This document shows positions 1-64,000 of a stretch of DNA of 64,000 nucleotides, in pieces. Both the position numbers and the translations under genes were made by a program. The notes under the pieces are model-generated. The model searched no databases, was not told the DNA's origin, and worked only from the letters and a program-made list of their open reading frames with translations. The DNA is from Paraburkholderia agricolaris (lineage in GTDB: Bacteria > Pseudomonadota > Gammaproteobacteria > Burkholderiales > Burkholderiaceae), in assembly GCF_009455635.1 (NCBI RefSeq), contig NZ_QPER01000002.1, positions 496,001 to 560,000 of the forward strand, given 5' to 3'. Every line of letters begins with the position of its first letter. The first letter of the stretch is position 1.

Positions 1-2
1 AA

Positions 3-386
3 ACCACCGCGGCGGATCCTTATATCCTGGGCCAGTACGGCGAGTTCTGGGCGGGGCTCGAAGCGGCGCGGCTCCTGACCGACCGCGCGGCTGATCGATT
101 CGACGCGGCCTGGGCCCGTGGGGATGCGTTGACCGACGCCGAGCGCGGCGAAGTGGCGTTGGCGGTCGCAACGGCCAAAGTGGCTGCCACGGAAATCGGG
201 CTCACCATCTGCACCCGTATGTTCGATGTGGCGGGCGCGCGTGCGACGCATGGCGCGCTGAGGCTGGACCGTCACTGGCGAAATCTGCGCACTCATACGC
301 TTCACGATCCACTCGCCTATAAGCTCCGGGAAATCGGTGAATGGGCGCTGACGCAACGATATCCGACGCCGAGCTTCTACTCATGA
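3..386 (+). CDS. SfnB-type acyl-CoA dehydrogenase family flavoenzyme, C-terminal part (5' truncated by window)
   Basis: The reading frame is open from base 3 and ends at 386, so the start lies outside the window. The residues visible are the C-terminal helical domain of an acyl-CoA dehydrogenase fold, of the SfnB/DszC-like group of FMN-dependent monooxygenases used in sulfur acquisition. The ending with [20 protein letters not shown] is typical of that group and closely resembles LLDRHWRNARTAASHNPLIYK in the complete paralogue at 1515-2759. The stop codon overlaps the start of the sigma-54 activator gene (ATGA at 383), so the two are translationally coupled. Substrate is not visible; organosulfur compounds are inferred from context. 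Confidence 0.85.
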
Positions 387-1498
387 ACTATTCACTCGAT
401 CACGTGTTACCGGACCGGGCAGCTATCGCGCGAGCGGAAGCCCCGCCTTTGTTGACGATGCCCGACAAGCGCGCGCTGACCACCTCCATTCGCGCCACCG
501 CCCAGATCTTCTCGGACCCGCAATCGGTGGCTTTGCTCGAACGCATTCGCATGGTCGCGCCGAGCGAGGCGAACGTGCTTGTGATCGGCGAGACCGGCAC
601 CGGCAAGGAACTGGTTGCACGTCATGTGCATAACCTGAGTGCTCGCAAGGACGGTCCGTTTGTGGCGGTCAATTGCGGAGCATTCTCCGAGTCGCTGGTG
701 GAGAGCGAGTTGTTCGGCCACGAGAAAGGCGCGTTCACCGGCGCGTTCTGCGCCAAACCCGGCTGGTTTGAAGCGGCCAATGGCGGGACGCTGTTTCTGG
801 ACGAGATAGGCGATCTGCCGCTGTCGATGCAGGTCAAGCTGCTGCGCGTACTACAGGAGCGCGAGATTGTGCGGCTCGGTTCGCGCAGGAGCATTCCGAT
901 CGACGTGCGCGTGCTGGCGGCCACCAACGTGCACCTTCAGGATGCGGTGGCGGCGGGCCATTTCCGCGAGGATCTGTTTTATCGCCTGAACGTCGTGCAT
1001 CTGGCCGTGCCCACGCTGCGCGATCGGCCCGGCGATATATTGCCGCTGGCCCGCTATTTTATTGACGAGTATCGAAGCCGGCTGGGTTACGGCCCGGTCG
1101 GCATCGAGCCGCGCGCGGAGCGAAAACTGCTGGAGCATAGCTGGCCCGGCAACATTCGCGAACTCGAGAACGTCATTCACTATGCGTTGCTGGTGTGCCG
1201 CAGCGATTCGCTAGGCGAGGGCGATCTGCAGATGTCGTCGTTCGGGATTCACGCCGCGCGACGCGCGAGCGCCGACCCGGTTGCGTCGACACCGATCGAA
1301 GAACTGGAGGGGGCGTTGCGTCATCTCTTCGATCAGGCGGAAGGCAACCTGTTCGAGCAGATCGAAGACACGGTGATGCGCGTGGCGTTCGAGTTCTGCT
1401 ACCGGAATCAGATTCAGGCGGCGCGCCTGCTGGGCATTAGTCGCAATGTACTGCGGGCGCGCCTGATTCGGGCCAAACAGATTTCCGCGCAGAAGTAG
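383..1498 (+). CDS. sfnR: sigma-54-dependent activator, SfnR-like
   Basis: A 371-residue bacterial enhancer-binding protein without an N-terminal receiver or sensor domain, the architecture of SfnR. The AAA+ domain shows Walker A GETGTGKE (about residues 69-76), the sigma-54 contact loop GAFTGA (116-121) and Walker B LFLDE (about 137-141). A short C-terminal Fis-type helix-turn-helix follows ([16 protein letters not shown]). The longer frame from 341 is possible, but ATG 383 overlaps the preceding stop and gives the coupled arrangement, so I chose it. Family knowledge: SfnR drives sigma-54 transcription of sulfone and sulfonate monooxygenase genes under sulfate limitation. The likely target is the divergent SfnB gene at 1515-2759, which has a sigma-54 promoter. 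The lack of a sensor domain suggests control by expression level. Confidence 0.9.
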
Positions 1499-1514
1499 GC
1501 TCACGTGCCACGAT

Positions 1515-2759
1515 CTACGTGGCGGATCTGCTGTTGCCGATCTGCCAGACGAAGGGCGGCTGGGTGCCGTTGATTTCCCAGTCGCCCACGATCCGCTCCT
1601 TGTAGATCAGCGGATTATGCGACGCAGCGGTACGCGCGTTTCGCCAGTGGCGGTCCAGTAGTTTGTTTTCGCTCACGCCTGACGCCCCGAGCGCATTGAA
1701 CAGATCGGTGGTGGCCTGCAGAATCAAACTGGCCACGGCCACTTGTGCTTTGGCCGATTCGATTTCGGCTGCCACGTTGGCGGCCTGTTCGGCATCGCGG
1801 TCCGTGCCGAAGCGCGTTTCGTACGCGCGTTGCGCGGGCTCGGCGGCGCGCACGGCAGTGGCCTCCGCCGCATACACGCGTGCCGCTATTTGCCCGACCA
1901 CCTGTTGCACCTGGGCGTCTTCGCTGACGCGCGGCGCGTTGCCGTGGCTATAAACCCGGGTGCGTTTGCGTACTTCGTGCGAGATATCGCGCAATGCGGC
2001 GCGACCCGTTCCCGCGATCACGGCTATCAGCACGAGTTGATAGAACGCCGTCTGGTACTTGAAGCGCGTGGAGAAATCGATGATGTTCTCGGCGTCGACC
2101 ACGGCGTTCTCGAATACAGACGTCCCGCTTCCGGTGGTGCGCTGGCCGAAACCATCCCAGTCGTCGCTTTGTCTGACGCCCGGCTGGTGCGTGCTCACCG
2201 CTGCGATCACATCGGCGCCGTTATCGTCGCGCTGCGCGTAGACGTCGATCCAGTCGGCAAAGATACTGCCTGTGCTGTAGTACTTTGTTCCGTTGACGAC
2301 CCACTGGTTGTCGTGGCGCGATACCCGCGTGATCACATCGCCTATCTTGACCGCGCCGACTTCGGTCCACGCATTGCCGACGATCTCGCCTGTCACGAAG
2401 CGCTGCAGCCATTTTTCCCGTGCCGCGCCGGGCGCTGCGTTGATCCGGTCTTCAACGAACGCGAAGTGGCCGCGCAACGCTTGCGGCAAGCTGGAGTCGG
2501 CCTCGGCCAGCTCGATCAGCAACTGTACGAGTTGCGCAAGCGATGCCCCCGCGCCGCCGTATTCGCGCGGCACTCTGACGGCGCCGAAGCCGGCTTCCTT
2601 CAACCAGACAATCGGCTCATAGGGAAGCGCACGCGTGCGCTCGCGTTCGAGCGCACCTTCCGCGATCCGGTTGAAGATCGGCTTGAATCTGGCGAGCAAC
2701 TGTTCGTAGTCGGCGCCGTATGAAAGTGGCAATGCTTCACGCTGGTTGTGTGCTGTCAT
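1515..2759 (-). CDS. sfnB: SfnB family sulfur-acquisition oxidoreductase
   Basis: A complete 414-residue member of the acyl-CoA dehydrogenase superfamily, the usual length for SfnB/DszC-type flavin monooxygenases. Visible features: an N-terminal helical domain with REYGGAGASL, a central beta domain with TGEIVGNAWTE and VNGTKYYSTGS, and a C-terminal helical domain ending in LLDRHWRNARTAASHNP. These enzymes use FMN supplied by a separate reductase to oxygenate organosulfur compounds; none of the window's genes is an obvious reductase. It is convergent with sfnR (16-bp gap) and is preceded by a strong sigma-54 promoter. It is a paralogue of the truncated gene at the left edge. The symbol is by family; the true substrate is unknown. 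Confidence 0.85.
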   Translation of the reverse strand: MTAHNQREALPLSYGADYEQLLARFKPIFNRIAEGALERERTRALPYEPIVWLKEAGFGAVRVPREYGGAGASLAQLVQLLIELAEADSSLPQALRGHFAFVEDRINAAPGAAREKWLQRFVTGEIVGNAWTEVGAVKIGDVITRVSRHDNQWVVNGTKYYSTGSIFADWIDVYAQRDDNGADVIAAVSTHQPGVRQSDDWDGFGQRTTGSGTSVFENAVVDAENIIDFSTRFKYQTAFYQLVLIAVIAGTGRAALRDISHEVRKRTRVYSHGNAPRVSEDAQVQQVVGQIAARVYAAEATAVRAAEPAQRAYETRFGTDRDAEQAANVAAEIESAKAQVAVASLILQATTDLFNALGASGVSENKLLDRHWRNARTAASHNPLIYKERIVGDWEINGTQPPFVWQIGNSRSAT

Positions 2760-2827
2760 GCGCCTGCTCTTGAGTCGATAAGTGGAATAAGACTGAGCGG
2801 TTAGGCTCCTCTACGTATGAACTGAAA

Positions 2828-2843
2828 AGCACGAGCCATGCCA
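2828..2843 (-). promoter_or_regulatory. sigma-54 (-24/-12) promoter of the SfnB gene
   Basis: Read on the minus strand the sequence is TGGCATGGCTCGTGCT. It matches the sigma-54 consensus TGGCACG-N4-TTGCW with the invariant GG and GC dinucleotides at exactly the required 12-base separation. Transcription would begin near 2818 and give a leader of about 58 bases before the ATG at 2759. The sigma-54 activator gene 1.3 kb away makes functional use likely. Confidence 0.75.
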
Positions 2844-2896
2844 TCGGGACGAGCGCGCCGTCTTGCCGATCTACACGTCAGGGAAGATGTTTTCTG

Positions 2897-2944
2897 CTGC
2901 TGGACCGGGAGCAGTGTGCTGATGGGCTGCTGGCCTGAAAGCAG
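2897..2944 (-). promoter_or_regulatory. Two 18-bp dyads, candidate SfnR enhancer sites
   Basis: Two copies of the same dyad CTGCT-N8-AGCAG occur: CTGCTGGACCGGGAGCAG at 2897-2914 and CTGCTGGCCTGAAAGCAG at 2927-2944. Their centres are 30 bp apart, close to three helical turns, and lie roughly 60 and 90 bp upstream of the -24 element. That is where a sigma-54 activator normally binds. Assignment to SfnR is inference. The rest of 2945-3076 shows no gene. Confidence 0.6.
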
Positions 2945-3076
2945 CCTGAAGCAGAGGTGCCGGGGTGTTACCGGCTAACGCGAGCGATGCCGTTGATCGA
3001 TGCGTCGCTTTGAAGGATTGAAGATCGTCGAGTACTGTGCGCCGCGAGTCGTTCTCGCGCGACTGAACGAAACGAT

Positions 3077-3100
3077 GCGCCCGCTGAACGCAGCGGGCGC
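3077..3100 (-). terminator. Rho-independent terminator of the lipoprotein genes
   Basis: A perfect 10-bp stem GCGCCCGCTG / CAGCGGGCGC closes a 4-base loop (AACG). On the minus strand it lies 20 bp past the lipoprotein stop at 3120 and is followed by a moderately T-rich stretch. Confidence 0.7.
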
Positions 3101-3119
3101 TGGCCGTCGCGGGCTGCTG

Positions 3120-3767
3120 TTACTGACGCAGTTCCGGCGTGTCCTGCATGGCGGCTTGCAGCTTCTGCACGGCGTCAGTCGTCGCGCGTTGCGCGGCGAG
3201 ACCGAAATTGCGTTTGAATTCGCTAAACTCCGCGTGACCGTTACCTGTCACTTCCTTTTTCGTCACGAGCTTGCCGCTCGGATCGGTCACGGTACACACG
3301 AGCGTCACCGAAAAATCGGTCGGCGGCCAGGTCAGAAGGCTCGGCGACGAGGACGTCGTCGAGATGGTCGGCGTGACCACGTAGCTCAGATTTTTTGATT
3401 GAACCGTTGCCTGATCCGGCGCGGTATTCAGCTTCACGACATTGCTGAACACCTGGCTCAGTTCGACATAGATCGGCAGTTCCAGATCGCGATACGGTTT
3501 GTAGGCCACCTTGTCGCCACCGCCGCCCGGCGTAACGACTTCCTTGGTGCGCAGTTCGTCGGTAATCACAAGCCCGACCGTCTTGTTGATCGGCGGCGTT
3601 TGCGCGCTCGCCGGTGCCGTCGCCTGTGGCGTGGCCGTTGCCGCGGTGGTGGTGGCCGCCGTAAGTGCAGCCGGGTCGCCGGAGATGGTGATGTCGTGTG
3701 CGCAACCTGCGAGCGACGCGATTGCGCCAGTGACCGCGATACTGCGAATAAGGTGCATCAGTTTCAT
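3120..3767 (-). CDS. Predicted lipoprotein, unknown function
   Basis: A 215-residue protein with a type II signal peptide: charged start MKLMHLIR, hydrophobic core, lipobox LAGC with the acylated Cys near residue 22. An Ala/Thr/Pro-rich linker (about residues 34-60) tethers a beta-rich domain that includes TDFSVTLVCTVTDPSGKLV. The end is a short amphipathic helix. It is probably attached to the inner leaflet of the outer membrane. It lies 30 bp downstream of a second lipoprotein gene in the same direction, and a terminator follows. I do not recognise the family. The pairing suggests the two act together in the envelope. Confidence 0.75.
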   Translation of the reverse strand: MKLMHLIRSIAVTGAIASLAGCAHDITISGDPAALTAATTTAATATPQATAPASAQTPPINKTVGLVITDELRTKEVVTPGGGGDKVAYKPYRDLELPIYVELSQVFSNVVKLNTAPDQATVQSKNLSYVVTPTISTTSSSPSLLTWPPTDFSVTLVCTVTDPSGKLVTKKEVTGNGHAEFSEFKRNFGLAAQRATTDAVQKLQAAMQDTPELRQ

Positions 3768-3797
3768 GATGATTTCTGGTCTGTGAGAAATGGAGGG

Positions 3798-4355
3798 TTA
3801 CTGGATGGCTTGCATGAACGCGGGATCCGCGTAGAGCGACGCGAGCAGTTTCTGGACGATCAGCGGATATTCCTGGGTCGCCCGCGGAATCGCGATCGCA
3901 GCTGCGAATGACGAGTCCCATTGCGTCGTTGCGGTTTTCACGCTGTCGTATCGCACTTCATCGCCGCGCTTGACGATGAAGCGAGCGGAGATCGTGCCGG
4001 TGGCCGTGCCGATGTTGGCGTCGACGTTATTCTTCAGCAGCACGCCGCTCAGTTCGACCTTGGCATCGGGCGACAACGCGCGGGCGATGGCCAGTTCCTG
4101 CTGTAAGGCGCCGGAAAGATATTGGGCAAACGAATCGCCAACCGGCGAAGTCATACGGTTCGCACGCAGTTGCACGGACGAATGATCGCCGTCGGCTTTA
4201 TCGTTGGTGAACGTGCCGAGACGCGTTGCCAGAGGCGATGCGTTCTTGAGTGTCTGGATATTGTCGACGGAAGCCGAATAGGGCGGCGCGACAACCGAGC
4301 ACGCGGCGAGCGTGGCAATCGGAATGACGAGGAGAATCCTTCGCAAAGCAAACAT
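3798..4355 (-). CDS. Predicted lipoprotein, unknown function
   Basis: A 185-residue protein with signal peptide MFALRRILLVIPIATLAAC, where LAAC is the lipobox. The mature part has a hydrophilic middle and SFAQYLSGALQQELAIARAL, a pattern common in lipoproteins of the LptE or outer-membrane-component type that bring a short helix to a beta scaffold. It ends with QEYPLIVQKLLASLYADPAFMQAIQ-like helices. It is the first gene of a two-gene unit with the lipoprotein at 3120-3767. The 276-bp upstream gap (4356-4631) is relatively AT-rich and probably carries the promoter. No specific function can be given. Confidence 0.75.
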   Translation of the reverse strand: MFALRRILLVIPIATLAACSVVAPPYSASVDNIQTLKNASPLATRLGTFTNDKADGDHSSVQLRANRMTSPVGDSFAQYLSGALQQELAIARALSPDAKVELSGVLLKNNVDANIGTATGTISARFIVKRGDEVRYDSVKTATTQWDSSFAAAIAIPRATQEYPLIVQKLLASLYADPAFMQAIQ

Positions 4356-4631
4356 GGGCTTCTAAATGCCTCTTTGGTTATGGTCTGAATGAGGTGGCCG
4401 CCCGCCTCGGCGCTTATGCGAAGGCGGGTTCACGTGTTATCGGCAAGTCCGCAGAGAAATTGACTGAAGATTGATTCTCTTTTGATTTGAAAGCAGATCG
4501 TAATTAAATCGCGCGAGAACCATTGGCGAGTCGATTCAGAATTAACCGGTCTATAGTCGCCATTGCATGACGGCCAATAGCGCCGGCTTATTTCCACTAG
4601 CGCATGCTGCTGGCGCGATACCGAGGTCGAC

Positions 4632-5051
4632 ATGGCACTCACCTGGCAATTCCAGCTAAGAATCACCGTCACGCCCAAACTTGCCGCCGATCTGCGCGCC
4701 AACCCGCAGGGCGTTTCGCATGCCGCGCTTCATGAAGTGCTACGCCGGCACCACGCGAGCTTGAAGTGTCAGTTCGACGCCTTCGCGGATTACGTGAGCG
4801 AAGCGGAAAAGCAGGGAACGGAAAACTATCCGCTTTATCAATGGACCCGGCAGACAATCGAGAACCCGGAGAAGCAAGCAAAGTACTTGCAGTCGTTCAC
4901 ACTCTATGTAAATGGCGAGGAGATATACGGCAAAGAAATCGCCGACGTGATGGAAGCTGAATTGCTGGCACTCGTCAGTGATGAAGGCATTAAGAACGTC
5001 GCCCGGTTCGATACCAATCCGGCGAATAATCCTCAGCCGCCGGGGCGCTAA
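4632..5051 (+). CDS. Conserved hypothetical protein
   Basis: A 139-residue soluble protein with no signal peptide or membrane segment. The N-terminal half is rich in charged helices (HAALHEVLRRHHASLKCQFDAF), and a short beta strand FTLYVNGEEIYG follows. I cannot assign a family. It stands alone between a divergent lipoprotein gene and a downstream small lipoprotein gene. The composition and codon use look like those of neighbouring genes, which supports real coding. Confidence 0.6.
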   Translation: MALTWQFQLRITVTPKLAADLRANPQGVSHAALHEVLRRHHASLKCQFDAFADYVSEAEKQGTENYPLYQWTRQTIENPEKQAKYLQSFTLYVNGEEIYGKEIADVMEAELLALVSDEGIKNVARFDTNPANNPQPPGR

Positions 5052-5192
5052 CGGTTATCCGTAGTTCGCCTGTTTTTCACCACGACACTCGCATGTAATA
5101 AAGCGTAATTATCTTCTCGGCACTGCTGGCGCATGAGCGCGGCGGTTGCCGACGCGCGCTCGCGTCCGTCATTCATTTCCATGGAGACACTC

Positions 5193-5387
5193 ATGCCGAC
5201 TTCGGCATTCCGGCTTCTTGCGCTCGTCGGTGCGATTGCCGTGACAACGCTTCTTGGCGCGTGCGGCGACGGCCTGTCGTCGCCTGCGTCGACGCCCGCT
5301 GCATCGGCGAAGTCAGCATGCGGCAACGCCACGCTCGCCAATGCGCGCATGAGTTGCCCGCCGGGTTTCGTCCCGCCCGCCTCCTGA
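5193..5387 (+). CDS. Small lipoprotein upstream of phospholipase C
   Basis: A 64-residue protein with signal peptide and lipobox LLGAC near residue 24. A Ser/Ala/Pro-rich mature peptide containing two further Cys and the ending CPPGFVPPAS follows. The start at 5193 is chosen over 5133 because GGAGAC stands six bases before it. It lies 27 bp upstream of the phospholipase C gene on the same strand, so co-transcription is likely. Its role is unknown; it could be an accessory or immunity-type partner of the exported enzyme, but nothing in the sequence shows this. Confidence 0.6.
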   Translation: MPTSAFRLLALVGAIAVTTLLGACGDGLSSPASTPAASAKSACGNATLANARMSCPPGFVPPAS

Positions 5388-5414
5388 GCCCGGAATTCAA
5401 ACTAGGTCCATCGC

Positions 5415-7529
5415 ATGGTCACCAAAACGCGCCGAGATTTTCTGAAGCTGTCCGCCGGACTGGCGGGCGCGACAGCCGCCACTACCCTGTTTCCCGAATC
5501 GATTCGCAAAGCGCTCGCAATCGAGCCGGCTTCGGTGACGGGGACGATTCAGGACGTGCAGCACATTGTTGTCTTCATGCAGGAGAACCGCTCGTTCGAT
5601 CACTATCTCGGTCACCTGAGCGGCGTGCGCGGGTATAACGACCGCTTTCCCGTGACGCTGCCGAATGGCCAGCCGGCGTGGTTCCAACCGCGTCAGGAGG
5701 ATCAGACGAAGGTGATCGCGCCGTTCCGCTACGACACGACCAATCCGAACGTCAACGCGCAATGTATCGGCGGCCTGCCGCATACGTGGGCCACCACGCA
5801 CGGTGCGATCGACAGCGGCCGCGCCGACAAATGGGCTGTGCAGAAGAGCAATATGACGATGGGCTATCACGTGCGTGAGGACATTCCGTTCCATTACGCG
5901 CTCGCGGATGCCTTCACCGTGTGCGACAACTACTTCTGTTCGATCCCTGGCAACACACACCCGAACCGCATGTATCTGATGACGGGGATGGTCGACCCGC
6001 TCGCCACCGGTGGCGGCCCGCTGCTCGACAACACCGATTTCATCGACAACCAGTTCGACACGATCAAGCTGCAGCCCTTCAACTGGACCACCTATCCCGA
6101 GCGGCTCGAGACGGCCGGCATCTCGTGGCAGATCTACCAGCAAGGTACCGGCTTCGACAATTTCAGCGGCAACTACGGCACGAACATGCTGGCCTCGTTC
6201 CAGAACTTCGTGAATGCACCGGCGGGGTCGTCGCTGCAGAATCGCGGCATGAGTACACGCACGTTGACGCAGTTGAAGGCCGACGTACAGGCTAATGCGC
6301 TGCCGCAAGTGTCATGGCTGCTGCCGCCCGCTGCGTATTCGGAACATCCGAAATTCACACCGCTCTACGGCGCCAATTACATCTCGACGATTCTCGATGC
6401 GCTGACATCGAACCCCGATGTGTGGAGCAAGACGGTTCTGTTCATCATGTATGACGAGAACGACGGTTTCTTCGATCACGTGGTGCCGCCGCAAGCACCC
6501 ACGTTGCCGGGTTCGGGTATGAGTACCGTGGACATCTCGCTCGAACGGCATAGCGTTGTGACCGCGACGCAAGCCGGCACTTATACCGCCGACAATCTGC
6601 CGTACGGTCTCGGTCCGCGCGTGCCGATGACCGTGGTGTCGCCGTGGTCGAAAGGTGGTTTCGTCTGCTCGCAGGTATTCGATCACACGTCGGTGCTGCA
6701 ATTCATCGAGAAGCGTTTCGGCGTGATCGAAACCAACATCTCGCCATGGCGCCGTGCGATTTGCGGCGACCTGTCTTCGGCGCTCGACTTCTCGAAGTCC
6801 GACGCTACCGTGCCGTCGCTGCCGAGTACCCAAACCTACGTTGCACAGGCCGATTTGCAATGCGCGCGCGCCACGGCGCAGGCCGCGCCGGCCAGTACCG
6901 CGCAGCAGCTGGTAACGGCGCAGGAGCCCGGCACGCGGCCCGCGCGTGCGTTGCCGTACGAGCTGCATGTGAACGGCCAGGTGCAGTCGCAAGGCTATGC
7001 GCTGACGTTCGCGAACACCGGTAAGCAGGGCGCGCATTTCTGGGTGTACACGGGTGATCCGACCGCGATGCCGCGTCGCTACACCGTCGAAGCCGGCAAG
7101 CAATTGTCCGATACGTGGGCGTTCGACACGAATGGCAATTACATGGTGAACGTCTACGGCCCGAACGGATACTTCCGGCGCTTCGCGGGTTCGTCGACCG
7201 CGGATGCAGCCGCAAAGCCGGATGTCGTGACCTGCTACGACGTGGCCAACGGCAACGTCTATGTCACGCTGTCCAACGCGGGGAGCACCCCGCTCACGGT
7301 CACCGCGGCCGACGTCGCCTATGGTCAGGCGCCGCTCACGGTGACGGTGCCGGCGGGCAAGAGTGTGGAAGCGCATTGGGACCTGTCCTGCAGCAGCCAG
7401 TGGTATGACTTTCAATTGACTGTTGCGGGCAATCCAGGCTGGTTGAGGCGCATTGCGGGTCACGTCGAAACGGGGCAAATCAGCGTTACGGATCCGGCTG
7501 CCACTGCGCCGGTAACGAAGCCGATTTAA
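5415..7529 (+). CDS. plcN: Phosphocholine-specific phospholipase C, Tat-exported
   Basis: A 704-residue enzyme of the PlcH/PlcN family that hydrolyses phosphatidylcholine or sphingomyelin to diacylglycerol or ceramide plus phosphocholine. The N-terminus carries a twin-arginine signal (TRRDFLKLSAG), as in the known enzymes. The catalytic core shows the family motifs HIVVFMQENRSFDHYLGH (from residue 50), FCSIPGNTHPNRMYLMTG, and IMYDENDGFFDHVVPP. The C-terminus has two repeated beta domains of about 90 residues each, as usual for this family (for example YELHVNGQVQSQGYALTFANTG). Length is typical. The gene follows a small lipoprotein gene by 27 bp. Substrate preference (plcN versus plcH type) cannot be read from sequence, so the symbol is provisional. 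Confidence 0.92.
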   Translation: MVTKTRRDFLKLSAGLAGATAATTLFPESIRKALAIEPASVTGTIQDVQHIVVFMQENRSFDHYLGHLSGVRGYNDRFPVTLPNGQPAWFQPRQEDQTKVIAPFRYDTTNPNVNAQCIGGLPHTWATTHGAIDSGRADKWAVQKSNMTMGYHVREDIPFHYALADAFTVCDNYFCSIPGNTHPNRMYLMTGMVDPLATGGGPLLDNTDFIDNQFDTIKLQPFNWTTYPERLETAGISWQIYQQGTGFDNFSGNYGTNMLASFQNFVNAPAGSSLQNRGMSTRTLTQLKADVQANALPQVSWLLPPAAYSEHPKFTPLYGANYISTILDALTSNPDVWSKTVLFIMYDENDGFFDHVVPPQAPTLPGSGMSTVDISLERHSVVTATQAGTYTADNLPYGLGPRVPMTVVSPWSKGGFVCSQVFDHTSVLQFIEKRFGVIETNISPWRRAICGDLSSALDFSKSDATVPSLPSTQTYVAQADLQCARATAQAAPASTAQQLVTAQEPGTRPARALPYELHVNGQVQSQGYALTFANTGKQGAHFWVYTGDPTAMPRRYTVEAGKQLSDTWAFDTNGNYMVNVYGPNGYFRRFAGSSTADAAAKPDVVTCYDVANGNVYVTLSNAGSTPLTVTAADVAYGQAPLTVTVPAGKSVEAHWDLSCSSQWYDFQLTVAGNPGWLRRIAGHVETGQISVTDPAATAPVTKPI

Positions 7530-7660
7530 GCCTGTGGATTCGACGTTTCTTTCAATGTCATTTCGACTTCTGGGCTAACTGGTAAATCAATTTTACATTT
7601 GGCGACAACGCGTCGAGTTCGTGAGAGGATGGCATTTCACTTTTTCTCGCGGAGGGCGAA

Positions 7661-7885
7661 ATGGGACTCTTGGACGAAGTAGGCAAGATCGCTGGCGCAG
7701 TAGCAGCCGTTGAAGCAGCAGAAAAAGTCGATCCGGATGCAGGTCTGCTAACGAAAGGTGTTGCAGCGGTAGCAGGCTTTGAAGGTGCCGGTGCATTGGA
7801 GGGGTTGGTCGAGAAGAAAGACGGCGAGAAGCAGGACGACGCCGCCAATGCTCAAGCCACCGACGATACGAATCCTCAGACGTGA
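7661..7885 (+). CDS. Small conserved hypothetical protein
   Basis: A 74-residue acidic protein. The first half is an Ala/Gly/Val-rich amphipathic helix (AGAVAAVEAAEKV) and the second half is disordered and rich in Asp, Glu and Gln. A strong GGAGG ribosome site stands six bases before the ATG, and an excellent intrinsic terminator follows 14 bp after the stop, so it is a compact monocistronic unit. It recalls small stress-induced Burkholderia proteins, but I cannot name a family. Confidence 0.6.
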   Translation: MGLLDEVGKIAGAVAAVEAAEKVDPDAGLLTKGVAAVAGFEGAGALEGLVEKKDGEKQDDAANAQATDDTNPQT

Positions 7886-7899
7886 TTGAATGCGGTAAG

Positions 7900-7935
7900 C
7901 GGGCCAGTCCTTCGCGGGACTGGCCCGTTTTTTTT
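7900..7935 (+). terminator. Strong Rho-independent terminator
   Basis: An 11-bp perfect stem (CGGGCCAGTCC / GGACTGGCCCG) with loop TTCGCG is followed by eight T residues. It ends the 74-residue gene. Confidence 0.92.
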
Positions 7936-8037
7936 GGGCGAATCGGATATTGCGCATTGCACCGCCAAAGCCACAAACAAGGTTGAGCCGTTGCATTCCG
8001 AAGAAGAAGTCAAAATTCGAATAAAAGGAACGATTCT

Positions 8038-8910
8038 GTGAGCATTTCCGCAACCCGCAGGAGCTTGACGCTCGGATTGCCTCTACTACTCGGTCTCGGC
8101 GCGACGGCCGCACGCGCCGCCAATGAGGTTTCGCTAGCCGATGTCGAACGCCGCCATGGCGGACGCCTCGGTGTGTTCGCGATCGATACCGGTTCAGGCC
8201 GAACCCTGGCTCATCGCGCCGACGAACGCTTTCTGATGTGCAGCACCTTCAAGGGACTGCTCGCCGCGCAGGTGCTGGCCCGCGTGGATGCCGGCAAGGA
8301 CGATCCTGGCCGCCTTGTGCGGTACACCGAAAAGGACCTTGTCTTTACGTCTCCTGTGACGAAGGCGCATGTCGCTGAAGGTGCGATGCCGGTCGGCGCG
8401 TTGTGCCAGGCTATCGTCGAAGTTAGCGACAACACGGCGGCCGTGCTGTTGATGAGAAGCGCCGGTGGTCCCGCCGGTCTGACCCAATTCGTTCGCGGTC
8501 TCGGCGATACCGTGACGCGTTCCGATCGGTACGAGCCCGAGTCGAACCGATACAGCGGCGTGCTCGATACCACGACGCCACGATCGATCACGAACTCGGC
8601 GAGCAAGATTCTTTTGGGCAATGTGCTGAGCCCTCAATCGCGTACGCAACTTGAAAAGTGGATGACTGCCTGCAAGCCGGGTCTGAACCGGCTCCGCGCG
8701 GCGTTGCCACCGGACTGGGTAGCGGCTGACCGACCTGGAACCAGCGTGGAAGAACAAACCAACGACTATGCAATCGTGCGTCCACCAGGACGCGCTCCAC
8801 TTCTGATCGCAGCCTATTACGATGCTCCCGCGCTTGGCATGCCCGCTCGCGAGGCTGTCCTGCGAGAAGTCGGCGCCGTATTTGTGAGGTGGACGGCGGC
8901 TCGGACATGA
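8038..8910 (+). CDS. Class A beta-lactamase with atypical KTG box
   Basis: A 290-residue periplasmic serine beta-lactamase that opens the beta-lactam ring through an acyl-enzyme. A signal peptide spans about residues 1-27. Visible motifs: STFK (69-72, catalytic Ser69 and Lys72) preceded by Cys68, SDN (130-132), and the omega-loop EPESN (Glu166, Asn170). The third box, normally KTG or KSG, reads RPG (232-234) in DRPGTSVEE. The Lys is therefore replaced by Arg and the hydroxyl residue by Pro. The start is GTG 8038 with AAGGAA nine bases upstream. The stop overlaps the next gene (ATGA). No ampR-like regulator is adjacent. Activity may be weak or shifted, or the protein may have another role. Confidence 0.88.
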   Translation: MSISATRRSLTLGLPLLLGLGATAARAANEVSLADVERRHGGRLGVFAIDTGSGRTLAHRADERFLMCSTFKGLLAAQVLARVDAGKDDPGRLVRYTEKDLVFTSPVTKAHVAEGAMPVGALCQAIVEVSDNTAAVLLMRSAGGPAGLTQFVRGLGDTVTRSDRYEPESNRYSGVLDTTTPRSITNSASKILLGNVLSPQSRTQLEKWMTACKPGLNRLRAALPPDWVAADRPGTSVEEQTNDYAIVRPPGRAPLLIAAYYDAPALGMPAREAVLREVGAVFVRWTAART

Positions 8911-10028
8911 TGAGCATTGGCCGGCGCAACGCCCGGATCGACGTGATCCGCGGCGTCTCGATTCTGCTTGTCCTGTTCCATCACTTCAACATTGCGTACC
9001 GTCTGAACGACACGTTTCTGGCGCAAGTATTCGGCTGGGATGCGGTGCGGGCGGTTGCTCGAAACGGTAACTATGGAGTGACGATGTTCTTCGTCATCTC
9101 GGGTTATCTGATTACGTCGAATGCCGGGCGTCGTTGGTCCGGGCTTGACGGCATCAACGCGCGGGCATTCTATCGATTGCGTATTGCGCGCATTGTCCCG
9201 TGCCTCGTGCTGCTGCTCGGCACGGTCAATCTGCTCGCGCTGGCGGGCGTCGCCATCTTTCAGAATCACGCGCCGGGCGGCACAGCGGTTTCTTTCTGGC
9301 TCGTCAATCTGGCGTCGCTGACTTTCTGGATGAATGTGCTCATCGGCATGCATGGGTGGGTCAACTACCCGTTGGGTGTGCTGTGGTCGCTGTCGGTGGA
9401 AGAGGTGTTTTATCTGTTCTTCCCGATCCTCTGTCTCGTCTTGCGGCGTGAAGCGCGCCTGCTGATCTTCTGGGCTGCGATCATTGTTATCGGTCCGGTT
9501 TCTCGCTTTACCCATCAGGGGGATGAAGGCGGTTTTCTGTACGCTTATTTCGCTTCGTTCGACGGCATCGCTATTGGCTGCTGCACGGCTTTGCTCGCGA
9601 AACGGATAACGTTGCACGGTCGCGCGGCAACCCTCCTGCAAGGCGTTGTGGCGGCGGCCATGGTGGTCCTGTATCTGGGTGGGCCGATTGCGGAAACCAA
9701 TGTCCTCGGTGTGACGGGAATGGCCTTGGGAACGGCTGTGTTGTTGTTGGGCGCGTCTGGCCGGGCGGCCACACCTGCCGTTGGTGTCGGCCGGGTTCTG
9801 CTGGGTTTCGAGTGGTTCGGGCGGCTCAGCTACGAGCTTTATCTTTTCCACCTCATCGTGCTTGGCGCAATGCGAACACTGTGGCCGCCGCGCGTTGTGA
9901 CTGGCGACGTAAAACTGCTGCTATTGGCGGGATTTTTTGTGCTGTCGGCAGCATTGAGTGCGGGTATTGCCCGGCTTTATTCCGAGCCGCTGAACCGCAG
10001 GATCAGGGCCTGGCGCACGGCTGAGTAG
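8907..10028 (+). CDS. Acyltransferase 3 family membrane protein (OafA/YrhL type)
   Basis: A 373-residue integral membrane acyltransferase that transfers acetyl or other acyl groups to extracytoplasmic sugars such as O-antigen, peptidoglycan or exopolysaccharide. The N-terminal family motif RIDVIRGVSILLVLFHHFN carries the catalytic His pair. An R-x10-H-type pattern and about ten hydrophobic segments follow (for example VTMFFVISGYLIT, GVLWSLSVEEVFYLFFPIL, LSYELYLFHLIVLG). The start ATG 8907 overlaps the beta-lactamase stop, so translation is coupled; a GTG at 8889 is an alternative. The pairing with a beta-lactamase hints at a cell-wall modification role, which is inference. Confidence 0.88.
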   Translation: MMSIGRRNARIDVIRGVSILLVLFHHFNIAYRLNDTFLAQVFGWDAVRAVARNGNYGVTMFFVISGYLITSNAGRRWSGLDGINARAFYRLRIARIVPCLVLLLGTVNLLALAGVAIFQNHAPGGTAVSFWLVNLASLTFWMNVLIGMHGWVNYPLGVLWSLSVEEVFYLFFPILCLVLRREARLLIFWAAIIVIGPVSRFTHQGDEGGFLYAYFASFDGIAIGCCTALLAKRITLHGRAATLLQGVVAAAMVVLYLGGPIAETNVLGVTGMALGTAVLLLGASGRAATPAVGVGRVLLGFEWFGRLSYELYLFHLIVLGAMRTLWPPRVVTGDVKLLLLAGFFVLSAALSAGIARLYSEPLNRRIRAWRTAE

Positions 10029-10033
10029 ATGCT

Positions 10034-10059
10034 GCTGACGCCGCCGGTTCTCCGTCAGC
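10034..10059. terminator. Possible bidirectional terminator hairpin
   Basis: A 7-bp inverted repeat GCTGACG / CGTCAGC with a 12-base loop lies between two convergent genes (ends at 10028 and 10100). No T-run is present, so this is only a weak call. Confidence 0.35.
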
Positions 10060-10099
10060 TGGTACGGAGTCGCTGGGCGAAACGGCATCTGATCCCGCG

Positions 10100-10795
10100 C
10101 TAACGGGATTTGCTCCGCGCACTCTTCTTCGCGGTCGTGGCGCGCGGCGCGTCTTTCACCGGCAACGCGCTGCCGCCGTTCATCTGCTCCATCCACGATA
10201 GGGCGTCTACGTACGACAGAAACTGCTGGAGATAGCCCGGCGACAGTTCGCGCATCAACGAGAGCGACCGATGCACGAGGCTGCTCGAATTGAGCGGCCC
10301 GGCGTTATCCGGCGCTTTCTTGAGCGACTGCCGCAACTGTTTCTCGGACCGGACCTTGGCCCACGTCTGCCTGAAGTAATCGAGCACCTCCAGTTCCGGA
10401 TAAGCGGAACGCCGGGGCATGGCGTTAGCCGCCGCCGGGCCGTTGCCGTCCGCCGGCGTAGGGTTCGACATGTAGCCGACCAGGCCGGCCAGCGTGTCGA
10501 GCGCGGGTTCAGTGAAGGATGCCGCACTGCCCGGGTCGACAGCAGTCTCGGCCGCGTTAGATGCCGTGCGTTCGAGATCCCCGGCATAGGCCGCGATCAA
10601 TCCGGACAGCCGCTCGTCCAGCAGACGCCGCGCCTCGCCGCAGTGGGCGGCGGCCCGTCGCTCCAGCGCCTCGATGAAATGAAAGCGGATCGGGTTCAGC
10701 CGATCGGCGCCGCACTCACGCCATGCATCGAGCGTGGCCCGGGCGCTGCCAGTCACATCGCTAGCGCTACCGTCCGCACGAGTCACATTACTCAC
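10100..10795 (-). CDS. DUF2894 family protein, last gene of the ZorAB-like operon
   Basis: A 231-residue soluble protein of the DUF2894 type that accompanies DUF802 and OmpA genes in Burkholderiaceae. It begins with a helical region rich in Arg and Glu (ALERRAAAHCGEARRLLDERLSGLI). It then has a Pro/Ala linker and FRQTWAKVRSEKQLRQSLKKAPDNAGPLNSS-like sequence, and it ends with a strongly basic tail (KKSARSKSR). The GTG start at 10795 overlaps the OmpA stop by eight bases (GTGAGTAA), so translation is coupled. The function is unknown; it is probably a cytoplasmic partner of the motor-like membrane pair. Confidence 0.75.
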   Translation of the reverse strand: MSNVTRADGSASDVTGSARATLDAWRECGADRLNPIRFHFIEALERRAAAHCGEARRLLDERLSGLIAAYAGDLERTASNAAETAVDPGSAASFTEPALDTLAGLVGYMSNPTPADGNGPAAANAMPRRSAYPELEVLDYFRQTWAKVRSEKQLRQSLKKAPDNAGPLNSSSLVHRSLSLMRELSPGYLQQFLSYVDALSWMEQMNGGSALPVKDAPRATTAKKSARSKSR

Positions 10796-11435
10796 GAGGC
10801 TTCACCGTTGCGCTCGAAGGCCGCGGGACCGGTGCGATTTCCACGCGCCGGTTTTTGGCGCGGCCCTGGTCGTCGGCATTCGAGCTGACGGGCTGCTGGG
10901 AGCCGAACGCGGCTGCAAATACGGCCGAGGAGGGCACGCCCTCGTCGATCAGCGCACGGGTCACCGTCAACGCGCGCTGGGCCGACAGTTCCCAGTTGTC
11001 GGCAAAGCGCCGGTTAGCCTCGCGCACCTGCCGGTCATCGGTAAAGCCGCTCACCATCAGGATCTGGTCATTGGCCCGCAGGTAGGCGGACAACGGCCCC
11101 GCCAGACTCTTCAGCACGTCGCGGCCTTCGGGCTGCAACTGATCGGAGTTGAGCGCGAACAGCACGTTGCCGTTGATGCCGATGCGGCCGTTGACCAGCG
11201 TTACCCGGCCCGCAGCCAGCGGTCCTGCCAGTGCCTGTTCCAGGGTCTTGCGGCGCTGCGTTTCCATTTGCCGCTGCTTGACTTCCTGCTCCAGCCGGGT
11301 CGAGAGTTCCAGTTGCACGCCGATCACGCTCACCAGGATCAGCACGAAGGCGCCCAGCAGCACCGACATCAGGTCGCCGAAGACGGGCCAGATGGGCGCC
11401 GCCGTTTCCATGCCGCCGTCGATTTCCTCGCTCAT
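10788..11435 (-). CDS. OmpA/MotB-like protein, ZorB-like stator partner
   Basis: A 215-residue inner-membrane protein anchored to peptidoglycan. One transmembrane segment near residues 17-40 (PVFGDLMSVLLGAFVLILV) carries Asp21 at the position of the proton-binding Asp of MotB/TolR/ZorB. A short coiled coil follows, then an OmpA-type domain (FALNSDQLQPEGRDVLKSLA, VSGFTDDRQV, NWELSAQRALTVTRALIDEGV, NRRVEI). The ATG overlaps the stop of the large channel gene (ATGA), typical of stator pairs made in fixed ratio. With the upstream protein it should form an ion-driven complex that crosses the membrane and grips the cell wall. The biological output is unknown. Confidence 0.88.
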   Translation of the reverse strand: MSEEIDGGMETAAPIWPVFGDLMSVLLGAFVLILVSVIGVQLELSTRLEQEVKQRQMETQRRKTLEQALAGPLAAGRVTLVNGRIGINGNVLFALNSDQLQPEGRDVLKSLAGPLSAYLRANDQILMVSGFTDDRQVREANRRFADNWELSAQRALTVTRALIDEGVPSSAVFAAAFGSQQPVSSNADDQGRAKNRRVEIAPVPRPSSATVKPRE

Positions 11436-14047
11436 GCCGTTTCAGCTCCAACCGGCGCGCGTTTGCCCGCGAGATGCCGCAGGTCTTCGACGATCTGCTT
11501 CTGCGACATCATGCTCAGGTCGATCACTTCTCTCGCCTGCGCCACGTAATAGGCCAACTGCTCGTCACTGCGCGCGAGGGACTTGTCGAGCGCCGCTTCG
11601 ATACGTTGCAGATGCGCGACCAGCGTGCTGTTCGATTCGCCGAACAACTGCACGGCCGCGCCGAATGCTTCGCCGAGGCTCGCTACTTCGACGGCGCTGC
11701 CGGTCACCTGCGCGGCAATCGCGCCCAGCTTGCCGGTTTCGAGTTCGACCTTGTCGGTGAAACGGGTGCCGACGCGATCCAGCAGATCTGCCGACGTCGC
11801 GATCAGCGCGTCGACGGCCGAACGCTGTTCGGTGGATGCGTGGTTCACGGCATCGAGCAGGGTTTCCAGCGTTGCCAGCATGCGGCTGCGCTCTTCCAGC
11901 ATCGCGGTGTCGCGCACCATGCTGTCGGAGAGCTTCTGACGCAATTCGGCGACGACTTCCGCCGCGGCCTTGGGCGCTTCCGATGCGGCCTGCACGAGTT
12001 GGCCGATCTCGGCGATCGTGCTGCTGGCGTGCGCCTGGGTCTGGGCCGAGATGTCGCGCGCGGTTTGTTCCAGCGTGTCGCAGATTTCCTGTTGCCGGCT
12101 CGCGGTGCGCGCGCCGACCTGCTCCCATTCCTGGCTCAATGTCGTGGCCATGGAACCGAGCGTCTCGGTCCAGGCTGCCAGTCGCTGTTGATCTCGCGCG
12201 GCGAGTTCCGCCTGCAAATCCGCTGCGGCCTTGGGAGCTTGCGCCGCGGCTTGTACGAGCCGGTCGATCTCGGCGATGGTGCTGCTTGCGTGTGCCTGAG
12301 TCTGGGCCGAGATGTCGCGTGCGGTCTGTGCGAGCACGTCGCAGATTTCCTGCTGCCGGCTCGCGGTGCGCGTACCGGCCTGCTCCCATTCCTGGCTCAA
12401 CGTCGCGGCCATGGAACCGAGCGTTTCTGTCCATGCCACAAGTCGCTGTTGATCGCGCGCGGCGAGTTCCGCCTGCAAATCCGCCGCAGCCTTTGGAGCT
12501 TGCGCCGCGGCTTGTACGAGCCGGTCGATCTCGGCGATGGTGCCGCTTGCGTGTGCCTGAGTCTGGGCCGAGATGTCGCGTGCGGTCTGTGCGAGCACGT
12601 CGCAGATTTCCTGCTGCCGGCTCGCGGTGCGCGTACCGGCCTGCTCCCATTCCTCGCTCAAAGACTTCGCCATCGACCCAAGCGTCTCGGTCCAGTTCGC
12701 CAGACGCTGCTGGTCTCGCGAGGCCAATTCCGTCTGCAAATCCGTATGCGATTGCCCCACCGTGCGCAAGAGCGATGCCGAATGCTGCTCGAAGGTCGCT
12801 GCGGCCGCCGCCAGCGCTTGCTGATTGCGGTCCGCCAGCTTCTCGCTGACCTGGTCCTGCCGCGACAGCGCTTCGTTCCATGCCGCCGTCACGCTGCCGG
12901 CCGTTGCGTCGAGCCGTGCGGAGATGCCATCCAGCAGGCCGGCCGAGCGTTGCTCGAAGGTCTCGGTGAATCGATTGAGAGACGCGCCCAGATGCTCGGT
13001 GAGCGCCTCGCCCGATTGCTGCTGCTTCTCCAGGGCTTTGTTCCAGATGTCCGTGACGTTGCTCGCGGTGGTCTCGAACCCGGCCGAGAGTCCGTCCAGT
13101 TGCCGTTGCACCGCGTGCGTAACGGTGTCGTGCAGCGCGGCGCTTTCGCGCGCGAGACCGGCCATCGTGGCCGTCATGACCGGCTGCAACGCCGCGCTGG
13201 CGGCGCGGGTGCTTTCGGCGACGCTTTCCTTCAACGACTGCTCCACAGAAGCGGCAAGGCGTGTATAGGCTGCCTCGGCCTTGTCGTGGAAAGTGGTCTG
13301 GCTGGCGATCTGCCGCTCGTTCAATGTGTGGCTTTGCTGCTCGATGGCGGCCATCATCGCCTGCAGACGGTCGACGAGGGTCGGCATCACCTCGGCCTGC
13401 TGCTGCAACAGCTTGAAGCTTGCTTCGCGCTGATGGCTCTGCGAGTAGATGCGCAAAGTCGTTGCGATTTTCACGTCGAGCATTTGCGCCGCCTGAATCC
13501 GCTCGCGCCGGCTCAGCGCCGAAAGCAGCCCCAGCATCGCGGAGGTGGCCACGCCCGCAATCGAGGTGCCGAACGCGAAGCCCAGGCCCTTGACCGGCGC
13601 GGCGAGCGAATCGCGGATCGCTTGCAGGTCCGTCGCGCTTTCCAGCGCGATGCCGGTGCCTCGCAGGGTCGCGACCATGCCGAGGAGCGTGCCGAGCATG
13701 CCCAGCAACACGAGCAGGCCGACCAGGTACGGCGTCAGCGCCGGGCCCGGCATGGCCACGCGCTCACCCTCGACGCGCAGGCGCACTGCATTGCGCAGGC
13801 TGGGATGCAGCGGTTCGAGCCAGCTGCCGAGGCTTGGCGGCGGCGTGGACAGGCCCGCGACCGCATGCGTCAGCGTGGCCGTGGCCTGGCCGTAGCGCTG
13901 CAGTTCGAGCGCGCCCGCCAGATAGCAAACGCCGATCAACATCGTGACAGCCAGGGCGAGGGCGTTCGAGCCGACGTAGCCGCCACCGATCCAGCACACC
14001 GCGGCCAGACCTACCAGAAAAACAACGAGATTGAGATATCTGGACAT
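11432..14047 (-). CDS. DUF802 protein: MotA/TolQ-like channel with long coiled-coil tail (ZorA-like)
   Basis: An 871-residue protein. Four membrane segments are visible near residues 5-20, 28-46, 105-125 and 155-177. The last two carry the MotA/TolQ/ExbB signature (GMLGTLLGMVATL and APVKGLGFAFGTSIAGVATSAMLG). From about 180 to 850 the protein is almost entirely helical and rich in Ala, Gln and Glu, a very long cytoplasmic coiled coil. Residues 435-695 are three tandem 87-residue repeats. The architecture matches ZorA of Zorya defence systems, but ZorC/D/E are absent. The start ATG 14047 is preferred over 14110 because GGGAC precedes it and it follows the DUF3348 stop by 10 bp. It overlaps the OmpA gene by four bases. 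Confidence 0.85.
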   Translation of the reverse strand: MSRYLNLVVFLVGLAAVCWIGGGYVGSNALALAVTMLIGVCYLAGALELQRYGQATATLTHAVAGLSTPPPSLGSWLEPLHPSLRNAVRLRVEGERVAMPGPALTPYLVGLLVLLGMLGTLLGMVATLRGTGIALESATDLQAIRDSLAAPVKGLGFAFGTSIAGVATSAMLGLLSALSRRERIQAAQMLDVKIATTLRIYSQSHQREASFKLLQQQAEVMPTLVDRLQAMMAAIEQQSHTLNERQIASQTTFHDKAEAAYTRLAASVEQSLKESVAESTRAASAALQPVMTATMAGLARESAALHDTVTHAVQRQLDGLSAGFETTASNVTDIWNKALEKQQQSGEALTEHLGASLNRFTETFEQRSAGLLDGISARLDATAGSVTAAWNEALSRQDQVSEKLADRNQQALAAAAATFEQHSASLLRTVGQSHTDLQTELASRDQQRLANWTETLGSMAKSLSEEWEQAGTRTASRQQEICDVLAQTARDISAQTQAHASGTIAEIDRLVQAAAQAPKAAADLQAELAARDQQRLVAWTETLGSMAATLSQEWEQAGTRTASRQQEICDVLAQTARDISAQTQAHASSTIAEIDRLVQAAAQAPKAAADLQAELAARDQQRLAAWTETLGSMATTLSQEWEQVGARTASRQQEICDTLEQTARDISAQTQAHASSTIAEIGQLVQAASEAPKAAAEVVAELRQKLSDSMVRDTAMLEERSRMLATLETLLDAVNHASTEQRSAVDALIATSADLLDRVGTRFTDKVELETGKLGAIAAQVTGSAVEVASLGEAFGAAVQLFGESNSTLVAHLQRIEAALDKSLARSDEQLAYYVAQAREVIDLSMMSQKQIVEDLRHLAGKRAPVGAETA
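11963..12745 (-). repeat. Three tandem 261-bp repeats inside the DUF802 gene
   Basis: Units at 12485-12745, 12224-12484 and 11963-12223 have an exact 261-bp period. The second and first are nearly identical; the third has drifted more. Each encodes 87 residues beginning DLQxELAxRDQQRL and containing TARDISAQTQAHAS. The high DNA identity suggests recent duplication or ongoing homogenisation, which would let tail length vary between strains. Confidence 0.9.
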
Positions 14048-14057
14048 AGTGTCCCAG

Positions 14058-14834
14058 TTAGCGGGTGCGAAGGGCTGCGAGCAACCCTTCGACCGGTTGT
14101 AAACGAACATCCAGTTCGGCCAGCAACACGCTCTGCATATCCTTGCGGAACGTGTCCAGCCAGGTGCCGGGCGTGACGGCGGGTGCGGCCGCAGTGGTCA
14201 CTGGGGCCGCTGCGTCGTCCGCCGGGGCTTCGGCGTCGGCCAGCATGTGTTGCTCCGCTTCGCGCAAACGCTGGAAGTGCCCGGCGAGTAAGCCCGGCAC
14301 GGCGGCCAGCAGGCTCCGCTCGCGCTCACTGAGCGCGCGCTCCATCACGGCATCCACCACCGCAAGCCGGGCCATGGCGGGCGTTTTGGCGGCCAGCATG
14401 GCCCGCAGGCGGCCGCGCAGGTTGCCGACCCCCGTTTCCATCGTCTGCTGCATGGAGAGGTAGCGTTGCCGGAACACCGCGTAGTCGACCGGCGCATCGT
14501 CGGAGCCACTTTGTACCGGCGCGTGCGCCCCGGAACCGCGACGCCGCGCGGCGGCAAACACACTATCGCCGACGATGGCGTTCGCCAACGACGTGCGCGC
14601 GCGGGCGCACTCGCTCTCCTCAGCGTCGCCGAAGGCGCGCGCGCCGGCGCCGACGGCCGGCGGGTTGTTGTTTAACGCCGAGGACAACGCGATCGCATCG
14701 GTCCAGCCGAGCCACTGGCTCAGCCGGTCCGACAGCGACTGGCTGGATTCGGGAACGTCGACGTCCGTCAGGCTGGCAAGTAAACGTATGAGCGCCGGGC
14801 CGCTGAAAGCTGTGCGCTGGGGGACTTGCACCAT
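14058..14834 (-). CDS. DUF3348 family protein, first gene of the ZorAB-like operon
   Basis: A 258-residue, mostly helical cytoplasmic protein of the DUF3348 type, which regularly precedes DUF802. The N-terminal third contains LIRLLASLTDVDVPESSQSLSDRLSQWLGWTDAI-type sequence. A Pro/Ala linker follows near residue 205, and a conserved C-terminal helix WLDTFRKDMQSVLLAELDVRLQPVEGLL. No membrane segment or catalytic motif is visible. It is the promoter-proximal gene of the four-gene operon ending at 10100. It might regulate or assemble the channel. The start ATG 14834 has only a weak ribosome site. Confidence 0.75.
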   Translation of the reverse strand: MVQVPQRTAFSGPALIRLLASLTDVDVPESSQSLSDRLSQWLGWTDAIALSSALNNNPPAVGAGARAFGDAEESECARARTSLANAIVGDSVFAAARRRGSGAHAPVQSGSDDAPVDYAVFRQRYLSMQQTMETGVGNLRGRLRAMLAAKTPAMARLAVVDAVMERALSERERSLLAAVPGLLAGHFQRLREAEQHMLADAEAPADDAAAPVTTAAAPAVTPGTWLDTFRKDMQSVLLAELDVRLQPVEGLLAALRTR

Positions 14835-15183
14835 ACCACCAGAGTCAAAAAAGTCAGCAGTTTACACGCCGGAGGGGTGGGGGATGCAGACCCTTAATGA
14901 ATCGGGCTGCCGGGCGTGGTATTTCGGCGTGTCCGGCAGGCCGCTCGCGATGCCTGAAGATGAGGCGCCGTGCCGGTTTTCTGCGCGCTTGGAAGGCTTT
15001 TGCCACCTTGTTCTGGATGGCCGTTTCATCTGGCTGTCATAGCTTCGCGACTAGGATGCGCTGTCACTTCAGTCGTGCCCTGGTACGGCCCGGCACGCGC
15101 GGCCAACATCGCACCGTGCGCCAACTGGCCGCCGTCCGCTTCCGCATGGGCGACCTTCCACCCCCCCTACAACAACACCCGAC
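14835..15183. other. 349-bp divergent promoter region with two CTGTCAY half-sites
   Basis: No credible gene lies here. The region separates the ZorAB-like operon from the acid phosphatase gene and must carry both promoters. CTGTCAT (15034-15040) and CTGTCAC (15061-15067) resemble PhoB half-sites upstream of the phosphatase, but their 27-bp spacing does not fit the 11-bp Pho-box period. Confidence 0.4.
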
Positions 15184-16875
15184 ATGACAAACAAGAAAAT
15201 CGTCAAGGACTTGCCGACCGATCAGGGCGCCAGCATCGTCTCGCGCCGTGGGTTTCTGAAGTTGGCGGGCGCATCCAGTTTCGCGACGGCCGCGGGCACG
15301 CTCGCGTTGACGGCGCGCGGCGCCAACGGCGCGCCCGACGGCACGCCGGAGCAGATTCACCTGACCTGGGGCAACGACCCGACGAGCGAGGTGACCGTGT
15401 CATGGTCGTCGCCGGCGCCGGCGGTCAACCCGCGGGTGCGTCTGAACGGCGCGGGCGAGACGGCGCAGACGGTGCACGGTGTCCAGAGCACCTATACCGA
15501 TGGCATCAACGGCGAGGTCGTGTTCACCTATCACGCGCGTCTGCGCGGCCTGAAGCCCGATACGGGCTACCAGTACGAGGTGAGCGCCGATAACGACAGC
15601 AACGCGGCTCAACCCTTTACGGCAAGCTTTCACACCGCGCCGCGCGGCCGTGCGCCGTTCCGCTGGACCAGCTACGGCGACCTCGCGACGCCCAATACCG
15701 GCTGGGTCCTGTCGTCGCCGCAGAGCCGTTTCGCGGTTCAGGCCGTCGAGCGATTCGAGCCGCTGTTCCACCTGCTCAACGGCGATCTTTGCTACGCCAA
15801 TCTGAACCCGACGCATCAGCCGGACGTATGGCGCGATTTCGGCAACAACTGCCAGACTTCGGCGTCGAACCGGCCGTGGATGCCCTGTCCGGGCAATCAC
15901 GAACTCGAATTCAACAACGGCGAGCAAGGCCTCGCCTCGTATCTGTCGCGCTATACGCTGCCGGAGAATCACACGCGCTTTCAGGGGCGCTGGTACAGCT
16001 TCCGCGTGAGCTCGGTGCTCTTCATTTCGCTCGATGCGGACGACGTGGTCTATCAGGATGCGGCCGCGTTCGTTGCCGGCCCGAGCCCGCTGGTGCCGGT
16101 GGCGAGCACCGGCAATCCGCCGATTCAGCCGGGCACCTCGCTCTATGTGCGTGGCTATAGCGAAGGCGAGCAAACCCGCTGGCTCGAGAGGACATTGCGC
16201 CGGGCGGCGGAAGACCACGAAGTCGACTGGATCGTCGTGCAGATGCATCAGGACGCGCTGAGTTCATCGAAGACCGGCAACGGTTCCGACAAGGGCATTC
16301 GCGAGGCGTGGTTGCCACTGTTCGACCGCTACGGCGTCGATCTGGTGCTGTGCGGACATGACCACGATTACGAACGCAGCTATCCCGTGCGCGGTTGCAA
16401 TCACAACAAGGGCACCGATATCGCCACGGGGCGCGTGGTCGATACCTTGCAGCCGCGGCCAGTGATGTCGGCGGTGTCGTCGGGGGCGTCGACGTTCGAT
16501 ACGAGTCACGGCACGATTCACCTGATTCTCGGCGGCGGCGGCACGAGTGCACCGCTCGACGTCTACGGGGTGGATGCCGGTACCGGTTTGCCGCAGGCGC
16601 GAATTTTCACGCGGCCTAATCGTCCGGTTGCGGGCACGGCCGCGGGAACGTTTGTGCGTGCCGGCGCGGACGCCGTTGAAGATGCCATCTGGTCGGCGCA
16701 ACGCGACACCGGCACGGGCTACGGCATCGCGGTGTTCGATCACGACCCGGGACAACCGGGTGGCGAGACGACGATTACGATGAACTACTACCACGCGCCG
16801 GGTGCCGACCAGACACCCACGCAAAACTATGAGTTGTTCGAAACGATCGAGTTGAAGAAGAAACGGCGCGGGTAA
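15184..16875 (+). CDS. Purple acid phosphatase-type metallophosphoesterase, Tat-exported
   Basis: A 563-residue exported enzyme with a twin-arginine signal (SRRGFLKLAG, residues 20-29). A fibronectin-like purple acid phosphatase N-domain comes next (EQIHLTWGNDPTSEVTVSW, about 56-75). The calcineurin-type dimetal core shows YGDL, NGDLCYAN, PCPGNHELE, VQMHQDAL and GHDHDYERSYPV, which together supply the Asp, Asn and His metal ligands. These enzymes release phosphate from phosphomonoesters or diesters in the periplasm or outside the cell. The long insertion between the last motif and the end (about residues 405-540) is larger than in minimal members. A phosphate-starvation role alongside the upstream phospholipase C is inference. 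Confidence 0.88.
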   Translation: MTNKKIVKDLPTDQGASIVSRRGFLKLAGASSFATAAGTLALTARGANGAPDGTPEQIHLTWGNDPTSEVTVSWSSPAPAVNPRVRLNGAGETAQTVHGVQSTYTDGINGEVVFTYHARLRGLKPDTGYQYEVSADNDSNAAQPFTASFHTAPRGRAPFRWTSYGDLATPNTGWVLSSPQSRFAVQAVERFEPLFHLLNGDLCYANLNPTHQPDVWRDFGNNCQTSASNRPWMPCPGNHELEFNNGEQGLASYLSRYTLPENHTRFQGRWYSFRVSSVLFISLDADDVVYQDAAAFVAGPSPLVPVASTGNPPIQPGTSLYVRGYSEGEQTRWLERTLRRAAEDHEVDWIVVQMHQDALSSSKTGNGSDKGIREAWLPLFDRYGVDLVLCGHDHDYERSYPVRGCNHNKGTDIATGRVVDTLQPRPVMSAVSSGASTFDTSHGTIHLILGGGGTSAPLDVYGVDAGTGLPQARIFTRPNRPVAGTAAGTFVRAGADAVEDAIWSAQRDTGTGYGIAVFDHDPGQPGGETTITMNYYHAPGADQTPTQNYELFETIELKKKRRG

Positions 16876-16883
16876 GCCCGGCG

Positions 16884-17489
16884 CTATTTCACGCGACGCG
16901 ATCTGAAACCCGGCAGCGTTCGGGCGTCGGGGCTCCACGCCAGGTGGACAGACTGCTCGACCGCTGCGTTGAACTGCGACTCGCTCGTCCACATCGGAAT
17001 GCGTGTGCGATAAAAATCCGCCCACTGGAACTCGGCGAAGGGTTCGGGCGTTTTCAGATAGCCGCCGGCGTCGCGCACGAACGCGGCGAGGCTGCGGTAC
17101 GGGTCGTCGATAAGGGCGGAGATCTCGTCGGGAATCGCGGAAATGGCTCGCAGAATGCCGCGTTCATCGACGGGATGCACCCAGCGTTTTGCAATCACGG
17201 TGTCCCAGAACTTCTCGTCCGGCAGTTGCGACAGGTCCGCTACCACCTCGGCGAACGCCTTCGTGATGCCACCGTCCCATAGCGCCCGCGCGAGGTGGTG
17301 ATGGTCGATGACATAGTGCCTGTTGCGCTTGCCAATGACGGTTGGGATCGGTGCGCTCTTCAGGAAGGCTTTCAAAGACTTTGCATCCATGGCCAGAAGG
17401 CGCTTTCGCTTTGCATCGACTTCCAGCATGCCGACCGTTGCCTGCAGCGGGCGCAGTTGTTCAATGTCGATGCTCGTTATGCTTGCCAT
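16884..17489 (-). CDS. ParB-like nuclease family protein (ParBc_2), orphan
   Basis: A 201-residue protein of the putative ParB-like nuclease family. The start IDIEQLRPLQATVGMLEVDAK, then IPTVIGKRNRHYVIDHHHLARAL, form the ParB/sulfiredoxin-type fold with the conserved DHHH motif near residues 62-65. The rest is a helical region with many aromatic residues. There is no parA gene, no parS-like cluster and no plasmid context, so a partition role is unlikely. It ends 9 bp from the convergent phosphatase stop. The activity is unknown for this family; nucleotide binding or hydrolysis is plausible. Confidence 0.75.
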   Translation of the reverse strand: MASITSIDIEQLRPLQATVGMLEVDAKRKRLLAMDAKSLKAFLKSAPIPTVIGKRNRHYVIDHHHLARALWDGGITKAFAEVVADLSQLPDEKFWDTVIAKRWVHPVDERGILRAISAIPDEISALIDDPYRSLAAFVRDAGGYLKTPEPFAEFQWADFYRTRIPMWTSESQFNAAVEQSVHLAWSPDARTLPGFRSRRVK

Positions 17490-17632
17490 AGGATGACCCT
17501 CCGTGTCCGGAGCATTCTACTGCTGCATCCAGGTCAGGTCACGGTGGACTCTCGCTGGCAGACACGGTAGGCTGTGAGTGCTGGTGACTCTGTTTGGCTA
17601 TGCTGGTCTTAACGACAACGTGGAGCCTGCAC

Positions 17633-17944
17633 ATGGACGTAAGCACGGAAACGCTGGTGGAACTGCTGCGGGAAGTGGAAGCCGACGACCCGATCGACTT
17701 CGCAGACCTCCCATTCGGTGAGCAGGAACTCAGGCGGCTTGTCATGAGTTCACTGGTCGAGCGTCATCACCTGGTCGAAGCAGGCAACATGTCGATCTCC
17801 GACATTCATGCGCTGTATCTGCTGAGCACCGCGAAGCTGGTTCTCGAGAATCTGGTGCTGCATGCGAGGCTGCTTCTGCTCCAGGGTCAGCAGGTCGACG
17901 TACGGTCTCTGCTGGCGCCGTTCACCCTCAAAGGCAAACCTTAA
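17633..17944 (+). CDS. Small hypothetical protein
   Basis: A 103-residue acidic helical protein. The ATG at 17633 is chosen because GGAG lies seven bases upstream; a longer frame from 17594 lacks such a site. The sequence has an acidic N-half (REVEADDPIDFADLPFGEQELRRL) and a Leu-rich C-half (LENLVLHARLLLLQGQQVDV), suggesting a small helical bundle or dimer. It shares its last four bases with the convergent GlcG gene. I cannot assign a family. Confidence 0.55.
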   Translation: MDVSTETLVELLREVEADDPIDFADLPFGEQELRRLVMSSLVERHHLVEAGNMSISDIHALYLLSTAKLVLENLVLHARLLLLQGQQVDVRSLLAPFTLKGKP

Positions 17945-18414
17945 CGGCCGCGCGGCGATTCCGATTCTGGTTCCGTTGCCGGCAGCGCATCGGCGCCGGC
18001 CTGGGCGACCTGTGCGTCCTGGTCGGAGCGCATGCCCGACACACCTATCGCGCCGACTACGGCGCCATCGCGAATCAGCGGGATTCCTCCATCCAGCGGC
18101 ACGAGGTTGGTCATGCCGAGCAGACGCAGATGGAGCCCGCCCTGCGTGAGGGCGTCTTCGAAAACGCGCGTCGGGCGCCGGAATCGCACGGCCGTTTCGG
18201 CTTTCTGTCTTGCCACCTCGTAACTGCCGAGTTGCGCGCCATCGAGCCGCTGCTGAAGCACCAGGTGTCCGCCGCTATCCACCACCGCAATCACCATGGG
18301 CCAATCGTGACGCAGAGCTTCCTCTTCGGCTGCGCGCGCAACCTGGCGTGCATCGGCGAGGGTGAACCGGTCGCTGTATTTCATCGGCATGCCATTCTCG
18401 TTTCGTTGAATCAT
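17941..18414 (-). CDS. GlcG/HbpS family protein
   Basis: A 157-residue protein of the GlcG/HbpS (DUF336) family. The family core LADARQVARAAEEEALRHDWPMVIAVVDSGGHLV is followed by AVVGAIGVSGMRSDQDAQVAQAG near the end. Members bind haem or small ligands or are found in glycolate and propanediol operons. AAGGAGG six bases before the ATG fixes the start at 18414. It is divergent from a LysR regulator gene 111 bp away, which probably controls it. There is no signal peptide, so it is cytoplasmic. Confidence 0.85.
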   Translation of the reverse strand: MIQRNENGMPMKYSDRFTLADARQVARAAEEEALRHDWPMVIAVVDSGGHLVLQQRLDGAQLGSYEVARQKAETAVRFRRPTRVFEDALTQGGLHLRLLGMTNLVPLDGGIPLIRDGAVVGAIGVSGMRSDQDAQVAQAGADALPATEPESESPRGR

Positions 18415-18525
18415 TCATCGCCTCCTTGGGAATCAGCCGGGTATCGACATGGCTAGAATGTAAGGCGGTGAGCGGCTCCCGGCTAGCGGTGCGAGCCGTC
18501 AGAGATTCTTCCGGAAAACGAGAGA

Positions 18526-19428
18526 ATGACGGGCATGAACAAAGACGAATATGAAGTGCTGCTGGCTATCCTCGACGAAGGAAGCCTGACGGCTGCGGCG
18601 CGCTCGCTGGGGCGAACGCTGCAGTCGGTGAGCCGTGCTATCGCGGCGCTCGAGCGCGAGTTGAACACGACCTTGTTTCACCGTACGACGCGCCGTGTCG
18701 AGCCCACTGCGGCGTGCCTGAAATTCGCCGCGCGAATTCGGCCTGCACTGGGAGAAATCAGCGCAGCGCGCGACGAACTCGTCGACCAGGCCACACAGTT
18801 GCGCGGCAGTATTCGTGTCGGCGCGCCAACGGCATTCGGCGCTGAGTTTGTCTCGCCGATTCTTGCGACGTTTCTGGCGATTCACGAGTCTGTCCGCGCC
18901 GAACTCGTGCTCGCCGAGCAGCATCTCGACCTCGCGAAAACCGGTATCGATCTCGCGGTTCGCCTCGGACGTCTGCCGGATTCGAACTTACGCGCGAAAC
19001 AGGTGGGCACGTTGCGACGGGTGGTGTTCGGCACGCCGGGCTATTTCGCCGCGCGCGGCTACCCGGTCCATCCGTCCGATCTTGCCTCACACGACTGCAT
19101 CCTGCGCCAGCATGCCGAGCGTGAGACATGGGCGTTCGATCGGGCCGGTGGCGCTGTCGAGGTCACGGGGCGGTTCCGCTCCGCCAGCGCGCTTGCGTGC
19201 AATGCCGCGGCTGCGGCAGGCGCGGGTGTCGGCCGGGCGCCGATCTTTCAGGTGCAGAAACTGCTCGACGCGGCGCAGGTGGTGACGGTGCTGGACGCGT
19301 TCGAACCCGAGCCGGTTCCGGTGCACCTGGTGTGGAGCGCTGGCCGCCCGGTTCCGCGCCGCATCCGCACGCTGATCGACTTCATGGCGGCGCGCCTTGT
19401 TTCCGGAACGGGAGGAGAGGCGATCTGA
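18526..19428 (+). CDS. LysR family transcriptional regulator
   Basis: A 300-residue regulator with an N-terminal winged helix (EYEVLLAILDEGSLTAAARSLGRTLQSVSRAIAALE, about residues 5-40) and a periplasmic-binding-like effector domain (IRVGAPTAFGAEFVSPILATF onward). The group resembles those starting with a MNKDEYEVLLAI-type helix that repress or activate adjacent oxidoreductase-type genes. The start could be 18526 or 18535. It is divergent from the GlcG gene, its likely target. Nothing indicates the effector. Confidence 0.85.
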   Translation: MTGMNKDEYEVLLAILDEGSLTAAARSLGRTLQSVSRAIAALERELNTTLFHRTTRRVEPTAACLKFAARIRPALGEISAARDELVDQATQLRGSIRVGAPTAFGAEFVSPILATFLAIHESVRAELVLAEQHLDLAKTGIDLAVRLGRLPDSNLRAKQVGTLRRVVFGTPGYFAARGYPVHPSDLASHDCILRQHAERETWAFDRAGGAVEVTGRFRSASALACNAAAAAGAGVGRAPIFQVQKLLDAAQVVTVLDAFEPEPVPVHLVWSAGRPVPRRIRTLIDFMAARLVSGTGGEAI

Positions 19429-20105
19429 CGGACCGGCGAGGGAGCGCGGTCTTCCTGTCTGCTGTTTGCGAACGACCGGGTCAGCGGTGTTTGCGCGTTA
19501 TTTTTCGAGCCAGCTTGGACTACTCTGTCCGAAGGGACGCGATTGAACCCGCGCCGCGCCCCTCTTTGCAGAAATGCTAAGAGAAGCGTCGCTCAATTTA
19601 AGGCGCAACCGAAGAAGATGATCGGTAATTGGTTGGGTCTCGCCGGTCAAACTACTCGCAGTCATCCCGGATTGCTGACGCAGAAAGCAGGGTCAAACAC
19701 ATTTCCGTCAATGTAACGAGCCTCTAGCTCGTTGCCGACAAAAATCTGACCGATCCGGACGAGAAAATTACCTTTCTCCGACCGGATGTTCCACTACATC
19801 GCGCTGTGGTCCCTGCTGGCATCGGGCACGCAGAATGCTCGCGCATTGCGGACTAGTTCGCGTGGTCTTGTTGCGCTCAGCACGGATTGTTTTTTCGCAT
19901 TAGCATACGTAGCATGTCCCGTGCCGTTTGGTGGCGTGAGCCGCCGGACCCCTCCCGCTGGACACGTCAACGTGTGCGGGCCGCGCAAATCATCCCCACA
20001 TCAACCCGTCGCGGGCCCAAGCCGCGAACCAGCCGTCCGATGCGTTCTTTGAGCGGGCGGCCGTCATCAATCCTGTCGCACCGATTGAACGAATCGTTGG
20101 TTAAT
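19429..20105. other. 677-bp gene-free stretch with two strong hairpins
   Basis: No convincing coding frame is present. Two adjacent inverted repeats lie at 19715-19733 (AACGAGC / GCTCGTT) and 19753-19787 (ATCCGG-AC-GAGAAA against TTTCTC-CGA-CCGGAT). Either could be a transcript terminator for the LysR gene or part of a small RNA or leader. No riboswitch family was recognised. Confidence 0.4.
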
Positions 20106-20768
20106 ATGAGGAATGTAAGCAAATCATTGATAGTCGGCGTGCTGCTCATCGAAGTGGCGTTCGGCGCTTTCCTGCTGTTGCAGGAAAGAGATCACGCAGC
20201 GGCCGATACCGAGGTCCCCAGGGACAATTCAGCGGAATTGGCCGCGACTTCTTTCCAGGCTACGCCCCAACTGGATGACGCTCATGCTACAGCGGGAACT
20301 GTGGTTGGCGCAGCACCACTGCCCAGCCCCCCAGCGACCGATCCCAATCAGGTTGTGAGCGGAACCGTGGTGACGCAATCCGGCTCGCCGGCGAAAGAGG
20401 TCGTGCAGGCACCACCGAAAGCGGATACGCGACCACGTGAACCGGTCGCGCAGCATGCCTATGTAGCGCCGCGCCCGGTCCCGGTGACGCGAACCGAAAC
20501 CCGGCGTGACAGCCTGAATCGTGACGGCTCGAATCCAATTGCTTCCGCAATGACGGATGCGCTGGTCAAACAGTCCGCGCAACTCGATCCGGCATTGCCG
20601 CCGCCACGGCCGCAATCTCAACCTCAACCTCAACCCCAGTTCAGCCGCAACGATCCATATCGTCCTGGTTCGAATCCGGTTGCGGCTGCGATGACCGAGC
20701 AGTTGGTGAGACAGTCCGCGAAACTCGATCCGGCGCTGCCGCCGCCGAACCAGCCCAACATGAAGTAA
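20106..20768 (+). CDS. Membrane-anchored proline-rich protein with repeated GSNP motif
   Basis: A 220-residue protein. Residues 6-24 (KSLIVGVLLIEVAFGAFLLLQ) are a single N-terminal membrane anchor or uncleaved signal. The rest is low-complexity Pro/Ala/Gln/Thr, with a 28-residue segment present twice (starting DGSNPIASAMTDALV and PGSNPVAAAMTEQLV, each ending LDPALPPP), separated by a Gln-Pro run. The start at 20106 is chosen because it begins just before the hydrophobic segment; the longer frame from 19887 has an unlikely Arg/Ser-rich leader. No family is recognised. It probably projects into the periplasm as a spacer or scaffold. Confidence 0.6.
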   Translation: MRNVSKSLIVGVLLIEVAFGAFLLLQERDHAAADTEVPRDNSAELAATSFQATPQLDDAHATAGTVVGAAPLPSPPATDPNQVVSGTVVTQSGSPAKEVVQAPPKADTRPREPVAQHAYVAPRPVPVTRTETRRDSLNRDGSNPIASAMTDALVKQSAQLDPALPPPRPQSQPQPQPQFSRNDPYRPGSNPVAAAMTEQLVRQSAKLDPALPPPNQPNMK

Positions 20769-20793
20769 GCGTGCGGCGCGCAGCGTGGTCGGC

Positions 20794-21306
20794 CTAGCGG
20801 TAGAACACGTAGTTCGCGAGATAGGGCGAGCTTCCGGATTCATGCTCCGTCGAGCACGGCGCCGTGGGCGCTAACCCGCCGACGGTATGCGCGCGTTGCA
20901 CATATCGTACTGCTGACAATGTGCCGCTACCGGCAGTGCTATGTGTTTCGAGCAATAGCTGGGGAATGCTCGCCGGTGTTTCGCTGGGCTTCTGCGCGAG
21001 CACGCGGCCTACGACCCGGCTGCCATCTTCCGCCTCCCAGGACGGCCCCGCGCCATGCCGGACCGCCGCGTGACCGCTTGCATCGTAGAGCGTGGCTTGT
21101 GGGCTCCGGAACACCCATCCCAGATGACCCTGCGCGTCGAGTTCGCACGAATAGTTCTGCACGCCCGATGCAGTGAGCGTCATCACGCGCTCGGCCTGAG
21201 GCGGATCGAGAGATGCACTCGGCGGACTGGCGGGCGGCATCGCACAAGCGCCTAGCATGGCGATCGCGACGGTTGCGAAGCTGGCTTGCGAAAGATTCCT
21301 GAGCAT
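20794..21306 (-). CDS. DUF3455 family lipoprotein
   Basis: A 170-residue secreted protein with signal MLRNLSQASFATVAIAMLGAC and a lipobox at LGAC. The mature domain shows the DUF3455 pattern: GVQNYSCE, GPSWEAEDGSRVVG, IPQLLLETHS, VRYVQRAHTVGGLAP and a closing CSTEHE-type segment. The function of this family is unknown; members are common in Burkholderia and fungi. GAGGTGAT before the ATG at 21306 supports the start; the frame to 21468 is a longer extension without a ribosome site. It is convergent with the proline-rich gene and divergent from the NHL-repeat gene. Confidence 0.8.
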   Translation of the reverse strand: MLRNLSQASFATVAIAMLGACAMPPASPPSASLDPPQAERVMTLTASGVQNYSCELDAQGHLGWVFRSPQATLYDASGHAAVRHGAGPSWEAEDGSRVVGRVLAQKPSETPASIPQLLLETHSTAGSGTLSAVRYVQRAHTVGGLAPTAPCSTEHESGSSPYLANYVFYR

Positions 21307-21564
21307 GGATATCACCTCGAGTGAAGCGTGGCGCATAGCGGTTGCGCCGTTGAGTACGGCCGTCGATCCGGACAGACGGGATAGTACGCGTGATCTGTGT
21401 GGTCTGCGTGGTCTTATAGGCAGCGGGAATTTGCGTGTGCGTCTTCCCGGTGTATCCTCGCCGTGCAAGACTTTGTGCGCCTGTTATCCGGACATGCCGC
21501 ATACCTTGGCGCGAAAACCGACCACGCCGCTGTCCCGCAAGGCGAGCGAAAGGAAGACAAGCCA

Positions 21565-22716
21565 ATGAACGATCAACAGTCGTACTCCTGTCTTTGCTGC
21601 AGTGACTCTCCGGGCGCGGTGTTGAGCCGTCGCCGCTTCCTCGCTCTGGCCGCCGAAAGTGCTGCGGCGCTCGCTTTGTTCCCCAGTCTCGCCTACGCGG
21701 AATCTGTCCCGGGCATCGCTTACGAGTCGGTTCCCAATCTGCTGCGTCTCCCAAACGATGTTTATCTCGGCGAGTGTTCGGGCGTCAGCTTCAACTCGAA
21801 GGGACATATTTTTGTGCTCTCGCGCGGCAACTCGATTGGGCCGGCCTACGGCGCGGCTGCGGCCCAGCTTCTCGAGTTCGCACCGGACGGCCGCTTCGTC
21901 CGCGAAATCGGCCACAACCTGTACGCGTGGTCGTTTGCGCACACGGTCAAAGTCGACCGGCACGACAATATCTGGGTGACCGACAAGGGTTCCGACATGG
22001 TGATCAAGTTCACGCCGGAGGGACGCGTAGCCATGGTGTTCGGCCGTAAGCAGGAGGCGGCGGACGAGGCAACCGGTCCGCTCAAGCATCCGAATCCGCC
22101 GCTGCCGGCAGAGCCGGGACGCTTCAGGCAGGTTACCGATGTCGCGTGGGACAGCGCCGACAACACCTACATTAGCGACGGATACATCAACTCCCGCGTG
22201 GCGAAGGTCGACAAGGACGGCAACTGGCTCAAATCGTGGGGCGATCGTGGCACGGGTCCGGGTCAGTTTCATACGCCACACAGCATCGCGGTCGATGCGA
22301 AGGGTCTCGTCTATGTTGCCGATCGCAGCAACCGCCGCATTCAGGTGTTCGACGGCGAAGGCAATTTCCAGCGGCAGTTCACAATCGACGTGCCGGTGCC
22401 GCCTGGCGCTCAACCGGCAATCGGCAACGTGCCGGACGAAGCCGCCATAGCCGAGGGCACGTTTGCGCCTGGCTCGCCGTGGGCGATCTGCATTTCGCCG
22501 GGCCCGAATCAGGTGCTCTACAGTTCCGATGCGTTTCCGGGACGCATCTACAAACTGACGCTCGAAGGGAAACTGCTTGGCGTGCTGGGTCAATCCGGCA
22601 AGCAACTGAAGCAGTTTGGCTGGATTCATCAAATGGCTTGTCCGTCCGAGAACGTGCTGTTTGTGGCCGAGCTTCTGAACTGGCGAGTCCAGAAGCTGCT
22701 GTTGCGACCGTCTTGA
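21565..22716 (+). CDS. Tat-exported NHL-repeat beta-propeller protein (peptidylglycine-lyase-like)
   Basis: A 383-residue protein with a twin-arginine signal (SRRRFLALAAESAAALALFPSLAYA) and a six-bladed NHL-repeat propeller. Blades read, for example, HTVKVDRHDNIWVTDKGSDMVIKF, VTDVAWDSADNTYISDGYINSRVAKVD and HSIAVDAKGLVYVADRSNRRIQVFD-type repeats. Such proteins resemble the peptidyl-alpha-hydroxyglycine amidating lyase domain but are mostly uncharacterised. A Cys-rich start CLCC precedes the Tat motif. The ATG at 21565 has AAGGA upstream. An MFS transporter gene follows 223 bp later on the same strand; an export-linked catabolic role is possible. Confidence 0.8.
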   Translation: MNDQQSYSCLCCSDSPGAVLSRRRFLALAAESAAALALFPSLAYAESVPGIAYESVPNLLRLPNDVYLGECSGVSFNSKGHIFVLSRGNSIGPAYGAAAAQLLEFAPDGRFVREIGHNLYAWSFAHTVKVDRHDNIWVTDKGSDMVIKFTPEGRVAMVFGRKQEAADEATGPLKHPNPPLPAEPGRFRQVTDVAWDSADNTYISDGYINSRVAKVDKDGNWLKSWGDRGTGPGQFHTPHSIAVDAKGLVYVADRSNRRIQVFDGEGNFQRQFTIDVPVPPGAQPAIGNVPDEAAIAEGTFAPGSPWAICISPGPNQVLYSSDAFPGRIYKLTLEGKLLGVLGQSGKQLKQFGWIHQMACPSENVLFVAELLNWRVQKLLLRPS

Positions 22717-22939
22717 TGGAGAGGCCGATAACGTAAACGCTATCGGCCCATCCGGTTTCCTCATTGGAGCCGACGGGTTCCGGTCCGTACACTGGTCGCT
22801 CGGTGGCCGCTTAATTGCCACGTAAGGATCACATAAGGGCCACACAGTGCATGCACGTGAGCATCGTGCTGCGTAGCGCTCAAAGATGCCACTGGCGACA
22901 ATGAATGGCCGCATAAGGCCATCTGGACGGAGACACGAT

Positions 22940-24262
22940 TTGAACAAACCCATCATTCCGGTACCGGCCGCCGCGGCGCCGTCCACTCACCTCAATTTCC
23001 GCTGGCACGTGCTGATCTGGCTGCTGATCGGCGGGATCATCAACTACATGGATCGTGCCAGTCTTTCGATCGCCGCACCCGGCATGATTCAGGAACTGGG
23101 GCTGACACGCACGCAGATTGGTCTGCTCGGCAGCGTGTTCGCGTGGACCTATGCGGTCATGCAGTTACCCGCGGGCTGGGTGATCGACCGTTTCGGCGCA
23201 AAGCGTGCGTATGCGCTCGGCATGATCTGGTGGAGTGTCGCGACCTGGCTGACGGGCGTGGTGGGTTCGATCTCCGGTTTGCTGGTGATGCGTGCGTTGC
23301 TCGCGGTGGGGGAGGCGCCGTGCTGGCCGACCTCCGCGAAAATCACAGCGGCGTGGTTTCCTGCCAAGGAGCGCGGCTTCGCGACGGGCGTATGGGATTC
23401 ATCGTCGAAGTGGGGACCGGCGCTCGCGCCCGCCATGCTGGTTGCATTGATGGTCGCGTTCGGCTGGCGCTCGCTATTCCATGTGACCGGCGCCGTCGGG
23501 ATCGCGTTCGCGCTGCTGTTCCTGCTGCTGTATCGCAATCCGGTCGACAGCAAGCGCCTGTCGAAAGACGAACTGGCCTACATCGAAGCCGGCGGCGGTG
23601 GTCACGAACGGTCGCTGGCGAACTCCTCGCTCAAATGGCGTTCGCTGTTCGGCCGCCGCAGCGTGTGGGGCATGATCCTCGGCTACTTTTGCACGATCTG
23701 GCTGTGGAACATTTTCCTCGTGTTTTTGCCGCTCTATCTGCTCGACCGCTTCCACATCTCGTTCGCGCAGCTTGGCGTGGTCGCGGGTATTCCGTGGGCG
23801 GGGGGCGCCGTGGGTGAAATCGCGGTGGGCTATCTGGCGAAGAAGATCGTCGATCGCCATCTCGCCTCGGCGATCGATGCGAAGCGGCTATTGATTGCCT
23901 GCTGTTCAGTGGGCGCGGCGGCGTGCGCGATCGCGTTGCCGTTCACCCACGTATTCAGCGTGACCATCGCACTGTTCACCGTCGGCCTCGCCTTCATTGC
24001 CGCCGTGGTCGGCTCGGCGTGGGCGCTCGCGGCGGATATCGCGCCGTCGTCGATGATCGCGTCGGTGAGCGCGATCCAGAATTTTGGCGGCTACTTTGGT
24101 GGGGCATTCTCGCCGGTCGTCGCGGGCTTCATCGTCGATCGCACGGGTTCTTATGCGCTCGCGTTCATCTCCGGCGGCATCATTGCCGGATGTGCCGCGC
24201 TGTTCTACTGGTTCATGGCTCGCCAGCCGATTGTCGACGACGCTGCCGCGCCGGCGGCCTAA
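22940..24262 (+). CDS. MFS transporter, anion:cation symporter type
   Basis: A twelve-helix major facilitator carrier of about 440 residues. Signature segments: WLLIGGIINYMDRASLSIAAPGMI in helix 1, QLPAGWVIDRFGAKRAYALG between helices 2 and 3, and LLVMRALLAVGEAPCWPTSAKITAAWFPAKERGFATG in helices 4-5. It belongs to the ACS family that imports organic acids such as hexuronates, glucarate or phthalate. TTG 22940 has GGAG at the right distance and matches the family N-terminus; the ATG at 22886 would add an unusual tail. The stop is one base from the convergent TAXI gene. The substrate is unknown. Confidence 0.85.
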   Translation: MNKPIIPVPAAAAPSTHLNFRWHVLIWLLIGGIINYMDRASLSIAAPGMIQELGLTRTQIGLLGSVFAWTYAVMQLPAGWVIDRFGAKRAYALGMIWWSVATWLTGVVGSISGLLVMRALLAVGEAPCWPTSAKITAAWFPAKERGFATGVWDSSSKWGPALAPAMLVALMVAFGWRSLFHVTGAVGIAFALLFLLLYRNPVDSKRLSKDELAYIEAGGGGHERSLANSSLKWRSLFGRRSVWGMILGYFCTIWLWNIFLVFLPLYLLDRFHISFAQLGVVAGIPWAGGAVGEIAVGYLAKKIVDRHLASAIDAKRLLIACCSVGAAACAIALPFTHVFSVTIALFTVGLAFIAAVVGSAWALAADIAPSSMIASVSAIQNFGGYFGGAFSPVVAGFIVDRTGSYALAFISGGIIAGCAALFYWFMARQPIVDDAAAPAA

Positions 24263-24263
24263 G

Positions 24264-25601
24264 CTATGCTTGCCGCGCGACCCGGGCAATCCGGTCCCGG
24301 ACTACGCCAATCGCCTGTTTGAGTGCATAGACGTCGTGGATATAACGCTGTGGCATCTTGATCTGGTTGGCGTTCGCATCGATATGCTCGATCTCATCCT
24401 GCCATTGCGCAAGCTGGTCCGCGGTGGGATGGCGGTTTTTCCATATTTCATCTTCAAGCGCCTTGATCTCGCGATACCAGACCACCAGGCGTTTCTTGAT
24501 GCGGGCTTCCGCCATGCGCGGCAACGCCTGCAACAACCCGAGCAATAACGCCATGAAGGGAAGCAGGATCAGCAACCGTCGTTCGATAAAACTGGCTAGC
24601 CAGAACGGCAGGTAGCGCTGGAGAAAAGGGCGCCCCGTTTTGAAGTAACGCTCGCTCTCTTCAGAAACAGGGAATTCTTCGGTGTTCAGATTGGGAAACA
24701 CGCCAAGCCGCGTGAAGTAATCTTCGCCGCCGTGGACGGTTTTGGCCGCGTCCAGCAACAGGTAGACCAGCGCGGGGTGCAGCGTGTCTTTTGCGACGAG
24801 CAACGCGGTGGCGGCGAGCAGTGTGACGTCGGTCTGCGGCAGATCGTTGACCACACTGGTCGACGCGCGCGGAAAGATCACCTTGGATAGCGACGGGAAT
24901 TTCTGCACCAGCGCATCGGCCTGCGCAAAACTCATCAGCTTGAGATCGCTGTTCAGCAACGTTGTCTGCATGGGCGCATCGGGTCTGCCGATAAAGAAGG
25001 CCGCATCCAGCTGGCCGTTTTCGAGCGCTTGATAGGATTGGGCCGCGTCCATTTCGAGCAGCGTTGTATTGTCCCGTGTGACGCCGCTGTATCCGAGCAA
25101 TACCTGCGAAACGTTCAGCAGGCCGCTGCCGGGAACGCCGATCGAAATCCGCTTGCCACGCAGTTGCGCCAGCCGGTTGACGGTGGGCTCGCCACGGTAG
25201 AACACCCAGATCGGTTCATAGGAGACCGCGGCGATTGTCTGCAGGTGATCGGTGTCCTTGGGGCGGGTGGTGCCGGACTGGATAAAACCTACTTCGTATT
25301 CGCTGTTCGGGTCCGTCAGGCGCTGATAGTTTTCGCTCGAACCCGACGAGCTGCGGATATCGAGTTTGATGCCGTCGCGTTTCAGGAGGGGCGCATAGCG
25401 GTCTGCAAAGCCGCGATAGATGCCGTTGTCCGCACCGGTGGTGATGACGATCGTATGGCGGAAGGCGGGTTCGAGGATCACCGAGAGTCCCCAGCCTAAC
25501 GCCGCTATCAGCAGTATCGCGCCGGCGATGAGAAGCCGCCGGCGGCCCGGTGTCATGGGGACTTTTTCGTTGCGATGAAGCGCTGGGTTGTGCCTGGGCA
25601 T
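24264..25601 (-). CDS. TAXI family TRAP-type solute-binding protein, membrane-anchored
   Basis: A 445-residue protein. A membrane segment near residues 20-40 anchors a periplasmic TAXI ligand-binding domain (VITTGADNGIYRGFADRYAPLL onward). A second membrane segment (LLILLPFMALLLGLLQAL, near residues 345-362) then leads to a cytoplasmic helical tail (about 80 residues). Classical TAXI proteins are soluble and lack this C-terminal membrane part, and no TRAP permease gene is adjacent. The domain may serve as a sensor or a regulatory partner instead. GAGG seven bases upstream fixes ATG 25601. It follows the response regulator gene by 107 bp on the same strand. Confidence 0.85.
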   Translation of the reverse strand: MPRHNPALHRNEKVPMTPGRRRLLIAGAILLIAALGWGLSVILEPAFRHTIVITTGADNGIYRGFADRYAPLLKRDGIKLDIRSSSGSSENYQRLTDPNSEYEVGFIQSGTTRPKDTDHLQTIAAVSYEPIWVFYRGEPTVNRLAQLRGKRISIGVPGSGLLNVSQVLLGYSGVTRDNTTLLEMDAAQSYQALENGQLDAAFFIGRPDAPMQTTLLNSDLKLMSFAQADALVQKFPSLSKVIFPRASTSVVNDLPQTDVTLLAATALLVAKDTLHPALVYLLLDAAKTVHGGEDYFTRLGVFPNLNTEEFPVSEESERYFKTGRPFLQRYLPFWLASFIERRLLILLPFMALLLGLLQALPRMAEARIKKRLVVWYREIKALEDEIWKNRHPTADQLAQWQDEIEHIDANANQIKMPQRYIHDVYALKQAIGVVRDRIARVARQA

Positions 25602-25708
25602 TGTCGCCTCTCTGGTTCGGCGCTGCTCGCCAGCAAGGATAATGCAGTGCCTTGAAGGCCTTGTCCACATCCAGGCTCAGCGTTGCGATCGTCGCGGCAA
25701 GCGAAGCA

Positions 25709-26431
25709 TCAGTGCCTCGTGGACTGCTGCGCGCCATCCGGCACGAACACATAACCGTGACTGCGCACGGTCTGGATGAAGCGCGGAGAGGAGGGGTTGC
25801 TCTCGAGGATTCTGCGCAGCCGCCACACCTGGACGTCGATACCGCGGTCGGTATGATCGTCTTCCGGGCCATGCAGCAGCTCGAGCAGGCGCTCCCGGGT
25901 CAGCGTGCGCATAGGGTTGCTGACGAAGACCTTTAGTAGCGCGAATTCTCCGGCCGACAGCGTGAGCCGGTTGTTTTCCATGATCAGCGTGCGCAGTTGA
26001 AGATCCAGCGTGAATGGGCCGAATCCGATCACGGCGTGTTCCTCACGCGCGGTGCCCGGCGCGGCTTGGGTTTGTCGGCGCAATACGGCTCGCATGCGCG
26101 CAAGCAGTTCGCGCGGATTGAATGGCTTGCCGATACAGTCGTCCGCGCCCATTTCGAGTCCCACGATCCGGTCCATGTCGTCGGGCCCCGAGGCCAGAAT
26201 CACCGGGACCGTGTTGCCCGCGGCGCGGAGTTTGGTTAGTGCGGCTAGACCGTTTACGCCTTGCATGATCTGGTCGAGGACAATCAGATCCGGCGGGTTC
26301 CGTTCGATCTGATCGCCAAGCGATCGCACCTCGTGCAAAACGGAGACCGCCATTCCTTCTCGTCCGAGAAAGGCGGCCAGCGAACCAAGGAGTTCGACAT
26401 CGTCGTCAACGACCAGTATTTGAGTTGTCAT
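25709..26431 (-). CDS. OmpR/PhoB-type response regulator
   Basis: A 240-residue two-domain regulator. The receiver domain has acidic residues at 10-11, the phosphoacceptor Asp53 in LIVLDQIM and Lys102 in GKPF. The C-terminal winged helix starts near residue 135 and includes LSAGEFALLKVFVSNPMRTLTRERLLELL and FIQTVRSHGYVF. No histidine kinase gene is nearby. The next gene downstream encodes a membrane-anchored TAXI sensor-like protein, so a functional link is likely. The kinase may be elsewhere on the genome. Confidence 0.9.
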   Translation of the reverse strand: MTTQILVVDDDVELLGSLAAFLGREGMAVSVLHEVRSLGDQIERNPPDLIVLDQIMQGVNGLAALTKLRAAGNTVPVILASGPDDMDRIVGLEMGADDCIGKPFNPRELLARMRAVLRRQTQAAPGTAREEHAVIGFGPFTLDLQLRTLIMENNRLTLSAGEFALLKVFVSNPMRTLTRERLLELLHGPEDDHTDRGIDVQVWRLRRILESNPSSPRFIQTVRSHGYVFVPDGAQQSTRH

Positions 26432-26765
26432 AGTAAGGGAATCGAACGCATGGGCCGGAAAACAGGGGGCAATAACGTTGGCCGAGCCCTCACGACGGCT
26501 GGTTGGCTGTGCCAGCTTTCAGTGTTGTCAGGATGTGGGTGATTCGCGAACGTTGTGCTCCAGTCTCTTTAACGGAGCAAGCCGCGGGAATCCGTCGCCG
26601 CATATTGGATTTTTTTATTTTGGCGGCGCGGCCGCGCTGGAATGGGCGGCCGGCGTGAAGGTCAGCAGGCGCCTGGACTTTCCGGCGCCTTAGCTAGTCA
26701 ACGGGCTGGTCAACGGGCCGGTCAACAGGCTGTTCAACGGGTTGGGCAAATGAGCTGACGGTTTT
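26432..26765. other. 334-bp intergenic region with AT island and short tandem repeat
   Basis: No gene is seen. An AT-rich stretch (about 26602-26622) is flanked by CGCCGC (26596-26601) and GCGGCG (26623-26628), possibly a hairpin or a promoter element of the response regulator. A four-unit tandem repeat occupies 26697-26744. Confidence 0.45.
26697..26744. repeat. Four tandem 12-bp repeats
   Basis: Units GTCAACGGGCTG, GTCAACGGGCCG, GTCAACAGGCTG and TTCAACGGGTTG follow one another without gaps. This is a small variable-number repeat just beyond the 3' end of the DUF1254 gene. Confidence 0.85.
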
Positions 26766-28094
26766 TCAGGGTCGGTCGGCCGGAACGCGGCGGATCGGCG
26801 GATAGTGAAACTTCCTGTCGAGATGAAGCGCGCCCGGTATGTAGATGCGCAGCATGATGTAGAACAGCCCGTCCGGCGCGGGGAGCCAGTTGGCTAGCGC
26901 GGCAGGGTCAAGCGGCGGTGTTGCCGACAAGGTCAGCGACAGGCCGCCTTGATCGTAGCGAAGCTGCGGTGAGCGATCGCCGATCGAGTATCGCTCGATC
27001 GCGTTATCCACCAGCATGCGCGATGCCTTGTCATACATCGTGATCGACCAGAATGCCTGCGAGTGGGGCAGGCCGTCAGGCGGAAACGACAGTTCGTACG
27101 CGTGGCGTCCGTCAAGCGGTTGTCCTTCGCTGTCCCGGTCGGCGGTGACGTACATCGCTTCCTCTATGCCGAGTGCGCCGATGTAGTTGCGGCTGACGTG
27201 TGCGCGCTTCAGATAGTCGTTGCCGAACGAAGCGCGGACTTCCACCGGCAGGAACCATCCGCCGCCGAGCGCCGACGGCTGGGGCACGCCCAGTTCGCCG
27301 ATCACCTGCTCGAGCGCGCTGCCGAGCGCGGCGAGTGTGGGCGCCGGGAGCGTCGATACGTCGATGTTTGCGCCGATGCCGACCGCGGCATAACGGGTGA
27401 CGAGTGCGGATTCGGCGGCAGGCGGAGGATTGCGGGCGAGCGCGGCGTTGACCGCCGCTGCATAAAAACGCGGATCGCCAGCCGCCGCCCCGCGCGCCAT
27501 GCCGACATCGAAACGCCGTTGTGCGGGTTGACCGCTGAGCGTCTTCACGGCGAAGCGATCCTGCAGGGCATGTGCGGCGGCCAGGTCGTCCATGCCGTCG
27601 ACCAGGATGCGGCCGATCATCCAGACCTCTCGCGTTGGGCAGGCGATCGCTGCGAGATCGTCGTCGGCGAGCGGCGGCACATCGCCGTAATAGAGAAGAA
27701 AGCGCCGCGCGCCGTTGCCCGTTGTGCGCGTGCCAATGGATTCGAACGGGTTGGTGTAGAAGTCCAGCAGACCGAGTACGTAGTAGCGGTCCGCCGTGTC
27801 GGGTACTTCCAGCACCAGCGGTTCGTCGCCGAGGTCCAGCCACGTGCTGAGGTAAAGCGTGTCGTTATTGGGCGTCACGACTTCGCGGTTTCGCGGGCCC
27901 AGCAACTGACGGCCGCGCACCAGCTGATTGACCCAGCCGAATGTCGAAGCCGGACTGTCGCCGGCGAACTCGCCGTTGTCGTCGCGGCGGGGGCAGGTCG
28001 CCGCGCGCGTTCGCGCCATTTCGAATAGTGGCAGGGTATAGATCACCGCGTCGCGGGCGAGTGCGGTGAGGTTTTCGCTTGCAAAGCCAGACAT
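26766..28094 (-). CDS. DUF1254/DUF1214 domain protein
   Basis: A 442-residue protein with the DUF1254 N-domain (YTLPLFEMARTRAATC, WVNQLVRGRQLLGPRNREVVTPNNDTLYLSTWLDLGDEPLVL) and the DUF1214 C-domain (LPHSQAFWSITMYDKASRMLVDNAIERYSIGDRSP and NWLPAPDGLFYIMLRIYIPG). The biochemical function of the family is unknown. There is no signal peptide, unlike many members, so it should be cytoplasmic. It is divergent from a second DUF1254 gene 207 bp away. The intergenic region contains a 35-bp element that recurs upstream of the acyl-CoA synthetase operon, so shared regulation is likely. Confidence 0.88.
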   Translation of the reverse strand: MSGFASENLTALARDAVIYTLPLFEMARTRAATCPRRDDNGEFAGDSPASTFGWVNQLVRGRQLLGPRNREVVTPNNDTLYLSTWLDLGDEPLVLEVPDTADRYYVLGLLDFYTNPFESIGTRTTGNGARRFLLYYGDVPPLADDDLAAIACPTREVWMIGRILVDGMDDLAAAHALQDRFAVKTLSGQPAQRRFDVGMARGAAAGDPRFYAAAVNAALARNPPPAAESALVTRYAAVGIGANIDVSTLPAPTLAALGSALEQVIGELGVPQPSALGGGWFLPVEVRASFGNDYLKRAHVSRNYIGALGIEEAMYVTADRDSEGQPLDGRHAYELSFPPDGLPHSQAFWSITMYDKASRMLVDNAIERYSIGDRSPQLRYDQGGLSLTLSATPPLDPAALANWLPAPDGLFYIMLRIYIPGALHLDRKFHYPPIRRVPADRP

Positions 28095-28150
28095 GGATAC
28101 CGCTCCGGTTATGGACGGGAAGGAGTGGGATCGAGCCTACCGCGCCGGCC

Positions 28151-28185
28151 GGATAACGGTACCAGGGTTTCGCTATGTTAAACAC
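28151..28185. promoter_or_regulatory. 35-bp shared regulatory element, copy 1
   Basis: This element is identical at 33 of 35 positions to 33161-33195, including a run of 29 identical bases. Key pieces are CGGTACCAGGGTTTCG and GTTAAACAC. The core GTTT-nnC-nnn-Gnn-AAAC is a partial dyad of 17 bp. It lies 57 bp upstream of one DUF1254 gene and 117 bp upstream of the other. It is probably the operator of the tandem IclR regulator. Confidence 0.75.
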
Positions 28186-28301
28186 TCGCGCGCCGGCCGC
28201 TGCCTATACTTTGCGCTCCTCAGGCTTGCAAGGGGATCCCGCCATCCCGCCTCCCCGTACGTGCTGCTCGCATGCAAGCCGATCCTCACGGAGTTTCTCG
28301 A

Positions 28302-29603
28302 ATGACCATAGGCAATGCACAGCAGGAATGGGCGTACGTCGCAGGGGTTCAGGCATTCATATACGGTTATCCGCTCGTCGAAATCGTGCGTACGTGCGCG
28401 CTCATGACCGCCGTCGACGAACCGCAGAACAACGGGCGTGCGCCGATCAACCAGTTCTCGCATTGCCCGCGGCCGTGGACCCACGAAGACCGTGATGTCG
28501 TCACACCGGCCAATGACCTGCTTTACTCGATGGCCTGGCTGAATCTCGCTGACGGTCCCGTCATGTTTTCGACGCCGGCACCGACCGGGCGTTACTTCGT
28601 GATGGAGTTCATCGACGCGTATAGCGACAATTTCCATAACCTCGGTCCGCGTGTGATGGGGCCGTCAGCGGCAAGCTTTGCCATCGTCGGCCCCGACTGG
28701 TCCGGCTCGCTGCCGCCCGGTTCGATCGAAATCCGCTGTCCGACGAACCTCGTCTGGGTGCTCGGCCGTGTATTGATCGATGGTGTTGAAGACATGGAGG
28801 CAGCGCGTGCTTTCCAGGCCGGTTTCACGCTGCGCGCGACGGCGCCGGCCCGCTTGCCGCGCGCGGTCGCGGCCTACCAGCCTTGGAGCGGGTCAGGCGA
28901 GGCGTTCTTCGCGAACCTGGCAAGAGCGATGGCCGACAACCCGCCGCCTGCGGTGGATATGGGTCTCGTCGCCCAGTTTTCCCGTCTCGGTATTGCAACG
29001 GAGCGGGCGTTCGACGCCAGGGTGCCCAACGACACACAGGTGGCGGTTTTGCGAAGGGCGGTGGCAGCGGGTATCGAGATCGTCGATGGCCATACCCGTA
29101 GCCGTCGCGCGCGGCCATGGTCGATCAACTATGCGGGTGGCCGATTGGGCACGGACTATCTGGCGCGCTCCTGTACTGCGATGAAAGGGCTCGGCGCGCT
29201 CGCGAGCGAGGAGGCGCTCTATGCGCTGGGCGACTTCGACAGCAAGGGCGAGCAATTCGACGGCACGCATGACTACGTGTTGCGCTTTCCTGCTGGAGGC
29301 TTGCCGCCGGTGGATGCCTTCTGGTCAGTATCGATTTACGGCAGCGACTTCTGTTTCGCGGATAACCCGATCCGGCGCTATGCGATCGGCGATCGCACGC
29401 GCGACCTGCACTACGGCCCGGACGGTTCGCTCGACATTCTGATCCAGCACACGCAACCGCGGCAGGGGGTCTCGAACTGGTTGCCGGCTCCCTCGGGCCG
29501 GTTCTATCTCATCTTGCGCCTATACCATCCGCGCGAGGCCATCCTGTCGAAGGCCTACACGATTCCGCCGGTTGAGCGTATCGACGAGGATGCGCAGCAG
29601 TAA
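28302..29603 (+). CDS. DUF1254/DUF1214 domain protein
   Basis: A 433-residue paralogue of the divergent DUF1254 protein, with the same two-domain layout. N-domain: FIYGYPLVEIVRTCALMTAV and REDVVTPANDLLYSMAWLNL-like sequence. C-domain: LPPVDAFWSVSIYGSDFCFADNPIRRYAIGDRT and NWLPAPSGRFYLILRLYHP. No signal peptide is visible. GGAG seven bases before ATG 28302 supports the start. The gene ends at a bidirectional terminator shared with the convergent MFS gene. Its function is unknown; the shared regulatory element suggests it belongs to the same pathway as the acyl-CoA synthetase and MFS carrier. Confidence 0.88.
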   Translation: MTIGNAQQEWAYVAGVQAFIYGYPLVEIVRTCALMTAVDEPQNNGRAPINQFSHCPRPWTHEDRDVVTPANDLLYSMAWLNLADGPVMFSTPAPTGRYFVMEFIDAYSDNFHNLGPRVMGPSAASFAIVGPDWSGSLPPGSIEIRCPTNLVWVLGRVLIDGVEDMEAARAFQAGFTLRATAPARLPRAVAAYQPWSGSGEAFFANLARAMADNPPPAVDMGLVAQFSRLGIATERAFDARVPNDTQVAVLRRAVAAGIEIVDGHTRSRRARPWSINYAGGRLGTDYLARSCTAMKGLGALASEEALYALGDFDSKGEQFDGTHDYVLRFPAGGLPPVDAFWSVSIYGSDFCFADNPIRRYAIGDRTRDLHYGPDGSLDILIQHTQPRQGVSNWLPAPSGRFYLILRLYHPREAILSKAYTIPPVERIDEDAQQ

Positions 29604-29611
29604 GCCGAAAT

Positions 29612-29639
29612 GCAGCCTGTCCGCCGGTGGACAGGCTGC
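29612..29639. terminator. Bidirectional terminator
   Basis: A perfect 11-bp stem GCAGCCTGTCC / GGACAGGCTGC with loop GCCGGT sits between convergent stops at 29603 and 29663. There is no long T-run on either side. Confidence 0.7.
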
Positions 29640-29662
29640 GCTCCCGATTGAACGTTATTCCG

Positions 29663-30997
29663 TCAAGCCGCCTCCTCGCTGGCGGACGATCTCGTGGCCA
29701 CGTCGTTGCGAATGCTGCCGGCGCGAGCGTGGAAGTGCTGCAAAGCGCGCACCGAGCGTTCGGGATCCAGTAGCCAGATGCCGAGCACGCCGCACGGCAC
29801 CAGAATGCAGCCCAGCATGGTGAAACCATGCCTGAAGCCTTCCGCGATACCCTGTGTGTCGCTCACGAAGTGCCCCATCAACGCCGGCGCGATGAGACCC
29901 GCCAGCGTACCGAGCGAAGCATTGATGCCGAGCCAGGCGGCGCGCTGTCTGATGGGCGTGACTTCGCCGATCATTAATGGACCGAAGAAAAAGATCAACT
30001 GGCTCAGCACATTCGTCGCGCTCAGACACAACACCTTGAGCGCGGGACTGAGCGCAAGCGTCGTGCCGAACAGGGCGAGGCCCGCGAGCGCGACCGGCAC
30101 GCTCGTCATGACACCGCGCGATAGGCGCGAACTCACGCCCCTGCCGCCAAGCCACTGGGAAAGGAACGACGCGGCGAGCGTGACGGGAATGCCTGCGCTG
30201 ACAATCAGCGAGAACAGCCAGCCGGCGTCGGCCGCCGGATAACCGAGCGCGAGCCGCAGGTAGGCCGGAAACCAGGTGAATCCAACCGACAGCACCGAAT
30301 AGCCGACAAAGGTCAGCAGGATGCAGCCCGCCAGCGTCGGATCGGCAATCAGCCGCCGGTAGGGAATGTGCTGGCCCGGCGGCTGTGCGGTCTGCGCAGC
30401 CGCCGCATCCGCCGTTTCGTCGACCGTACCTTCGGCGCCCAGCAACAGCCACAGCACGGTCCACACACATCCGGCAATGCCGAGTACGAGAAACGCCCGA
30501 TGCCAGTCGTAGTGAATGATCAGATAGGTCAGGCACGGGCCGGCCAGCAGCATGCCGGTGTTGGCGCCTTGCAGGACGATCGCGCTCGGTATGCTGCGCT
30601 TGCTGTTATCGAACCATTTGTAGGTCGCGTGAATCGCAAGCGGGTAGGCCGGTCCTTCGCCCGCGCCGAGCAGAATCCGGCAGAGGATCAACAAGGGAAA
30701 CGAAACCGTGCCGACGAGCGGAAACTGCACCAGCGCCCACGCGAGCGCGAGCACCGCCAGCAGCCACTTTGCCTTGATGCGGTTGGCCGCGAAACCGAAC
30801 AGCACACCGGCCGTTGAAAACAGCAGAAAGAAACTACTGCCGACAAGGCCCAGTTGCTGCGGCGTCAGTCCAAGGTCATGCATCATCGGCACCGCCGCGA
30901 GACCGATGACGGCTTTGTCGGCGAAATTGATCAGCATGAACAGGAACATCAGGGCGACGACGATCCATGCGCGCCATCGGGGGCTTATGGGGAACAT
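29663..30997 (-). CDS. MFS transporter, ACS-like
   Basis: A 444-residue twelve-helix carrier. Helix 1 reads WIVVALMFLFMLINFADKAVIGLAA. The loop after helix 2 is FGFAANRIKAKWLLAV, and helices 4-5 contain LLILCRILLGAGEGPAYPLAIHATYKWFDNSKRS, typical of the ACS group of organic-acid importers. GGAG six bases before ATG 30997 fixes the start. It overlaps the end of the acyl-CoA synthetase gene by 13 bp, so the two form one operon: the carrier probably imports the acid which the synthetase activates. The substrate is not identifiable. Confidence 0.88.
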   Translation of the reverse strand: MFPISPRWRAWIVVALMFLFMLINFADKAVIGLAAVPMMHDLGLTPQQLGLVGSSFFLLFSTAGVLFGFAANRIKAKWLLAVLALAWALVQFPLVGTVSFPLLILCRILLGAGEGPAYPLAIHATYKWFDNSKRSIPSAIVLQGANTGMLLAGPCLTYLIIHYDWHRAFLVLGIAGCVWTVLWLLLGAEGTVDETADAAAAQTAQPPGQHIPYRRLIADPTLAGCILLTFVGYSVLSVGFTWFPAYLRLALGYPAADAGWLFSLIVSAGIPVTLAASFLSQWLGGRGVSSRLSRGVMTSVPVALAGLALFGTTLALSPALKVLCLSATNVLSQLIFFFGPLMIGEVTPIRQRAAWLGINASLGTLAGLIAPALMGHFVSDTQGIAEGFRHGFTMLGCILVPCGVLGIWLLDPERSVRALQHFHARAGSIRNDVATRSSASEEAA

Positions 30998-33108
30998 GTT
31001 TTCTCCGTTGAGCGGATTGTTGCGAGCGCATCGACGGCGCACGAAAACTGGCCTTTGGGCCGCGCGATGAACGGATTGATGTCGATCGACTCGATGCTGC
31101 CGGCGTTGGCCGCGGCGAAACGCGAGAGCGCGGCCAGCGTGTCGGCGAGTGTGTCGACGTCGACCGGCGGTTGACCGCGCACGCCACCCAGCACGGGCCA
31201 CGCGCGAATCTCGCGAATCATCCGATGCGCTTCCGCGACGTCGAAGGGCGCCTGCCTGAACGTGACATCCCTGAGCACTTCGACGAGAACCCCGCCCAGT
31301 CCGAACATGACGACCGGACCGAATACCGGATCGCGTGTCACGCCTAGAATGCATTCCACGCCGTGCTGGATCATCGGCGCGACCAGCACGCCTTCGATAT
31401 GCGCATTGGGCGCGGCGCGCGCGGCGTTCTCCGTGATACGCGCAAAGGCGGCCCGAACCGCCTGCGAATCGGCCAGCCGCAGTGCGACGCCGCCCACATC
31501 CGATTTGTGTGCGATGTCGGCTGACAGCACCTTGAGCACGACCGGAAATCCGAGCCGGGTGGCTGCGTCGGAGGCCTCGTCGGCGCTTCTTGCCACGCGG
31601 CTCGAAACCACCGGAATGCCGGCGTCGGCCAGGAGGCGCAGCGCGTCGGCTTCGTCGAAACGCGCAGGCTCGATGGCGACGGGTTCCGGCAACGCAATCG
31701 GCGTCCGCTGCCGCTCGAAATGCCGGCTAAATGCGTGTAGCGCGGCAATCGCCCGCACGGCGGCAGCGGGTTCCTCAAACGTCAGGCAGCGGTGCGACTC
31801 GAGAAAATTGCGGTTCTGCTCGTCGAAGAGCGAGACGACGGCGATAGTCAGGTCCGGGTGAGCGGCGCGCACGCGCGCCCACAATTCGGTGACCAGCGGT
31901 CTGTGTTGCGGCGAAATGCCGGTGACCGCCTGGAACGACACGATCGCGCCGTATTGGCCGTGCTCCAGCATCGTGTCGACGGTGTCGCCCAGCAACGCGG
32001 GCTCGTTGAGTATCTGGCCGGTGATATCGACCGGATTGACGGCGGACGCGAACGGCACGCGCTGGAGAATCGCCTGCTGTCCTGCTTGCGCCAGCGGGGG
32101 CACGGAGAGCCCTAGCCGGTCGGCTTCGTCCACCATCAATACGCCGGCGCCGCCGGAAAGCGACACGATGCCAAGCGCCTCGGACGCAGGCAGCGGTGCG
32201 ACCGAACAGGCATAGCCGATATCGAACAGTTCGTGAATGTCTTGCGCACGGTACACGCCGTACTGGCGCAGCACGGCGTCGTAGATTTCATCGCAGCCGG
32301 CAAGCGAGGCGGTGTGCGACGCCGCGGCTGCGGCGCCTTGCGTGGTGCGGCCAACCTTGCACATCACCACGGGTTTGCGCTGCGCGCGAGCCAGTTCGAG
32401 CGCGGCGCACAGTTTCTCGCCGTCGCGCGCGCCTTCGAGGTAGCAAAGGATCACCGAGGTGGCAGGGTCGAGCGCTTGCCACGCGAGCGCGTCGGCGAGT
32501 TCGATATCCGCTTCATTGCCCGTGGAGACGAAATGACTGATACCCAGACCGCGACGCTGCGCGAGCATCAACGCAAAGATCCCGAACGCGCCGCTCTGGC
32601 TGATCAGCCCGATGTTGCCGCGCAGCGGCGCGGCGATTTTCAGCGCGGGGGTGAACGTCGCGTACACGCCTTGATGGTTGTTGACGAAGCCGAGGCAATT
32701 CGGTCCCAGCAAGCTGATCGCGCTGTCCTTCACGAGCGCGCGGAGTTCGTTCTGCGCGCGCACGCCGGCTGCACCGGTTTCCGCGAAGCCTGAGGAAAAC
32801 ATCACGATCGAGCGGACCCCGGCGGCCGCCGCATCTTCCACTGCGGACATAACGCCTGCTGCGGGCACCGCGCAGATGGCCATGTCGATTGGCGCACCGA
32901 CGTCGCGCAGGGTCGGGTAAGACTGCAGACCCTGGATGCGATCCTGTTTCGGGTTGACCGGATAGATTGCGCCGGGATACCGCTGGGTCAGCAGATACTC
33001 CACCGGCAGGCCACCTATTTTGGCCGGATTCGAAGAGGCGCCGACAACGGCAATCGATTGGGGATTGAACAGCGGGCCGAGCGCCTGCTGACAGGATGAC
33101 AAAGGCAT
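30985..33108 (-). CDS. ADP-forming acyl-CoA synthetase (acetate-CoA ligase family)
   Basis: A 707-residue single-chain NDP-forming acyl-CoA synthetase. Order of domains: CoA-binding Rossmann (SIAVVGASSNPAKIGG, LLGPNCLGFVN), ligase domains (LISQSGAFGIFALML, and SHTASLAGCDEIYDAVLRQYG with the His expected to carry phosphate), then a C-terminal ATP-grasp domain (about residues 475-700; VVLKVLSADIAHKSDVGGVAL, VVMFGLGGVLVEVLRDV). The reaction is carboxylate + CoA + ATP to acyl-CoA + ADP + Pi. ATG 33108 with GGAG upstream is preferred over a GTG at 33117. The shared 35-bp element lies 53 bp upstream, and the MFS gene overlaps downstream. Confidence 0.9.
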   Translation of the reverse strand: MPLSSCQQALGPLFNPQSIAVVGASSNPAKIGGLPVEYLLTQRYPGAIYPVNPKQDRIQGLQSYPTLRDVGAPIDMAICAVPAAGVMSAVEDAAAAGVRSIVMFSSGFAETGAAGVRAQNELRALVKDSAISLLGPNCLGFVNNHQGVYATFTPALKIAAPLRGNIGLISQSGAFGIFALMLAQRRGLGISHFVSTGNEADIELADALAWQALDPATSVILCYLEGARDGEKLCAALELARAQRKPVVMCKVGRTTQGAAAAASHTASLAGCDEIYDAVLRQYGVYRAQDIHELFDIGYACSVAPLPASEALGIVSLSGGAGVLMVDEADRLGLSVPPLAQAGQQAILQRVPFASAVNPVDITGQILNEPALLGDTVDTMLEHGQYGAIVSFQAVTGISPQHRPLVTELWARVRAAHPDLTIAVVSLFDEQNRNFLESHRCLTFEEPAAAVRAIAALHAFSRHFERQRTPIALPEPVAIEPARFDEADALRLLADAGIPVVSSRVARSADEASDAATRLGFPVVLKVLSADIAHKSDVGGVALRLADSQAVRAAFARITENAARAAPNAHIEGVLVAPMIQHGVECILGVTRDPVFGPVVMFGLGGVLVEVLRDVTFRQAPFDVAEAHRMIREIRAWPVLGGVRGQPPVDVDTLADTLAALSRFAAANAGSIESIDINPFIARPKGQFSCAVDALATIRSTEKTCSP

Positions 33109-33160
33109 TGAGACCACTCCGCGTAGACCTGTAGGGGTGGCTCAGCCTAGCAATCTGGCA

Positions 33161-33195
33161 GGATGGCGGTACCAGGGTTTCGCTATGTTAAACAC
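33161..33195. promoter_or_regulatory. 35-bp shared regulatory element, copy 2
   Basis: This is the second copy of the element at 28151-28185. It lies between the divergent acyl-CoA synthetase (53 bp from its ATG) and the tandem IclR regulator (71 bp from its ATG). The spacing to the minus-strand gene is nearly the same in both copies, as expected for an operator or activator site. Confidence 0.75.
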
Positions 33196-33265
33196 GGATG
33201 GAGGCCGGCTAGCGAACGTGCTCCAATTGGCGCAAGCACGCCCCGAGCGTTTCCTCGCATAAACG

Positions 33266-34882
33266 ATGGCACCGAATCCACTCCGCAATCCCCAGTTTGC
33301 CACCACGCTCGCGCACGGCCTCGCGTTATTGAACTGCTTCAAGGTGGGCGACGCAATTCTCAGCAACAAGGACTTTGCCGAGCGCACGGGCCTGTCGAAA
33401 GCCACGGTGTCGCGGCTCACGTATACGCTCGCCGTGCTCGGCTTTCTGCGCTATGACAACAGCGCACGCAAATATCGGCTGGGCTCGGCGGCGGTGTCGG
33501 TCGGCTATCCGTTTCTGCAGGGCCTGCGGATCCGCGAACTGGCGCGGCCGCTGATGCGGGAGCTTGCCGATGTGGCGCGCGGTTCGGTGTCGCTCGGAAT
33601 CCGCGATCGCTCGCACATGGTGTATGTCGAGACTGCACGCGGTCATGAATCGCCGGCGTTTCGTCCGGATACCGGTGCTTCGCTGCCCATACTTGCCTCC
33701 GCGATGGGCCGGGCGTGGCTGGGCCGCGCCGAGCCCGCACAACGCGCTCTCGTGCTCGAGCAGGTTCGCACCCGGGACCCCGCGCAGTGGGACGCATATC
33801 ACGCCGGGTTGAAGGGCGCGCTGCGCACGTTCGGTAAGTGTGGCCTCGCGCTGGGCGAAGGCGATTTCGAGCCTGAAATCCATGCGGTCGCCGTACCGTT
33901 GCGCGAATCGATCGATTCAGAAACTTTCGTCTTCAATTGCGGCGTGCCGCGGGTGCAACTGACCGGCAGGATGCTTGTCGACGAGATCGCGCCGCGTCTG
34001 GCGGCGATGGTGGAAACGGTCGAACGCCAGCTCGCCTTGCAGCCTGCCGCCGACGACGAAGCGCGACCCTCGCCGGGTCCATTTCCCGGGCGGCCGACCA
34101 TGGATTCGTTTCCCGACGACGACGACCGTCAATTCGCTTTCACGCTCGCGCGCGGTCTGGAAATTCTGCGCTGCTTCCGGCCCGGCGAAGCGGCACTCGG
34201 CAACAAGGATTTTGTCGAGCGGACGGGTTTGTCGAAGGCCACGGTGTCGAGGCTTGCCTACACCTTGACCGAGCTCGGCTACCTGCGCCATGACCAGGTG
34301 GCGCGCAACTATCGGCTCGGCGGCGGTGTGCTGTCGATGGGCTATCCGCTGCTGGCCGGCATGCGCATCCGGCAGATCGCGCGGCCGTTCATGCGCGAGC
34401 TTGCGTTGCAGATTCGCGGGTCGGTGTCGCTTGGCATGCGGGATCAGTCGAATATGGTCTACATCGAATGCTGTCCGGGCGACGAGCGAATTCTTGCCCG
34501 GCCCGACGTCGGCGCGGTGCGTCCGATTCTGCGGATGGCGATGGGCCGGGCGTGGCTGGCGGCGGTGACGCCGCAGGAGCGTGAAGTGGCGCTGAACCGG
34601 CTACGCGTCGCCGTGCCTGAGCAATGGCAACTTTATGGGGCGCAGGTGCAGCAGGCGCTGCGCGACTACCGTGAAGCCGGCGTGTGCTTTTCGTACGGCG
34701 ATATGCAGAAGAACGCGTACGGCGTCGCTGCGCCGTTGTGCGCGCAGGTGGACGCTGAGACGCTGGTGTTCAACTGCGCGGTGCCGGCACAGTCGGCGCA
34801 GGGACGTCGTTTGATCGACGATATCGCGCCACGGCTCATGGCGATGGTCGCGAACGTCGAAATTGCGGCCGGCTTGCGCTAG
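33266..34882 (+). CDS. Tandem double IclR-type regulator
   Basis: A 538-residue protein in which a complete IclR regulator occurs twice in one open frame. The first winged helix is at residues 34-61 (NKDFAERTGLSKATVSRLTY) and its effector domain follows to about 255. After a Pro/Asp/Glu linker the second copy starts near 279, with its helix at 313-340 (NKDFVERTGLSKATVSRLAY) and effector domain to the end. Typical IclR proteins have about 260 residues, so this is a fused duplication with no frameshift or stop between halves. The two recognition helices are nearly identical, so a single chain could bind both halves of a dyad. It probably controls the flanking operons through the shared 35-bp site. 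Confidence 0.9.
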   Translation: MAPNPLRNPQFATTLAHGLALLNCFKVGDAILSNKDFAERTGLSKATVSRLTYTLAVLGFLRYDNSARKYRLGSAAVSVGYPFLQGLRIRELARPLMRELADVARGSVSLGIRDRSHMVYVETARGHESPAFRPDTGASLPILASAMGRAWLGRAEPAQRALVLEQVRTRDPAQWDAYHAGLKGALRTFGKCGLALGEGDFEPEIHAVAVPLRESIDSETFVFNCGVPRVQLTGRMLVDEIAPRLAAMVETVERQLALQPAADDEARPSPGPFPGRPTMDSFPDDDDRQFAFTLARGLEILRCFRPGEAALGNKDFVERTGLSKATVSRLAYTLTELGYLRHDQVARNYRLGGGVLSMGYPLLAGMRIRQIARPFMRELALQIRGSVSLGMRDQSNMVYIECCPGDERILARPDVGAVRPILRMAMGRAWLAAVTPQEREVALNRLRVAVPEQWQLYGAQVQQALRDYREAGVCFSYGDMQKNAYGVAAPLCAQVDAETLVFNCAVPAQSAQGRRLIDDIAPRLMAMVANVEIAAGLR

Positions 34883-34980
34883 CGCGCGCGGCATTCGCAT
34901 CGCGCTGCTTGTCTGAGGCGCACGCGGCAATACCAAGTGGCGTAGCATGGCAAACTCTTCGTGCCCATTGCCAAGCTCCG

Positions 34981-35901
34981 ATGCATTCCGCCCGCTCATT
35001 ACCTCCGCTCCTGTCGCTACGTGCTTTTGAAGCAGCCGCGAGGCGTCTGAGTTTCAGTCATGCGGCACAGGAACTGTTCGTGACACAAGGTGCTGTCAGT
35101 CACCAGATCCAGAAACTGGAAGCCGACCTGGGCGTTGCGTTATTCGAGCGGCGCACGCGTGCCGTCGAGCTGACCCCGGAGGGCCTGGCATACTACGCGA
35201 AGGTGCATGCGGCCTTCGAACTGCTGCGCGCCGGTACCCGTGAGGTTCGCGTTCATCCCGGCGAGCGGGCCACCTTGACGGTCGGGATACTGGCTTCTTT
35301 TGCAACGCGCTGGCTGGCGCCGCGCTTGCATGCTTTCTCCGCCGCCCATGCCGGTATCGATCTGCAGTTGCGGCCCGAGATCGCATTGGCCGACGTGTCG
35401 GGCGGCGAGGTCGACGTGGCGATCCGTTACGGCCGTGGCGGCTGGCCGGGCGTACGTTCGCAGCAACTGATGCCTGAGCGTTTGTCGCTGGTTTGCATCC
35501 CGTCCCTTGTCAGTGGCAGAAGCCGCCCGCGCAAGCCGCAGGATCTGCTGCGCTTTCCGCTTCTGGCCTCGTATTCGAAGCATTCCTTCGAGTGGGAGCT
35601 CTGGGCGAATCGGTTCGGCGTGGACCTTAGCCGGGCGCAGCATGTGCAACTGCATGACTACAACATCGTCGTGGAAGCGGCGCTCGCCGGGCAGGGCATC
35701 GCGATGGGCCGCCATCGGCTGATTGGCCAGCAACTGGCGAGCAAGGCGCTGGTGGAGGCATTGCCCGACGCGGTGCTGGACGAACCTCGCGTCGGCTGGT
35801 GGCTCGTCACCCCCAAGGGCGGATTGAGCGATGCCGCGTCTGCTTTCCGCGCGTGGATCACGCAGACCGCCGCGCAAGACGTGCTGGTCGGTACGCATTA
35901 G
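34981..35901 (+). CDS. LysR family transcriptional regulator, GcvA-like
   Basis: A 306-residue regulator of the GcvA/AmpR-like branch: LPPLLSLRAFEAAARRLSFSHAAQELFVTQGAVSHQIQKLE forms the N-terminal winged helix, followed by an effector domain beginning LTVGILASFATRWLAPRL. ATG 34981 starts the conserved region; the frame to 34909 adds an unlikely tail. It lies 91 bp upstream of a RidA and a class V aminotransferase gene on the same strand, its probable targets. The effector is unknown. Confidence 0.85.
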   Translation: MHSARSLPPLLSLRAFEAAARRLSFSHAAQELFVTQGAVSHQIQKLEADLGVALFERRTRAVELTPEGLAYYAKVHAAFELLRAGTREVRVHPGERATLTVGILASFATRWLAPRLHAFSAAHAGIDLQLRPEIALADVSGGEVDVAIRYGRGGWPGVRSQQLMPERLSLVCIPSLVSGRSRPRKPQDLLRFPLLASYSKHSFEWELWANRFGVDLSRAQHVQLHDYNIVVEAALAGQGIAMGRHRLIGQQLASKALVEALPDAVLDEPRVGWWLVTPKGGLSDAASAFRAWITQTAAQDVLVGTH

Positions 35902-35992
35902 TTTCGCTCATGCATGGCGTGTAAAAATTGATTGGTCACACCAGGGCGGGGCCCATAGGATGGGTTCTCCCTTACGATCGGATGCTCCTGAT

Positions 35993-36466
35993 ATGACCTC
36001 TTCCATCTCCGCACGTGTCGCCGAACTCGGCCTGACGCTTGAAGCCGCAGCCTCGCCCGCAGCCAATTACGTGCCGTTCGTGCAGGAAGGCAATCTTCTC
36101 TTTATATCCGGCCAGATATCACGCAAGGGCGGCCAGCCGGCCTGTCTGGGCCGCCTCGGCGACGAGCTCACGGACGATCAAGGCATCGAGGCGGCGCGCC
36201 TCTCGGCACTGGGCGTCCTGTCGCAGATTGCGGCCGCCACAGGCGACCGGCTGGACCGCGTGGCGCGTGTCGTTCGCCTGGGTGTGTTCATCGCCAGCAC
36301 GCCGGACTTCAATCGTCATAGCGCCGTTGCCAACGGTGCATCCGACCTGATGGTCGACGTGTTTGGCGCGGCCGGCCGCCATGCGCGCAGTGCGGTCGGC
36401 GTCGCGTCGCTGCCTGCCGGTGTGGCCATCGAAGTCGAAGCCGTGATCTCTCTTACATCAGCTTGA
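35993..36466 (+). CDS. RidA family deaminase
   Basis: A 157-residue RidA/YjgF-type protein. The sequence LTLEAAASPAANYVPFVQEGNLLFISGQIS and the C-terminal core SAVGVASLPAGVAIEVEAVI are typical of the group with longer loops. Family members hydrolyse reactive enamines or imines produced by PLP enzymes. The position 26 bp before a class V aminotransferase fits removal of its intermediates. The canonical catalytic Arg of RidA is replaced in this subgroup, so the activity is uncertain. The ATG at 35993 is chosen from the start of family similarity. Confidence 0.85.
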   Translation: MTSSISARVAELGLTLEAAASPAANYVPFVQEGNLLFISGQISRKGGQPACLGRLGDELTDDQGIEAARLSALGVLSQIAAATGDRLDRVARVVRLGVFIASTPDFNRHSAVANGASDLMVDVFGAAGRHARSAVGVASLPAGVAIEVEAVISLTSA

Positions 36467-36492
36467 GCCCAACGTCCGTCATTGGAATAACT

Positions 36493-37692
36493 ATGCCATC
36501 TCCTCTCTCGCTTGCCGACGTGGAGGCGCTGCGCGCCCGCACGCCCGGCGCTCACACCGTCACGCATTTCAATCACGCGGGGGCCTCGCTGCCGTCGTCC
36601 GCCACGCTGGAAGCGATACGCGCCCAGCTGTGGCTCGAAGCCACGACGGGGCCGATGGAAGCCGGGGTAACGGGACGTGAGCAAAGCGAGCGCGCGCGCC
36701 TGCTGGCTGCGCGCCTGCTGAACGCCCGGCCCGCGGAGATTGCGCTGACGACAGGCAACTCGGCCGGCTGGGGTGCCGCATTCGCGGCACTCGCGCCCTT
36801 GCGATCCGGCGAGCGGATTCTGGTCGGGCGTCATGAGTGGGGTGGCAATCTGGCCGCCATGCGTCTTGCGGCACAGCGCACAGGGGCGACGATCGACGTC
36901 ATTCCGTCCGACTCCAGCGGCGCCGTGGATCCGCAGGCGCTGGAGGCCATGCTCGATGATCGTGTGCGCCTGATCGCGCTGACCTGGATGCCGGCGAACG
37001 GCGGACTGATCAATCCGGCCGCGGCGATCGGGCAGGTCGCACGCCGCCATCGCATCCCGTACTTCATCGATGCCGCGCAGGCGCTTGGGCAACTTCCCAT
37101 CGACGTCGCCGCGGTGGGTTGCGACGTTCTGAGCGGCGTGTGCCGCAAGGCGTTGCGAGGCCCGAGAGGCACTGGTCTGCTGTACGTGCGCGAGGATTTT
37201 CTGCCGCGCCTGACGCCGGCCTTCGTCGATACGCGATCCGCGCCGCTTGGCACCGACGGCGAACCCGTCTTGCGCAACGACGCGGCGCGCCTGGAGTTGT
37301 CGGAATCGTCGCTGGCCCTGCATTGCGGCGTGGCCAATGCGTTGGAAGAGGCGTTGGAGATCGGCATTGAAAATATTCGCGCGCGCATCGACAGCATTGC
37401 TCAGGCTTTGCGCGTGCAACTCGCGGAGATCCCCGGCGTGACGGTGCTGGATCAGGGTCGCGAACAGTCCGGGCTGGTGGCATTCAACGTAGCGGGTCTG
37501 GAGCCGCTCTCGGTGCAGAGCAAACTGGCGGCGCAGGGCATCACGATCGGCAGTAACGGTGTGGGCTACACGCCGCTGGATATGGAGCCCAGAGGACTTA
37601 AACAGATTGCGCGTGCGTCGGTCAGCTATCTGACCACTGAGCCTGAGATCGACAGATTGCTGAATGCAATACGCGCGCTCAGAGGCGCGTGA
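36493..37692 (+). CDS. Class V aminotransferase (PLP enzyme)
   Basis: A 399-residue PLP enzyme of the aminotransferase class V or cysteine-desulfurase-like fold. The start HTVTHFNHAGASLPSSATL is typical; FIDAAQALGQLPIDVAAVGCDVLSG includes the PLP-binding Asp. The PLP lysine is probably Lys219 in VCRKALRGPRGTGLLYV, where most members have SGHK. There is no obvious active-site Cys loop, so a desulfurase role is less likely than an epimerase, lyase or aminotransferase role. It follows ridA by 26 bp and belongs to the LysR-RidA unit. The substrate is unknown. Confidence 0.85.
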   Translation: MPSPLSLADVEALRARTPGAHTVTHFNHAGASLPSSATLEAIRAQLWLEATTGPMEAGVTGREQSERARLLAARLLNARPAEIALTTGNSAGWGAAFAALAPLRSGERILVGRHEWGGNLAAMRLAAQRTGATIDVIPSDSSGAVDPQALEAMLDDRVRLIALTWMPANGGLINPAAAIGQVARRHRIPYFIDAAQALGQLPIDVAAVGCDVLSGVCRKALRGPRGTGLLYVREDFLPRLTPAFVDTRSAPLGTDGEPVLRNDAARLELSESSLALHCGVANALEEALEIGIENIRARIDSIAQALRVQLAEIPGVTVLDQGREQSGLVAFNVAGLEPLSVQSKLAAQGITIGSNGVGYTPLDMEPRGLKQIARASVSYLTTEPEIDRLLNAIRALRGA

Positions 37693-37743
37693 CGATCGGC
37701 GCTTTCCGTTGTTTATGCCTGGTGAGTCATTCGCAGACTAACC

Positions 37744-37772
37744 TTGAGTTTCCTATACTGGCACGCTAAATT
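37744..37772 (+). promoter_or_regulatory. Candidate sigma-70 promoter of the SPFH-ATPase operon
   Basis: TTGAGT (37744-37749) and TAAATT (37767-37772) stand 17 bp apart, about 80 bp upstream of the first gene. This is a plausible -35/-10 pair. Confidence 0.45.
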
Positions 37773-37851
37773 GCGGCTCGCGGAGTATCGCGATAACCCG
37801 TCGGGGACGTGGTGCATCACCCGGTTTGTAACGTGTTCGTAAGGAATACTG

Positions 37852-39765
37852 ATGTCGGATCGGCATGCCGACGAAGAAAGCGATCTGGGCGAGCTATCGT
37901 CCGGACGTGGCGAAGCTTCGTTGACGGGATGGGTGGCCCTGGGACTTGCGGGCCTGCTCGGCATCCTGAGCCTTTTGAAAACCCTACCCGTCGATCTGCG
38001 CTGGAGCGCGGTTCTGGCGAGCGCGTGCCTGAACGTGTTCGTTGTCACGATATGGCCGTCGTCGTGGGCACGCACGCCGCGTGATCCGGCACAGGAATCG
38101 GGCTGGAAGCAGGGCGTAAGTTTCATCCGGCGACTGCTTTGGCAAGACGCCGAGGCGCCGCCCTTGCGTCTCGCCATCAGCGCTTTCCACTGGCAGCGGT
38201 GGGGCGTGGTCATTGGCAACTGTCTGTCCGTGGCGCTCGCCGCGATTGCCTTGCAACCCCTGCCGCCCGCCGCGCTCATTCACGCGATGGTGTCGTCGTC
38301 CTTCGTGATCGTTAGCGGCGCCGCTGCGCTGACGCTGGCCTTTCTCACACTCGTCGCCGAACGGTTCTACGCACAGGATGCGGAGCAATCCCATGCTGCG
38401 CTGTCGGCGTCGCTCGCCGGCATGCTGCGCGTCCTGGTGGTGTGCGCGCTCGCTGCGGCGCTGTCGGCGGCGTGGCTTGTCTACCTGCACACGGCGCTCG
38501 ATTGGCTGGTGCATGTCGCGGCGGTGTTCACGGCTGCGATTGCCGTCGAAATGATGATCCGCGCCACGCTTCTGTGGTTCTTCGCACCGCGCCCCGGCAG
38601 AAACGCGGCGCGAATCCCGTCGAGCCTCATCGCGGGAATGTTGCGCTATCGCCGCTCATCGCTCTCGTCGATCGGCGCCGAGTTGCACGACCGCTACGGT
38701 ATCGATCTGCGTCAGAACTGGGTGCTGCGCAGTTTTGTACGGCTGTTGCCGGTCACCGTCGTGGCGATGGTGGCCTGTGCGTGGCTATTGACCTCCGTCG
38801 TCGTGCTAGGCCCGTCCCAGCGCGCGGTCTACGAACGGTTCGGTGCGCCGGTAGCGGTTTGGCCGCCGGGCCTTCACTTCGGTATGCCCTGGCCGTTCGG
38901 CAAGGCTCGCCTCGTCGACAACGGCGCGGTGCATCAGATCATCGTGTCGGGCGGCGCCGACGACAGCAGCGTCGCGGCGCCATCCACGCCCGCCGACGGC
39001 CCGACGTCCGAGCAGATGAATCGTCTCTGGGACGTCCCGCATCCCTGGGACACGAGCCAGGTGATCGCGGGCGCCACCGGCGAGCAGCAGAGCTTCCAGA
39101 TCGTCAACGCCGACGTGCGGCTCGACTACCGCGAGGGTTTGAGCGACGCGGCGGCGCGCGCGGCACTCTATCGGTCGGTCGATCCGGAGAGCACGGTGCG
39201 CTCGATCGCCAATCGCGAGGCGGTGCATTACCTCGCGTCGCATACGCTGCAGGCGTTGCTCGAGACGAGCCAGACCGCCATGGCCGAGAGCGTGCGCCGC
39301 GCGGTTCAGCGGCAACTCGACCAGCTATCGAGCGGCATCGAAGTGGTGGCCGTGGTGATCGAAAGCGTGCATCCTCCCACGGGGGCGGCCGCGGCTTACC
39401 ACGACGTGCAGGCCGCGCAGATTCGCGCGCAGGCGAGCGTTGCCGAAGCGCACGGTTTTGCGGCGGGATTGCTTGGCAATGCGCAGCAACAGGCCCAGGC
39501 AAGCGTCACCCAGGCGAGCGCGCGGGCAGCCGACACGATGGCGGCGGCGCGCGTGCAGCAGATCGACTTCGAAGCCGACACGGTGGCCTACCGGCTCGGC
39601 GGCCCGGCTTTCCCCTTCGAGTACTACCTGAGCAAGTTGCAGAAAGGCTTGCAGAACGCGCGCATCACGGTGATCGACGACCGGCTGAGCGCCGACGGCC
39701 GGGCAACCATCGACCTGCGCTCGTTCAGCGCGGCCGATCTCACCGGCATTGCTCATGGCAATTGA
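37852..39765 (+). CDS. HflK-like SPFH protein with extra polytopic membrane domain
   Basis: A 637-residue protein. The first 310 residues contain about six hydrophobic helices (for example GWVALGLAGLLGILSLL, VVIGNCLSVALAAIALQPL, LRVLVVCALAAALSAAWLVYL), not found in classical HflK of about 420 residues. A further membrane segment (VVAMVACAWLLTSVVVLG) leads into the SPFH/band-7 domain (PSQRAVYERFGAPVAVWPPGLHFG), then a coiled coil (about 500-560) and a C-terminal strand (RITVIDDRLSADGRATIDLR). SPFH proteins form large membrane cages that organise proteases or ion pumps. AAGGA precedes ATG 37852. It is the first of four genes ending with a P1B ATPase. Confidence 0.85.
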   Translation: MSDRHADEESDLGELSSGRGEASLTGWVALGLAGLLGILSLLKTLPVDLRWSAVLASACLNVFVVTIWPSSWARTPRDPAQESGWKQGVSFIRRLLWQDAEAPPLRLAISAFHWQRWGVVIGNCLSVALAAIALQPLPPAALIHAMVSSSFVIVSGAAALTLAFLTLVAERFYAQDAEQSHAALSASLAGMLRVLVVCALAAALSAAWLVYLHTALDWLVHVAAVFTAAIAVEMMIRATLLWFFAPRPGRNAARIPSSLIAGMLRYRRSSLSSIGAELHDRYGIDLRQNWVLRSFVRLLPVTVVAMVACAWLLTSVVVLGPSQRAVYERFGAPVAVWPPGLHFGMPWPFGKARLVDNGAVHQIIVSGGADDSSVAAPSTPADGPTSEQMNRLWDVPHPWDTSQVIAGATGEQQSFQIVNADVRLDYREGLSDAAARAALYRSVDPESTVRSIANREAVHYLASHTLQALLETSQTAMAESVRRAVQRQLDQLSSGIEVVAVVIESVHPPTGAAAAYHDVQAAQIRAQASVAEAHGFAAGLLGNAQQQAQASVTQASARAADTMAAARVQQIDFEADTVAYRLGGPAFPFEYYLSKLQKGLQNARITVIDDRLSADGRATIDLRSFSAADLTGIAHGN

Positions 39766-39873
39766 CGTCCGGGCCCGTCGTACACGTGTGGCACATGAGT
39801 CGTACGAGCGCTGTACAGGCATTCCGCAGAGAAGCACGCCCAATGTCGGCGAAGCTGTTTTTAAGGTGACGAT

Positions 39874-40947
39874 ATGAGTTTGTTCCATTCGCATGCGGAA
39901 GGCCACGATCACGGGCACGGTCATGGACATCACCATCATCATCACGATGGCGGCGATGCGCAGGCCGCGCGTGGCGGCCCGTTCTATGGCCGGGTGCTGC
40001 TTGCGTTGCTCTGCGTGGCCGTGGCGTTCGCGGTGGCGAGTTTCATCTCCGTGCGCGCGGGCGAAGCCTCGGTGATCACGCGGTTTGGCCAACCCGTGCG
40101 CGTCCTGCTCGAACCGGGCCTTGCGTGGCGTCTGCCTGCGCCGATCGAAGCGGTGGTGCCGGTCGACCTGCGTCTGCATACGACCTCGAGCGGCTTGCAG
40201 GACGTCGGTACGCGAGACGGCTTGCGGATCATCGTGCAGGCGTATGTGGCGTGGCGCGTCGCGGCGGACCCGAACGACGTGCGCCGTTTCGTCCGGGCCG
40301 TGGGCAACCAGCCCGACGAAGCCGCGCAGCAAATCCGCTCGTTGCTGGGCTCGTCGTTGCAAACCACGTCGGCGGGATTCGACCTTGCGTCGCTGGTCAA
40401 CACGGACCCGTCCAAGGTCCGCATCTCAGCGTTTGAAGACGCATTGCGCGCCCAGATCGACGCGCAGCTGTACTCGGCTTATGGCGTGCATGTCGTGCAG
40501 GTGGGACTGGAGCGCCTGACGCTGCCGGCCGTGACGCTCGCGGCCACGGTCAGCCGGATGAGCGCCGAGCGCGAGACGGTCGCCGCTCAGCGCACGGCCG
40601 ATGGCAACCGCGAGGCCGCGCAGATCCGCTCGGATGCGGATCGCGATGCCCGGCTTGCCGTTGCCGATGCGAATGTGAAAGCGGCGCAGATCGAGGCGCA
40701 GTCCCGCAAGGACGCTGCCGGGATCTATGGCGCCACCTATGCCGGCAATCCGCGGCTCTACACGATGCTGCGCTCGCTCGATACCCTCGACGCGGTGGTC
40801 GGCAGCAATACGAATCTGATTCTGCGCACCGATGCCGCGCCGTTCCAGGCTTTGGTGCAGGGTCCCACCGCACTCGGCCCCGAGTCGTTGCCGCAGGCCG
40901 GTGCCGGCGCAGCGTCCACGTCGAAAAAAATCAGGCCTGCGCGATGA
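39874..40947 (+). CDS. HflC-like SPFH protein with histidine-rich N-terminus
   Basis: A 357-residue SPFH protein. Residues 5-24 contain 12 histidines, including six in a row, a likely metal-binding tail on the cytoplasmic side. One membrane segment (VLLALLCVAVAFAVASFISV, about 42-61) is followed by the SPFH domain (GEASVITRFGQPVRVLLEPGLAWRLPAPIEAVVPVDLRL), coiled coil (about 245-275) and LYTMLRSLDTLDAVV near the end, as in HflC. Classical HflC lacks the His tail. It follows the HflK-like gene by 108 bp and overlaps the next gene by ATGA. It is part of the four-gene unit with the metal ATPase. Confidence 0.88.
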   Translation: MSLFHSHAEGHDHGHGHGHHHHHHDGGDAQAARGGPFYGRVLLALLCVAVAFAVASFISVRAGEASVITRFGQPVRVLLEPGLAWRLPAPIEAVVPVDLRLHTTSSGLQDVGTRDGLRIIVQAYVAWRVAADPNDVRRFVRAVGNQPDEAAQQIRSLLGSSLQTTSAGFDLASLVNTDPSKVRISAFEDALRAQIDAQLYSAYGVHVVQVGLERLTLPAVTLAATVSRMSAERETVAAQRTADGNREAAQIRSDADRDARLAVADANVKAAQIEAQSRKDAAGIYGATYAGNPRLYTMLRSLDTLDAVVGSNTNLILRTDAAPFQALVQGPTALGPESLPQAGAGAASTSKKIRPAR

Positions 40948-42113
40948 GCACGGACGCCGACTTGCCGCCGCTCGGCCCGGGCGCCCAGGCGGTACGGCTC
41001 TCGTTCTGGTTTGTCGCCGCGCTGGTCGTGCTCGCCGCCTGCGCATGGGCCGGCTCGAACATCCGGCGGATTCCGCCGGATAGCCGCGCCGTCGTGTTGC
41101 GGTTCGGCTCGTTCGTGCGCACCCAGGACGCGGGATTGTTGATTGCCTGGCCACGCCCGTTCGAGTTGACCTTGCTGGTGCCCGGCAGCGCGCGGGTTCT
41201 GGAGCAACGCATCCAGTCGCTCGAACGTGATCCGCGTGCGCGTGCTGCGGATATGGCGGTGCGGGAAGCTGCGCCATCGGCGCAAGCACCCGCCGGAACC
41301 GGGGCCGTGATCGGGCCGGACGATGGCCCGCCCAACCCACCGGTCACGCCGGACAACGCAGGAGGCCCCGACGCAACGCCGCCCGTTGCGCAATTGCCCG
41401 ATGCGTTAGCCGGCTCCGGTTACGTGCTCACCGGCGACAACGGCGTGTTGCAGTTGCGCGCCACGTTGTACTACCGGGTTGTCGATCCCTATGCCTATGT
41501 CCTGCAACAAGACCGGCTCGCCGCGGCGCTCGAGCGGATCGTGTCCGCCTCGGCGGTCGATGTCGTGGCGCAGCGCGATCTGGATGCGATTCTTGTCGCG
41601 CGTCCCGAGTTGCTGTCGGCGGATCAGCAGGTCGCGATAAAGCGCGAGCGTTTGCGCGGCGATCTCGCGCAGGAAATCGAACGCCACTTGCGCCAGCTCG
41701 AAGCGCAGCATGCGGGACTCGGCGTGGAAGTCGCGCGTGTCGATGTCGAAGTGGCGTTTCCGGCTGCCGCCGTCGGCGCGTTCAATTCGGTGCTGACCTC
41801 ATTGCAGGTGGCCGAGCGCAGCATGGCCGAGGCCCGCACGTCCGCTGAAAAGACCCGCCAGGATGCGCAACAGGATGCCGACCGGATCGTGCAGAATGCT
41901 GAGGCGAGCGCCGTTGAACGTGTCGCTACCGCGCAGGCTAAAACCATGACCATTCAGCAACTGGAAGTACCGCTTCGCACCAACAGCGATCCCGGGCTTC
42001 TCGCACGCGTGTATCGGGACCGCGTTCAGTCGGTGCTCTCGAAAGCGGGCAGCGTGACGACCGTCGGACCGCACGACACATCGAATCTGATCCTGCCTGG
42101 AAATGCGCGATGA
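40944..42113 (+). CDS. Second HflK-like SPFH protein
   Basis: A 389-residue SPFH protein with one membrane segment (LSFWFVAALVVLAACAWAGSNI, about 19-40), then the SPFH domain (IPPDSRAVVLRFGSFVRTQDAGLLIAWPRPFE). An acidic Pro/Gly/Ala-rich insertion at about 105-150 interrupts the domain, and a coiled coil follows (AERSMAEARTSAEKTRQDAQQDADRIVQNAEA). The final helix resembles HflK (LLARVYRDRVQSVLSKAGSV). Both ends overlap neighbours by ATGA (40944 and 42110). With the preceding two proteins it could form a hetero-oligomeric cage around the ATPase. Confidence 0.85.
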   Translation: MSTDADLPPLGPGAQAVRLSFWFVAALVVLAACAWAGSNIRRIPPDSRAVVLRFGSFVRTQDAGLLIAWPRPFELTLLVPGSARVLEQRIQSLERDPRARAADMAVREAAPSAQAPAGTGAVIGPDDGPPNPPVTPDNAGGPDATPPVAQLPDALAGSGYVLTGDNGVLQLRATLYYRVVDPYAYVLQQDRLAAALERIVSASAVDVVAQRDLDAILVARPELLSADQQVAIKRERLRGDLAQEIERHLRQLEAQHAGLGVEVARVDVEVAFPAAAVGAFNSVLTSLQVAERSMAEARTSAEKTRQDAQQDADRIVQNAEASAVERVATAQAKTMTIQQLEVPLRTNSDPGLLARVYRDRVQSVLSKAGSVTTVGPHDTSNLILPGNAR

Positions 42114-44098
42114 GCACCGGAGTCGAGCACACCACGCACACAGGCGAGCACGCCCACGCTCACTCGCACGGCTCGCACGCCGACGAAGCGAACGGCATCG
42201 CCCAGGGGCGCGCGATTGTTTTATCGGCAGCCGAGCAACGCGGCGTGACGCGGCAAGTCGCGCTTGCATTGCTGGCCGGCGCACTGCTGATTCTGTCGAC
42301 GGCATGGCACTACTTCGACCCGGCGGATGAAGCGCTTGCGCAGGTCCTCGCGGGCCTCGCTTCGCTGGTGGTTGCCGGGCCGGTGTTCGCCGGCGCGTGG
42401 CACAGCCTGAAGTCTCCGAGTCTGCACGGGGTGACGGACCGCCTGATCGCGCTCGCCATGCTGGCGGCATGGGCGGTGGGCGACATGGCGACGGCCGCGT
42501 TGTTGCCGATCGTCATGACCTTCGGACATGCACTCGAAGAGCGCAGCGTGCTCGGTTCGCAGGAGGCGATCCGGGCGCTCGGCAGGCTGACCTCGGGCAA
42601 GGTGCGGCGCGTGAAAGCCGATGGCTCGATCGAAGAAGTGCAGTACGACGCGGTGCGGGCGGGCGACCACATCGAAGTCGTCGCCGGTGCGCGAATTCCT
42701 GCCGACGGTGTGGTTCAGCATGGCGATTCCAGTGTCGACAACGGGCCGATTACCGGCGAGTCGGTGCCGCTCGACGTCGAGCCGGGCTCGACCGTATTCG
42801 GCGGCGCGATGAATCTCGACGGCCCATTGCGTATCGAAGTCACGCATGCGGGCAAGCAGTCGACGCTCGGCAGAATCATCGAGTTGATGCAGCGCGCCGA
42901 ACAGGCCAAGCCGCCGATTACGCAGATACTCGAACGCTACATGGGCGGCTATTTGTGCCTCGTTCTGTTGATCGCGGCGATCGTCTGGTTCGTCTCGGCG
43001 AATGCATCGGCGATGCTGGCCGTGATTGTCGCGGCGTGTCCGTGCGCGCTGGTGCTCGCTGCGCCGTCGACGGCCATTGCCGGCATTGCAGTCGGCGCGC
43101 GTCATGGCATCCTGTTCAGAAGCGCCGCGTTTCTCGACAAGTTTGCACAGATCGATTCGCTGGTGATCGACAAGACCGGCACCTTGACCTACGGCGAATT
43201 GCGGGTCGAAGACGTGCTGCTGGCGCCTGGTGCCGACGCGGCGCAGGTACTCGAACTCGCGGCGCGGCTTGGCGGCAGCAGTGCGCATCCGGTGAGCCGC
43301 GCGCTGCTGCACTACGCGACAGAAACCGGAGGCGCCGGATTCGAACGGGAGCCGTTCGAACACGCACGTGAACTACGCGGCTTGGGCGTTCTCGCGGAGA
43401 CGCCGCAAGGCGTCGCGGTACTGGGCCGCTTCGGCTTGCTCGCGCAGTACGTGCAGGCTTTGCAGGAACCGCGCCGCGAGATCGAAGGGCCTTGCGTCGG
43501 TCTTGCGTTGAACGGCCGATTGCTCGCGTGGTTCGGCTTTGCCGACGCACTGCGTGCGGAAGCCGGGGACGCGCTGGCCGAGTTGCGGGAACTCGGCTTG
43601 ACGCGACAAACGCTGTTGACCGGAGATCGCGAGCCGGTGGCGCGCAAACTGGCGGCGCAAACCGGGATTGCCATTGTGGTCGCGCAGGCGCTGCCGCACG
43701 ACAAACTCGACTACGTGGTGCAGGAAATGGCGGCGGGCTATCACCCGCTAGTCGTGGGCGACGGCCTGAACGACGTGCTCGCCATCAAGGCCGGCCCTAC
43801 CAGCATTGCGATGGGCGAGCGAGGCATCGACATTGCGGTAGCCTCGGCCGACGTCGTGCTGCTTGGCGACGACTTGCGCCGTATCCCGACCTGTGTGCGC
43901 CTCGGGCGGCGCTGCCTGCACACCGCGGCGGTCAATGCCGCGATCGGATTGGCGTGGACGGTCGCCGTGATCGCACTGGCCGCGACGGGCGTGCTCAGCG
44001 CCGTGTGGGTTGCGCTTTTGCATAACCTGGGGACCTTCATCGTGATCGCGAATGCGGGCCGGCTGCTGCGAATGGACGAGGAGGGTATCCAGCCGTAA
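42110..44098 (+). CDS. P1B-type heavy-metal ATPase
   Basis: A 662-residue cation-transporting P-type ATPase. Motifs: TGES (215-218), CPC (310-312) in the metal-binding membrane helix, DKTGT (354-358, phosphorylated Asp354), the P1B-specific His-Pro (393-394) and GDGLND (550-555). There is no N-terminal HMA domain; instead residues 7-23 carry seven histidines. Eight hydrophobic helices are visible. The last one contains HNLGT where Zn pumps have a DxG motif, Cu pumps MxxSS and Co pumps HEGxT, so metal selectivity cannot be assigned. It ends a four-gene operon with three SPFH proteins, which probably control or scaffold it. Confidence 0.9.
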   Translation: MSTGVEHTTHTGEHAHAHSHGSHADEANGIAQGRAIVLSAAEQRGVTRQVALALLAGALLILSTAWHYFDPADEALAQVLAGLASLVVAGPVFAGAWHSLKSPSLHGVTDRLIALAMLAAWAVGDMATAALLPIVMTFGHALEERSVLGSQEAIRALGRLTSGKVRRVKADGSIEEVQYDAVRAGDHIEVVAGARIPADGVVQHGDSSVDNGPITGESVPLDVEPGSTVFGGAMNLDGPLRIEVTHAGKQSTLGRIIELMQRAEQAKPPITQILERYMGGYLCLVLLIAAIVWFVSANASAMLAVIVAACPCALVLAAPSTAIAGIAVGARHGILFRSAAFLDKFAQIDSLVIDKTGTLTYGELRVEDVLLAPGADAAQVLELAARLGGSSAHPVSRALLHYATETGGAGFEREPFEHARELRGLGVLAETPQGVAVLGRFGLLAQYVQALQEPRREIEGPCVGLALNGRLLAWFGFADALRAEAGDALAELRELGLTRQTLLTGDREPVARKLAAQTGIAIVVAQALPHDKLDYVVQEMAAGYHPLVVGDGLNDVLAIKAGPTSIAMGERGIDIAVASADVVLLGDDLRRIPTCVRLGRRCLHTAAVNAAIGLAWTVAVIALAATGVLSAVWVALLHNLGTFIVIANAGRLLRMDEEGIQP

Positions 44099-44163
44099 AG
44101 CGGCGGAACAAAACAACGCGAATTCTCGTAAGCTGTCGATTGATAACGTGAACGGGATGCCGC

Positions 44164-44733
44164 ATGCAGCAGGCGAAAAATAAAATGACGCTAATCGACG
44201 AGTTTTTGCCTCGCTACGATTTCCGCGAGCGGCACACCGCGCTCATCAGCGCACCGGCGGACATCATTCTGGATTGCGCCGCTCGTCAACGGGCGCAGGA
44301 TGACCCGCTGATACGACTGGCGATTCGCCTGCGCGAACTGCCGTCGCGACTCATGCAACGCTCGCAGAGACCGCCACTGGATCTCGACGATTTCACGTTT
44401 CTGGGCCGCGATGGAGACCGTGGCCTGGCGTTCGGGCTGATCGGCGCCTTCTGGCAGGCGGACTACGGCCTGCTCGACATCGACTCGCCCGAAGCGTTCA
44501 AGGCAACCGTCAGAACAGATGTCTGCCAGCTTGTCATGGACTTCAATGTCGATGCCACCGCGTCAGGCGCGTCCATGCTGAGTACGGAGACGCGCGTGTT
44601 TTGTCCCAGCTCGGCAGTTCGCCGCCGATTCGCGCCTTACTGGTTCGTCATCCGTCCTGTCAGTGGGCTTATCCGGCAGCGTACGCTCGCCAGGATTCGG
44701 CGAGAGGCCGAAAGCCTTGTCGCAGGAAAATGA
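44164..44733 (+). CDS. Conserved hypothetical protein, possible SRPBCC-like fold
   Basis: A 189-residue protein. It starts with LIDEFLPRYDFRERHTALISAPADIILDCAAR and ends with RRRFAPYWFVIRPVSGLIRQRTLARIRREAE, a pattern seen in Actinobacteria and Burkholderia hypothetical proteins that resemble polyketide-cyclase (START/SRPBCC) ligand-binding domains. I cannot name a family with certainty. The start ATG 44164 has GGGA seven bases upstream; ATG 44185 is an alternative. It lies 65 bp after the metal ATPase gene and convergent to a flavoprotein gene, with 12 bp between the stops. Confidence 0.6.
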   Translation: MQQAKNKMTLIDEFLPRYDFRERHTALISAPADIILDCAARQRAQDDPLIRLAIRLRELPSRLMQRSQRPPLDLDDFTFLGRDGDRGLAFGLIGAFWQADYGLLDIDSPEAFKATVRTDVCQLVMDFNVDATASGASMLSTETRVFCPSSAVRRRFAPYWFVIRPVSGLIRQRTLARIRREAESLVAGK

Positions 44734-44745
44734 AGCGCGTCAGCT

Positions 44746-45390
44746 TCAGGTTTCCACACTGACCCGGCTGTCCGAACGATCAAAGCCCACTCGGCCGGCG
44801 CATGCCGCACGGCCCCGAACGAACTGAAGCGTCGCTTCGGCAACACGTGCGCCGAGGTAACGCGCCGTGGCAAGATCCGCTTCGGGCGGCGCGGCATCGG
44901 GGCCCTGGTCGGTATTCGATTGCGCGCCCGCCCCCAGCCAGAAACCCAGCCGGTTCAGATCGTCTGGCGAACCCGTGGTTGAGTTATTCGCGGGAGGCAA
45001 GCCAAGATTGACCCAGTGCATACCGTGCTGGGCGGCAAACAGGGCGATCTGGACAAGGGTGGCCAGCTTGTCTCCGGCGTGCGCGCCAGAGTTGGTAAAG
45101 CCGGCCGCGATCTTGTCCTTCCATAGAAACCCCTTGGTCATCACCGCAGTCGAGGTCGCTTCCTCGAAGATTTTGAATTCGGCTGACACCCCGGCCATAT
45201 AAGTCGGCGCGCCGAAAATGATCGCATCGGCTGCGGCTAGTTCATCCCAGCGCGCCTGCGCGTCTTCGCAGGTAACGAGGATGCCCCGCGCGCCGGCAGT
45301 CCGGTCGATACCTTCTTTTACGGCTGCGGCTTGCCGTGCCGTATGTCCATACCCGCTGTGGTAAACAATCGCGACGCTTGCACTCGACAT
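44746..45390 (-). CDS. Flavodoxin-fold NAD(P)H:quinone oxidoreductase-like protein
   Basis: A 214-residue flavodoxin-fold protein. The FMN phosphate loop is YHSGYGHTARQAAAV, and the second flavin loop is IFGAPTYMAGVSAEFKIFEE. A WrbA-like insert with GAHAGDKLATLVQIALFAAQHGMHWVNLG follows. Members reduce quinones with NAD(P)H. The C-terminal 20 residues look non-conserved. It is convergent to the 44164 gene and followed upstream, 93 bp away, by a zinc-free MDR oxidoreductase gene on the same strand, so both may belong to one TetR-controlled electrophile or quinone stress unit. Confidence 0.85.
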   Translation of the reverse strand: MSSASVAIVYHSGYGHTARQAAAVKEGIDRTAGARGILVTCEDAQARWDELAAADAIIFGAPTYMAGVSAEFKIFEEATSTAVMTKGFLWKDKIAAGFTNSGAHAGDKLATLVQIALFAAQHGMHWVNLGLPPANNSTTGSPDDLNRLGFWLGAGAQSNTDQGPDAAPPEADLATARYLGARVAEATLQFVRGRAACAGRVGFDRSDSRVSVET

Positions 45391-45483
45391 GCATTTCTCC
45401 TGGAAATTGATTCCGTTCTCTCGTTTCAGTTGATCCCGTGCGTGATGCCCGCCTGGTGCTCGGGCGGTGCTCGATCGGTTCCG

Positions 45484-46518
45484 TCAAAGTTCGACCAGCA
45501 CCACGCCTTTGAGCTTTCCCTCACAAGCCTCCTGCAATGCCTTTGGCGCGTTGTCGAGGCCCTTGAAGATCGTCGCGGGGAGGCAGACCGTGCCTTCATG
45601 CCGCCACGCGTCGAGGCGCTGCATCCATTCGGCAAACGCGCCAGGATCGTCTTCGCATGCGCTATAGCCGCGCAGTGTGATGCCTTTGATCGGAAGCTGA
45701 AACGAATCGATCTCAGTCGGTGCGATGGCGCTGGAGCCTTGCGCATTCAGCTCCGCAATGAGGGCGCCCAGGATCACGAAGCGCGCACCTTCTCGTGCCT
45801 GCGAGACCGCGGCTGTCAACTGTTCGCCGCCGACCATATCGACGAACACGTCGATACCGTGCGGCGCGGCTTCGGCCAGTTGAGCAGCGAAGGGCCGGCC
45901 GTCGCGAACGATCACCGCGTCATAGCCGAGCTCATGCTTCATCCATTCAACCTTGCCGGGGCTGCCTGTGCTGCCGATGACTCGCCCGGCGCCGAGCCTG
46001 CGCGCGATCTGCCCGGTCATCGATCCGATCGCACCGGCGCCGCTGGAAACGAGTACGGTATCGCCGCGATTGATGTGCGTGCCGCGGGTCAATGCGGCAT
46101 ACGCGGTCCAGCCGTGACCGAGGTAGGCGGCCGGGTCGAGGCGTTCGCGCGGCAACACCGTGCATTGACGTGCGTCGGCCACCGCATAGTCGCGCCAACC
46201 CAGCGAATGCGAGACCGTGTCGCCCACCTTTAGCCCGGATTCGGGCGTTGCGGCGATCACCTCCCCAATTGCCCCGTCGGCAAGAGCATCGCCCGGCCTG
46301 AGTGCGGGAAATGGAATACCTTTGATCTCTTTGGCATCGCGGCTGGCCATTAAGCGGGTTGACACCGAGATACGGAACCATCGGTTGCGTAGCAGTACCT
46401 GGTGGGGCGCCAATGACGGCAATGGCGTTTCGGCAAGGACGAAATCCGTTGATCGCAGTTTGCCTTCCGGGTGGGCAGCGAGTTTGACTTCTTGGGAAAC
46501 ACGGGGCGGCTGCTCCAT
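45484..46518 (-). CDS. NADP-dependent MDR family oxidoreductase
   Basis: A 344-residue medium-chain reductase of the leukotriene-B4 dehydrogenase/curcumin-reductase-like branch. Visible: HGWTAYAALTRGTHINRGDTVLVSSGAGAIGSMTGQIARRLGAG, the Rossmann NADP loop, and the C-terminal signature GNDPGAFAEWMQRL-like segment with LKGVVLVEL at the end. No zinc-ligand Cys set is seen, so it is a zinc-independent reductase. Such enzymes reduce the double bond of alpha,beta-unsaturated carbonyls. A divergent TetR gene starts 92 bp away and likely represses it. Confidence 0.85.
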   Translation of the reverse strand: MEQPPRVSQEVKLAAHPEGKLRSTDFVLAETPLPSLAPHQVLLRNRWFRISVSTRLMASRDAKEIKGIPFPALRPGDALADGAIGEVIAATPESGLKVGDTVSHSLGWRDYAVADARQCTVLPRERLDPAAYLGHGWTAYAALTRGTHINRGDTVLVSSGAGAIGSMTGQIARRLGAGRVIGSTGSPGKVEWMKHELGYDAVIVRDGRPFAAQLAEAAPHGIDVFVDMVGGEQLTAAVSQAREGARFVILGALIAELNAQGSSAIAPTEIDSFQLPIKGITLRGYSACEDDPGAFAEWMQRLDAWRHEGTVCLPATIFKGLDNAPKALQEACEGKLKGVVLVEL

Positions 46519-46546
46519 GTCGGACTCCTTTTATTAGGGGATGACG

Positions 46547-46563
46547 GTGGCGCCGTGCGCCAC
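46547..46563. promoter_or_regulatory. 17-bp dyad, candidate TetR operator
   Basis: GTGGCG and CGCCAC form a perfect 6-bp inverted repeat with a 5-bp spacer (CCGTG). It lies midway between the divergent MDR oxidoreductase and TetR genes, where a TetR operator is expected. Confidence 0.5.
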
Positions 46564-46610
46564 GCTTTCCTGACGCGGGTATATTTGAATTTTTGCGTGG
46601 ATCCACGGCC

Positions 46611-47237
46611 ATGGCTACTCGCTTTTCCGCCCCCCCTCGACCGGCCCGCAGGGCGCCTCGGCAGCAGCGTTCGCGAGCCACTGTGGATGCGTTAGTCGAA
46701 GCGGGCGCTCACGTTCTCGCCGCGCGCGGCTGGACCCGATTCACAACCAATGAAGTGGCTCGCGTCGCCGGTGCGAGTATCGGCTCGTTGTATCAATACT
46801 TTCCCGACAAGCTGGCGCTGGCCGAAGCGATCCGCACGCGCCATCTCGACGCGGTACTCGCCGTGTTGCCCGAGCCCGGTGAACCCAACGATGCAATCCG
46901 GCCCGAGACGCGGGCCGCTCAGGCGATCGACGGCATCATCGCGATCCATCTGGATAGTGAGCGGCTGCATCGGGTGCTGCTGGACGAAGTGCCGCTCGCG
47001 GAGCGGGCGAGCCTGGATACGTTCGAGGTGGAATATCTGCTGCGTTATCAGGCATTGATCCTGCCGGGTACGGAGCGCGTCGCCACGCCGGCCGACGCAA
47101 TCGCAGCGCAGGTTCTCGCTTCGGCGGTTGAAGGCGTCGTTCATACGGCCGCGTTGCGCGGCAAGCTCGGCACGCCTGAGGTGAGGCGCGAACTCAATGG
47201 TTTTGTATGCGCTTACCTGCGTGAGCGTTTGCGTTGA
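46611..47237 (+). CDS. TetR family transcriptional regulator
   Basis: A 208-residue regulator. The N-terminal helix-turn-helix reads RATVDALVEAGAHVLAARGWTRFTTNEVARVAGASIGSLYQYFPDKLALAEAI (about residues 23-75). The C-terminal ligand domain is less conserved. ATG 46611 is preferred over a TTG at 46593. It is divergent from the MDR oxidoreductase gene with a dyad between them, so it probably represses that gene and itself. The ligand would be an electrophile or quinone if the context is a guide. Confidence 0.88.
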   Translation: MATRFSAPPRPARRAPRQQRSRATVDALVEAGAHVLAARGWTRFTTNEVARVAGASIGSLYQYFPDKLALAEAIRTRHLDAVLAVLPEPGEPNDAIRPETRAAQAIDGIIAIHLDSERLHRVLLDEVPLAERASLDTFEVEYLLRYQALILPGTERVATPADAIAAQVLASAVEGVVHTAALRGKLGTPEVRRELNGFVCAYLRERLR

Positions 47238-47399
47238 TCTGCAACGGGTCCGCGTAGCCTTCCTTGAAATTGTGCATCGAATTGATATCGGCACGCTGGA
47301 TCGTTGTCATGCGTATCGGATATCCTTATTGCCGCAATGAATGGTGCGGAGCCGGAACACGAGGCTCCCGACCACATATCAAGAACTACGGGGCCAACC

Positions 47400-47870
47400 A
47401 TGCTACGCCACGAGACATCGAGTTTTCGACGCGCTTTCGCCGGCTTCATGCTGGCCGCGATTTTCAGCCTGATCACCGGTTGTAGCGACCGGATATCGGA
47501 CAGCGACGTCGCATTCGTTACCGCCGCGACGCCGCCCCAATTCCAGTCGCTACGGATGTACGGCGCAGCCGCGAATAGCGCTCCCTTGGGCAGCAGTGGC
47601 GTTCATGCGGCGGGCGGGCTTCGCCAGGGGTGTCAGGCGGTGATCAGCGCCGGGGGCCGCGACATACGTGAAACGGTGATTCTCGAAGACGAGCCGGGCG
47701 CGAACTTCGATCTGGACGCTACCCGCACCGCCGACGGATGGAACGTGACCTCGGATGGACTCACGCCGCCGAGTACCGATCCTGTCGGTTTCCGCACGCG
47801 GTTCACCCGCTGCGTGAACGCGCTCCGTGACAAATATGCGGCTGAACCGGAAAAAGCGCCCTTCAGCTAG
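47400..47870 (+). CDS. Predicted lipoprotein, unknown function
   Basis: A 156-residue protein with signal peptide and lipobox ITGC (acylated Cys near residue 28). The mature part starts SDRISDSDVAFVTAATPPQFQSL and has one further Cys pair (CQAV and CVNAL) that could form a disulfide. It is a small beta-rich domain with no family I recognise. The start at 47400 is the first ATG close to the hydrophobic segment; the frame to 47304 is unlikely. It is convergent with the Lrp gene, 3 bp between stops. Confidence 0.6.
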   Translation: MLRHETSSFRRAFAGFMLAAIFSLITGCSDRISDSDVAFVTAATPPQFQSLRMYGAAANSAPLGSSGVHAAGGLRQGCQAVISAGGRDIRETVILEDEPGANFDLDATRTADGWNVTSDGLTPPSTDPVGFRTRFTRCVNALRDKYAAEPEKAPFS

Positions 47871-47873
47871 GCA

Positions 47874-48347
47874 TTATTCGTCGCGAATCCGTAGCGGCAG
47901 CGCAGTTTTATATTCGACGCGACGAAGCGCGACGGATGTGTGAATGTCGCGTACGCCGTCAACCTTCGTGAGTCTGGTCATGACGAAGCGCTCGATGCCG
48001 GCAATGTCGGCCGCGACCACCCGGAGCATGTAGTCGAAAGCACCGGTCATCAGGTAGCACTCCATCACTTCATCCAGGTTCGCAATCGCGCGCTCGAACG
48101 CCGCGAGCCGCGCCTCGCTCTTCTTCTCGATTGCCACGGACACGTACGCATTGACGGGAAACCCCGCCTTCTCCTGATCCAGCAGCGTCACGTACTGGTT
48201 GATGACGCCGGCCTCTTCAAGCATCCGGATACGCCGGTAAAACGGCGACAGCGAAAGACCCAGCGACTCCGCGAGGTCGGCGGCTTTCGTATGGGCGTCG
48301 AGCTGCAATGCGCGCAGGATGGCCACGTCGGTACGGTCAAACTTCAT
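47874..48347 (-). CDS. Lrp/AsnC family transcriptional regulator
   Basis: A 157-residue regulator of typical length. The N-terminal helix-turn-helix is FDRTDVAILRALQLDAHTKAADLAESLGLSLSPFYRRIRMLEEAGVI, and the C-terminal RAM domain (VNAYVSVAIEKKSEARLAAFERAI to the end) binds amino acids. It is divergent from the indolepyruvate oxidoreductase gene, separated by 143 bp with a 6-bp inverted repeat (GCGATT and AATCGC, 48401-48432). It very likely controls that gene in response to an amino acid or its keto acid. Confidence 0.9.
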   Translation of the reverse strand: MKFDRTDVAILRALQLDAHTKAADLAESLGLSLSPFYRRIRMLEEAGVINQYVTLLDQEKAGFPVNAYVSVAIEKKSEARLAAFERAIANLDEVMECYLMTGAFDYMLRVVAADIAGIERFVMTRLTKVDGVRDIHTSVALRRVEYKTALPLRIRDE

Positions 48348-48400
48348 TGGCTAATTTTCCCTTAAAACGGCTGAAAATCGGCGCGACTTGCCAATTTCAA

Positions 48401-48432
48401 GCGATTGTGGGACTCAGTTTGGCACGAATCGC
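48401..48432. promoter_or_regulatory. Inverted repeat in the Lrp/indolepyruvate oxidoreductase promoter
   Basis: GCGATT (48401-48406) and AATCGC (48427-48432) are perfect complements 20 bp apart. The site lies between divergent genes and could be an Lrp-family binding site. Chance occurrence cannot be excluded. Confidence 0.4.
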
Positions 48433-48490
48433 CTCTATCGGCTACCTAAAATGGCTCGCATGCCACCCCTACAGGCAGAGGAGACAAACA

Positions 48491-51400
48491 ATGAATATGC
48501 GAGCAGTGGAGCTGGGGCGTCCGATCGACATGGACTACGGTCTTGAGGACCGCTACGTCAGAGAGAACGGAACCGTTTTCCTGACGGGCACCCAGGCGTT
48601 GGTGCGAATTCTGGTTGAACAGGCTCGCAGCGATCGCGCCGCGGGCATCCGGACAGGCGGTCTGGTGTCGGGCTACCGCGGCTCGCCGCTCGGCGGCTTC
48701 GACCAGGAACTGTGGCGTCAGAAGAAACTGCTCGCGGACCACGCGATCCGCTTTGAACCCGGCTTGAATGAGGACCTGGGCGCCACCATGCTGTGGGGCG
48801 CGCAACAGGTCGACGCCTTTCCCGGCAAGCGTGTCGAAGGCGTTTTCTCGATGTGGTACGGGAAGGGCCCGGGCGTCGACCGAACTGGAGATGTGTTCCG
48901 CAACGCGAACATTGTGGGCACGTCGAGGCAAGGCGGCGTGCTCGCCGTTGCGGGTGACGACCACGCGGCACAGTCGTCGATGTTCCCGCACCAGACGGAC
49001 CATGTCTTCGAAGGCGCGATGATGCCGATTCTGTTTCCGGCGTCGGTTGAGGAATATATCGAGTTTGGTCTGGCGGGTTACGCGATGTCGCGTTTCTCCG
49101 GCCTGTGGGTCGCTTTCAAGGCCATCACCGAAACCGTGGAAAGCGGCCGTTCGATGACCGTGCAGGCGCACGACGCCGGCGCGGCGCCTCGTTTCAGATT
49201 GCCGGCCGACATCCACGTACCGGAAGGGCGCGGCTTCAACTACGACCCGAATCTTCGCTGGCCGGCCGAACGCAGCGAACTCGAACGACGCATACTCGAT
49301 GAGCGTTTGCCCGCCGCCCTCGCTTTCATGCGTGCCAACCCGCTCGATCGCACGCTCGTACGGCCGCGCGGCGCACGGGTCGGTATCGTCACGGTGGGTA
49401 AGGCGCACGGTGACGTGCTGGCGGCATTCGCGGCCCTTGGGCTGTCGGCGCAGGAGCTTGAGCGCCTCGGCATCGGCGTCTACAAGATCGGCATGATCTG
49501 GCCGCTGGAGACCGAAGGCGTCCGCGCCTTTGCGCGCGGCATGCAGGCGCTGGTCGTGGTCGAAGAGAAGCGCTCCTTTGTCGAGCGTCAGATCAAGGAA
49601 GCGCTGTTCAATCTGCGGCCGGACGAACGTCCCGCTGTGTTCGGCAAGGACCTGGGCGAAGCCGGGCCGCTGCTGCCCGCCGCGATGGAGTTCGCACCGG
49701 ACCAGATCGCGGCCGCGCTGAAACGGTTTTTTGCCCATACCCAGGTCGAACTCAAGGTATCCGTGCCGCCTGCTCCGCTCGTCGCGCCGGTTCAACGCAA
49801 TGGCTCGCGCGTGATTGCGCTCGCGGCGGCCGGCAAAGATGCGCAGCCGCTGAGCCGTAAGCCGTTTTTCTGCGCCGGCTGTCCGCACAATACGTCGACT
49901 CGATTGCCGGATGGTTCGTACGCTGCGGCCGGCATTGGTTGCCACATCATGGCCTTGGGCGAAGCGGGCGACACGGCGACGTTCTGTCAGATGGGCGGCG
50001 AGGGCGTGCAATGGATCGGCATGTCGACGTTCATGGATCTCCCGCACATGTTCGTCAACCTGGGAGACGGCACCTATCAGCACTCGGGAAGTCTTGCGAT
50101 TCGCCAGTCGGTCGCGGCGAAATCCAACGTCACGTACAAGATTCTCTTTAACGACGCGGTTGCGATGACCGGAGGCCAGCCCGCCGAAGGCAGCCTGACT
50201 GTTCAGCGCGTGGTGGCCCAGGTGGTCGCCGAGGGTGTTGCCAAAGTGGTGGTCGTTTCCGACGAGCCCGAAAAGTACGCCGGTTCCCTGCGTCTGCCCG
50301 CGAACGTCGACATCCAGCATCGCGACGACCTCGACGCACTCCAGCGTACGCTGCGTGCGGCCAAAGGCGTCTCGGTCATCGTGTACGACCAGACCTGCGC
50401 GGCCGAGAAGCGCCGGCGCCGCAAACGCGGCAAGCTGATCGACCCGCCCCGGCGCGTGGTGATCAATCCGGCGGTTTGCGAAGGCTGCGGCGATTGCTCG
50501 GTGCAGTCGAATTGCATTGCGATCGAACCGCTCGAAACGGAGCTCGGCCGCAAACGTGCCGTCAATCAGTCGAGTTGCAACAAGGACACGTCGTGCCTCA
50601 AAGGGTTCTGCCCGAGCTTCGTTACGGTTGAAGGGCTGCAACCCAAACAGCCGGATCAGAAGCGGATTGGCGCGATTGAGGCCGAATGGCGCGCGAAACT
50701 GCCTGCGCCGGCGGCTGTGCCGGCCGATCTGGACGCGCACGCCAGCATTGTCGTCACCGGTATCGGCGGCACGGGCGTGGTCACGATCGGTGCGATTCTC
50801 GCGATGGCCGCGCATCTGGAAGGTAAAGGCGCCTCGACCCTGGATTTCACGGGTCTCGCGCAAAAGAACGGTGCCGTGATCAGCCATGTGCAGATTGCGA
50901 GCAGCCGCGCGCAAATCGTGACGTCACGCATCGGCGCGCACGCCGCGAATGTTCTGCTTGGCTGCGACGCGGTGGTCGCGGCGTCAGCGGGTGCGCTCTC
51001 GCGGGTCGCTTCGGGCGTGACGCGGGCCGTTGTGAACGAACGGATTACGCCCACCTCGGACTTTGTGCGCGATGGCGATCTGCCCGTGAGCAAGGCCATT
51101 CACCAGCGTGCGATCGAAGGCGCGCTCGGGTCGGGCTCATCCGCGTTCTGGGATGGTTCGGGCGCTGCCGAGATTCTGTTCGGCGACGCGATTGCGTCGA
51201 ACATGATGATGGTTGGGTATGCGTATCAACGAGGCTTGATTCCGCTTTCGGAAACGGCCATTTTGCGGGCTATCGAACTGAACGGCACGGCCGTGAAGAT
51301 GAACGGGCGCGCGTTCTTCTGGGGCCGCTTGCTGGCTCACGACGCGAGTGTGATCGAGCGGGTTTCCGGCACGGTTGCGGCAGCGTCGGGCGAGTTTGAA

Positions 51401-52042
51401 CTGGAGCGTTTCGTGGCCGACCGCGTGCGCGATCTGGAGCATTATCAGAACGCTGCCTATGGCCGCCGCTATATGGCGCTTGTCGAGCGGGTGCAGCAGG
51501 CCGAGCAGCGTATTGCCGGGGCCGCCGGTGAACTTACCGAAGTGGCGGCGCGCAACTATTTCAAGGTGCTCGCGTACAAGGACGAGTATGAAGTCGCGCG
51601 TCTGCATACCGACGGCAGCTTCCATTCGTACCTGTCCAGCGCTTTCGATGGCGGCGGCAAGAAGACCTTCTACATGGCGCCGCCGCTTTTGACGCGTCGC
51701 GATCCTCGTACCGGCCGCAGAACCAAGATTGCCCTTCGCGCGGCGTGGCTCGATCCGCTGTTGCGCGTGATGAAGCACGGCAAGGTCTTGCGCGGTACCG
51801 CCTTCGATCCGTTTGGCCGCCAGAAGGATCGTGTCATCGAACGTGCGTTGATCGGTGAGTTCGAGGAAGACGTCGAACTCGCGCTTCAACGGCTCACCCC
51901 GCAAACGATCGAATCGGCGCTGGCCTTGTTGCGGGTGCCGTCGTCGATTCGCGGCTTTGGCGTGATCAAGGAACGCAACTATGAAAACGCCCGGCCCGTG
52001 CGTGAGCAGTATCGCGCGATGTTGCAGACGAGCGGCCGGTAA
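48491..52042 (+). CDS. Indolepyruvate ferredoxin oxidoreductase, fused subunits
   Basis: A 1183-residue single-chain 2-oxoacid:acceptor oxidoreductase in which the alpha, ferredoxin-like and gamma (Rossmann) parts of IorAB are fused. Order: pyrimidine-binding and TPP domains (GYRGSPLGGFDQEL near 55, and GMPHNTSTR-type segment CAGCPHNTSTRLPDG near 460). Then a [4Fe-4S] cluster at residues 663-675 (C-x2-C-x2-C-x5-C) and further Cys in SSCNKDTSCLKGFCPSF. Next comes the gamma domain (TGIGGTGVVTIGAILAMAAHLEGK). It oxidatively decarboxylates aryl or branched 2-oxo acids to acyl-CoA. GAGGAGAC precedes ATG 48491. It is divergent from the Lrp gene. The length is typical of the fused proteobacterial type. 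Confidence 0.9.
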   Translation: MNMRAVELGRPIDMDYGLEDRYVRENGTVFLTGTQALVRILVEQARSDRAAGIRTGGLVSGYRGSPLGGFDQELWRQKKLLADHAIRFEPGLNEDLGATMLWGAQQVDAFPGKRVEGVFSMWYGKGPGVDRTGDVFRNANIVGTSRQGGVLAVAGDDHAAQSSMFPHQTDHVFEGAMMPILFPASVEEYIEFGLAGYAMSRFSGLWVAFKAITETVESGRSMTVQAHDAGAAPRFRLPADIHVPEGRGFNYDPNLRWPAERSELERRILDERLPAALAFMRANPLDRTLVRPRGARVGIVTVGKAHGDVLAAFAALGLSAQELERLGIGVYKIGMIWPLETEGVRAFARGMQALVVVEEKRSFVERQIKEALFNLRPDERPAVFGKDLGEAGPLLPAAMEFAPDQIAAALKRFFAHTQVELKVSVPPAPLVAPVQRNGSRVIALAAAGKDAQPLSRKPFFCAGCPHNTSTRLPDGSYAAAGIGCHIMALGEAGDTATFCQMGGEGVQWIGMSTFMDLPHMFVNLGDGTYQHSGSLAIRQSVAAKSNVTYKILFNDAVAMTGGQPAEGSLTVQRVVAQVVAEGVAKVVVVSDEPEKYAGSLRLPANVDIQHRDDLDALQRTLRAAKGVSVIVYDQTCAAEKRRRRKRGKLIDPPRRVVINPAVCEGCGDCSVQSNCIAIEPLETELGRKRAVNQSSCNKDTSCLKGFCPSFVTVEGLQPKQPDQKRIGAIEAEWRAKLPAPAAVPADLDAHASIVVTGIGGTGVVTIGAILAMAAHLEGKGASTLDFTGLAQKNGAVISHVQIASSRAQIVTSRIGAHAANVLLGCDAVVAASAGALSRVASGVTRAVVNERITPTSDFVRDGDLPVSKAIHQRAIEGALGSGSSAFWDGSGAAEILFGDAIASNMMMVGYAYQRGLIPLSETAILRAIELNGTAVKMNGRAFFWGRLLAHDASVIERVSGTVAAASGEFELERFVADRVRDLEHYQNAAYGRRYMALVERVQQAEQRIAGAAGELTEVAARNYFKVLAYKDEYEVARLHTDGSFHSYLSSAFDGGGKKTFYMAPPLLTRRDPRTGRRTKIALRAAWLDPLLRVMKHGKVLRGTAFDPFGRQKDRVIERALIGEFEEDVELALQRLTPQTIESALALLRVPSSIRGFGVIKERNYENARPVREQYRAMLQTSGR

Positions 52043-52088
52043 GCGCTCCCGCGCGAACTGAACGGATCAGGCGTGGAGCGAGCTGCCT

Positions 52089-53330
52089 TTAGAACCGCTC
52101 CACCCTGAACGGCCGCGTGTCCACGAGCGTTTCCTCGTGGGTCATCATCTGCGCAATCAGCCGGCCCGTGACGGGGCCTAGCGTCAGCCCGTGGTGCGCA
52201 TGGCCGAACGCGAACCACAAGTCCTTGTGATTTCCAGCGGGTCCGATGATCGGCATCATGTCGGGCGTGCAGGGACGCCGTCCCATCCACGCTTCGTTGT
52301 CGAGGCGCTCGCCCAAGGGAAACAGCGTGCGCGCGACCGGTTCGACCGCGGCGAGTTGCGTGGGTGTTTTAGGCGCGTCGCAGTGCGCGATTTCCGCACC
52401 CGTGGTCAAACGGATGCCTTTTGCCATGGGTGCCAGCACGTAGCCCTTCTCGACGTCCAGAACCGGATGATTCAGACGGGCTGCCCCCTGCGGCGCATAG
52501 TGCATGTGGTACCCGCGTTTGACGGCGAGCGGCAAGCGATAGCCGAGCCGCGAGCTCACACGATCCGACCACGGTCCCAACGCGACGACCGCCGATGAAG
52601 CGGTGATGGTTCCGTCTTGCGTGTCGACCGTCCAACCCTCACGAAACGAGTCCGCGTCGCCGATGAAGAAGCGTCCGCCGAGCGCTTCGAAATACTTCGC
52701 GTAGGCGGTGACGAGCGCATTGGGATCGCTTACGGATTCGGATGCCGTATAACGCAGGCCGCCTAACAAGGTCTTGTTGAGATCGGGCTCCTTCTGTTGC
52801 AGCCGGCCCGCATCCAGCGATTCGAATTCGACGCCATATTCCCGGTGCCACTGTTCAGCCTGCCGGATTTCTTCGTCCCACACCGCCGCCGTACGGAACA
52901 CCTTGATCCAGCCGGTTGGGCGCAACAACGCGCTCGCGCCGGCGTCGGCAGCCAACGCGCGGTGTTCGTCCACGCAATGCTCGATCAGGGTGGAGTACGA
53001 CCTCGCGATAGCGGCGTGTTTTGCCGGATGAGAATTGCGCCAGTACTGCCACAGGAAGGGCGCAGTCTTGAGCATGGCGTCGGCATGGTAGCGAACGTCG
53101 GGCGACTGGTTGCGCGCGTACCGAAGCAAGGTGCCGAGGTCGCGTGGAAACGCATAGGGATAAACACCTTCGCGCTGGATCAACCCGGCATTGCCGAACG
53201 AGGTTTCGTTGCCGGGCAGCTTACGGTCGACCAGCGCGACCTGGCGGCCGCGCTTCTGAAGATGCGCGGCAACGCACACGCCGACAATGCCCGCGCCGAG
53301 CACGACGACATCGAATTTCATGGTGCTCAT
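52089..53330 (-). CDS. dadA: FAD-dependent D-amino-acid dehydrogenase
   Basis: A 413-residue DadA-type enzyme. The FAD-binding start is VVVLGAGIVGVCVAAHLQKRGRQVALVD with the GxGxxG motif; the second is the NETSFGNAGLIQREGVYPYAFP segment typical of DadA. It deaminates D-amino acids to 2-oxo acids and passes electrons to the quinone pool. AGGTGAG before ATG 53330 fixes the start. It is divergent from an XRE-cupin regulator 149 bp away, with a strong palindromic operator between them. DadA has many paralogues in Burkholderia, so the substrate is not certain and the symbol is provisional. Confidence 0.85.
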   Translation of the reverse strand: MSTMKFDVVVLGAGIVGVCVAAHLQKRGRQVALVDRKLPGNETSFGNAGLIQREGVYPYAFPRDLGTLLRYARNQSPDVRYHADAMLKTAPFLWQYWRNSHPAKHAAIARSYSTLIEHCVDEHRALAADAGASALLRPTGWIKVFRTAAVWDEEIRQAEQWHREYGVEFESLDAGRLQQKEPDLNKTLLGGLRYTASESVSDPNALVTAYAKYFEALGGRFFIGDADSFREGWTVDTQDGTITASSAVVALGPWSDRVSSRLGYRLPLAVKRGYHMHYAPQGAARLNHPVLDVEKGYVLAPMAKGIRLTTGAEIAHCDAPKTPTQLAAVEPVARTLFPLGERLDNEAWMGRRPCTPDMMPIIGPAGNHKDLWFAFGHAHHGLTLGPVTGRLIAQMMTHEETLVDTRPFRVERF

Positions 53331-53415
53331 GAACTCACCTGGTGATGGGGATCGTTGTTTTGACGGCGCCGCCCTGACCGGACTCGATAAAAGAGGAGGT
53401 AAGCACCGTGAGTTA

Positions 53416-53450
53416 TCATATACGAGAAAAATAAAAATTCTCGTATGTGA
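53416..53450. promoter_or_regulatory. Long palindromic operator between dadA-like and XRE-cupin genes
   Basis: A 13-bp arm TCATATACGAGAA is matched by the reverse complement TCACATACGAGAA with one mismatch across an AT-rich spacer of nine bases. The perfect core ATACGAGAA (53420-53428) / TTCTCGTAT (53438-53446) is striking in a GC-rich genome. It most likely binds the adjacent XRE-cupin regulator. Confidence 0.8.
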
Positions 53451-53478
53451 GAAAAAAATTTCCACCAAGGTGAGCAAG

Positions 53479-54153
53479 ATGGTCAAGGCTGTGAAGAAAG
53501 AGCAGTTGGCGGATACACGCGAGGCGCCGCCCGAGCTCGACCATAAGTTGGTGGGCGGCCATTTGCGGCAGGCGCGCAAGACGCGCGGGCTGACGCTGGC
53601 GGAACTGTCCGAGCGCTCAGGTATTGCGGTGTCGACGATTTCCAAGGCGGAGCGCGGCGATATCGCGCTGACCTACGACAAGTTTGCGGCGCTCGCCCAC
53701 TCGCTGGAACTGGAGTTCGACGCGATCTTCGGGCGGACCCGCAAACCGGCAGCCGGTCCGATCAAGCCTTCGTTTACAGCCGCGGGCAAGCAGCCCGTCT
53801 ACGACACGCCGAACTATGAGTACGGCATGCTCGCGAACAAACTGACCGGCAAGCGCATGATGCCGATTCGCGCGCGCATTCATGCGCGTGCCGTGTCGGA
53901 TTTTCCCGAGTACATCCGGCACGCGGGGCAGGAGTTCGTTTTTCTGTTGAGCGGCCAGTTGGAGTTGCGCTTCGAAAGCGGCAAGGCGTTCAGGTTGCTG
54001 CCCGGCGACAGTCTGTACTTCGACAGCTCGGCCGGGCATGTCTACCTGAGCCTCAGCGAGGAGGAGGCGGAGGTGCTGGTGTGCTGTGTCGATACGGACG
54101 AACATCGGCCGGCGAAACTCGATGCAACGGCAAAGCGCCGGCAACCGTTCTGA
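53479..54153 (+). CDS. XRE family regulator with cupin sensor domain
   Basis: A 224-residue regulator with an N-terminal lambda-repressor-type helix-turn-helix (LRQARKTRGLTLAELSERSGIAVSTISKAERGDIALTYDKFAALAHSLE, about residues 28-78) and a C-terminal cupin domain (about 150-205; AGQEFVFLLSGQLELRFESGKAFRLLPGDSLYFDSSAGH). Such PuuR-like regulators sense amines or amino-acid derivatives. AAGGTGA precedes ATG 53479. It is divergent from the D-amino-acid dehydrogenase gene and convergent with the propeller gene. The operator in between suggests it represses both its own gene and dadA. Confidence 0.88.
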   Translation: MVKAVKKEQLADTREAPPELDHKLVGGHLRQARKTRGLTLAELSERSGIAVSTISKAERGDIALTYDKFAALAHSLELEFDAIFGRTRKPAAGPIKPSFTAAGKQPVYDTPNYEYGMLANKLTGKRMMPIRARIHARAVSDFPEYIRHAGQEFVFLLSGQLELRFESGKAFRLLPGDSLYFDSSAGHVYLSLSEEEAEVLVCCVDTDEHRPAKLDATAKRRQPF

Positions 54154-54217
54154 GCGGGCAGGCGATTAACCTTGGTTGGTGTTTCGGCGGCGCGGGTTGC
54201 TTTGCCCGTTGGATAGC

Positions 54218-54886
54218 CTATTCGTCCACAGACTCGGCGGGAAGCTCGGCGCCTCGGGCGGGGCGGCGTACCGTTCGCACTTTCCCGCTGCTTGCGCCGC
54301 CGCAGAAGAACTGATCGCCGCCATCGGCTTCGAGTCCCGACACGTAGACGCCAGGCGGCATCTCGAGGCTTTCCAGCACTTCTCCGGTACGAGGATCGAT
54401 TCGCCTCAACTCGCTCGCGTCGTCTTCCCAGGTGCCGTGCCAGAGTTCCCCGTCGTTCCAGGTGACGCCGGTGACGAAGCGGTTGGACTCGATGGTGCGA
54501 AGAATTTCCCCGGTTTGGGGATCGACCTGATGAATCTTCCGGTCGCGATAGCGTCCCACCCAGAGCGATCCTTCGGCCCACGCAAGCCCTGAGTTGCCGC
54601 CACCGCCGGGCGCGGGGATCGTACCCAATACGCGGCCGGTAACCGGATCGATCTTCTGGATGCGCTCGTCGGCGAGCTGAAACAGGTGCTGGCCATCGAA
54701 GGCCGTGCCGGCCCGCGCGACCACGTCGATCGTGCGCAGCATTGCTCCGCTCGCCGGATCGAAGGCGTTCAGCTTGTCGCCGCTCGCGATCCAGACATGC
54801 TGACCGTCGTAGGTCACGCCATGTACAGCGTCGACGCCCGGAAAGGGTCCATATTCACGCACGATATTGGCGGCTGATCGTTTCAT
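54218..54886 (-). CDS. Beta-propeller protein, glutaminyl cyclase/Vgb-like
   Basis: A 222-residue cytoplasmic propeller with repeating blades of about 45 residues: DGQHVWIASGDKLNAFDPASGAMLRTID, DGQHLFQLADERIQKIDPVTGRVLGTI, EGSLWVGRYRDRKIHQVDPQTGEILRTIE and NDGELWHGTWEDDASELRRIDPRTGEVLESL. This pattern resembles glutamine cyclotransferase and virginiamycin B lyase folds, but catalytic residues cannot be confirmed. There is no signal peptide. It follows the HTH gene by 9 bp on the same strand, so the two are one transcript. Confidence 0.75.
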   Translation of the reverse strand: MKRSAANIVREYGPFPGVDAVHGVTYDGQHVWIASGDKLNAFDPASGAMLRTIDVVARAGTAFDGQHLFQLADERIQKIDPVTGRVLGTIPAPGGGGNSGLAWAEGSLWVGRYRDRKIHQVDPQTGEILRTIESNRFVTGVTWNDGELWHGTWEDDASELRRIDPRTGEVLESLEMPPGVYVSGLEADGGDQFFCGGASSGKVRTVRRPARGAELPAESVDE

Positions 54887-54895
54887 GGTGGCATC

Positions 54896-56116
54896 CTAAT
54901 CGTTTGACAGGGGCGCGGGGAGTAACAAAGTCGTCGTGAATCCGGGCATGGGCGGTGTCATCCAGCGCCGCGCCCGCCCGCGGCCGAACGACTGCACCTT
55001 GTCGGCGGCCGCCAGCGTGTCGAGTGCCCGCTGCATGGTGCGCTGGCTGGTGTCCAGCGCAATCGCGAGCGCCGAGCTCGACCACGACTCACCGTCGGCG
55101 AGGAAAGCGAGCACCATGGCGTGCGGCTCTTCCACCGGCCGCGCGAGTACGACGACCTCGCGCGCGCCGTGCGGCACTAGCGCGAAACCCCGCTTCGTTG
55201 CGCTGATGCCGGCCAGCGGCCCGAGCAACGCGCGAAGCCGCCCGACTTCGACACGCAATCGCGCACGATGCGTTTCATCGGCGTGCCTGGTCCGGAATGC
55301 GCGCGCGATAAGCGTGTCCCTCGACACGTCTTCAGGCCACGCTTCGGCCAATGTGCGGGCGAGTGTGAACAACACCGGGCGCCGCGCAAGCGGGACCACG
55401 ATGTTGGCTTCACGCACGACATAGCGGCACGCGTCCACCACGAGCGCCTTCGATGCCAGTAACGCCTCGACCTCCTCGAGCAGGAGGGGCCGCTCCTTGC
55501 CATGCGCAAGCAGCCGCGCCGCGGGCGTGTTCAGCAGAAGGCGAGCGCTCTCGATTTCCGCTATCAGCGACGCAATACCTGCCTCGCGCGCGGCGCGCTC
55601 AGCCTTGGCGAGTGCGGTGCGCGCTGTTTTTGTCTGGAGGCGGCGCATTGCGATTCCCGCGACGACCAGCTCGTGAGCGGCTCGCGGCGCGGGTGGGAAG
55701 GGCGTGGGATCGAGCCTGGCAAGCAAACGCTCGGCCTCGTCGAGGCGGCCGATCAGGAGCAGGCGCCGGACTTCGAGGTACCGCGCATGCGCGGCATTCA
55801 GCCGGTCGCCGTGGGCTTCGAGTGTTGCCCGCGCGGCGTCGAGCGCCTTGGCGGGCCAGCCCAGATCGCGTGAGGCGAGCGCGATTTCGGCCTCGGCGAC
55901 CACACATCTGGCACGGGCTACCGGCTCTTTCGGACCGAAGGCGCGCGCGGCGCTTCGCACCAGCACCTTCGCTCGAGCGAGATCGCCGAGCTGCGCCATC
56001 GCGATGCCGCGCAGCGCGAGCGCGGCTGCGTCGTCGCGCAAGGCAACCCGGTTCAATGCACCGAGCGGGTCGCCTGCCGCCAGCGCCCGCGCTGCCGCCG
56101 TTACTAGCGCGTCCAT
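54896..56116 (-). CDS. Helix-turn-helix protein with tetratricopeptide-like helical repeats
   Basis: A 406-residue, Ala/Leu/Arg-rich protein. The first two thirds are regularly spaced helical pairs (ALRGIAMAQLGDLARAKVLVRSAARAFG, AHARYLEVRRLLLIGRLDEAERLLARL) like a TPR solenoid. The C-terminal part has a winged helix (WSSSALAIALDTSQRTMQRALDTLAAADKVQSFGRGRARRW), probably DNA-binding. It is the first gene of a unit with the propeller gene and is divergent from the DUF899-DUF2182 operon 138 bp away. That layout suggests that it regulates both, which is inference. Confidence 0.7.
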   Translation of the reverse strand: MDALVTAAARALAAGDPLGALNRVALRDDAAALALRGIAMAQLGDLARAKVLVRSAARAFGPKEPVARARCVVAEAEIALASRDLGWPAKALDAARATLEAHGDRLNAAHARYLEVRRLLLIGRLDEAERLLARLDPTPFPPAPRAAHELVVAGIAMRRLQTKTARTALAKAERAAREAGIASLIAEIESARLLLNTPAARLLAHGKERPLLLEEVEALLASKALVVDACRYVVREANIVVPLARRPVLFTLARTLAEAWPEDVSRDTLIARAFRTRHADETHRARLRVEVGRLRALLGPLAGISATKRGFALVPHGAREVVVLARPVEEPHAMVLAFLADGESWSSSALAIALDTSQRTMQRALDTLAAADKVQSFGRGRARRWMTPPMPGFTTTLLLPAPLSND

Positions 56117-56254
56117 GGTGTCATGGTCTGTTTGAATCCCGCCACACTTGTCACTCCCACCGTTCGGGTGCCCGTGACTAATCTAGCACGACCACCAACC
56201 CGTACGTCGTATCGACAACTGAGCGAACGACGCAGGACGCCCAAGGAGGCAAGC

Positions 56255-57022
56255 ATGACTACGACACATACGACCGGAACGCGTGAAGCATGGCTGGACG
56301 CGCGGCTCGAACTGCTTAAGGCGGAGAAGGCGCTCACACGGCAGAGCGATGCGGTGGCGCAACAACGGCAGGCGCTGCCCTGGGTGCGCATCGACAAGCA
56401 GTACCGGTTCGAAACCGATGCGGGCAGTGCCTCGCTGGCCAACCTCTTTAAAGGACGCTCGCAGCTTCTCGTGTACCACTTCATGTTCGGTCCCGACTAC
56501 AAGGCGGGATGCCCGTCATGCTCGTCGATCGCGGATGGGTTCGACGGCGTCGCGGTTCATCTGGCGAATCACGACGTCACCTTGTCGGCGGTGTCGCGGG
56601 CGCCGTTCGAGAAGCTGCAGGCGTATCAGCGCCGGATGGGGTGGACGTTCCCCTGGGCGTCTTCGCACGGCAGCGACTTCAACTTCGACTTCAACATCGC
56701 GTTTACCGAGGCGCAACAGCGTGAAGGGAACATTGAGTACAACTACGAGCGCGGCGGCCACGCGATGGACGAGGCGCAGATTCCGGAGCCCGTCGCCCGG
56801 TTCGCGGCGACCTGCGGCACCGACGCGGCGACGTACACGCGCGACCGGCCGGGTTTGAGCGCGTTCGTCCTCGAGGACGGTGTGCTCTATCACACGTATT
56901 CCACCTATGCGCGAGGCGTGGACGGCATCTGGCCGATGTATCAGTGGCTCGACCGCGCGCCGAAGGGGCGCAATGAGACGGGCGTCTGGTGGAAGCGCCA
57001 CGACGAGTACGAGACGCGCTGA
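56255..57022 (+). CDS. DUF899 family protein (thioredoxin-like)
   Basis: A 255-residue protein of the DUF899 family. Motifs: LLKAEKALTRQSDAVAQQRQALPWVRIDKQYRF, LLVYHFMFGPDYKAGCPSCSSIADGFDG with a CxxC pair (GCPSCSS), and MGWTFPWASSHGSDFNFDF, then WPMYQWLDRAPKGR near the end. The CxxC in a thioredoxin-like fold suggests redox activity, but no reaction is known. A strong AAGGAGG precedes the ATG at 56255. The stop lies 8 bp before the DUF2182 gene; the two families often occur together. Confidence 0.88.
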   Translation: MTTTHTTGTREAWLDARLELLKAEKALTRQSDAVAQQRQALPWVRIDKQYRFETDAGSASLANLFKGRSQLLVYHFMFGPDYKAGCPSCSSIADGFDGVAVHLANHDVTLSAVSRAPFEKLQAYQRRMGWTFPWASSHGSDFNFDFNIAFTEAQQREGNIEYNYERGGHAMDEAQIPEPVARFAATCGTDAATYTRDRPGLSAFVLEDGVLYHTYSTYARGVDGIWPMYQWLDRAPKGRNETGVWWKRHDEYETR

Positions 57023-57030
57023 GCCCCGCG

Positions 57031-57894
57031 ATGGAACACGTGAGCGCAAGCGCGGGGCCGCCGATGTCGCGGCGCCCGATCGGCGCGCCCGTTTCGCAGC
57101 GGGCGTTCTTCGGCGTCTCGGCGCTGCTGTTCGCCGTCAGCGCGGCGGTGACGACGGTGAGCGCCACGTCCATGTCGGCGATGGGCGGGATGCCGATGCC
57201 AGGCGGCTGGACGATGTCGGCGGCGTGGATGCGAATGTGCGGACAGACGTGGCTCGGACTCGCGGCGTCGTTTGTCGGCATGTGGATCGTGATGATGGTC
57301 GCGATGATGCTGCCGTCGCTCGTCCCCATGCTGTGGCGCTATCGCGTGGCCGTCAGCGCAATCGGTGAGACGCGCGTCGGCCGGCTGACGCTGCTGGTGG
57401 GCGCGGGGTATTTCTTCGTATGGAGCGCGCTCGGTGTGGCGGTATTTCCGCTGGGCGTTGCGCTCGCGGCGCTCGAAATGGAACTGCCGGCGCTGGCGCG
57501 CGCCGTTCCGCTTGCGGCCGGTGTGATTGTGCTGATCGCCGGGGCGTTGCAGTTCACTGCGTGGAAGGCACGCCGTCTTGCCTGTTGCCGTACGCCGCCG
57601 GGGTGCTGCCAGATGTTGCCGGGACGGTCTGCCTTGCCCGCTCTGCCCGCGGATGCCGCCACGGCGTGGCGGCACGGCTTGCGCCTCGGCCTCCACTGCA
57701 GCTACTGCTGTGCCGGGCTGACCATGGTCCTTCTGGTTGCCGGGATCATGGATTTGCGGGTGATGGCAGTCGTGACGGCGGCTATCACCGTCGAACGCGT
57801 TGCCCCGCATGGCGAGCGCGCGGCGCGCTTCATTGGGGCCGGGATCGTCGGCGCAGGTGGATTGCTGATCGCGCGGGCCGTGGGCTTGGGGTGA
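57031..57894 (+). CDS. DUF2182 family membrane protein, putative metal-binding
   Basis: A 287-residue integral membrane protein of the DUF2182 family with about seven hydrophobic segments. It is rich in Met and Cys at several places: MSAMGGMPMPGGWTM, MWIVMMVAMMLPSLVPM, CCRTPPGCC and LHCSYCCAGL. The GMWIVMMVAMMLPS block is the family hallmark. The composition suggests binding of soft metal ions such as copper, but there is no experimental role that I can cite. It is cotranscribed with the DUF899 gene. Confidence 0.85.
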   Translation: MEHVSASAGPPMSRRPIGAPVSQRAFFGVSALLFAVSAAVTTVSATSMSAMGGMPMPGGWTMSAAWMRMCGQTWLGLAASFVGMWIVMMVAMMLPSLVPMLWRYRVAVSAIGETRVGRLTLLVGAGYFFVWSALGVAVFPLGVALAALEMELPALARAVPLAAGVIVLIAGALQFTAWKARRLACCRTPPGCCQMLPGRSALPALPADAATAWRHGLRLGLHCSYCCAGLTMVLLVAGIMDLRVMAVVTAAITVERVAPHGERAARFIGAGIVGAGGLLIARAVGLG

Positions 57895-57922
57895 GGCGCG
57901 CCAGGCTTCACAGCGATGCCGC

Positions 57923-58927
57923 TCAGTCTGTCACGCCACCGTAGGCGCGTTGGCCGCGCAGACGCATGGCGATGCGGCCAAACGCGCGCCATTGCTGGGC
58001 GATCAAGCCGTTGCCGTAGGAGCGCCCGGCGCCGTGCGGTGCCGGCAACTGGTCGCGAATGCCGGTCGGCTCGACGGTGTGGTCCCACGACGCGGTCTTG
58101 AACATCATGTCCCACCACGGAAACAGCACGCCGAAGTTGCAGCCGTAGCGCGTGCCTTCATGACCGTAGCCGACAGCGTGATGACGCCGATGAAAAATCG
58201 GACTGACGATCGTGCGTTCGAGCAGCCATCCATACGGCAGGCGCGCGTTCACGTGCTGCACGCTCTGCATGAAGTTGCCGACGGCGACCAGCACCACGAA
58301 CTGGGTCGGCTGCACGCCGATGAAGAGCGATATCGCGGCGAAGAACGCAGCCTGAATGATGTCGTCGAGAAAGTGATTGCGGTCGTCGGCCCACAACGAC
58401 ATCTGCTGCTGGCTATGGTGCACCGCGTGCAGTTCCCACCACACGCCGAAGCGGTGCTGCCAGCGGTGATACCAGTAGCCGAAGAAATCGAGCACGATCA
58501 GATAGATCAGGAACGACACGACCGGTTGATCGGTGACGCCCGGCCACAAGCCGTCGATGTCGATGTTCGGCACGTTGTAGATCGCCATCAGGCTCTGCCA
58601 GTGATCGAACAATGGCTGCAGCATGAAGAAGAACGCGATATTGATGATGCCGAGCTTGGCGATCCACGTGTAGATCACGTCGGCTCGCAGCGCTTTTCGA
58701 TCCGACCATGCCTCGATGGGGCGCAGCGCTTCCAGCGGCCGCAAGGCGATATACGTGATCAGTATTTCCAGCACACCGATGATCACCCAGTAGAGCGCGT
58801 CATAGGTGTCCTCGTCGTAGCCCATCAGGCCGAAGCGATAGAACAACGGCTGCACCACGTCGACGTACAGAAGTGTCTGCAACGCCGAGACGCCGTTGTC
58901 GAGTTGCGCGACGATCTCGTGAATCAT
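57923..58927 (-). CDS. Sterol desaturase/fatty acid hydroxylase family protein
   Basis: A 334-residue integral membrane diiron enzyme. The three histidine boxes are HRWQH, HAVHHS and HRRHH (in IFHRRHHAVGYG), with an additional WADDRNHFLDD segment. These oxygen-dependent enzymes hydroxylate or desaturate lipids; the bacterial substrate is unknown (hopanoids or fatty acids are possible). Four to five hydrophobic segments span residues 45-210. It is convergent with DUF2182, and 48 bp downstream of the propeller gene on the same strand (58976-60028), so the two may be cotranscribed. Confidence 0.88.
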   Translation of the reverse strand: MIHEIVAQLDNGVSALQTLLYVDVVQPLFYRFGLMGYDEDTYDALYWVIIGVLEILITYIALRPLEALRPIEAWSDRKALRADVIYTWIAKLGIINIAFFFMLQPLFDHWQSLMAIYNVPNIDIDGLWPGVTDQPVVSFLIYLIVLDFFGYWYHRWQHRFGVWWELHAVHHSQQQMSLWADDRNHFLDDIIQAAFFAAISLFIGVQPTQFVVLVAVGNFMQSVQHVNARLPYGWLLERTIVSPIFHRRHHAVGYGHEGTRYGCNFGVLFPWWDMMFKTASWDHTVEPTGIRDQLPAPHGAGRSYGNGLIAQQWRAFGRIAMRLRGQRAYGGVTD

Positions 58928-58975
58928 CGAAAACCTCTTGAAATTGCGGATGCTGTCATCAAAACGAAAGCCTGG

Positions 58976-60028
58976 TCAGTCTGGATTGGGCGCGTACACG
59001 GGGGCACGGTTGGCAAAATACAAACCATGCGGTGAGCGTCCGACAGCGATTGTGTCGATAAGTTTATGCGTCGTCAGATCGATGATGCCGACATGCCGCG
59101 CAAAACGGAATGTGACCCACAGATAGCGATGATCCGCGGAAAGTTCCATGTCGTCAGGACCAGGCATGAGTCCGGTGATGTCGGCGGTTTTCGTCAGCGT
59201 GTTGTAATCGAGAATGCTGATCGTACTTTCCACGCGGTTCGTGACCGCCACGTGATGGCCGTCGTCGAGGTTGCGGAAGTTGTGCGCGCCGCGCCCCGTC
59301 TGGATTTTCTGCACCACTTGCTGCTTGTGCCAATCCACCACGGCGACGTCGTCTTCGCCCGTCATGCCGATCAACAGATAGCGGTCGCCCGGCGTCATCC
59401 AGAGGCCGGCGGGCGTATTGCCGACATGCAGTTTCCACAGCACCGATTGCGTCGCCAGATCGATCGCGGCCACTTCGCCGGTGTCTTGCAGCGTGACGAA
59501 CACGATCTTGCTATCGGACGAAAACGTCATGTGGCTCGGCGTTTTCGAAAGCGGAACGCGTTTGGCGAGCGTCATGTTCTGGCCGTCGTAGTGGTACACG
59601 TCGACACGATCCAGCCGCAGGCCGGCGGTGACGAACCATTTGTGATCGGGCGAGAAACCGAGCTGATAGGGGTCTTCGATATCTTCGACCTTGCGCTGCA
59701 CGCGGCCGGTGTGCGGATCGAGAAACATCAGATCGTTCGAAATCGAATCGGCGACGATCAGCGAGTGACCGTCCGGCGTAATCATCAGATGATGCGGTTC
59801 CTTGCCGGTCGGCTCCGTGCCGATGACCTTGTGCGTAGCCGGATCGACCAGCGTCAGTTGGGCTTCGCCGGAGTCGAGCACGATCACGTTGTCGGCTGCA
59901 TGAGCCGGCATCGCGATGGTGAGCGCGCAATAAGTCAGCGCGGCAAGCGCGCCGGTTTTTTTTAATCGAAACGAATGAAATTGGCATCTGAACGATAAAC
60001 GGGCAGGGAAAACAATTTGGGGAAGCAT
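58976..60028 (-). CDS. Secreted YncE-like beta-propeller protein
   Basis: A beta-propeller protein of about 350 residues. A signal peptide-like segment (LKKTGALAALTYCALTIAMPAHA) precedes repeated blades such as VDPATHKVIGTEPTGKEPHHLMITPDGHSLIVADSISNDLMFLDPHTGRV, of the YncE or cytochrome-D1-like 40-residue type. The start is uncertain: ATG 60028 or 60076, neither with a good ribosome site. It is probably periplasmic. The YncE family binds DNA in vitro in E. coli, but the function here is open. It sits upstream of a sterol-desaturase-like gene on the same strand. Confidence 0.75.
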   Translation of the reverse strand: MLPQIVFPARLSFRCQFHSFRLKKTGALAALTYCALTIAMPAHAADNVIVLDSGEAQLTLVDPATHKVIGTEPTGKEPHHLMITPDGHSLIVADSISNDLMFLDPHTGRVQRKVEDIEDPYQLGFSPDHKWFVTAGLRLDRVDVYHYDGQNMTLAKRVPLSKTPSHMTFSSDSKIVFVTLQDTGEVAAIDLATQSVLWKLHVGNTPAGLWMTPGDRYLLIGMTGEDDVAVVDWHKQQVVQKIQTGRGAHNFRNLDDGHHVAVTNRVESTISILDYNTLTKTADITGLMPGPDDMELSADHRYLWVTFRFARHVGIIDLTTHKLIDTIAVGRSPHGLYFANRAPVYAPNPD

Positions 60029-60250
60029 CAAGGCGGCGTGCGCAAGGCGATTTAGTGCATGCACGCCGCGCATCAAACCGTTAATGCTGTGCGTTACTGG
60101 TGGTGTATTGGTGCCGCTGGTTATTGCCGCTGGGTTACTGCTGCTGTATTTGCGTTAACGCGGCAGATCGCCCGGCCGATGACACGCGGCGCGTTGTTAT
60201 TTGTCTGAAGGGTTTGGCGTTGGCATGAGGCCTGGCCAGGAGAGATCAAG

Positions 60251-60295
60251 AGAGAAAAACGAAAGGGCGCGGCTGATAAAACAGCGCGCGCCCTT
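60251..60295 (-). terminator. Rho-independent terminator of the zf-TFIIB gene
   Basis: AAGGGCGCG (60263-60271) pairs with CGCGCCCTT (60287-60295), with an inner GCTG/CAGC extension. On the minus strand it is followed by TTTCGTTTTTCTCTC, a T-rich tail. Confidence 0.75.
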
Positions 60296-60337
60296 GATTC
60301 GATACTAGCCGCCTCGTTCCGGTACTTGCGGACACGT

Positions 60338-60673
60338 TCAGTCGAAATCGAACATGTCGAACAGCGAGCGCTTTTTCTTGTGTCCCCGATAGTCCGTGCG
60401 GTGACTGTCATACGAGCGGTTGTTGTCATACCCACGGTTGCGGTCGTAGCCATGCTCGCTGTTGTGTGAACGGTCGCGATCGTGGTGGTCGTTCCGGCTC
60501 GGGTGTGCGGCCGCGCTCACCGGCGCTTCGTTGCTGCCGGCATCCTGCGCGATCAGCTTGTCGAGTTCGCCGCGATCGAGCCAGACGCCGCGGCAGACCG
60601 GGCAGTAATCGATTTCGATCGAGCGTCGCTCGGTCATCAGCAAGTCAGCGGTCTTGCAAACAGGACATTTCAT
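60338..60673 (-). CDS. zf-TFIIB domain protein
   Basis: A 111-residue protein with a zinc ribbon: Cys3-x2-Cys6 and Cys24-x2-Cys27, followed by RGVWLDRGELDKLIA, the family hallmark. The C-terminal half is low complexity, rich in Asp, Arg, His, Asn and Tyr, ending with a basic KKKR and an acidic FDMFDFD. The function of this bacterial zinc-ribbon family is unknown. It is 36 bp downstream of the TerC gene on the same strand and ends at an intrinsic terminator. Confidence 0.85.
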   Translation of the reverse strand: MKCPVCKTADLLMTERRSIEIDYCPVCRGVWLDRGELDKLIAQDAGSNEAPVSAAAHPSRNDHHDRDRSHNSEHGYDRNRGYDNNRSYDSHRTDYRGHKKKRSLFDMFDFD

Positions 60674-60709
60674 TTCGTTGCTCCTTAAGGATAAAAAGTT
60701 GGTGGACGC

Positions 60710-61462
60710 TCATTGCTCGACGCTAAGCGCCTGCTTCGATTTCGCCCGGCGCACGAGCATGTTCAATGCTTCGACAAACGCGGAGAACGCCATGGCCGCG
60801 TAGATGTAAGCCTTCGGCACGTGGGTGCCAAAACCTTCTGCGATGAGCGTCATGCCGATCACTAGCAGGAAGCCGAGTGCGAGCATCACGATGGTCGGAT
60901 TCCGGTCGATAAAGCGCGACAGCGGGTTGGCCGCGAACAGCATCACGGTGACCGCGGCGATCACGGCAATGAACATGATCGGCATGTGCTCGGTCATGCC
61001 GACCGCCGTGATGATGCTGTCGACCGAAAACACGATATCGAGCACCAGGATCTGTCCGATCGCGGCCATCGCAGTCAGCTGCACAGTCGTGCTTGCCTTG
61101 TCGCGAACTTCCTCTGAATGGACGACGTTGTGGTGAATTTCACTCGTTGCCTTCCAGACCAGGAACAGACCGCCGCCAAGCAGGATCAGGTCGCGCCACG
61201 AAAACGCGTGGCCGAGCAACGTCACAGCGGGCGCGGTCAGCTGCGCGATCCACGCGACGGTGCCGAGCAGGCCGAGCCGCAACACGAGCGCGAGCATGAT
61301 GCCGAGGCGCTGGGTACGCGCGCGCTGGGCTTCCGGCAGCTTGTTGCTGAGGATCGAGATAAAGATCAGGTTGTCGATGCCGAGCACGATTTCCATCACG
61401 ACCAGCGTGAGAAGCGCAGCCCATGCGGCGGGGTCGGCAGCGAGAATGAGTAAGGAATCCAT
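60710..61462 (-). CDS. TerC family integral membrane protein
   Basis: A 250-residue membrane protein of the TerC family with seven to eight hydrophobic segments. The hallmark acidic motifs are [20 protein letters not shown] and [18 protein letters not shown], whose Asp residues lie in the membrane. The family includes manganese exporters (YoaE/MeeY-like) and tellurite-resistance proteins. No manganese riboswitch is recognisable in the leader. It is divergent from a LysR gene and upstream of a zf-TFIIB gene. A TerB-like gene lies 1 kb away, so a metal-stress role is plausible. Confidence 0.9.
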
Positions 61463-61534
61463 GGGGTCCGTAAGTAATGAGTGACGGGCAACTTCGGTAT
61501 GCCGCTATCATCGCCGTCTTCATGGTTCGGATAA

Positions 61535-61561
61535 ATCAGTGATAATCTGATCGATATATCG
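61535..61561. promoter_or_regulatory. Dyads in the TerC/LysR divergent region
   Basis: ATCAG-N7-CTGAT (61535-61551) fits the LysR T-N11-A pattern. It is followed at once by the 10-bp palindrome CGATATATCG (61552-61561). Both lie just before the LysR start at 61586. Confidence 0.5.
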
Positions 61562-61585
61562 GTTTTTTCGAACTATTTACTGCCC

Positions 61586-62467
61586 ATGCTCAACTATCGC
61601 CATCTGTACTACTTCTGGATCGTCGTGAAGGAGGGCGGCTTCGCGCGTGCGGCCGAGCGCCTCGACATGGCGGTGCAGACGATCAGCGCGCAGGTGCGCG
61701 AGCTGGAAAAATCGATCGGGCGCCAGTTGCTGAAACCGGCCGGGCGCGGTGTCACCATGACCGAAGCCGGCGAGACGGCATTCAATCGCGCGGAGCAGAT
61801 TTTTCAGATTGGCGAGGCGCTGCTCGACGAGATGCGCGAGACGGGCAGCGAGCGCATCGCGCGGCTTGCCGTGGGGCTTTCCGACGGCATCTCCAAGCTC
61901 GCGGCGCACGCGCTGCTGGCGCCGGTGCTCGATACGCCCTCGCTCAGGCTGTTATGTCACGAAGGCGAGCACGCGCAACTGTTGTCCGAACTCGCGCTCC
62001 ATCGGCTCGATCTCGTTCTCGCGTGCCAACCCGCGCCGCACAACGCGGATTTGCGCGTTGTGAGCCAGCGCCTGATCGGTTCGCCGGTCGACTGGTACGG
62101 TCCGGCGGAGATTATCGGCAAGGCCGCCCGTGCCGGCTTTCCGCAGTGCCTGGCCGATCTGCCCGTGCTTCTGCCCACGGGGCACGGCGCGTTGCGCGCG
62201 CGGCTCGACCGCTGGTTCGAAGCCACGGGAATCCGGCCGCGGATTGTCGGCGAATTCGAAGACAGCGCGCTGATGGCGGTGTTCGCCGCGCGTGGCCTCG
62301 GCGTGTTTCCGCTCGCGGAACTCGGCGCCGGAGACGTGGCGTTGCTGCGCGGACTGCGCCGGCTCGGCCGGGCGGAAGGCGTGGTCGAAGAGATCCACGC
62401 GATCCGTTCGCGGCGCGGGCAACATCATGCGCTCGCTTCTCAGGTGGTCGCCGCCGTGCGTGCGTGA
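61586..62467 (+). CDS. LysR family regulator, NhaR-like
   Basis: A 293-residue regulator of the NhaR branch. The winged helix is LNYRHLYYFWIVVKEGGFARAAERLDMAVQTISAQVRELEKSIGRQLL. The effector domain starts near residue 90. NhaR activates sodium/proton antiporter genes in E. coli; here the neighbours are TerC and TerB-like genes, so a cation-related signal is possible. It is divergent from TerC with a dyad between them. Its last 28 bp overlap the convergent TerB-like gene. Confidence 0.88.
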   Translation: MLNYRHLYYFWIVVKEGGFARAAERLDMAVQTISAQVRELEKSIGRQLLKPAGRGVTMTEAGETAFNRAEQIFQIGEALLDEMRETGSERIARLAVGLSDGISKLAAHALLAPVLDTPSLRLLCHEGEHAQLLSELALHRLDLVLACQPAPHNADLRVVSQRLIGSPVDWYGPAEIIGKAARAGFPQCLADLPVLLPTGHGALRARLDRWFEATGIRPRIVGEFEDSALMAVFAARGLGVFPLAELGAGDVALLRGLRRLGRAEGVVEEIHAIRSRRGQHHALASQVVAAVRA

Positions 62468-62892
62468 GCGCGCGGTGCGCTCAGCAGCGCGACGTGCCGG
62501 TTCGTGGTCTGGACCGGCTGAGGTCCCCACGCCCTGAACACGGCGGTGAGCAAGGCGATTTCGCCGTCCGCCAGATAGTTGTCCGCGACGGTGACGGCGA
62601 GGCACAGCCGGATCACCTTGCGACGCAAGGCGGTGTCGTCGATCTCGCCGAACAACGTGGTGAGCTGGGCCGCATCGAGCTGGCCGACCGCCGGGGTGTG
62701 CGCGACCGATTGGTCTTCGCACATCGTCTGTACGATCTGCGCGAATTGCGCCGGGGCGAGACCCAGCTGGCCGGCGATATCGAGGCTTTCGAGTGCACGC
62801 TCTTCCGAGCTGCTGACGTGGCCGTCGGAGATGAGCGCCAACGCGACGATACGGGCGGCGGCTTGAGGACTGTTGCGCGGATAGTTACGCAT
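62440..62892 (-). CDS. TerB family-like protein
   Basis: A 150-residue helical protein with two TerB-type acidic metal-binding loops, ALISDGHVSSSEERALESLD and VTVADNYLADGEIALL. TerB proteins bind calcium or other metals and are linked to tellurite resistance and membrane stress. Its proximity to TerC fits. There is no other ter gene nearby, so this is a stand-alone form. The end overlaps the convergent LysR gene by 28 bp. Confidence 0.75.
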   Translation of the reverse strand: MRNYPRNSPQAAARIVALALISDGHVSSSEERALESLDIAGQLGLAPAQFAQIVQTMCEDQSVAHTPAVGQLDAAQLTTLFGEIDDTALRRKVIRLCLAVTVADNYLADGEIALLTAVFRAWGPQPVQTTNRHVALLSAPRAHARTAATT

Positions 62893-63115
62893 GTCGGGGC
62901 TCCTGGCGCGGACAAGGTCCGCAGTGGTGGTGAACCTCAGTCTGCGTCAGGTTGAGGAGCGGATAAATCTGCTAAACCGGGAGCGATAGTTCGAGAAAAC
63001 CGAAGTTTGCGCGATGCCGGGCCTTGCGGCACGCCGTGCGTTGGGCGCGATGCGCAGCACCCTATCGGATAAGATACGGCTCGCCGTATTTTTCCGAATA
63101 GAAGGAGTGTTTTCA

Positions 63116-63448
63116 GTGATTCAGCCGAGCAACGTGTTCAAGGACAACCTCGCCCAACTGCCCGCCATCGGTGGCATCGAACGTATCGATCTGCTCGACG
63201 GCAAGGGCGCCGTAGTGGCCAGCATCGAGAACAAGCCGGGCAAGCAGGGTTCGCTGGCGGTGTACAACTATCTGCAGCAAACCTTCGGCACGCTGGACGC
63301 CAAGGCGGCCGAACACGGCCTCGCCGTGTTCGCCGAGCATACGGCCGACGCGCGCAACCGTCCGGGCGCGCACCCGAACGTCGACCATTTGCTGGCAATT
63401 GCAGCCGGCGGGGAAGCCTTGCGTATCGAGGTCGTCGCAGCCGGCTGA
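63116..63448 (+). CDS. DUF2322 family protein
   Basis: A 110-residue protein of the DUF2322 family, found in Beta- and Gammaproteobacteria and of unknown function. Conserved stretches: SNVFKDNLAQLPAIGGIERID, VVASIENKPGKQGSLAVYNYLQQTFGTLD and AEHTADARNRPGAHPNVDHLL. GTG 63116 is chosen because AAGGAG stands nine bases upstream and the N-terminus then matches the family (MIQPS). The longer frame from 63014 lacks support. Confidence 0.85.
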   Translation: MIQPSNVFKDNLAQLPAIGGIERIDLLDGKGAVVASIENKPGKQGSLAVYNYLQQTFGTLDAKAAEHGLAVFAEHTADARNRPGAHPNVDHLLAIAAGGEALRIEVVAAG

Positions 63449-63468
63449 GCGCGCTGTCTCGGGCGGGT

Positions 63469-64000
63469 TCAAACCGTCACGACAATCTTCCCAAACTGTT
63501 GGTTCGACTCCAGAAAGCGATGGGCGTCGACGATCTGGTCGAACGGGAATGTCCTGGCGATGACGGGATTTAACGCGCCCGAGGCCAATCCGTCGAGAAT
63601 GAAAGCCTTGGCCGCTGCGAGGCGCGCCGGATCGCCGATAATCTCGTGCACCAGATAGCCGCGCAGCGTCAGCGCCTTGCTCAACACGGTGAATAGCGGG
63701 AAGGGTGTCGGCTCAGAACTCAAGGCGCCGTATTCCAGCAGGATGCCGCCATGAGACATGGCGTCCGTGAGCGGCTCGAATATCGGGCCGCCGATTGGGT
63801 CCAGCACCACCCTCATACCCTGCGGTCCCGCGATTTCCTTCAGGTGGCCCGCCAGGTCTTCCTCCGCGGAAGCGACGACATGGGCGGCGCCCAACTCGAG
63901 TAACGCCTGCCGCTTGGCCGAGGTCCGCGTGACCGCAATGGGCGTGGCGCCGACCCGGTTGGCAATCTGTATCGCGGCAAGGCCGACGCTGCTCGACGCC
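63469..64000 (-). CDS. MDR family NAD(P)H:quinone/alcohol dehydrogenase (5' truncated by window)
   Basis: The frame stays open from 63469 past the right edge, so the start is missing. The visible part starts SSVGLAAIQIANRVGATPIA and continues QALLELGAAHVVASAEEDL, a typical MDR Rossmann fold, then GMRVVLDPIGGPIFEPLTDAMSHGGILLEYGALS. It ends TFPFDQIVDAHRFLESNQQFGKIVVTV, as in zinc-independent quinone oxidoreductases. About 177 residues of roughly 330 are visible. Whether it binds zinc cannot be judged because the N-terminal half is outside the window. Confidence 0.85.
   Translation of the reverse strand, partial: ASSSVGLAAIQIANRVGATPIAVTRTSAKRQALLELGAAHVVASAEEDLAGHLKEIAGPQGMRVVLDPIGGPIFEPLTDAMSHGGILLEYGALSSEPTPFPLFTVLSKALTLRGYLVHEIIGDPARLAAAKAFILDGLASGALNPVIARTFPFDQIVDAHRFLESNQQFGKIVVTV

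Follow-up and report, generated by a model that had tools for sequence, protein, structure and literature searches.

The window, a 64,000-nucleotide stretch of the Paraburkholderia agricolaris genome, carries a four-gene operon that probably encodes an HmtA-type metal transport module, which pairs a P1B ATPase with a three-subunit HflK/C-type scaffold of its own. The SPFH cages described so far mostly surround FtsH or have no assigned purpose. An SPFH scaffold dedicated to the metal pump fits the sequence data well, since the gene order is kept, the genes co-occur exactly, and SPFH2 carries a His-rich tail. By analogy, the metal is most likely zinc and possibly copper, and the direction of transport is most likely uptake, because the Pseudomonas aeruginosa orthologue is reported to be a Zn/Cu importer and Zur-type palindromes are found in many relatives. 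The features of the operon are collected in Table 1.

Table 1. Features of the SPFH-ATPase operon, numbered from the first letter of the window.
Feature	Position	Strand	Description
sigma70-like promoter	37744..37772	+	TTGAGT (37744-37749), 17-nt spacer, TAAATT (37767-37772)
SPFH1	37852..39765	+	HflK-like, 637 aa; N-terminal 6-TM domain, seventh TM helix, SPFH domain
SPFH1 N-terminal 6-TM domain (residues 1-252)	37852..38607	+	predicted CDF-like fold
SPFH1 SPFH domain	38803..39456	+	five invariant His: 342, 361, 397, 507, 517
SPFH2	39874..40947	+	HflC-like, 357 aa
SPFH2 His-rich N-terminal tail	39874..39972	+	33 residues ahead of TM helix, 12 His
SPFH3	40944..42113	+	HflK-like, 389 aa; ATGA overlap with both SPFH2 and ATPase
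ATPase	42110..44098	+	HmtA-type P1B ATPase, 662 aa
ATPase His-rich N-terminal tail	42110..42238	+	43 residues, 7 His
ATPase Cys-Pro-Cys metal motif (C310-P311-C312)	43037..43045	+	both Cys invariant, 34/34 sequences
ATPase His-Asn (H638-N639), last TM helix	44021..44026	+	at the place of ZntA Asp714; H638 in 34/34

The first-pass annotation had described an operon of three SPFH scaffold proteins and a P1B ATPase, which is confirmed by four successive same-strand ORFs at 37852-44098. Pfam searches find Band_7 in SPFH1, SPFH2 and SPFH3, and E1-E2_ATPase with a HAD hydrolase in the ATPase. The best NCBIfam profiles of the three SPFH proteins are HflK, HflC and HflK, respectively, and the earlier labelling of two HflK-like proteins and one HflC-like protein is therefore right, though all three fall below the equivalog cut-offs (63 of 159.4 bits for SPFH1, 108.1 of 134.4 for SPFH2, 89.8 of 159.4 for SPFH3); by Pfam and hydrophobic segments each has a TM helix ahead of the SPFH domain, as membership in HflK/HflC requires. 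The proposed ATGA coupling holds at two of three junctions, SPFH2/SPFH3 (40944-40947) and SPFH3/ATPase (42110-42113), but not at SPFH1/SPFH2, where the genes are separated by 108 nt; the scan lists no terminator-like site in this gap. ORF5 (44164-44733, 189 aa) was considered as a fifth gene of the module and rejected, being present only in the window and locus L009 among one set of loci; it matches no Pfam or NCBIfam family.

The order SPFH1-SPFH2-SPFH3-ATPase is seen in 36/36 distinct loci read, the window included, which span alpha-, beta- and gammaproteobacteria and were chosen by a strong SPFH1 or SPFH2 match (5 of 10 plasmid records were fetched); conservation of the four-gene order in other species, which the first-pass annotation had put forward as a check, is borne out, and the recurrence appears to be more than chance. 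In a search of 398 genomes, SPFH1, SPFH2 and the ATPase each had strong matches in one identical set of 11 and, at the thresholds used, never apart from one another; SPFH1 matches of any strength occur in 86 genomes, and the analysis continued with the 11 strong ones, the weaker 75 starting at E 4.6e-19. The distribution is patchy (16/249 family genomes). Gene trees of the 32 loci present in all four alignments have 19-22 of 29 splits in common, against at most 2 in 200 random ATPase-versus-SPFH2 relabellings, and distance correlations among the module proteins are 0.865-0.904 for the same loci; by this sequence evidence SPFH1, SPFH2 and the ATPase are co-inherited. Invariance counts leave out L063 (a duplicate of L012), L014 for SPFH1 (broken frame), L052 for SPFH2 (split frame), and L048 and L049 for the ATPase (mis-set start); some proteins entering the invariance and distance analyses are short at the N-terminus, and the N-terminal columns of SPFH2 were excluded from judgement.

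SPFH1 has seven hydrophobic segments and a Band_7 domain at residues 318-535 (Pfam). Its 6-TM domain, modelled by AlphaFold (pLDDT 81.0, pTM 0.75), has a predicted fold resembling that of CDF metal transporters, with the metal site missing; among Foldseek's 1000 best chains, the top 16 rows of the VIA-align comparison are all CDF/SLC30 metal transporters. Both SPFH1 models were built on 58 Burkholderiaceae-type sequences, and one fold search used a model of pLDDT 64.9. The Asp/His metal site of CDF/SLC30 proteins lies in TM2 and TM5, and no conserved Asp/His is present in TM2 or TM5 among the 12 SPFH1 sequences shown. PF01545 is absent among the 8 Pfam families matched by the 58 SPFH1 members at E 0.1 (weak single-member matches, e.g. 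PF07332 and PF02517, were set aside), and hhalign of the domain against a CDF set (16 of 30 fetched loci) gives a probability of 0.4%. SPFH1 is rejected as a member of the CDF family, the fit being one of predicted fold alone; unlike YiiP, ZnT1, ZnT3 and ZnT7, it has neither the TM2/TM5 Asp/His nor a profile match. The histidines of the SPFH domain are invariant in 35/35 sequences and make up, by raw count, five of 103 conserved columns. No conserved His or Cys was found in canonical HflK from the same genomes, a control in which the sequences were trimmed to the local match (266-480 aa) and thus have fewer conserved columns.

SPFH2 is the slowest-evolving of the four proteins, with a median pairwise identity of 72% (32 loci). 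Its tail holds at least 7 His in 35/36 loci and that of the ATPase at least 4 His in 21/36, with 0/36 loci reaching 4 His in the tails of SPFH1 and SPFH3; every one of the 36 loci has a His tail on SPFH2, the ATPase or both. Judged by their composition, these tails are likely metal ligands.

The ATPase scores above the cut-offs of TIGR01525 (476 bits) and the cadmium family TIGR01512 (441 bits), and shares 59% identity with P. aeruginosa P0263 across 630 aligned positions; P0263 is probably PA2435 (HmtA), given its 83% identity to an ATPase lying behind three SPFH genes. It carries the marks of HmtA membership, namely a His-rich N-terminal tail, the CPC motif and an HN pair in the last TM helix; H638-N639 was placed by aligning the P. 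aeruginosa orthologue with 4umv and then with the window ATPase, and alignment rows L056, L059 and L060 were ignored for their wrong reading frames. Rows L001, L006 and L007 of a separate comparison are probably misframed as well. The P1B-2 zinc exporter ZntA (4umv) has in common with the window ATPase the CPC motif, DKTGT and a P1B assignment by sequence; however, it differs from the HmtA type in its ion path, where alignment of the P. aeruginosa orthologue replaces Asp714 by His, Lys693 by Thr and Glu202 by Thr, and the window ATPase differs further in its His-rich N-terminal tail. The P1B-2 marks, an Asp in M8 (Asp714 of ZntA) and a Lys in M7 (Lys693), are thus lacking, with His and Thr in their place.

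The first-pass annotation knew of no described function for this combination, a statement that has to be withdrawn: P. aeruginosa PA2434-PA2439 holds HmtA, reported as a Zn/Cu importer, beside three Hfl-type genes (paFlo5-paFlo7 in PA14), and the locus is up in zinc depletion. Three SPFH genes ahead of the ATPase, the mark of the HmtA locus, are found in the window and the other 35 loci; PA2434 and PA2436, however, have no counterpart identified in the window analysis. The original paper reports that Zur shifts the PA2439 promoter in a gel assay, which conflicts with a review stating that all zinc-uptake promoters are bound by Zur with the exception of hmtA. Zinc is reported not to repress hmtA mRNA, and import by HmtA, reported for Zn and Cu in P. 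aeruginosa alone, is based on overexpression and according to the review needs confirmation. Deletion of paFlo5-7 in PA14 is described as giving mild phenotypes only, in passages that contain no zinc test. The published work, in the passages available, handles the pump and the SPFH proteins separately; since hmtA, P-type and ATPase are absent from the main text of the PA14 SPFH knock-out study, two separate literatures could be joined. What is new here is the exact co-occurrence, the kept order, the His tails, the invariant histidines of SPFH1 and the predicted CDF-like domain.

We infer that the three SPFH proteins form a joint inner-membrane assembly, their SPFH domains lying in the periplasm, into which HflK/C are described as reaching, and that this assembly would hold or enclose the ATPase. 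The scaffold itself would handle metal: the His-rich N-terminal tails, present on SPFH2 and often on the ATPase, would then lie on the cytoplasmic side of the membrane and accept or buffer the pumped ions, and the invariant histidines of SPFH1 may serve as periplasmic metal ligands. A more speculative and distinctly less assured version is a metal vault, an SPFH assembly with an ion pump rather than a protease as client; the cage might collect zinc or copper and pass it on, with SPFH1 (and its inactive CDF-like module) touching the pump and binding metal through its invariant histidines, and the SPFH2 tails ringing the cytoplasmic mouth. SPFH-NfeD and stomatin assemblies likewise tie an SPFH scaffold to membrane proteins (by its title, entry 9zd2 is stomatin with aquaporin-1), whereas the operon neighbour in the window is a P-type ATPase.

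It is unlikely that the SPFH trio serve instead as additional HflK/C-type modulators of FtsH, a zinc protease, under zinc shortage, with the pump merely co-transcribed in the same response. Two P. aeruginosa papers do interpret the trio as partners or modulators of FtsH, all three window proteins match HflK/HflC profiles best, and two FtsH-type genes occur in the window genome; these genes are, however, remote (C1:1100068 and C2:2668096, with the operon at C2:534k), and none is near the operon. The operon is not the canonical chromosomal hflK-hflC locus, as a canonical-type pair is retained at C1:1613668-1615341, and a separate HflK match occurs in 25/25 further genomes, counted irrespective of neighbours. 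The HflK/HflC cage around FtsH, for which PMC12048511 names a contact between HflK Arg191 and FtsH, has two subunits, whereas the window module has three, at a separate locus and below the HflK/HflC cut-offs, and adds to them a 6-TM domain, a His tail and a pump gene in the operon; zinc starvation alone would leave the SPFH2 His tail and the exact co-occurrence with the ATPase unexplained.

The ATPase could also be an exporter that loads metal into a periplasmic SPFH-dome chamber, either to detoxify it or to supply periplasmic proteins with it, which is rather improbable. Exported metal would arrive in the periplasm, where HflK/C extend, P-type metal ATPases are described as usually being exporters, and the cadmium-family score would fit; against this, the orthologue is reported as an importer, induction by zinc shortage is reported elsewhere, and the ZntA residues Asp714, Lys693 and Glu202 are all replaced, although this is weak evidence on direction. 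Far less credible still is co-transcription only, with the SPFH proteins as general membrane-lipid organisers without a specific link to the pump; such a general role is proposed for SPFH proteins in the abstract of PMC13086221, yet at the thresholds used none of the 398 genomes has SPFH1, SPFH2 or the ATPase without the other two, and the co-inherited genes encode tails with likely metal ligands. A pump-dedicated scaffold, bearing His-rich tails and tied to a single metal pump throughout the searched genomes, would give SPFH cages a defined client and allow a clean test of them; it may also help to settle whether HmtA-type P-type ATPases truly import metal, because the scaffold may be the missing part in pump-only assays.

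The sigma70-like promoter upstream of SPFH1 is present in 22/23 Burkholderiaceae loci (missing in L076) and in 0/13 others; a simple promoter scan flagged a different site, 37730-37759. TGGCACG-N5-TTGC in the promoter was rejected as a sigma54 site, because its spacing deviates by one base from the sigma54 consensus and relatives do not conserve the GG. No Zur-type palindrome was found in the promoter of the window operon, and Zur control is rejected for this strain, in contrast to the hmtA locus with its zinc-depletion induction and Zur-shifted promoter; the sole TGATATAACRTATC site in the window genome (at most 1 mismatch) lies upstream of the likely znuA start. Zur-type palindromes are found in 14 of the other 35 loci, 11/13 non-Burkholderiaceae and 3/23 Burkholderiaceae, each locus being scored with whichever of eight consensus strings fitted best and compared with 100 simple base shuffles; in loci counted as Zur-type 0 to 4 shuffles reached the best score, and the palindromes of L054 and L082 are spelled differently. 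Where flanks were listed (17 loci, some of them scanned), a divergent TonB receptor adjoins two of the three Zur-type Burkholderiaceae loci.

Three SPFH-domain genes and a P1B ATPase gene form one predicted operon in the window, confirming the observation of the first-pass annotation; the ATGA coupling it described holds at the SPFH2/SPFH3 and SPFH3/ATPase junctions, however a gap of 108 nt separates SPFH1 from SPFH2. None of the three SPFH proteins reaches the NCBIfam equivalog cut-offs for HflK or HflC.

Features with coordinates in the window, the rest of its genome and related loci (L-numbers)
Feature	Location	Strand	Assignment
SPFH1, 637 aa	first gene of 37852-44098	+	HflK-like by NCBIfam rank
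SPFH2, 357 aa	second gene of 37852-44098	+	HflC-like by NCBIfam rank
SPFH3, 389 aa	third gene of 37852-44098	+	HflK-like by NCBIfam rank
P1B ATPase, 662 aa	fourth gene of 37852-44098	+	Heavy-metal P-type ATPase (NCBIfam)
Single 538-aa ORF	window 33266-34882		IclR HTH and IclR C-terminal domains, two matched stretches each
1244-aa protein	window 48308-52042		POR and DUF6537 domains
Phospholipase C-like gene	window 5415-7529		Phosphoesterase and bacterial phospholipase C C-terminal domains
SPFH1, P. elongata	L014 7938-9919		Broken frame; decay or sequencing error
SPFH2	L052 6714-7697		Split; decay or sequencing error
Region upstream of operon, Paraburkholderia sprentiae plasmid	L079 1-5325		Metal ABC transporter genes, PCu(A)C copper chaperone
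ZnuC-like ATPase (znu operon) and Zur-like repressor, window genome	L084 6088-7053 and L085 5703-6287		His-rich tails: long C-terminal (ZnuC-like), N-terminal (Zur-like)
Second FtsH-type gene, window genome	G000:C2:2668096-2668620 (L115)		Peptidase_M41, more divergent; stronger match on contig 1

Gene order and strand are the same in all 36 distinct loci, which comprise the window, 30 loci fetched with SPFH1 (31 less L063, a duplicate of L012) and five plasmid records read for gene order from ten matched with SPFH2; the order is thus conserved in other species. One gene is broken in each of two loci, SPFH1 in L014 and SPFH2 in L052, and about 600 nt separate SPFH3 from the ATPase in L047. Across 398 genomes of the phylum, strong matches to SPFH1 (E ≤1.2e-92; next-best match 4.6e-19) occur in 11, and these 11 are precisely the genomes with strong matches to SPFH2 (limit 1e-40) and to the ATPase (limit 1e-120). 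The distribution is patchy, as SPFH1 is present in 16/249 family genomes including that of the window; the close SPFH1 relatives in named genomes are all Paraburkholderia (6/6). The four protein trees (32 loci) have 19–22 of 29 splits in common, against at most two after random relabelling of the ATPase tree against the SPFH2 tree (n=200). Median identity is highest for SPFH2 (72%), the slowest of the four, followed by the ATPase (67%), SPFH3 (62%) and SPFH1 (50%). Plasmid-borne operons include those on Rhizobium plasmids and on the conjugative Klebsiella aerogenes plasmid pYD-K10_1 (L078), where a Tn3-family transposase lies near the module and SPFH2 is without its His tail.

The first-pass annotation was aware of no function described for the combination, however the operon matches the P. 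aeruginosa locus PA2434-PA2439, in which PA2437-PA2439 are reported as HflC/HflK-type proteins; loci of this type have been described before, with their function unexplained. The L047 ATPase, behind three SPFH genes, is 82–83% identical to P. aeruginosa proteins, one of which (P0263) shares 59% identity with the window ATPase; from these identities we infer that P0263 is HmtA. A znuA mutant reportedly shows 5.6- to 14.4-fold increases of PA2434, PA2435 and PA2437-PA2439, with PA2436 absent from the list, and PA2434-PA2439 has a weak predicted Zur site. Zinc depletion is stated to raise HmtA and PA2437-PA2439, significantly for PA2438 and PA2439 in the text of PMC11761036, and N-acetylcysteine raises PA2437-PA2439 (PMC9431628). 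PMC8531726 describes a zinc-dependent gel shift of the PA2439 promoter by Zur, and low hmtA mRNA that zinc did not repress; the former conflicts with a review that makes hmtA the exception among Zur-bound uptake promoters and also considers HmtA import to need confirmation (PMC10393844). The three SPFH genes have been deleted as paFlo5-7, with reduced biofilm and attenuation in Galleria; the main text of that report (PMC13086221) contains hmtA, P-type and ATPase zero times and zinc once, for FtsH.

Upstream of SPFH1, 11/13 non-Burkholderiaceae loci (L045-L054, L082; none in L078 or L081) and 3/23 Burkholderiaceae loci (L068, L069, L074) have a Zur-type palindrome; none is present in the window, thus zinc control is supported for the relatives and not for the window. 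A divergent TonB-dependent receptor adjoins the boxes in L068 and L074, and no intact receptor ORF is among those listed beside the L069 box; none of the receptors reaches an NCBIfam cut-off, and no zinc role is assigned to them. A promoter-like TTGAGT-N17-TA(A/C)ATT is common to 22/23 Burkholderiaceae loci. The window genome (8.72 Mb, two contigs) encodes a Zur-like protein that scores 129.2 bits against a cut-off of 167, and contains one exact TGATATAACRTATC site, upstream of the likely znuA start. Other zinc proteins of the strain also bear His-rich tails, as seen in the ZnuC-like ATPase and Zur-like repressor.

The SPFH trio may act as a scaffold for the operon's own pump, which is the simplest account of the exact co-occurrence, co-inheritance and His-rich tails; the cage interpretation of the first-pass annotation is partly supported. 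The main rival is modulation of FtsH by the trio. HflK/C is described in PMC12048511 as a large assembly around FtsH reaching into the periplasm. Neither of the two FtsH-type genes of the window genome is near the operon. A topology of seven TM helices with the N-terminus in the cytoplasm would place the SPFH domain of SPFH1 in the periplasm, and the SPFH2 His tail is predicted to be cytoplasmic. The published orthologue and zinc-starvation induction elsewhere favour a pump that imports zinc or copper; alternatively, it may export metal into a periplasmic chamber. No proposal of a joint machine of SPFH/Hfl proteins and a P-type ATPase was found in the portions of open-licence literature covered, and the metal-handling SPFH scaffold is proposed here.

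Elsewhere in the window, the doubled IclR domains of the 538-aa ORF suggest two IclR regulators fused in tandem, and the 1244-aa protein resembles an indolepyruvate-ferredoxin-oxidoreductase-type enzyme.
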